10,422 nucleotides of DNA. It comes from Burkholderiales bacterium (GTDB lineage Bacteria; Pseudomonadota; Gammaproteobacteria; Burkholderiales; Burkholderiaceae_D). Where the stretch lies: contig JAGWUK010000060.1 in assembly GCA_028868455.1 (NCBI GenBank), forward strand, positions 1-10,422, given 5' to 3'. A program made the position numbers and the translations under genes. The notes under the pieces were generated by a model, which ran no database searches, had not been told where the DNA came from, and saw only the letters and a list, made by a program, of their open reading frames with translations. Positions 1-10,422 of this stretch are shown one piece after another. How positions within the stretch are numbered: position 1 is the stretch's first letter; each line of letters starts with the position of its first letter.

Positions 1-40
1 ATATTTTCACTAAAATCCAAAAGCAGCAAATTTATTTTTT

Positions 41-553
41 CTAGGTTTCTGCATGATTGATCTTGTCCATTTCCTCTTGCAGTTCCTTAACGGCGATTTG
101 CATTTTTTGCATCATCGGTACCATCATTTTCTGCCTCATGACGAGGGAGTTATGGGTTAATACGGGCATTTTTTTGATGAAAGCCTGGCCAGCCGGTGAC
201 TTGTAAAAAGCGATAATGCCGTCGACTTCTTCCTGACTCAGGGACTGGCTATAAATGTCGACAAATTTAGGTTCCAGCACATCCCAATTGATTGTTTCTT
301 TCAGAATACTGTCCGTTTTTTTCAAAAACCGGTCGATCGCTTGTTCTCGCTCCTGTGTCTGAGGCGTGTTTTTGGTCGCTTCCTCAAACATTTTTTTTCT
401 TATCGGGACGAGTTGCGCATCGATATTTTTTAGCATCCCCTGCGTATTGGTCAGCACAAAAATTTCCTTAATCGACGCTTCGGTCGGTGCGGCGGCTTGC
501 GCTGGTTCTGCAAGCAAGGCAGCAGCGAAGAGAACTATCTGGCAGAGCTTCAT
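41..553 (-). CDS. DUF2059 family exported protein
   Basis: A 170-residue protein with an N-terminal signal peptide (hydrophobic residues 5-15, likely cleavage after AQA near residue 20). The conserved DUF2059 region is C-terminal: around residues 97-130 it shows the family signature of an acidic helix (SQEEVDGIIAFY) followed by KSPAGQAF and a KKMP turn. The tail (residues 140-165) is Met- and Lys-rich and probably helical. DUF2059 proteins are small periplasmic helical proteins of unknown biochemical role, so no function is assigned. ATG at 553 is taken because it begins a complete signal peptide, although no good Shine-Dalgarno precedes it. Its promoter must lie inside the origin-like region on its right, and it is transcribed away from that region. 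No terminator is visible before the window edge. Confidence 0.88.
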   Translation of the reverse strand: MKLCQIVLFAAALLAEPAQAAAPTEASIKEIFVLTNTQGMLKNIDAQLVPIRKKMFEEATKNTPQTQEREQAIDRFLKKTDSILKETINWDVLEPKFVDIYSQSLSQEEVDGIIAFYKSPAGQAFIKKMPVLTHNSLVMRQKMMVPMMQKMQIAVKELQEEMDKINHAET

Positions 554-637
554 TTTTTAGCCTGAAATGAAGAAGGAATCGCATTCTAAATCAAATTTCT
601 GGCTTTGGCATTTTTGCCATTTTTGCTCTGCCGTACC

Positions 638-680
638 TTTATATATAACAAGTTTACATATAAATAGTAGTAGTTGTTAA
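638..680 (-). other. AT-rich unwinding element with DnaA-trio repeats, module 1
   Basis: An AT-rich stretch with TATATA runs into TAGTAGTAG at 665-673 and then GTTAAC. On the minus strand the order is DnaA box TTATCCACA, a 21-nt spacer beginning GC-rich, then CTACTACTA, then AT-rich DNA. The opposite strand therefore reads 3'-GATGATGAT-5' away from the box. That is the arrangement and polarity of the DnaA-trio element of the basal unwinding system described for Bacillus subtilis and proposed to be widespread. The assignment is by pattern only. Confidence 0.62.
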
Positions 681-694
681 CGGCAGGCTCTGCT

Positions 695-703
695 TGTGGA
701 TAA
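695..703 (-). promoter_or_regulatory. DnaA box, perfect, module 1
   Basis: TGTGGATAA on the plus strand is TTATCCACA on the minus strand, an exact match to the strongest DnaA box. It is the box nearest the AT-rich/trio element and points toward it, so it is the expected anchor for DnaA loading. Confidence 0.85.
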
Positions 704-711
704 TTCGGTAA

Positions 712-720
712 ACATCCACA
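712..720 (+). promoter_or_regulatory. Degenerate DnaA box, module 1
   Basis: ACATCCACA has two mismatches to TTATCCACA. It is included because the exact counterpart 600 bp away (1312-1320) is a consensus box. Confidence 0.4.
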
Positions 721-721
721 G

Positions 722-734
722 AATCAATTGTTTA
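722..734 (+). promoter_or_regulatory. IHF site, module 1
   Basis: AATCAATTGTTTA matches every fixed position of the IHF consensus WATCAANNNNTTR. It lies just inside the first pair of DnaA boxes, much as IHF sits beside the first boxes of E. coli oriC. An equally perfect site occurs 600 bp away. Confidence 0.65.
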
Positions 735-765
735 TGAAATTCATAAACCGGTGCAAAGTTTATGT

Positions 766-774
766 ATATCCACA
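766..774 (+). promoter_or_regulatory. Near-perfect DnaA box, module 1 only
   Basis: ATATCCACA differs from TTATCCACA only at the first base. The matching position in module 2 has no box, so this is one of the few architectural differences between the copies. Confidence 0.55.
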
Positions 775-782
775 GGACAGTT

Positions 783-809
783 TTTGGATAGAAATAGCGT
801 TTTGGATAA
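783..809 (-). promoter_or_regulatory. Pair of weak DnaA-box-like sites, module 1
   Basis: TTTGGATAG (783-791, two mismatches) and TTTGGATAA (801-809, one mismatch) face the same way as the first box. Equivalent weak sites occur at 1383-1391 and 1401-1409 in module 2. Low-affinity sites between high-affinity ones are typical of origins, where they fill as DnaA-ATP rises. Confidence 0.45.
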
Positions 810-852
810 AGCAATGACTTGCGCACATAGTATGCAGTGGATATCGACTGAC

Positions 853-861
853 TTATCCACA
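853..861 (+). promoter_or_regulatory. DnaA box, perfect, right edge of module 1
   Basis: TTATCCACA is an exact box facing the first box, 158 bp from it. The same pair spacing recurs in module 2. Confidence 0.85.
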
Positions 862-870
862 AAAATATTT

Positions 871-1235
871 TCAAAAAAAACTAAAAACGCAGATTTACGA
901 CAACAAAATCGTCGTTTTTGATGTCACCTCGCTATTTTTTTTCCAAGGTCGTCAAAAGACCAGCAAAAAACGGGCGTTTTCAACATGTCTGCCGGCAGTA
1001 AGACAAATTGCCTGCCCATTTTTTGAAAAATGGGTCAACGCGTTTTATTGGAATGCAGAAAAGAGAATCAGGTGGGCAAGGTCGTGATTTTTTGTGCTGA
1101 CGGCGATGTGCACTTGCAAAACAGACCGTGTTTTTCTCGGTTTTGCTTGCGTATCGGTTTTCTGACTTGATTTGGTTTGCAATAGCGAAGTGCCGTTTTT
1201 CAGAGTGCGCTTTGCATCGCGATTCTGAATTGGGG
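871..1235. other. Spacer between origin modules, with palindromes
   Basis: This non-coding stretch of about 365 bp contains no recognisable DnaA box, although boxes crowd both flanks. It holds short palindromes: a 9-bp perfect inverted repeat with a 2-nt centre at 1015-1034 (CCCATTTTT/AAAAATGGG), AAAACG-GG-CGTTTT at 967-980, GGTC/GACC at 947-961, and a 9-bp direct repeat CAAGGTCGT at 944-952 and 1077-1085. T-runs are common. No promoter, RNA gene or ORF with a ribosome site is recognised. Confidence 0.5.
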
Positions 1236-1281
1236 TTTACTTAGTTAAATTAGTTTACATATATATAGTAGTGATTGTTAA
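1236..1281 (-). other. AT-rich unwinding element with DnaA-trio repeats, module 2
   Basis: An AT-rich stretch runs into TAGTAG at 1266-1271, followed by TGA and TTGTTAAC, then a 12-nt gap containing CGTCGCCG before the perfect DnaA box at 1295. Polarity and spacing match module 1 to within one base. Two clear trios remain, so this copy may unwind less readily than module 1. Confidence 0.55.
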
Positions 1282-1294
1282 CGTCGCCGTTTTT

Positions 1295-1303
1295 TGTGGA
1301 TAA
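1295..1303 (-). promoter_or_regulatory. DnaA box, perfect, module 2
   Basis: TGTGGATAA on the plus strand is TTATCCACA on the minus strand. It is exactly 600 bp from the equivalent box at 695-703 and likewise adjoins the AT-rich/trio element. Confidence 0.85.
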
Positions 1304-1311
1304 GTCCTGTT

Positions 1312-1320
1312 TTATTCACA
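1312..1320 (+). promoter_or_regulatory. DnaA box, module 2
   Basis: TTATTCACA fits the TTATNCACA consensus. It is spaced 17 bp (start to start) from the box at 1295 and faces it. Confidence 0.75.
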
Positions 1321-1321
1321 C

Positions 1322-1334
1322 AATCAAAGACTTA
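1322..1334 (+). promoter_or_regulatory. IHF site, module 2
   Basis: AATCAAAGACTTA matches all fixed positions of WATCAANNNNTTR. It shares AATCAA, the TT and the final A with the module 1 site, while the variable positions differ, suggesting selection on the IHF contacts. Confidence 0.65.
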
Positions 1335-1382
1335 AGTCATGGATATCTGGTCGGATAATGCCTGTATGAAAGGCGGACAGTT

Positions 1383-1409
1383 TTGGGATAAGTATTTGCT
1401 TGTGGAAAA
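1383..1409 (-). promoter_or_regulatory. Pair of weak DnaA-box-like sites, module 2
   Basis: TTGGGATAA (1383-1391, two mismatches) and TGTGGAAAA (1401-1409, one mismatch) lie 600 bp from the module 1 pair and have the same orientation. Confidence 0.45.
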
Positions 1410-1452
1410 GTAACGTGGTTTTGCACATTTCCTGCGCGAGATATGCAGGTGT

Positions 1453-1461
1453 TTATCCACA
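1453..1461 (+). promoter_or_regulatory. DnaA box, perfect, right edge of module 2
   Basis: TTATCCACA lies 158 bp from the first module 2 box, as in module 1. It sits 21 bp beyond the 3' end of the GNAT-like gene. Confidence 0.85.
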
Positions 1462-1481
1462 AGCAAATTGTGTCAGAAAGA

Positions 1482-2606
1482 TCAGAGCTGATCGGCGCGG
1501 CGCAATAATCCTGGTGCCAGATGCTGAAACAAGCCGCTGAAAACGCGGTTGCCCTGGCGACGTATTCCCGATAAATGCTGGTGATAGATCGCCGTGTATT
1601 CGAGGCTGGCACTGCCGCCGCGTGCGCGTTTGAACTGGCTGGCGCCCGAACTGTAATGCAGGCGCAATTGGCGTTCGCGGCTTTGTTGCAGCAGTAAAGC
1701 CATCAGGCGCCGGTACAGACCAAGAGCCGGTGGCAGGCTGGTGTCGTAACCGATCAGGGGCGTGGTGGCCCAGCCGCTGTCGGGGCAGGCGTATAAACCG
1801 AGAACACCGACCAGCCTGTTTTGCCAGCGTAAGGCAGTCAGTTCCAGAAAACCGGTTTCCAGGCACAGCTCAAAAAAAGCCGGGGTGAAATCCGGATTCA
1901 GATGCGAATGCTTGTCAATGAACAACTGACGAAACAATTGTCGCAAGGCTGGTAAATCCCTGGCTCGCAGCATGTCGGCACTGATGACCTCGACTTCTGC
2001 ATTGCTCAGCAGGCGCGCATCTTGTTTGACGTGATTATGTTTCCAGACTTTGGGCTGTTGCGGATCGCACAGGTAAATCATGCGCGCCGGCACGAGTTGC
2101 CAGCCCGCTTCGCGCAGTCCTTGTGCCAATTCAGGATGCACTTCCGGGCAAATATTACGCATCAGCAACGGGCGCATTGGAAATTCGTCCGCCAGTGTCG
2201 TTGTCATTTGCTGCAGTTCACTGGCTTGCCAGGCCGGATACAAGTTGGTCGAAATTAAATGATTACCGATGATGGCAGCCTGATGCAGATGACTCGCCTG
2301 CATCAGGCCGGCTAAGGGCGCATACAGACCCGCTGTAGCGACGTTGGCGAGCACCGAGAAAGGTGGCCGCAGGTGGCGCAGGACTTCGTCGCGGGCATAG
2401 CGCAGCCACGCAGATTGCGGGCATAGTACATAGCTGGCCGGCGTCGGACTGGCATCAGGCACAGTCACCGGGACGCTGTGTCCGGCGACGTCAATGGTTT
2501 CAATATGACATTCGGCGTTGGCTACCCAATGTTGTCCGCCTCGTGAGCGGGCAGCCAGTAGCCACAAAGCATCAGCCGGTTTGCGTGGCGGAATAAAGGT
2601 ACTCAA
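1482..2606 (-). CDS. GNAT-fold (BioF2/FemAB-like) acyltransferase, partner of BtaA-like enzyme
   Basis: A 374-residue protein that looks like a large acyl-CoA N-acyltransferase-fold protein of the Acetyltransf_6 (BioF2/FemAB-like) kind. The C-terminal half has the typical run of an aromatic/acidic helix (residues 240-255), a hydrophobic strand with LVGVLGLY, a helix with LGLYRRLMALLL and a strand with YSSGASQFKRARGG, close in style to that family. The N-terminal 150 residues are unrecognised. No signal peptide or TM segment is seen, so it is probably cytoplasmic. The only suitable start is a UUG (2604-2606) with GAG 8 nt upstream. It follows the btaA-like gene by 26 nt and is almost certainly co-transcribed. 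The substrate is unknown; the context suggests an amino group on a lipid head group or its precursor. No intrinsic terminator separates it from the origin region. The fold call is moderate and the substrate speculative. Confidence 0.72.
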   Translation of the reverse strand: MSTFIPPRKPADALWLLAARSRGGQHWVANAECHIETIDVAGHSVPVTVPDASPTPASYVLCPQSAWLRYARDEVLRHLRPPFSVLANVATAGLYAPLAGLMQASHLHQAAIIGNHLISTNLYPAWQASELQQMTTTLADEFPMRPLLMRNICPEVHPELAQGLREAGWQLVPARMIYLCDPQQPKVWKHNHVKQDARLLSNAEVEVISADMLRARDLPALRQLFRQLFIDKHSHLNPDFTPAFFELCLETGFLELTALRWQNRLVGVLGLYACPDSGWATTPLIGYDTSLPPALGLYRRLMALLLQQSRERQLRLHYSSGASQFKRARGGSASLEYTAIYHQHLSGIRRQGNRVFSGLFQHLAPGLLRRADQL

Positions 2607-2632
2607 AAATGGTGCTCAGAAATTGGATGGCT

Positions 2633-3847
2633 TCAGTTTTTTTGATACAAGTGCATGCCGCCGTAAATGGCAGAACGGTCAGTCGCGTACAACGCACGAT
2701 TGCGTTCAACATCGGTATGCCAGTGATTCAGCAAGCTTGCAGGCAATTGGCGTTCCAGCATTGATTCACTGCCGCCGGTACGGAAAACAACTTTGGCGCC
2801 GGGTGCGGCTGTACGCGTGACTTCTTCCCAGAGCTCGCTCAGTTGTTGTTGATCCATCCAGTCCTGCGCGTCGAGGAACAGATAGGCATCCATCGACGCC
2901 CTTGGCTGTTGACGCAAAAAGTCGGTCAGCGTGGTGTGATGTGCATGCAGGCGATCGATGTTTTGGCGCAGCGTCGGAAAATGCTGCTGTTGCAGATACA
3001 TAGGTAAGGCAGCTTGCTTGTGGACATCGTAGCGACGGCCAAAAGCTTGTTGTGCAAAGCAGTTTTGATCCAGCGGGAAATCGCAGGCCAGATGGCGCAT
3101 TCTTTCTTTGAACAACAGGTGCAGGCCATCTTTGGCATCGTGCTGCAAAGCCTGGAACTGCGAAGGCGGAATTCCGAGGCTATACAGGGCCAGCGGCTGA
3201 CGGGCAATCAGGCGGAACAAGGCGGTATCGAATACCGGCGCCACATATTGCTCGAACAGGGAAGTTTGTTCATTCATCGTGCGTGCTTCCATCAGCTTGC
3301 TCATATCGCCACCCATCAGGCGGACGAAGAAATGCGCAAATCCTATGAAGCGGCCCAGCAAACCATGTTGATACGCTTGCTTGCTGAAATAATGAAAACG
3401 CGGTTTGCCGGATAACGTGCGGCTTTCCCAGAAATTGCTGGCATCCTCCGATAAATGTTGACGAATATGGCGTTGATAACGCTTCAGATTATCTGGCTGG
3501 CTGGCGTCACCGAGAAAAGCCAGCACTGACGCATAGTCGGGCAAATGGCGGATCGCCTGTTGCTTCATTTCCAGCATGGCCAGATGCGTGGCATTCAGAT
3601 CGACAGCATGCACGGCGGCAGGATTGGCAGACAGATAGGCGAGGGCATTACAGCCGCCGGAGGAAATGGTCAGGATATTGGCACCCGGACGTAATTGCAG
3701 CGCATCCAGATCCGACTGCGGATCTTCCCATATCTGGGCATACACCAGGCGGCTGAACCAGTGCGCAAACAAACGGTCGGCGAGGCCTTTGGTGCCTGAG
3801 GTGGTGGAATTGAATACGGCGCTGTCAATCAGAGTTTTGCTGCTCAT
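2633..3847 (-). CDS. btaA: BtaA-like SAM:diacylglycerol 3-amino-3-carboxypropyltransferase (DUF3419)
   Basis: DUF3419 proteins include BtaA, which moves the 3-amino-3-carboxypropyl group of S-adenosylmethionine onto diacylglycerol to give diacylglyceryl-homoserine, the first step of betaine lipid (DGTS) synthesis at the membrane. The signatures are present: YAQIWEDP (residues 36-43), the SAM-binding ISSGGCNALAYL (61-72), AVDLN (81-85) ending the next strand, and a C-terminal FRTGGSES stretch. At 404 residues it fits BtaA (about 400). ATG at 3847 is preferred to the upstream ATG at 3862, because GGAGA lies 5 nt before the former and nothing usable precedes the latter. It heads a two-gene operon with the GNAT-like gene. 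No btaB N-methyltransferase lies nearby, so the final lipid may not be DGTS. A PHO-box-like array lies upstream. Family assignment is strong, the exact reaction likely. Confidence 0.82.
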   Translation of the reverse strand: MSSKTLIDSAVFNSTTSGTKGLADRLFAHWFSRLVYAQIWEDPQSDLDALQLRPGANILTISSGGCNALAYLSANPAAVHAVDLNATHLAMLEMKQQAIRHLPDYASVLAFLGDASQPDNLKRYQRHIRQHLSEDASNFWESRTLSGKPRFHYFSKQAYQHGLLGRFIGFAHFFVRLMGGDMSKLMEARTMNEQTSLFEQYVAPVFDTALFRLIARQPLALYSLGIPPSQFQALQHDAKDGLHLLFKERMRHLACDFPLDQNCFAQQAFGRRYDVHKQAALPMYLQQQHFPTLRQNIDRLHAHHTTLTDFLRQQPRASMDAYLFLDAQDWMDQQQLSELWEEVTRTAAPGAKVVFRTGGSESMLERQLPASLLNHWHTDVERNRALYATDRSAIYGGMHLYQKN

Positions 3848-3880
3848 GGTTGTCTCCGGCATAAGTCGACTATAAAACAG

Positions 3881-3886
3881 ACTTTA
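3881..3886 (-). promoter_or_regulatory. Candidate -10 of the btaA promoter
   Basis: On the minus strand TAAAGT (4 of 6 to TATAAT) lies 10 nt after the last PHO-box heptamer, the spacing used in classical E. coli Pho promoters such as phoA, where the box replaces the -35. A better hexamer, TATAGT (3869-3874), lies 22 nt after the box, about one helical turn further, and is an alternative. An inverted repeat CAGAC/GTCTG (3878-3896) overlaps the first. Confidence 0.4.
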
Positions 3887-3896
3887 AGTCCGTCTG

Positions 3897-3925
3897 GTGA
3901 CAAGCCGGTGACAACGGAATGACGA
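3897..3925 (-). promoter_or_regulatory. PHO-box-like triple repeat upstream of btaA
   Basis: On the minus strand three heptamers, TCGTCAT (3919-3925), TTGTCAC (3908-3914) and TTGTCAC (3897-3903), are separated by exactly 4 bp, giving an 11-bp period. PhoB binds direct repeats of CTGTCAT-like heptamers with this period. The GTCA core is kept in all three units and TGTCA in two. The 4-bp spacers here are GC-rich rather than the usual AT-rich. It lies about 50 bp before the chosen start codon, on the correct strand, before a gene whose relatives belong to phosphate-starvation responses. Confidence 0.58.
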
Positions 3926-4068
3926 TTTGATGAAGTATGACAACAGGACAGACCGAAAACCGCATCGGCAGCGTCATCGGTGGTCATCAGTTGTTATTAA
4001 GCCAGGAGTACCGCCTTCGTTACGATGTCTCGCCCGAACAATGTTGCGCAGGTGCCTGCAAAAATGAA

Positions 4069-4091
4069 ATTAATCGCGCTTGACGATTAAT
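4069..4091 (-). terminator. Possible intrinsic terminator at the 3' end of the one-TM protein gene
   Basis: A perfect 8-bp inverted repeat, ATTAATCG/CGATTAAT with a 7-nt loop, spans the stop codon (4070-4072). Reading leftward it is followed by TTTCATTTTTG. The stem is AT-rich and thus weak. It may insulate the btaA promoter from upstream transcription. Confidence 0.42.
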
Positions 4092-4441
4092 TTGCGGCGG
4101 CGCCCCTGGAAGAATAAAAATATCTGGTAGCCAAAATACAAAATGGCAAACACCGGCATCGAGGCAACCAGCACCCACAACACACCGGCCAGCGGAACCG
4201 GGCCGCCCCAGACCTGAATAGGTTTATCGGATTTACCCGGCACCGCTACCGGTGCGGTCATGGTCGGGACATCGATATGGACACCGGTTGCAGCGGCAGG
4301 CTGATCGGATGGCCCTACCACGAACACGGCCTGCGATTGTTGCTCAGGCTGGCTGGCGGCAGCCGGTTGCGCTGGCTGTTGTGCCAGTGCCAGCGTGCAG
4401 AGTAAGGGGAGAGCGAGCGTCAGTAAAAACTTGAGTTTCAT
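4070..4441 (-). CDS. Small exported protein with one C-terminal membrane segment, unknown function
   Basis: I do not recognise this 123-residue protein. Residues 1-20 form a signal peptide (MKLKF, a hydrophobic core, then ALA before QQP). Residues 21-80 are Ala-, Pro- and Gln-rich and probably unstructured outside the membrane. Residues 81-112 hold one long hydrophobic segment with an aromatic tail (YFGYQIFLFF), followed by the basic end RRRKLIVKRD. The positive-inside rule predicts a periplasmic low-complexity N-terminus and a short cytoplasmic tail. ATG at 4441 starts the signal peptide, though no clear ribosome site precedes it. It lies 88 bp downstream of the SRPBCC gene and could be read through from it. 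It seems real from its membrane architecture and reading-frame composition. Confidence 0.68.
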   Translation of the reverse strand: MKLKFLLTLALPLLCTLALAQQPAQPAAASQPEQQSQAVFVVGPSDQPAAATGVHIDVPTMTAPVAVPGKSDKPIQVWGGPVPLAGVLWVLVASMPVFAILYFGYQIFLFFQGRRRKLIVKRD

Positions 4442-4529
4442 GAATATTATGTCAATGCGATTGAGGCGGCAGACCTTGTGGGCTGGCCTCTGGTAGTTTT
4501 GCCCTGGTGGTCAGGGCGGCAGCACGAAG

Positions 4530-5060
4530 CTATTTTTGCTCGGCAAGTTTTTTCAGGTTGTCGAGTCCAGCCTGAAAGTCGGGACCCACCATTTTATCCA
4601 TAAATGGTGCGAATAGCTTGGTCATCAGGCTGCCTTCGCTGCTGCCGTGCATATTCCAGGTGATTTTGGTGCCGTCATCGACGCCCTCCAGCATAAAGGC
4701 ACCGGTCGAGGGTTTGCCCATGCCTTCAAAATGCAGCTCGTATTCCAGCTGGCGATTGGTGATGGCATAAGTGAATTTCATGCCGCCATTGCCCTGACTC
4801 CGGCTTTGCCATTCCCAGGCGGCGCCGGTACCACTTTCGGGGCCGGAAAATTGCATATGCATTGCGGCATCGCGCTGATTCCAGACCGACCAGTTTTTCC
4901 ATTGTTTTGGTGCTGCGACCAGCGGATAGATTTTCTCTGGCGGAGCATGAATAACAAGGCTGCGGCTGACACTGTAGGCATTTGGCAGCGCGTAGGCGAT
5001 TCCCAGAATCAGGATGATCAAAACCAGCAGGAAGCCAAAAAACCATCGAATGAATTTCAT
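4530..5060 (-). CDS. Membrane-anchored SRPBCC (START/polyketide cyclase-like) protein
   Basis: A 176-residue protein with one N-terminal membrane helix (residues 5-25) followed by an SRPBCC domain. The domain begins with the typical strand SRSLVIHAPPEKIYPLV (33-49), then QWKNWSVWNQ (53-62), the family's entrance helix-turn, and ends with a long helix (about 150-174). SRPBCC domains are helix-grip folds with a deep hydrophobic ligand pocket, but the ligand cannot be told from sequence. The anchor places the domain in the periplasm or at the outer face of the inner membrane. Start choice is firm: AGGAG lies 6 nt before ATG at 5060. It is 65 bp downstream of glpK on the same strand, so an operon is possible but not shown. 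Confidence 0.82.
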   Translation of the reverse strand: MKFIRWFFGFLLVLIILILGIAYALPNAYSVSRSLVIHAPPEKIYPLVAAPKQWKNWSVWNQRDAAMHMQFSGPESGTGAAWEWQSRSQGNGGMKFTYAITNRQLEYELHFEGMGKPSTGAFMLEGVDDGTKITWNMHGSSEGSLMTKLFAPFMDKMVGPDFQAGLDNLKKLAEQK

Positions 5061-5125
5061 GTCGTTCTCCTGACTATTCTTGTTTCGCTACGATAGCACT
5101 TCGGTCTGGATAGTTTGCCTGAAAT

Positions 5126-6595
5126 TTAACGCACGCGGCCAACGGCGATTTCCCATTCGTGCATCAGGCTGGCGGCCTGATCGCGACTCATGGTCGGCAG
5201 GAATTGTGCTTCCATTTGCCATAGTGAAGCACATTCCTGGCTACTTTGATAAATGCCTGCACCCAAGCCGGCCAGATAGGCGGCACCAAGTGCCGTGGTT
5301 TCTGTCACTTTAGGCCGGATAACGGGGATGCCAAGCAAATTGGCCTGAAATTGCAAAAGTAAATTATTGGCCGCTGCGCCGCCATCAACGCGTAATTCAG
5401 TAATGGGTGATACCGCATCCTTAATCATCGCCTGTAGTAAGGCTGTGCTCTGAAACGCAATGGATTCCAGCGCGGCGCGTGCAATATGCGCCACCGTCGT
5501 GCCGCGTGTCAGGCCGAGAATGGCACCTTTGGCCGATGGCTCCCAGTACGGTGCGCCAAGGCCGGTAAATGAGGGGACGAAGACGACACCGCCGGAATCT
5601 GGCACGCTGGCAGCCAGTTGTTCGACATCCGGTGAATGCTGTATCGCTTTTAAACCGTCGCGCAGCCATTGCACGACGGCACCGCCAATAAAGACGCTGC
5701 CTTCCAGCGCGTATTGTGGTGTCTGATCTGTCTGGCAGGCCGCCGTGCTGATCAGGCCGTTGTGGGAAACCGGACAATGTTCGCCTGTGTGCATCAGCAT
5801 GAAGCAACCCGTGCCGTAGGTATTTTTCGCCATACCCGGTGTAAAACACGCCTGGCCGAACAGGGCGGCTTGCTGATCGCCAGCAATACCGGCAATCGGA
5901 ATCGCCGCGCCAAATAGATGGGTGTCACCAAATACATGACTGGAAGCACGCACTTGCGGTAACACCGCAGCCGGGATATCGAACCAGTCCAGCAATTCCG
6001 CGTCCCAGTGTCCTTCATGGATATTGAACAGCATGGTGCGCGAGGCATTGGTGACATCGGTGACATGCAGCTGACCAGCGGTCAGTTGCCAGGCCAGCCA
6101 GCTATCGACGGTGCCGAAAGCCAATTCTCCGCGTTGAGCGCGGGTGCGGGCACCGGGAATGTGATCGAGCAGCCATTTCAACTTGGTCGCCGAAAAATAC
6201 GGATCCAGGATCAGACCGGTTTTTTGTTGTATGCGGTCGGCGTAGCCTTGTTCGCGCAAAGTCGTGCAATAGGCTTCGGTGCGGCGATCCTGCCAGACGA
6301 TGGCGTTAAATAGCGGCTGGCCGGTTTGCTTGTCCCACAGTATCGTGGTTTCGCGTTGATTCGTGATGCCCAGCGCGGCGATATCGGCGGCGCGCAGACC
6401 GGTTTTTTCCATTACCTGACGACAAGTGGCCAGCTGGCTTTGCCAGATTTCCATTGCATCATGTTCGACCCAGCCCGGCTGAGGAAATAGCTGCCGGAAT
6501 TCTTGCTGTGCGGAAGCAATTAACTGGCCGCGATCATCAAAAATAATACTGCGCGAACTGGATGTGCCTTGGTCTAACGCCAGCAGATAAGTCAT
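5126..6595 (-). CDS. glpK: Glycerol kinase
   Basis: A cytoplasmic FGGY kinase that phosphorylates glycerol to sn-glycerol 3-phosphate with ATP, feeding catabolism and phospholipid synthesis. Diagnostic stretches run in order: [15 protein letters not shown] at the N-terminus (phosphate-1 loop), WQDRRT in the glycerol-binding region, [13 protein letters not shown] and [10 protein letters not shown], then [13 protein letters not shown] with the catalytic Asp. The adenosine-site region follows with FTGLGAPYW, then [11 protein letters not shown] and [13 protein letters not shown]. At 489 residues it has normal length and no broken motif. ATG at 6595 is chosen because the protein then begins just before LALDQG, as in other GlpKs; a GTG at 6625 would add ten unrelated residues. 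It lies 33 bp after the marR gene on the same strand. Neither glpF nor glpD is in the window. Confidence 0.96.
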
Positions 6596-6628
6596 GGTGG
6601 ATATCCGTGTGGTGAATGACGCCACAGT

Positions 6629-7108
6629 TTAATCCGCAGCCGGGCCAGTATCCAGTGCAATTGCAATCAGCCAGCGACGCACGACCGCAGCTTCGTCAGG
6701 ATGCAGATGGCTGGCCAGTTCGCGTTCTACCTGATTGACGCGTTGTTTGCAGCTTTGCAGCAGAGCCTTGCCCTCATCGGTGATATCGAGATGTTGAATC
6801 CGGCCGTGTACTGCGTGGGGACGGCGACTCAGGGCGCCGGATTTTTCGAGGTTATTCACAATCACGCTGACAGTTTGCGGCGTCAACAGAGACAGGCGCG
6901 CCAGATCGGCATTGGATAAGCCTGGATACGCAGCCAGCATGGTCAGCACAGAGAATTGTGGTGGCGTGATATCGATATCGGCGAGTGCTTTTTCCATGCG
7001 GGCGCGGTAGGCCGTGTTGGCCTGACGCAGCAAATACCCGAGATAAGCCTGATCGCCGCGTTTGCCTTCTCCGATGGCGGGAATTTTTTGAGTAGTGGTT
7101 TTGCGCAT
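6629..7108 (-). CDS. MarR-family transcriptional regulator
   Basis: A 159-residue winged-helix regulator of normal MarR length. A dimerisation helix precedes the DNA-binding domain. The helix-turn-helix is about residues 64-92 (NADLARLSLLTPQTVSVIVN), followed by the wing (RRPHAVHGRIQHLDIT) and the usual DEGKALL start of the next helix. MarR proteins are dimeric repressors released by small phenolic or oxidising ligands. ATG at 7108 is preferred, since extension to a GTG at 7177 would place the operator-like repeats inside the gene; no good Shine-Dalgarno is visible for either. It is divergent from the AhpD-like/GNAT/AzoR operon and upstream of glpK, so its main target is probably itself plus the divergent operon. 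Ligand unknown. Confidence 0.9.
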   Translation of the reverse strand: MRKTTTQKIPAIGEGKRGDQAYLGYLLRQANTAYRARMEKALADIDITPPQFSVLTMLAAYPGLSNADLARLSLLTPQTVSVIVNNLEKSGALSRRPHAVHGRIQHLDITDEGKALLQSCKQRVNQVERELASHLHPDEAAVVRRWLIAIALDTGPAAD

Positions 7109-7117
7109 AATGTAAGA

Positions 7118-7157
7118 GTTCTGATATGATGTTCGTGTTCTGATATTAAGAACACGA
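7118..7157. promoter_or_regulatory. Candidate MarR operator (inverted and direct repeats)
   Basis: TCGTGTTC (7133-7140) and GAACACGA (7150-7157) form a perfect 8-bp inverted repeat with a 9-bp AT-rich centre. GTTCTGATAT is also directly repeated at 7118-7127 and 7137-7146, 19 bp apart. Dyads of this size just before a marR gene commonly bind the encoded repressor. The site overlaps the likely marR promoter and 5' leader. Confidence 0.6.
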
Positions 7158-7208
7158 TTATCGCATAAGACGCGCACACAATGCGCCAGCGAGGCATGGT
7201 GACGACAG

Positions 7209-7214
7209 TTGACA
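7209..7214 (+). promoter_or_regulatory. Candidate -35 for the AhpD-like/GNAT/azoR operon
   Basis: TTGACA matches the sigma-70 -35 hexamer exactly and lies 80 bp before the first start codon. No convincing -10 is seen 16-18 bp downstream, so the promoter may need an activator or lie elsewhere. Confidence 0.3.
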
Positions 7215-7293
7215 AAGTTTGGTCAGGTGCATCACTCAGCAGGAGCCGCGTTGAGTATGGCGTGTCGTAACTATTTCTGAATTGGAGATCAGC

Positions 7294-7773
7294 ATGACAT
7301 CGGCAGCAAGAATCAGCTATGAAACTTTTACAAAGACGGCACCAGCGGCGTATTCCGCCTTGCTGGCGCTGGGCAAAGCAGTGGACGATGCCGGATTGGA
7401 AAAAGCGTTGACGGAGTTGATTAAAGTCCGCGCTTCGCAAATCAATGATTGCGCATTTTGTCTGCAATACCATTTAAACATTGCCCGCAAACTCGGCGTA
7501 CCGGCAGAAAAACTTGATCTGGTTGCTACCTGGCAGGAAGCCGGGGTGTATACCGATCGCGAACTGGCGGCGCTGAAATGGACTGAAGCCCTGTGCAAGA
7601 TGCCGCTCAACGGCAGCCCGGAAGATGCAGTGTACGAAGCGGTTCGCACGCAATTCAGCGAAACCGAACTGGTATTTTTGACGGTGTCGGTAGCGACGAT
7701 CAATCAATGGAATCGCATTGCCGGAGCACTGCGTTTTGCCCCACCGATTCCTGTGCGGACGGAGGCAAAATAA
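7294..7773 (+). CDS. AhpD-like carboxymuconolactone decarboxylase family protein
   Basis: A 159-residue cytoplasmic protein with the AhpD core. The motif CAFCLQYH gives Cys53-x-x-Cys56-x-x-x-His60, the redox-active dithiol and proton-relay histidine of alkylhydroperoxidase D-like proteins, preceded by the KVRASQINDC helix typical of the family. Such proteins act as thiol reductases or peroxidases on organic hydroperoxides. Lacking other clues, a more specific substrate cannot be named. ATG at 7294 is chosen over an upstream TTG because GGAGA lies 5 nt before it. It is the first gene of a three-gene operon divergent from marR, and its stop codon shares a base with the next start (TAATG). Confidence 0.9.
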   Translation: MTSAARISYETFTKTAPAAYSALLALGKAVDDAGLEKALTELIKVRASQINDCAFCLQYHLNIARKLGVPAEKLDLVATWQEAGVYTDRELAALKWTEALCKMPLNGSPEDAVYEAVRTQFSETELVFLTVSVATINQWNRIAGALRFAPPIPVRTEAK

Positions 7774-8243
7774 TGACGCCTTCTCAGTTAAAGCACGCCG
7801 CTTTGCCGCCTGGCTGTGCGCTGATTCACGTCACGCAGGAAGATCAGGTATGCGCCGCTTATCTATTGATGCGTCAGCTCCGGCCACAGCTGGAGTCGGT
7901 GCAGGCCTGGGTCGCCTACTGGCAGCGGGCGCAGGCGGCCGGTTATCGTTTGTGGATGCTGGTGCAGGACGAGGAAATCGTGGCGCTGGCCAGTTATCGT
8001 GTGCAGGAAAATATTGTGCACGGTGTTCATCTGTATGTCGAAGATCTGGTGACCGATGACGCGGTGCGCAGCCATGGATTTGGGCAGTTCTTGATGGACA
8101 TGCTGAAGGAGCAGGCGCGCGTGAGCGGTTGTGGAAAAATTGTGCTCGACACGCCGCTGAGCAATACCCTGGGGCATCGGTTTTATTATCGTCAGGGATT
8201 GCTGGCAGGCGCCTTGCGTTTCAATCAGGTGCTGGAGGGATAA
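7773..8243 (+). CDS. GNAT family N-acetyltransferase
   Basis: A 156-residue cytoplasmic acetyltransferase. Acetyl-CoA motif A is clear: a strand with LYVEDLVTDD (residues 87-96) followed by R99-S-H-G-F-G104, the R/Q-x-x-G-x-G/A pyrophosphate loop, then a helix. The C-terminal DTPLSNTLGHRFYYRQG stretch is the usual motif B, in which the tyrosine region acts as general acid. The substrate is unknown, perhaps a small amine or a toxic compound given its neighbours. The start overlaps the preceding stop by one base and has GGAGG 7 nt upstream, indicating translational coupling. It is followed by azoR with 1 nt between. Confidence 0.9.
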   Translation: MTPSQLKHAALPPGCALIHVTQEDQVCAAYLLMRQLRPQLESVQAWVAYWQRAQAAGYRLWMLVQDEEIVALASYRVQENIVHGVHLYVEDLVTDDAVRSHGFGQFLMDMLKEQARVSGCGKIVLDTPLSNTLGHRFYYRQGLLAGALRFNQVLEG

Positions 8244-8244
8244 T

Positions 8245-8877
8245 ATGGCGCGGCTTTTACATGTCTGCGCCAGTCCGCGCGGCGCGCAGTCGCATAGCCT
8301 GCATTGTGCCCGCGCATTGTTGACGCAATGGCAGACCAGTGTCGGCGATCTGCACATCGTCGAGCGTGATGTATCGGCGCTGGCGCATCCCGATGCGCAT
8401 TTTGTTGCGGCAAGTTTGCGCGCACCCGCATTGCGCAACACGACCGATCACGCAGCGCTGGCCTTGTCGGAACAGTTGCTGGAAGAATTGGACAGCGCGG
8501 ATGTGCTACTGATTTCAACGCCGATGTATAACTTCAGTCTGCCATCCGGATTAAAAGCCTGGGTCGATTACATCGTGCGGCCACAGCGCAGCTTCGTCAG
8601 TACGCCGCAGGGTAAACATGGCTTGCTGAAAGACCGGCCGGTACGCCTGTTGATGGCAGCCGGCGGGCCGCTGGAGTCCGGTCTGCAACAGGATTTTCTG
8701 AGCCCGTATCTGTGCTATGTCTTGCACACGATAGGCTTGACGCAAATGGAAGTCCTGCAGCTGCCAAACATGCAGCGCGAACCAGAAAAAATTGCGGCTT
8801 CGCTGGATCAGGCGGCAGACTGGATTGCGCGGCAGGGTGCAAGCCTGCGCCAGATATTGGCGCAGGCAGAAGTCTGA
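8245..8877 (+). CDS. azoR: FMN-dependent NADH-azoreductase/quinone reductase, AzoR type
   Basis: A 210-residue flavodoxin-fold oxidoreductase. ASPRGAQSHS (residues 9-18) is the FMN phosphate loop, and PMYNFSLPSGLKAWVDYIVR (93-112) is the AzoR signature with the FMN-isoalloxazine contacts. A further AAGGPLES loop follows near residue 133. AzoR enzymes transfer two electrons from NAD(P)H to quinones and azo compounds and protect against electrophilic quinones. Length matches the family (about 200). ATG at 8245 has GGAGG 6 nt upstream, overlapping the end of the GNAT gene. As last gene of the MarR-linked operon it supports a detoxification role. Confidence 0.9.
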   Translation: MARLLHVCASPRGAQSHSLHCARALLTQWQTSVGDLHIVERDVSALAHPDAHFVAASLRAPALRNTTDHAALALSEQLLEELDSADVLLISTPMYNFSLPSGLKAWVDYIVRPQRSFVSTPQGKHGLLKDRPVRLLMAAGGPLESGLQQDFLSPYLCYVLHTIGLTQMEVLQLPNMQREPEKIAASLDQAADWIARQGASLRQILAQAEV

Positions 8878-8884
8878 AGCATTG

Positions 8885-8914
8885 ACGCTGGCGTGTCGCT
8901 TGGTGCGCCAGCGT
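8885..8914. terminator. Stem-loop between convergent azoR and FKBP genes
   Basis: ACGCTGGCG and CGCCAGCGT form a perfect 9-bp GC-rich stem with a 12-nt loop midway between the two stop codons. It lacks a following T-run on either strand, so it is not a standard intrinsic terminator. It may protect 3' ends or assist termination from both sides. Confidence 0.4.
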
Positions 8915-8920
8915 AAAAGA

Positions 8921-9361
8921 TCACCGGACTTCGATTAATTCCACATCGAAAATCAAGGTAGCGTTTGGCGGAATGACGCCGCCGGCACCGCGGCTGCCGT
9001 AGGCGAGGGAAGGCGGGATAATCAGCGTACGTTTGCCGCCGACTTTCATGCCAGCAACACCCTGATCCCAGCCCTTGATGACGCGACCAGCGCCAAGCGG
9101 AAAGCTGAATGGCGAGCCGCTACGCGAGCTGTCGAATTGCGCACCATGTTCTTTTGGCGCCAGTGAATCGTATAACCAGCCGGTGTAATGCACGCTGACG
9201 GTATTGCCTGGTTGCGCTTCGGTGCCGGTGCCGATTTTTTCATCGATTTTTTGCAATTGTGTGTGCTTGACGATGGAGTCCGTCGAGCTTTGTGCAAATG
9301 AGGTGCCAGCGATCAGAGCGGAGCAGGCCAGCATGGCCGCGAACAGGGAAGATTTCATCAT
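8921..9361 (-). CDS. Exported FKBP-type peptidyl-prolyl cis-trans isomerase
   Basis: A 146-residue protein with a signal peptide (residues 1-23, cleavage likely after TSFA) and one complete FKBP domain. The binding-pocket residues are present: Tyr59, Phe76-Asp77, Val94-Ile95, Trp98, Tyr121 and Phe138 in their usual surroundings ([46 protein letters not shown]). It should catalyse proline isomerisation in the periplasm and help fold exported proteins. It lacks the N-terminal dimerisation domain of FkpA, so it is the short form. Tandem ATGs occur at 9361 and 9358 and neither has a clear Shine-Dalgarno. It converges with azoR. Confidence 0.93.
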
Positions 9362-9382
9362 GAGAATGGTGGGTAAGTGAAT

Positions 9383-9415
9383 AAAAAAAACAGAACGCTG
9401 TTCGTTTCAGCGTTC
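9383..9415 (-). terminator. Intrinsic terminator of the solute-binding protein operon
   Basis: Read leftward, GAACGCTG and CAGCGTTC form an 8-bp stem with a 7-nt loop, followed by CTG and eight Ts. The stem includes the last codons and the stop codon of the 89-residue gene, so the coding region ends inside the terminator. Confidence 0.85.
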
Positions 9416-9676
9416 CCTGGATTTGGATGTCTGCAATTTTGCTTCAAAAGCGACATCCAGTTTGCTGGCTTTTTTCGGCGCCTGCTTGTGCAGGTTGTTG
9501 ACGAAGGCGACAAACTCGTCCATTTCCATCGGCGCATTCAGCGGCGCTGCCTGTTCGTCGCCTTGCAGTATCAGGTAAAACCGCCCGTCTGCCATCGTGA
9601 CCATGGAGTACAGGGGATTTTGACTGCGCTCTTTTAATCTTTGTATTGCATGACTGACCTTGGTAGAACGCGCCAT
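9407..9676 (-). CDS. Small basic protein, unknown function
   Basis: I do not recognise this 89-residue protein. It begins with a basic, probably helical stretch (residues 1-20), then two likely strands around SMVTMADGRFYLILQ (24-38). A helix follows at MDEFVAFVNNLHKQ (52-65), then a Lys-rich tail. No signal peptide or TM segment is present, so it is probably cytoplasmic. Its ATG overlaps the stop of the solute-binding protein gene by one base, implying translational coupling, and a strong terminator closes the operon at its stop codon. This linkage makes it a real gene despite its size. Confidence 0.75.
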   Translation of the reverse strand: MARSTKVSHAIQRLKERSQNPLYSMVTMADGRFYLILQGDEQAAPLNAPMEMDEFVAFVNNLHKQAPKKASKLDVAFEAKLQTSKSRER

Positions 9677-10419
9677 TATCGGATTCCGTATTTATGCAAA
9701 ATTTTAGTCATCGTGCCGTCGCTGTCGATGTCCCTGTTGAGCTTGTTGAATAATTCTATGCGGTGTTTGTCCATGTGCAGATTACACAGCATATGCATAT
9801 CGATGCTTTTGTATTTAACGATACGTTTTATGTCATTTGCATACCCTTGCTGCTGGGCGATCAACATGCCGTGGATTTCCGGTGCGATCCAGAAATCGAT
9901 GCGATTATTGAACAGCAGGCGCGGATTATCCTGATCCTCTCTGGCAAATTGCATGTTGTACCCGAGCCCTGCCATTTCCAGACCGGTAGCGGAATTTTTA
10001 TAGGAGCCGATCGAATAAGGCTTGGCTTCTTCCGGTGTCTTAAAGTTATGCGTATCGCTTTTTCTGCCAAATAACACCCAGTCTTCCGCGATGAGCGGGC
10101 CAATCCACAGAAACTGCGGCGCACGTTCTTGCGTATGGCGAAAGCCAAACATACAGGTATTGTCGTCATTGCGCGTGGCTTGCATGGCGCGCACGAGCGA
10201 AGTGCTGCGTATGCTGGGCGCCTCGTGCGCGCGGCGCATGATTTCCTGCACTTTGTCGGTCAGGACACCGGTGATTTCTTCGGTTTTCAGATCAGTAAAA
10301 GTAAACGGAGGGAATTCCTGCACCAGCAGCTTGATGCTTTCTGCCCGGCTGATTGACGGTATGCCAGACAGAAAAAGCCATATTCCGGGCAAGAGTGCAG
10401 GGAGTAGCGTTTTCGACAT
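9676..10419 (-). CDS. Periplasmic solute-binding protein, SBP_bac_3-like
   Basis: A 247-residue protein with a signal peptide (residues 1-26, ending SRA before ES) and an extracellular solute-binding fold of the polar amino acid type. The first strand leads to EFPPFTF (35-41), where aromatic residues line the ligand site, and FGFRHTQERA (91-100) is the hinge region that normally carries the ligand-binding Arg. The second lobe has IGSYKNSA and NNRIDFWIAPE (the usual loop before the return strand). No permease or ATPase gene is adjacent, so it may be an orphan receptor rather than a transporter component; such stand-alone proteins are common in betaproteobacteria. The start is 3 bases from the window edge, but the complete signal peptide argues that the gene is whole. 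Ligand unknown. Confidence 0.82.
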   Translation of the reverse strand: MSKTLLPALLPGIWLFLSGIPSISRAESIKLLVQEFPPFTFTDLKTEEITGVLTDKVQEIMRRAHEAPSIRSTSLVRAMQATRNDDNTCMFGFRHTQERAPQFLWIGPLIAEDWVLFGRKSDTHNFKTPEEAKPYSIGSYKNSATGLEMAGLGYNMQFAREDQDNPRLLFNNRIDFWIAPEIHGMLIAQQQGYANDIKRIVKYKSIDMHMLCNLHMDKHRIELFNKLNRDIDSDGTMTKILHKYGIR

Positions 10420-10422
10420 GTT

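Follow-up and report, generated by a model that had tools for sequence, protein, structure and literature searches.

This locus raises two questions, namely whether a stretch of bacterial DNA without genes is the place where the chromosome begins its replication, and why such a stretch should carry the same core twice. The window, by which I mean the whole stretch of 10,422 bp that was analysed, belongs to a fragmented genome of 4.1 Mb in 879 contigs. Within this window the gap at 554-1481 is free of genes, and it carries two complete oriC cores as a direct repeat. It is bounded on the left by a gene for a DUF2059 protein (41-553, minus strand; open reading frame list and domain match) and on the right by a gene for a GNAT-type acetyltransferase (1482-2606, minus strand), which was assigned through a weak match to PF13480 and has a provisional start codon. 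Adjoining the latter gene beside the origin is a DUF3419 gene (2633-3862), whose product I take to be BtaA-like. Rfam and tRNA scans of the whole window gave no match. The host genus is Undibacterium; with blastn, the core DNA finds a match in 33 of the remaining 35 genomes that represent this genus, and in none of the 24 that represent other families. The NCBI taxonomy places Undibacterium in the Oxalobacteraceae, and the family used in the genome comparisons below (coded f1) may differ from it in its bounds.

Each core runs in the same order from an AT-rich stretch with TAG trios and the motif GTTAAC over a spacer, GC-rich in core A, to an R1-type DnaA box, an IHF site, box-like sites and a closing R4-type box. 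Core A (655-861, plus strand, 129.5 bits) and core B (1256-1461, plus strand, 125.6 bits) are full matches to a core profile of 207 positions, and both are among the 47 sequences from which that profile was built. The DNA unwinding element (DUE) of core A lies at 633-682 on the plus strand, is AT-rich, and contains three trios (TAG TAG TAG, 665-673) and GTTAAC at 676-681; that of core B, equally AT-rich and on the plus strand, lies at 1236-1285, with two trios (TAG TAG, 1266-1271) and GTTAAC at 1277-1282. The perfect R1-type boxes at 695-703 and 1295-1303 are on the minus strand and read TGTGGATAA on the plus strand (in core A, TTATCCACA on the minus strand), while the perfect R4-type boxes that close the cores at 853-861 and 1453-1461 read TTATCCACA on the plus strand. 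The IHF sites, assigned with what I take to be the consensus, WATCAANNNNTTR, start 27 bp after the start of R1 in both cores, at 722-734 (AATCAATTGTTTA) and 1322-1334 (AATCAAAGACTTA), each on the plus strand. Between the IHF site and R4 follow GGACAG (at 775 and 1375) and the box-like sequences, which from their letters may function as weak DnaA sites: on the minus strand TTGGATA at 784-790 in core A, putative by resemblance, and TGGGATAA at 1384-1391 in core B, putative by resemblance and alignment; and on the plus strand the TTNNGCACA pair, consisting of TTGCGCACA at 819-827 in core A, again putative by resemblance, and the equally putative TTTTGCACA at 1419-1427 in core B.

An earlier note on this DNA had described two modules of the same order in one gap, with 158 bp from box to box in both and an exact register of 600 bp. 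A blind repeat search agrees with the first point, returning direct repeats at 600-601 bp between the cores (651-682/1252-1283, 91%; 775-809/1375-1409, 71%; 691-703/1291-1303; 853-869/1453-1469), and the distance from the start of R1 to the start of R4 was measured at 158 bp in core A and core B alike. The exact register holds for one side of the cores, as the R1, IHF, GGACAG, TTNNGCACA and R4 sites are each offset by exactly 600 bp, and fails on the other, where GTTAAC at 676 and 1277 gives an offset of 601 bp, because the spacer between trios and R1 is 1 bp shorter in core B. Over aligned letters the two copies in the window share an identity of 0.66. The inter-core spacer (862-1255, no strand assigned), the right end of which is the AT-rich left flank of the DUE of core B, contains no open reading frame of at least 60 amino acids. 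It has inverted repeats at 883-919 and 1015-1034, of which the former has a T run at its end, and these hairpins are possible transcript ends, judging by their form; promoter-like sequences number 4 in the spacer (2.6 expected) and terminator-like ones 2 (0.9 expected).

Four perfect DnaA boxes lie in the gap, whereas 20,000 single-letter shuffles of its sequence contained 0.009 on average and never more than 2, so that the boxes are not there by chance; the whole genome contains 32 in 4.1 Mb, and the reversed control 16. In a nearest-neighbour scan of 50-bp stretches over the whole 10,422-bp window, for which general background values of the energies were used, the least stable stretch is the DUE of core B at 1236-1285 (-52.1 kcal/mol) and the second least stable the DUE of core A at 633-682 (-52.4 kcal/mol). 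The gap combines, as an oriC does, a cluster of DnaA boxes (four of them perfect) with a DUE (the two least stable 50-bp stretches).

Whether the gap is the origin can be judged from the GC skew, and the earlier note had named a skew minimum far from the cores as a finding that would speak against its reading. When the skew was cumulated base by base over chromosome stretches of complete relatives, the minimum lay 0.2-2.4 kb from the cores in three of them, belonging to two genera, in which dnaA is 150-363 kb away from the cores. In G005 the minimum is at 1,388,094 (1.12-1.60 Mb read), with the cores at 1,385,084-1,385,725 and dnaA at 1,233,457; in G014 it is at 2,688,636 (2.56-3.00 Mb, minus 2,970,000-2,979,999), with the cores at 2,686,621-2,688,286 and dnaA at 2,948,286; and in G374, which belongs to the other genus and has three cores, it is at 362,962 (280-440 kb), with the cores at 363,195-364,336 and dnaA at 13. 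A fourth genome, G448, in which the cores are inverted, gave no support, its minimum at 4,025,667 being separated from the cores by 32 kb and close to one end of the 80 kb read. Coarse skew samples along the chromosomes of G005 and G014 are consistent with a change of sign at the cores, with some mixed stretches towards dnaA, and in G026, where the sampling was coarse only, the skew is mixed between the cores and dnaA, which are 442 kb apart.

A position beside dnaA is a common, not universal, trait of oriC which the Undibacterium cores do not share, as dnaA is on a separate contig in the genome of the window and about 81-442 kb from the cores in five complete congeners. The earlier note had held that another canonical origin beside dnaA would speak against the gap. 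Such an origin was considered and rejected, since the dnaA loci of six Undibacterium genomes (G000, that of the window, and G005, G014, G015, G016 and G026) contain no core match up to an E value of 0.05 within about 1.5 kb to either side (to the left in G026, 211 bases); in the window's genome, the dnaA locus contains a single perfect box, and TAGTAG is absent from both of its strands. The gap at 554-1481 is very probably the chromosomal replication origin (oriC) of this Undibacterium species. In all twin-core genomes in which dnaA was located the cores are apart from it, the smallest distance being about 7 kb (G213). As far as the accessible text of the Herbaspirillum seropedicae genome paper goes, the origin was tentatively set beside dnaA there (PMC3093359), and the search for the origin in this group of bacteria may need shifting away from dnaA.

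This leaves the question of what two cores in one origin do. I consider it probable that the gap is both oriC and a twin-core origin, that is, two complete, separately maintained DnaA-dependent unwinding units within one initiation locus. In the picture established for E. coli, B. subtilis and H. pylori, part of which is found in the accessible text of two papers (PMC13220808, PMC8235120), a DnaA filament starts from the strong boxes, with IHF bending the DNA, and takes hold of the trios in the opened DUE. All of these elements are present in each core. In the gap, DnaA would sit on the inward-facing R1 and R4 of each core, which are 158 bp or about 15 helical turns apart, a bend made by IHF would lie between R1 and the middle sites, and DnaA-ATP would occupy the weak sites of the core; a filament starting from R1 would then cross the spacer, which is rich in GC, reach the TAG trios and open the AT-rich DUE next to them. 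Both cores would be able to melt, and in this one initiation locus either core, or both aided by a loop, would start the round, after which the passage of the fork would reset both. Two of the options in the earlier note, dual initiation sites and cooperative DnaA loading through a loop, would fit the sequence equally.

The comparison with relatives bears on this proposal. The 47 cores behind the core profile were selected by their perfect boxes at a distance of 156-158 bp. The invariance of the boxes in the alignment of these cores therefore exists by construction, and the counts of cores in genomes of the genus and the family, like the comparison of copies 1 and 2 below, all rely on this profile. 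Two or three cores are present in 32 of 36 Undibacterium genomes (own included), a single one in three and none in one; the absence from close relatives that the earlier note had named as speaking against its reading was thus not seen. More specifically, on 30 Undibacterium loci (own included) the profile finds two full cores in 28, three in G014 and one in G007, the locus of which is a 5-kb contig; six further genomes yield two cores in G009 (across two contigs), G016 and G017, one in G019 and G021, and none in G028, a genome that is 70% complete. All five complete Undibacterium genomes (G005, G014, G015, G016 and G026) have two or three cores. On one locus of G014 (G014:C1:2685928-2689007, at 536-2347) the three cores lie in tandem; in the middle one R4 differs by a single base (TTACCCACA), and the last one carries GTTAAAC instead of GTTAAC.

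The 29 Undibacterium loci with two or three cores retain every class of site in both copies. R1 is perfect in 28 of the 29 first and all 29 second copies, GTTAAC is present in 29 and 28, respectively, and the 50 nt to the left of R1 have an AT content of 0.73 in copy 1 and 0.75 in copy 2. At the fixed offset of 27 bp from R1, the IHF consensus is perfect in 24 of the 47 aligned cores and has one mismatch in the other 23, and six control offsets in the same cores show 3-8 mismatches. The spacing from R1 to R4 is 158 bp in all 54 Undibacterium cores with perfect boxes, four of which have an extra box at 146, and it is 156-158 bp between perfect boxes in named relatives; in about 2 Mb of genome stretches, such box pairs were found solely at the two origins included, the underlying search registering every core once per strand. 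In contrast, the distance from core to core varies from 484 to 1103 bp (30 adjacent core pairs on the 29 loci), and I conclude that the conserved element is the core of 157/158 bp and that the 600-bp distance is incidental; as a constraint, the 600-bp register of the earlier note has to be given up, all the more so as the cores are inverted in 6 of 22 genera with more than one core. Helical phasing of the core-to-core distance was looked at and discounted, as the values of R (0.27, 0.22 and 0.43 at 10.4, 10.5 and 10.6 bp) have nominal p values of 0.17, 0.30 and 0.01 that come from related species and three periods.

These numbers also bear on a less probable, though conceivable, alternative, in which a single core works and the other is its helper, the DnaA of the second core looping over to stimulate melting at the first, in the way that oriC1 acts on oriC2 in the origins of Bacillus subtilis and Helicobacter pylori. 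Looping between two clusters of DnaA boxes is described for bipartite origins in the accessible parts of PMC13220808 and PMC8235120, and the copies do differ slightly: R4 is perfect in 28 of the 29 first copies and 24 of the 29 second ones, the remaining five second copies having one mismatch, so that R4 is imperfect in 5/29 compared to 1/29. The full IHF consensus, found in 13 of 29 first and 16 of 29 second copies, likewise favours one copy or the other depending on the subclade. However, a helper needs neither trios nor DUE, yet both are kept in both copies, and the variable distance together with the inverted orientation in other genera gives little reason to think of a tuned loop. The placing of the full IHF consensus (L005-L034), with a tendency towards copy 1 in one subclade of Undibacterium and towards copy 2 in another, hints at a possible division of labour between the cores. 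On a further, unlikely reading the origin would form two bubbles: a single initiation event would open the DUEs of both cores, each core would load the replicative helicase of one fork, and the chromosome would naturally start from two adjacent unwinding sites as one unit, with the number and orientation of cores free to evolve.

The cores and spacers can also be compared by identity and in a tree. In six pairs of distant congeners the identity of the spacers is 0.66-0.68 over aligned letters, one pair reaching 0.75 with 357 gap letters, and shuffled spacers give 0.60-0.66 (three shuffles of one pair); the cores of the distant pairs have 0.72-0.83, a comparison made unshuffled. In nine pairs of close congeners the spacers have 0.74-0.96 and the cores 0.91-1.00, and in three of these nine the spacer is as similar as the cores (0.95-0.96). 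In a quick tree of the cores, which has SH-aLRT support alone and weak deep forks (34), the copy-1 rows of one Undibacterium subclade group together (16 rows, SH-aLRT 95), and so do its copy-2 rows (12 rows, 97). Copies 1 and 2 of Collimonas cluster with each other (12 rows, SH-aLRT 100), which may be due to gene conversion or a separate duplication. As far as can be read from the sequences, both copies are separately maintained, with boxes, trios and DUE conserved about equally over the long term.

The family as a whole shows how widespread the second core is. Of 46 named loci found by the trio pattern, some of which are cut at the edge, 36 have two cores with perfect boxes, nine have one, and one, a Bacteroidetes contig, has none; Undibacterium, Herbaspirillum, Collimonas, Glaciimonas and Oxalicibacterium are among the names with two. 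The profile matches in 134 of 145 family genomes. With one genome taken per genus, two or three cores occur in 22 of 40 genera (three cores in four of these), a single core in 15 and none in three, a survey that omits four further genera with less complete genomes. In all 22 genera with more than one core the cores are no more than 3 kb apart, and some genera have gene-length open reading frames between them; the cores are direct in 16 and inverted in six, with the DUEs on the inside in G334, G345, G347, G358 and G365 and on the outside in G448. Since 15 genera have one core and three have none, the second core is dispensable in evolution.

This dispensability leads to another rather unlikely reading, namely that the duplication is old, that either core is enough, with selection preserving no fewer than one at any time, and that the second has no role of its own, being slowly lost and occasionally restored to likeness by gene conversion. 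Single strong cores (about 100 bits or more) in four other genera (G346, G353, G354 and G382), where fragmented assemblies may hide a second core, would fit such neutral redundancy, as would the clustering of the Collimonas copies, if conversion caused it. Against it stand the presence of at least two cores in 32 of 36 Undibacterium genomes and 22 of 40 genera, and the lineages of copy 1 and copy 2, which have diverged and retained every class of site, whereas neutral copies should decay like the spacer between distant congeners. The earlier note had raised a titration or regulatory copy. A second module that titrates DnaA or switches its nucleotide beside a single origin, like datA or DARS, is very improbable. 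It is true that datA acts with IHF on DnaA (PMC13220808, accessible text) and that each module combines DnaA boxes with an IHF site, but boxes, trios and DUE are preserved to about the same degree in the two copies, and a titration site would gain nothing from trios in DNA that melts more easily than any other in the window.

Among the known origins, that of Escherichia coli is closest to a single core, as DUE, R1, IHF site, weak sites and an inward-facing R4 follow one another in the same order in each core; the distance from R1 to R4 is about 180 bp in E. coli and 158 bp in the Undibacterium cores. The latter differ further in being two or three instead of one, and in having clear TAG trios. 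A datA-like site is laid out as boxes and an IHF site without a DUE, and the modules of the window have boxes and an IHF site but also a DUE. DUE, R1, IHF, low-affinity sites and R4 are the elements given for E. coli oriC in the accessible part of PMC13220808. The GATC sites and SeqA control of E. coli have no counterpart in the twin-core origin: GATC is absent from 339 to 1479 and hence from both cores, and SeqA was found in none of 10 family genomes tested, with a positive E. coli control, which together argue against an E. coli-style sequestration of the fired origin.

The bipartite origins of B. subtilis and H. pylori resemble the gap in having two clusters of DnaA boxes within about 2 kb in one locus. 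In such origins, according to the accessible text of PMC4285127, only one subregion contains the DUE, and the two are separated by a spacer gene, in most cases dnaA. In the window both halves have a DUE and trios, there is no intervening gene, and dnaA is elsewhere; since both halves carry a DUE, this is, by its sequence, not a classical bipartite origin. The likeness to the basal unwinding system (BUS) consists of an R1 box, a spacer and trios that read 5'-CTA-3' away from the box, with the polarity given for H. pylori in the accessible part of PMC8235120, the difference being that the unit of DnaA box, spacer and trios is present twice in one origin, and three times in some genera. By analogy, the twin-core origin would work like a core of the E. 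coli or BUS type that is present twice.

Double origins have been proposed before. As far as the accessible text of Gao 2015 on DoriC (PMC4403523) extends, they include those of Acidaminococcus fermentans, Ralstonia pickettii 12D and others, and the likeness is that more than one origin-like region is proposed per chromosome; the four in its table, however, are dnaA-linked bipartite pairs or distant regions, and none of the four consists of tandem complete cores. Among the matches listed from the open-licence literature, as far as their accessible text goes, no tandem oriC core in the family of Undibacterium was found. Two complete start modules side by side, kept in most relatives examined, were met in none of the papers searched. 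Bacterial chromosomes are regarded as having one origin. In divided origins the unwinding element is in one half only, as stated in the accessible part of PMC4285127. The genera with two or three complete cores offer natural strains for studying whether one chromosome can be fired from two cores, by what means re-initiation is prevented when SeqA is missing, and which purpose a second cluster of DnaA boxes serves.

As to the history of this arrangement, G356, G362 and G369 each have one core, of lower score, that begins 54-64 bp behind the DnaA match, and in two loci from other families (L246 and L249) a single core match lies directly behind dnaA and ahead of a putative dnaN, which I recognised by eye and take to be that gene. 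Such single cores behind dnaA suggest that this position is ancestral and that relocation and duplication are derived. I infer that a single core behind dnaA likely moved away from dnaA and was then duplicated. In a sample of 200 genomes, 98 of those outside the family match the core profile at E values up to 0.01, with lower scores of at most 71 bits; 72 have a single match and 26 have more than one, in several cases through overlapping matches on the other strand. In L274, L275, L276, L277 and L278 (families f27, f49 and f51) a weak second match is located about 250-440 bp from the first; judging from such matches, doubled cores may reach beyond the family of Undibacterium in a degenerate form. 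In a large genome of family f31 (L273, G154:C2:84000-91000), core matches of 51-53 bits at 1666-1883 and 4831-5059 are 3 kb apart and inverted, with open reading frames between them. According to the accessible text of a paper on Burkholderia cenocepacia, the features of the main origin are dispersed there and its precise position is uncertain, and the split pair may be related to such a dispersed origin. Finally, a genome of 1.2 Mb has, on a single contig, two very similar core matches at a distance of 17 kb (G229:C2:41575-41779 and 58853-59057), a candidate for either a duplication or an assembly artefact.
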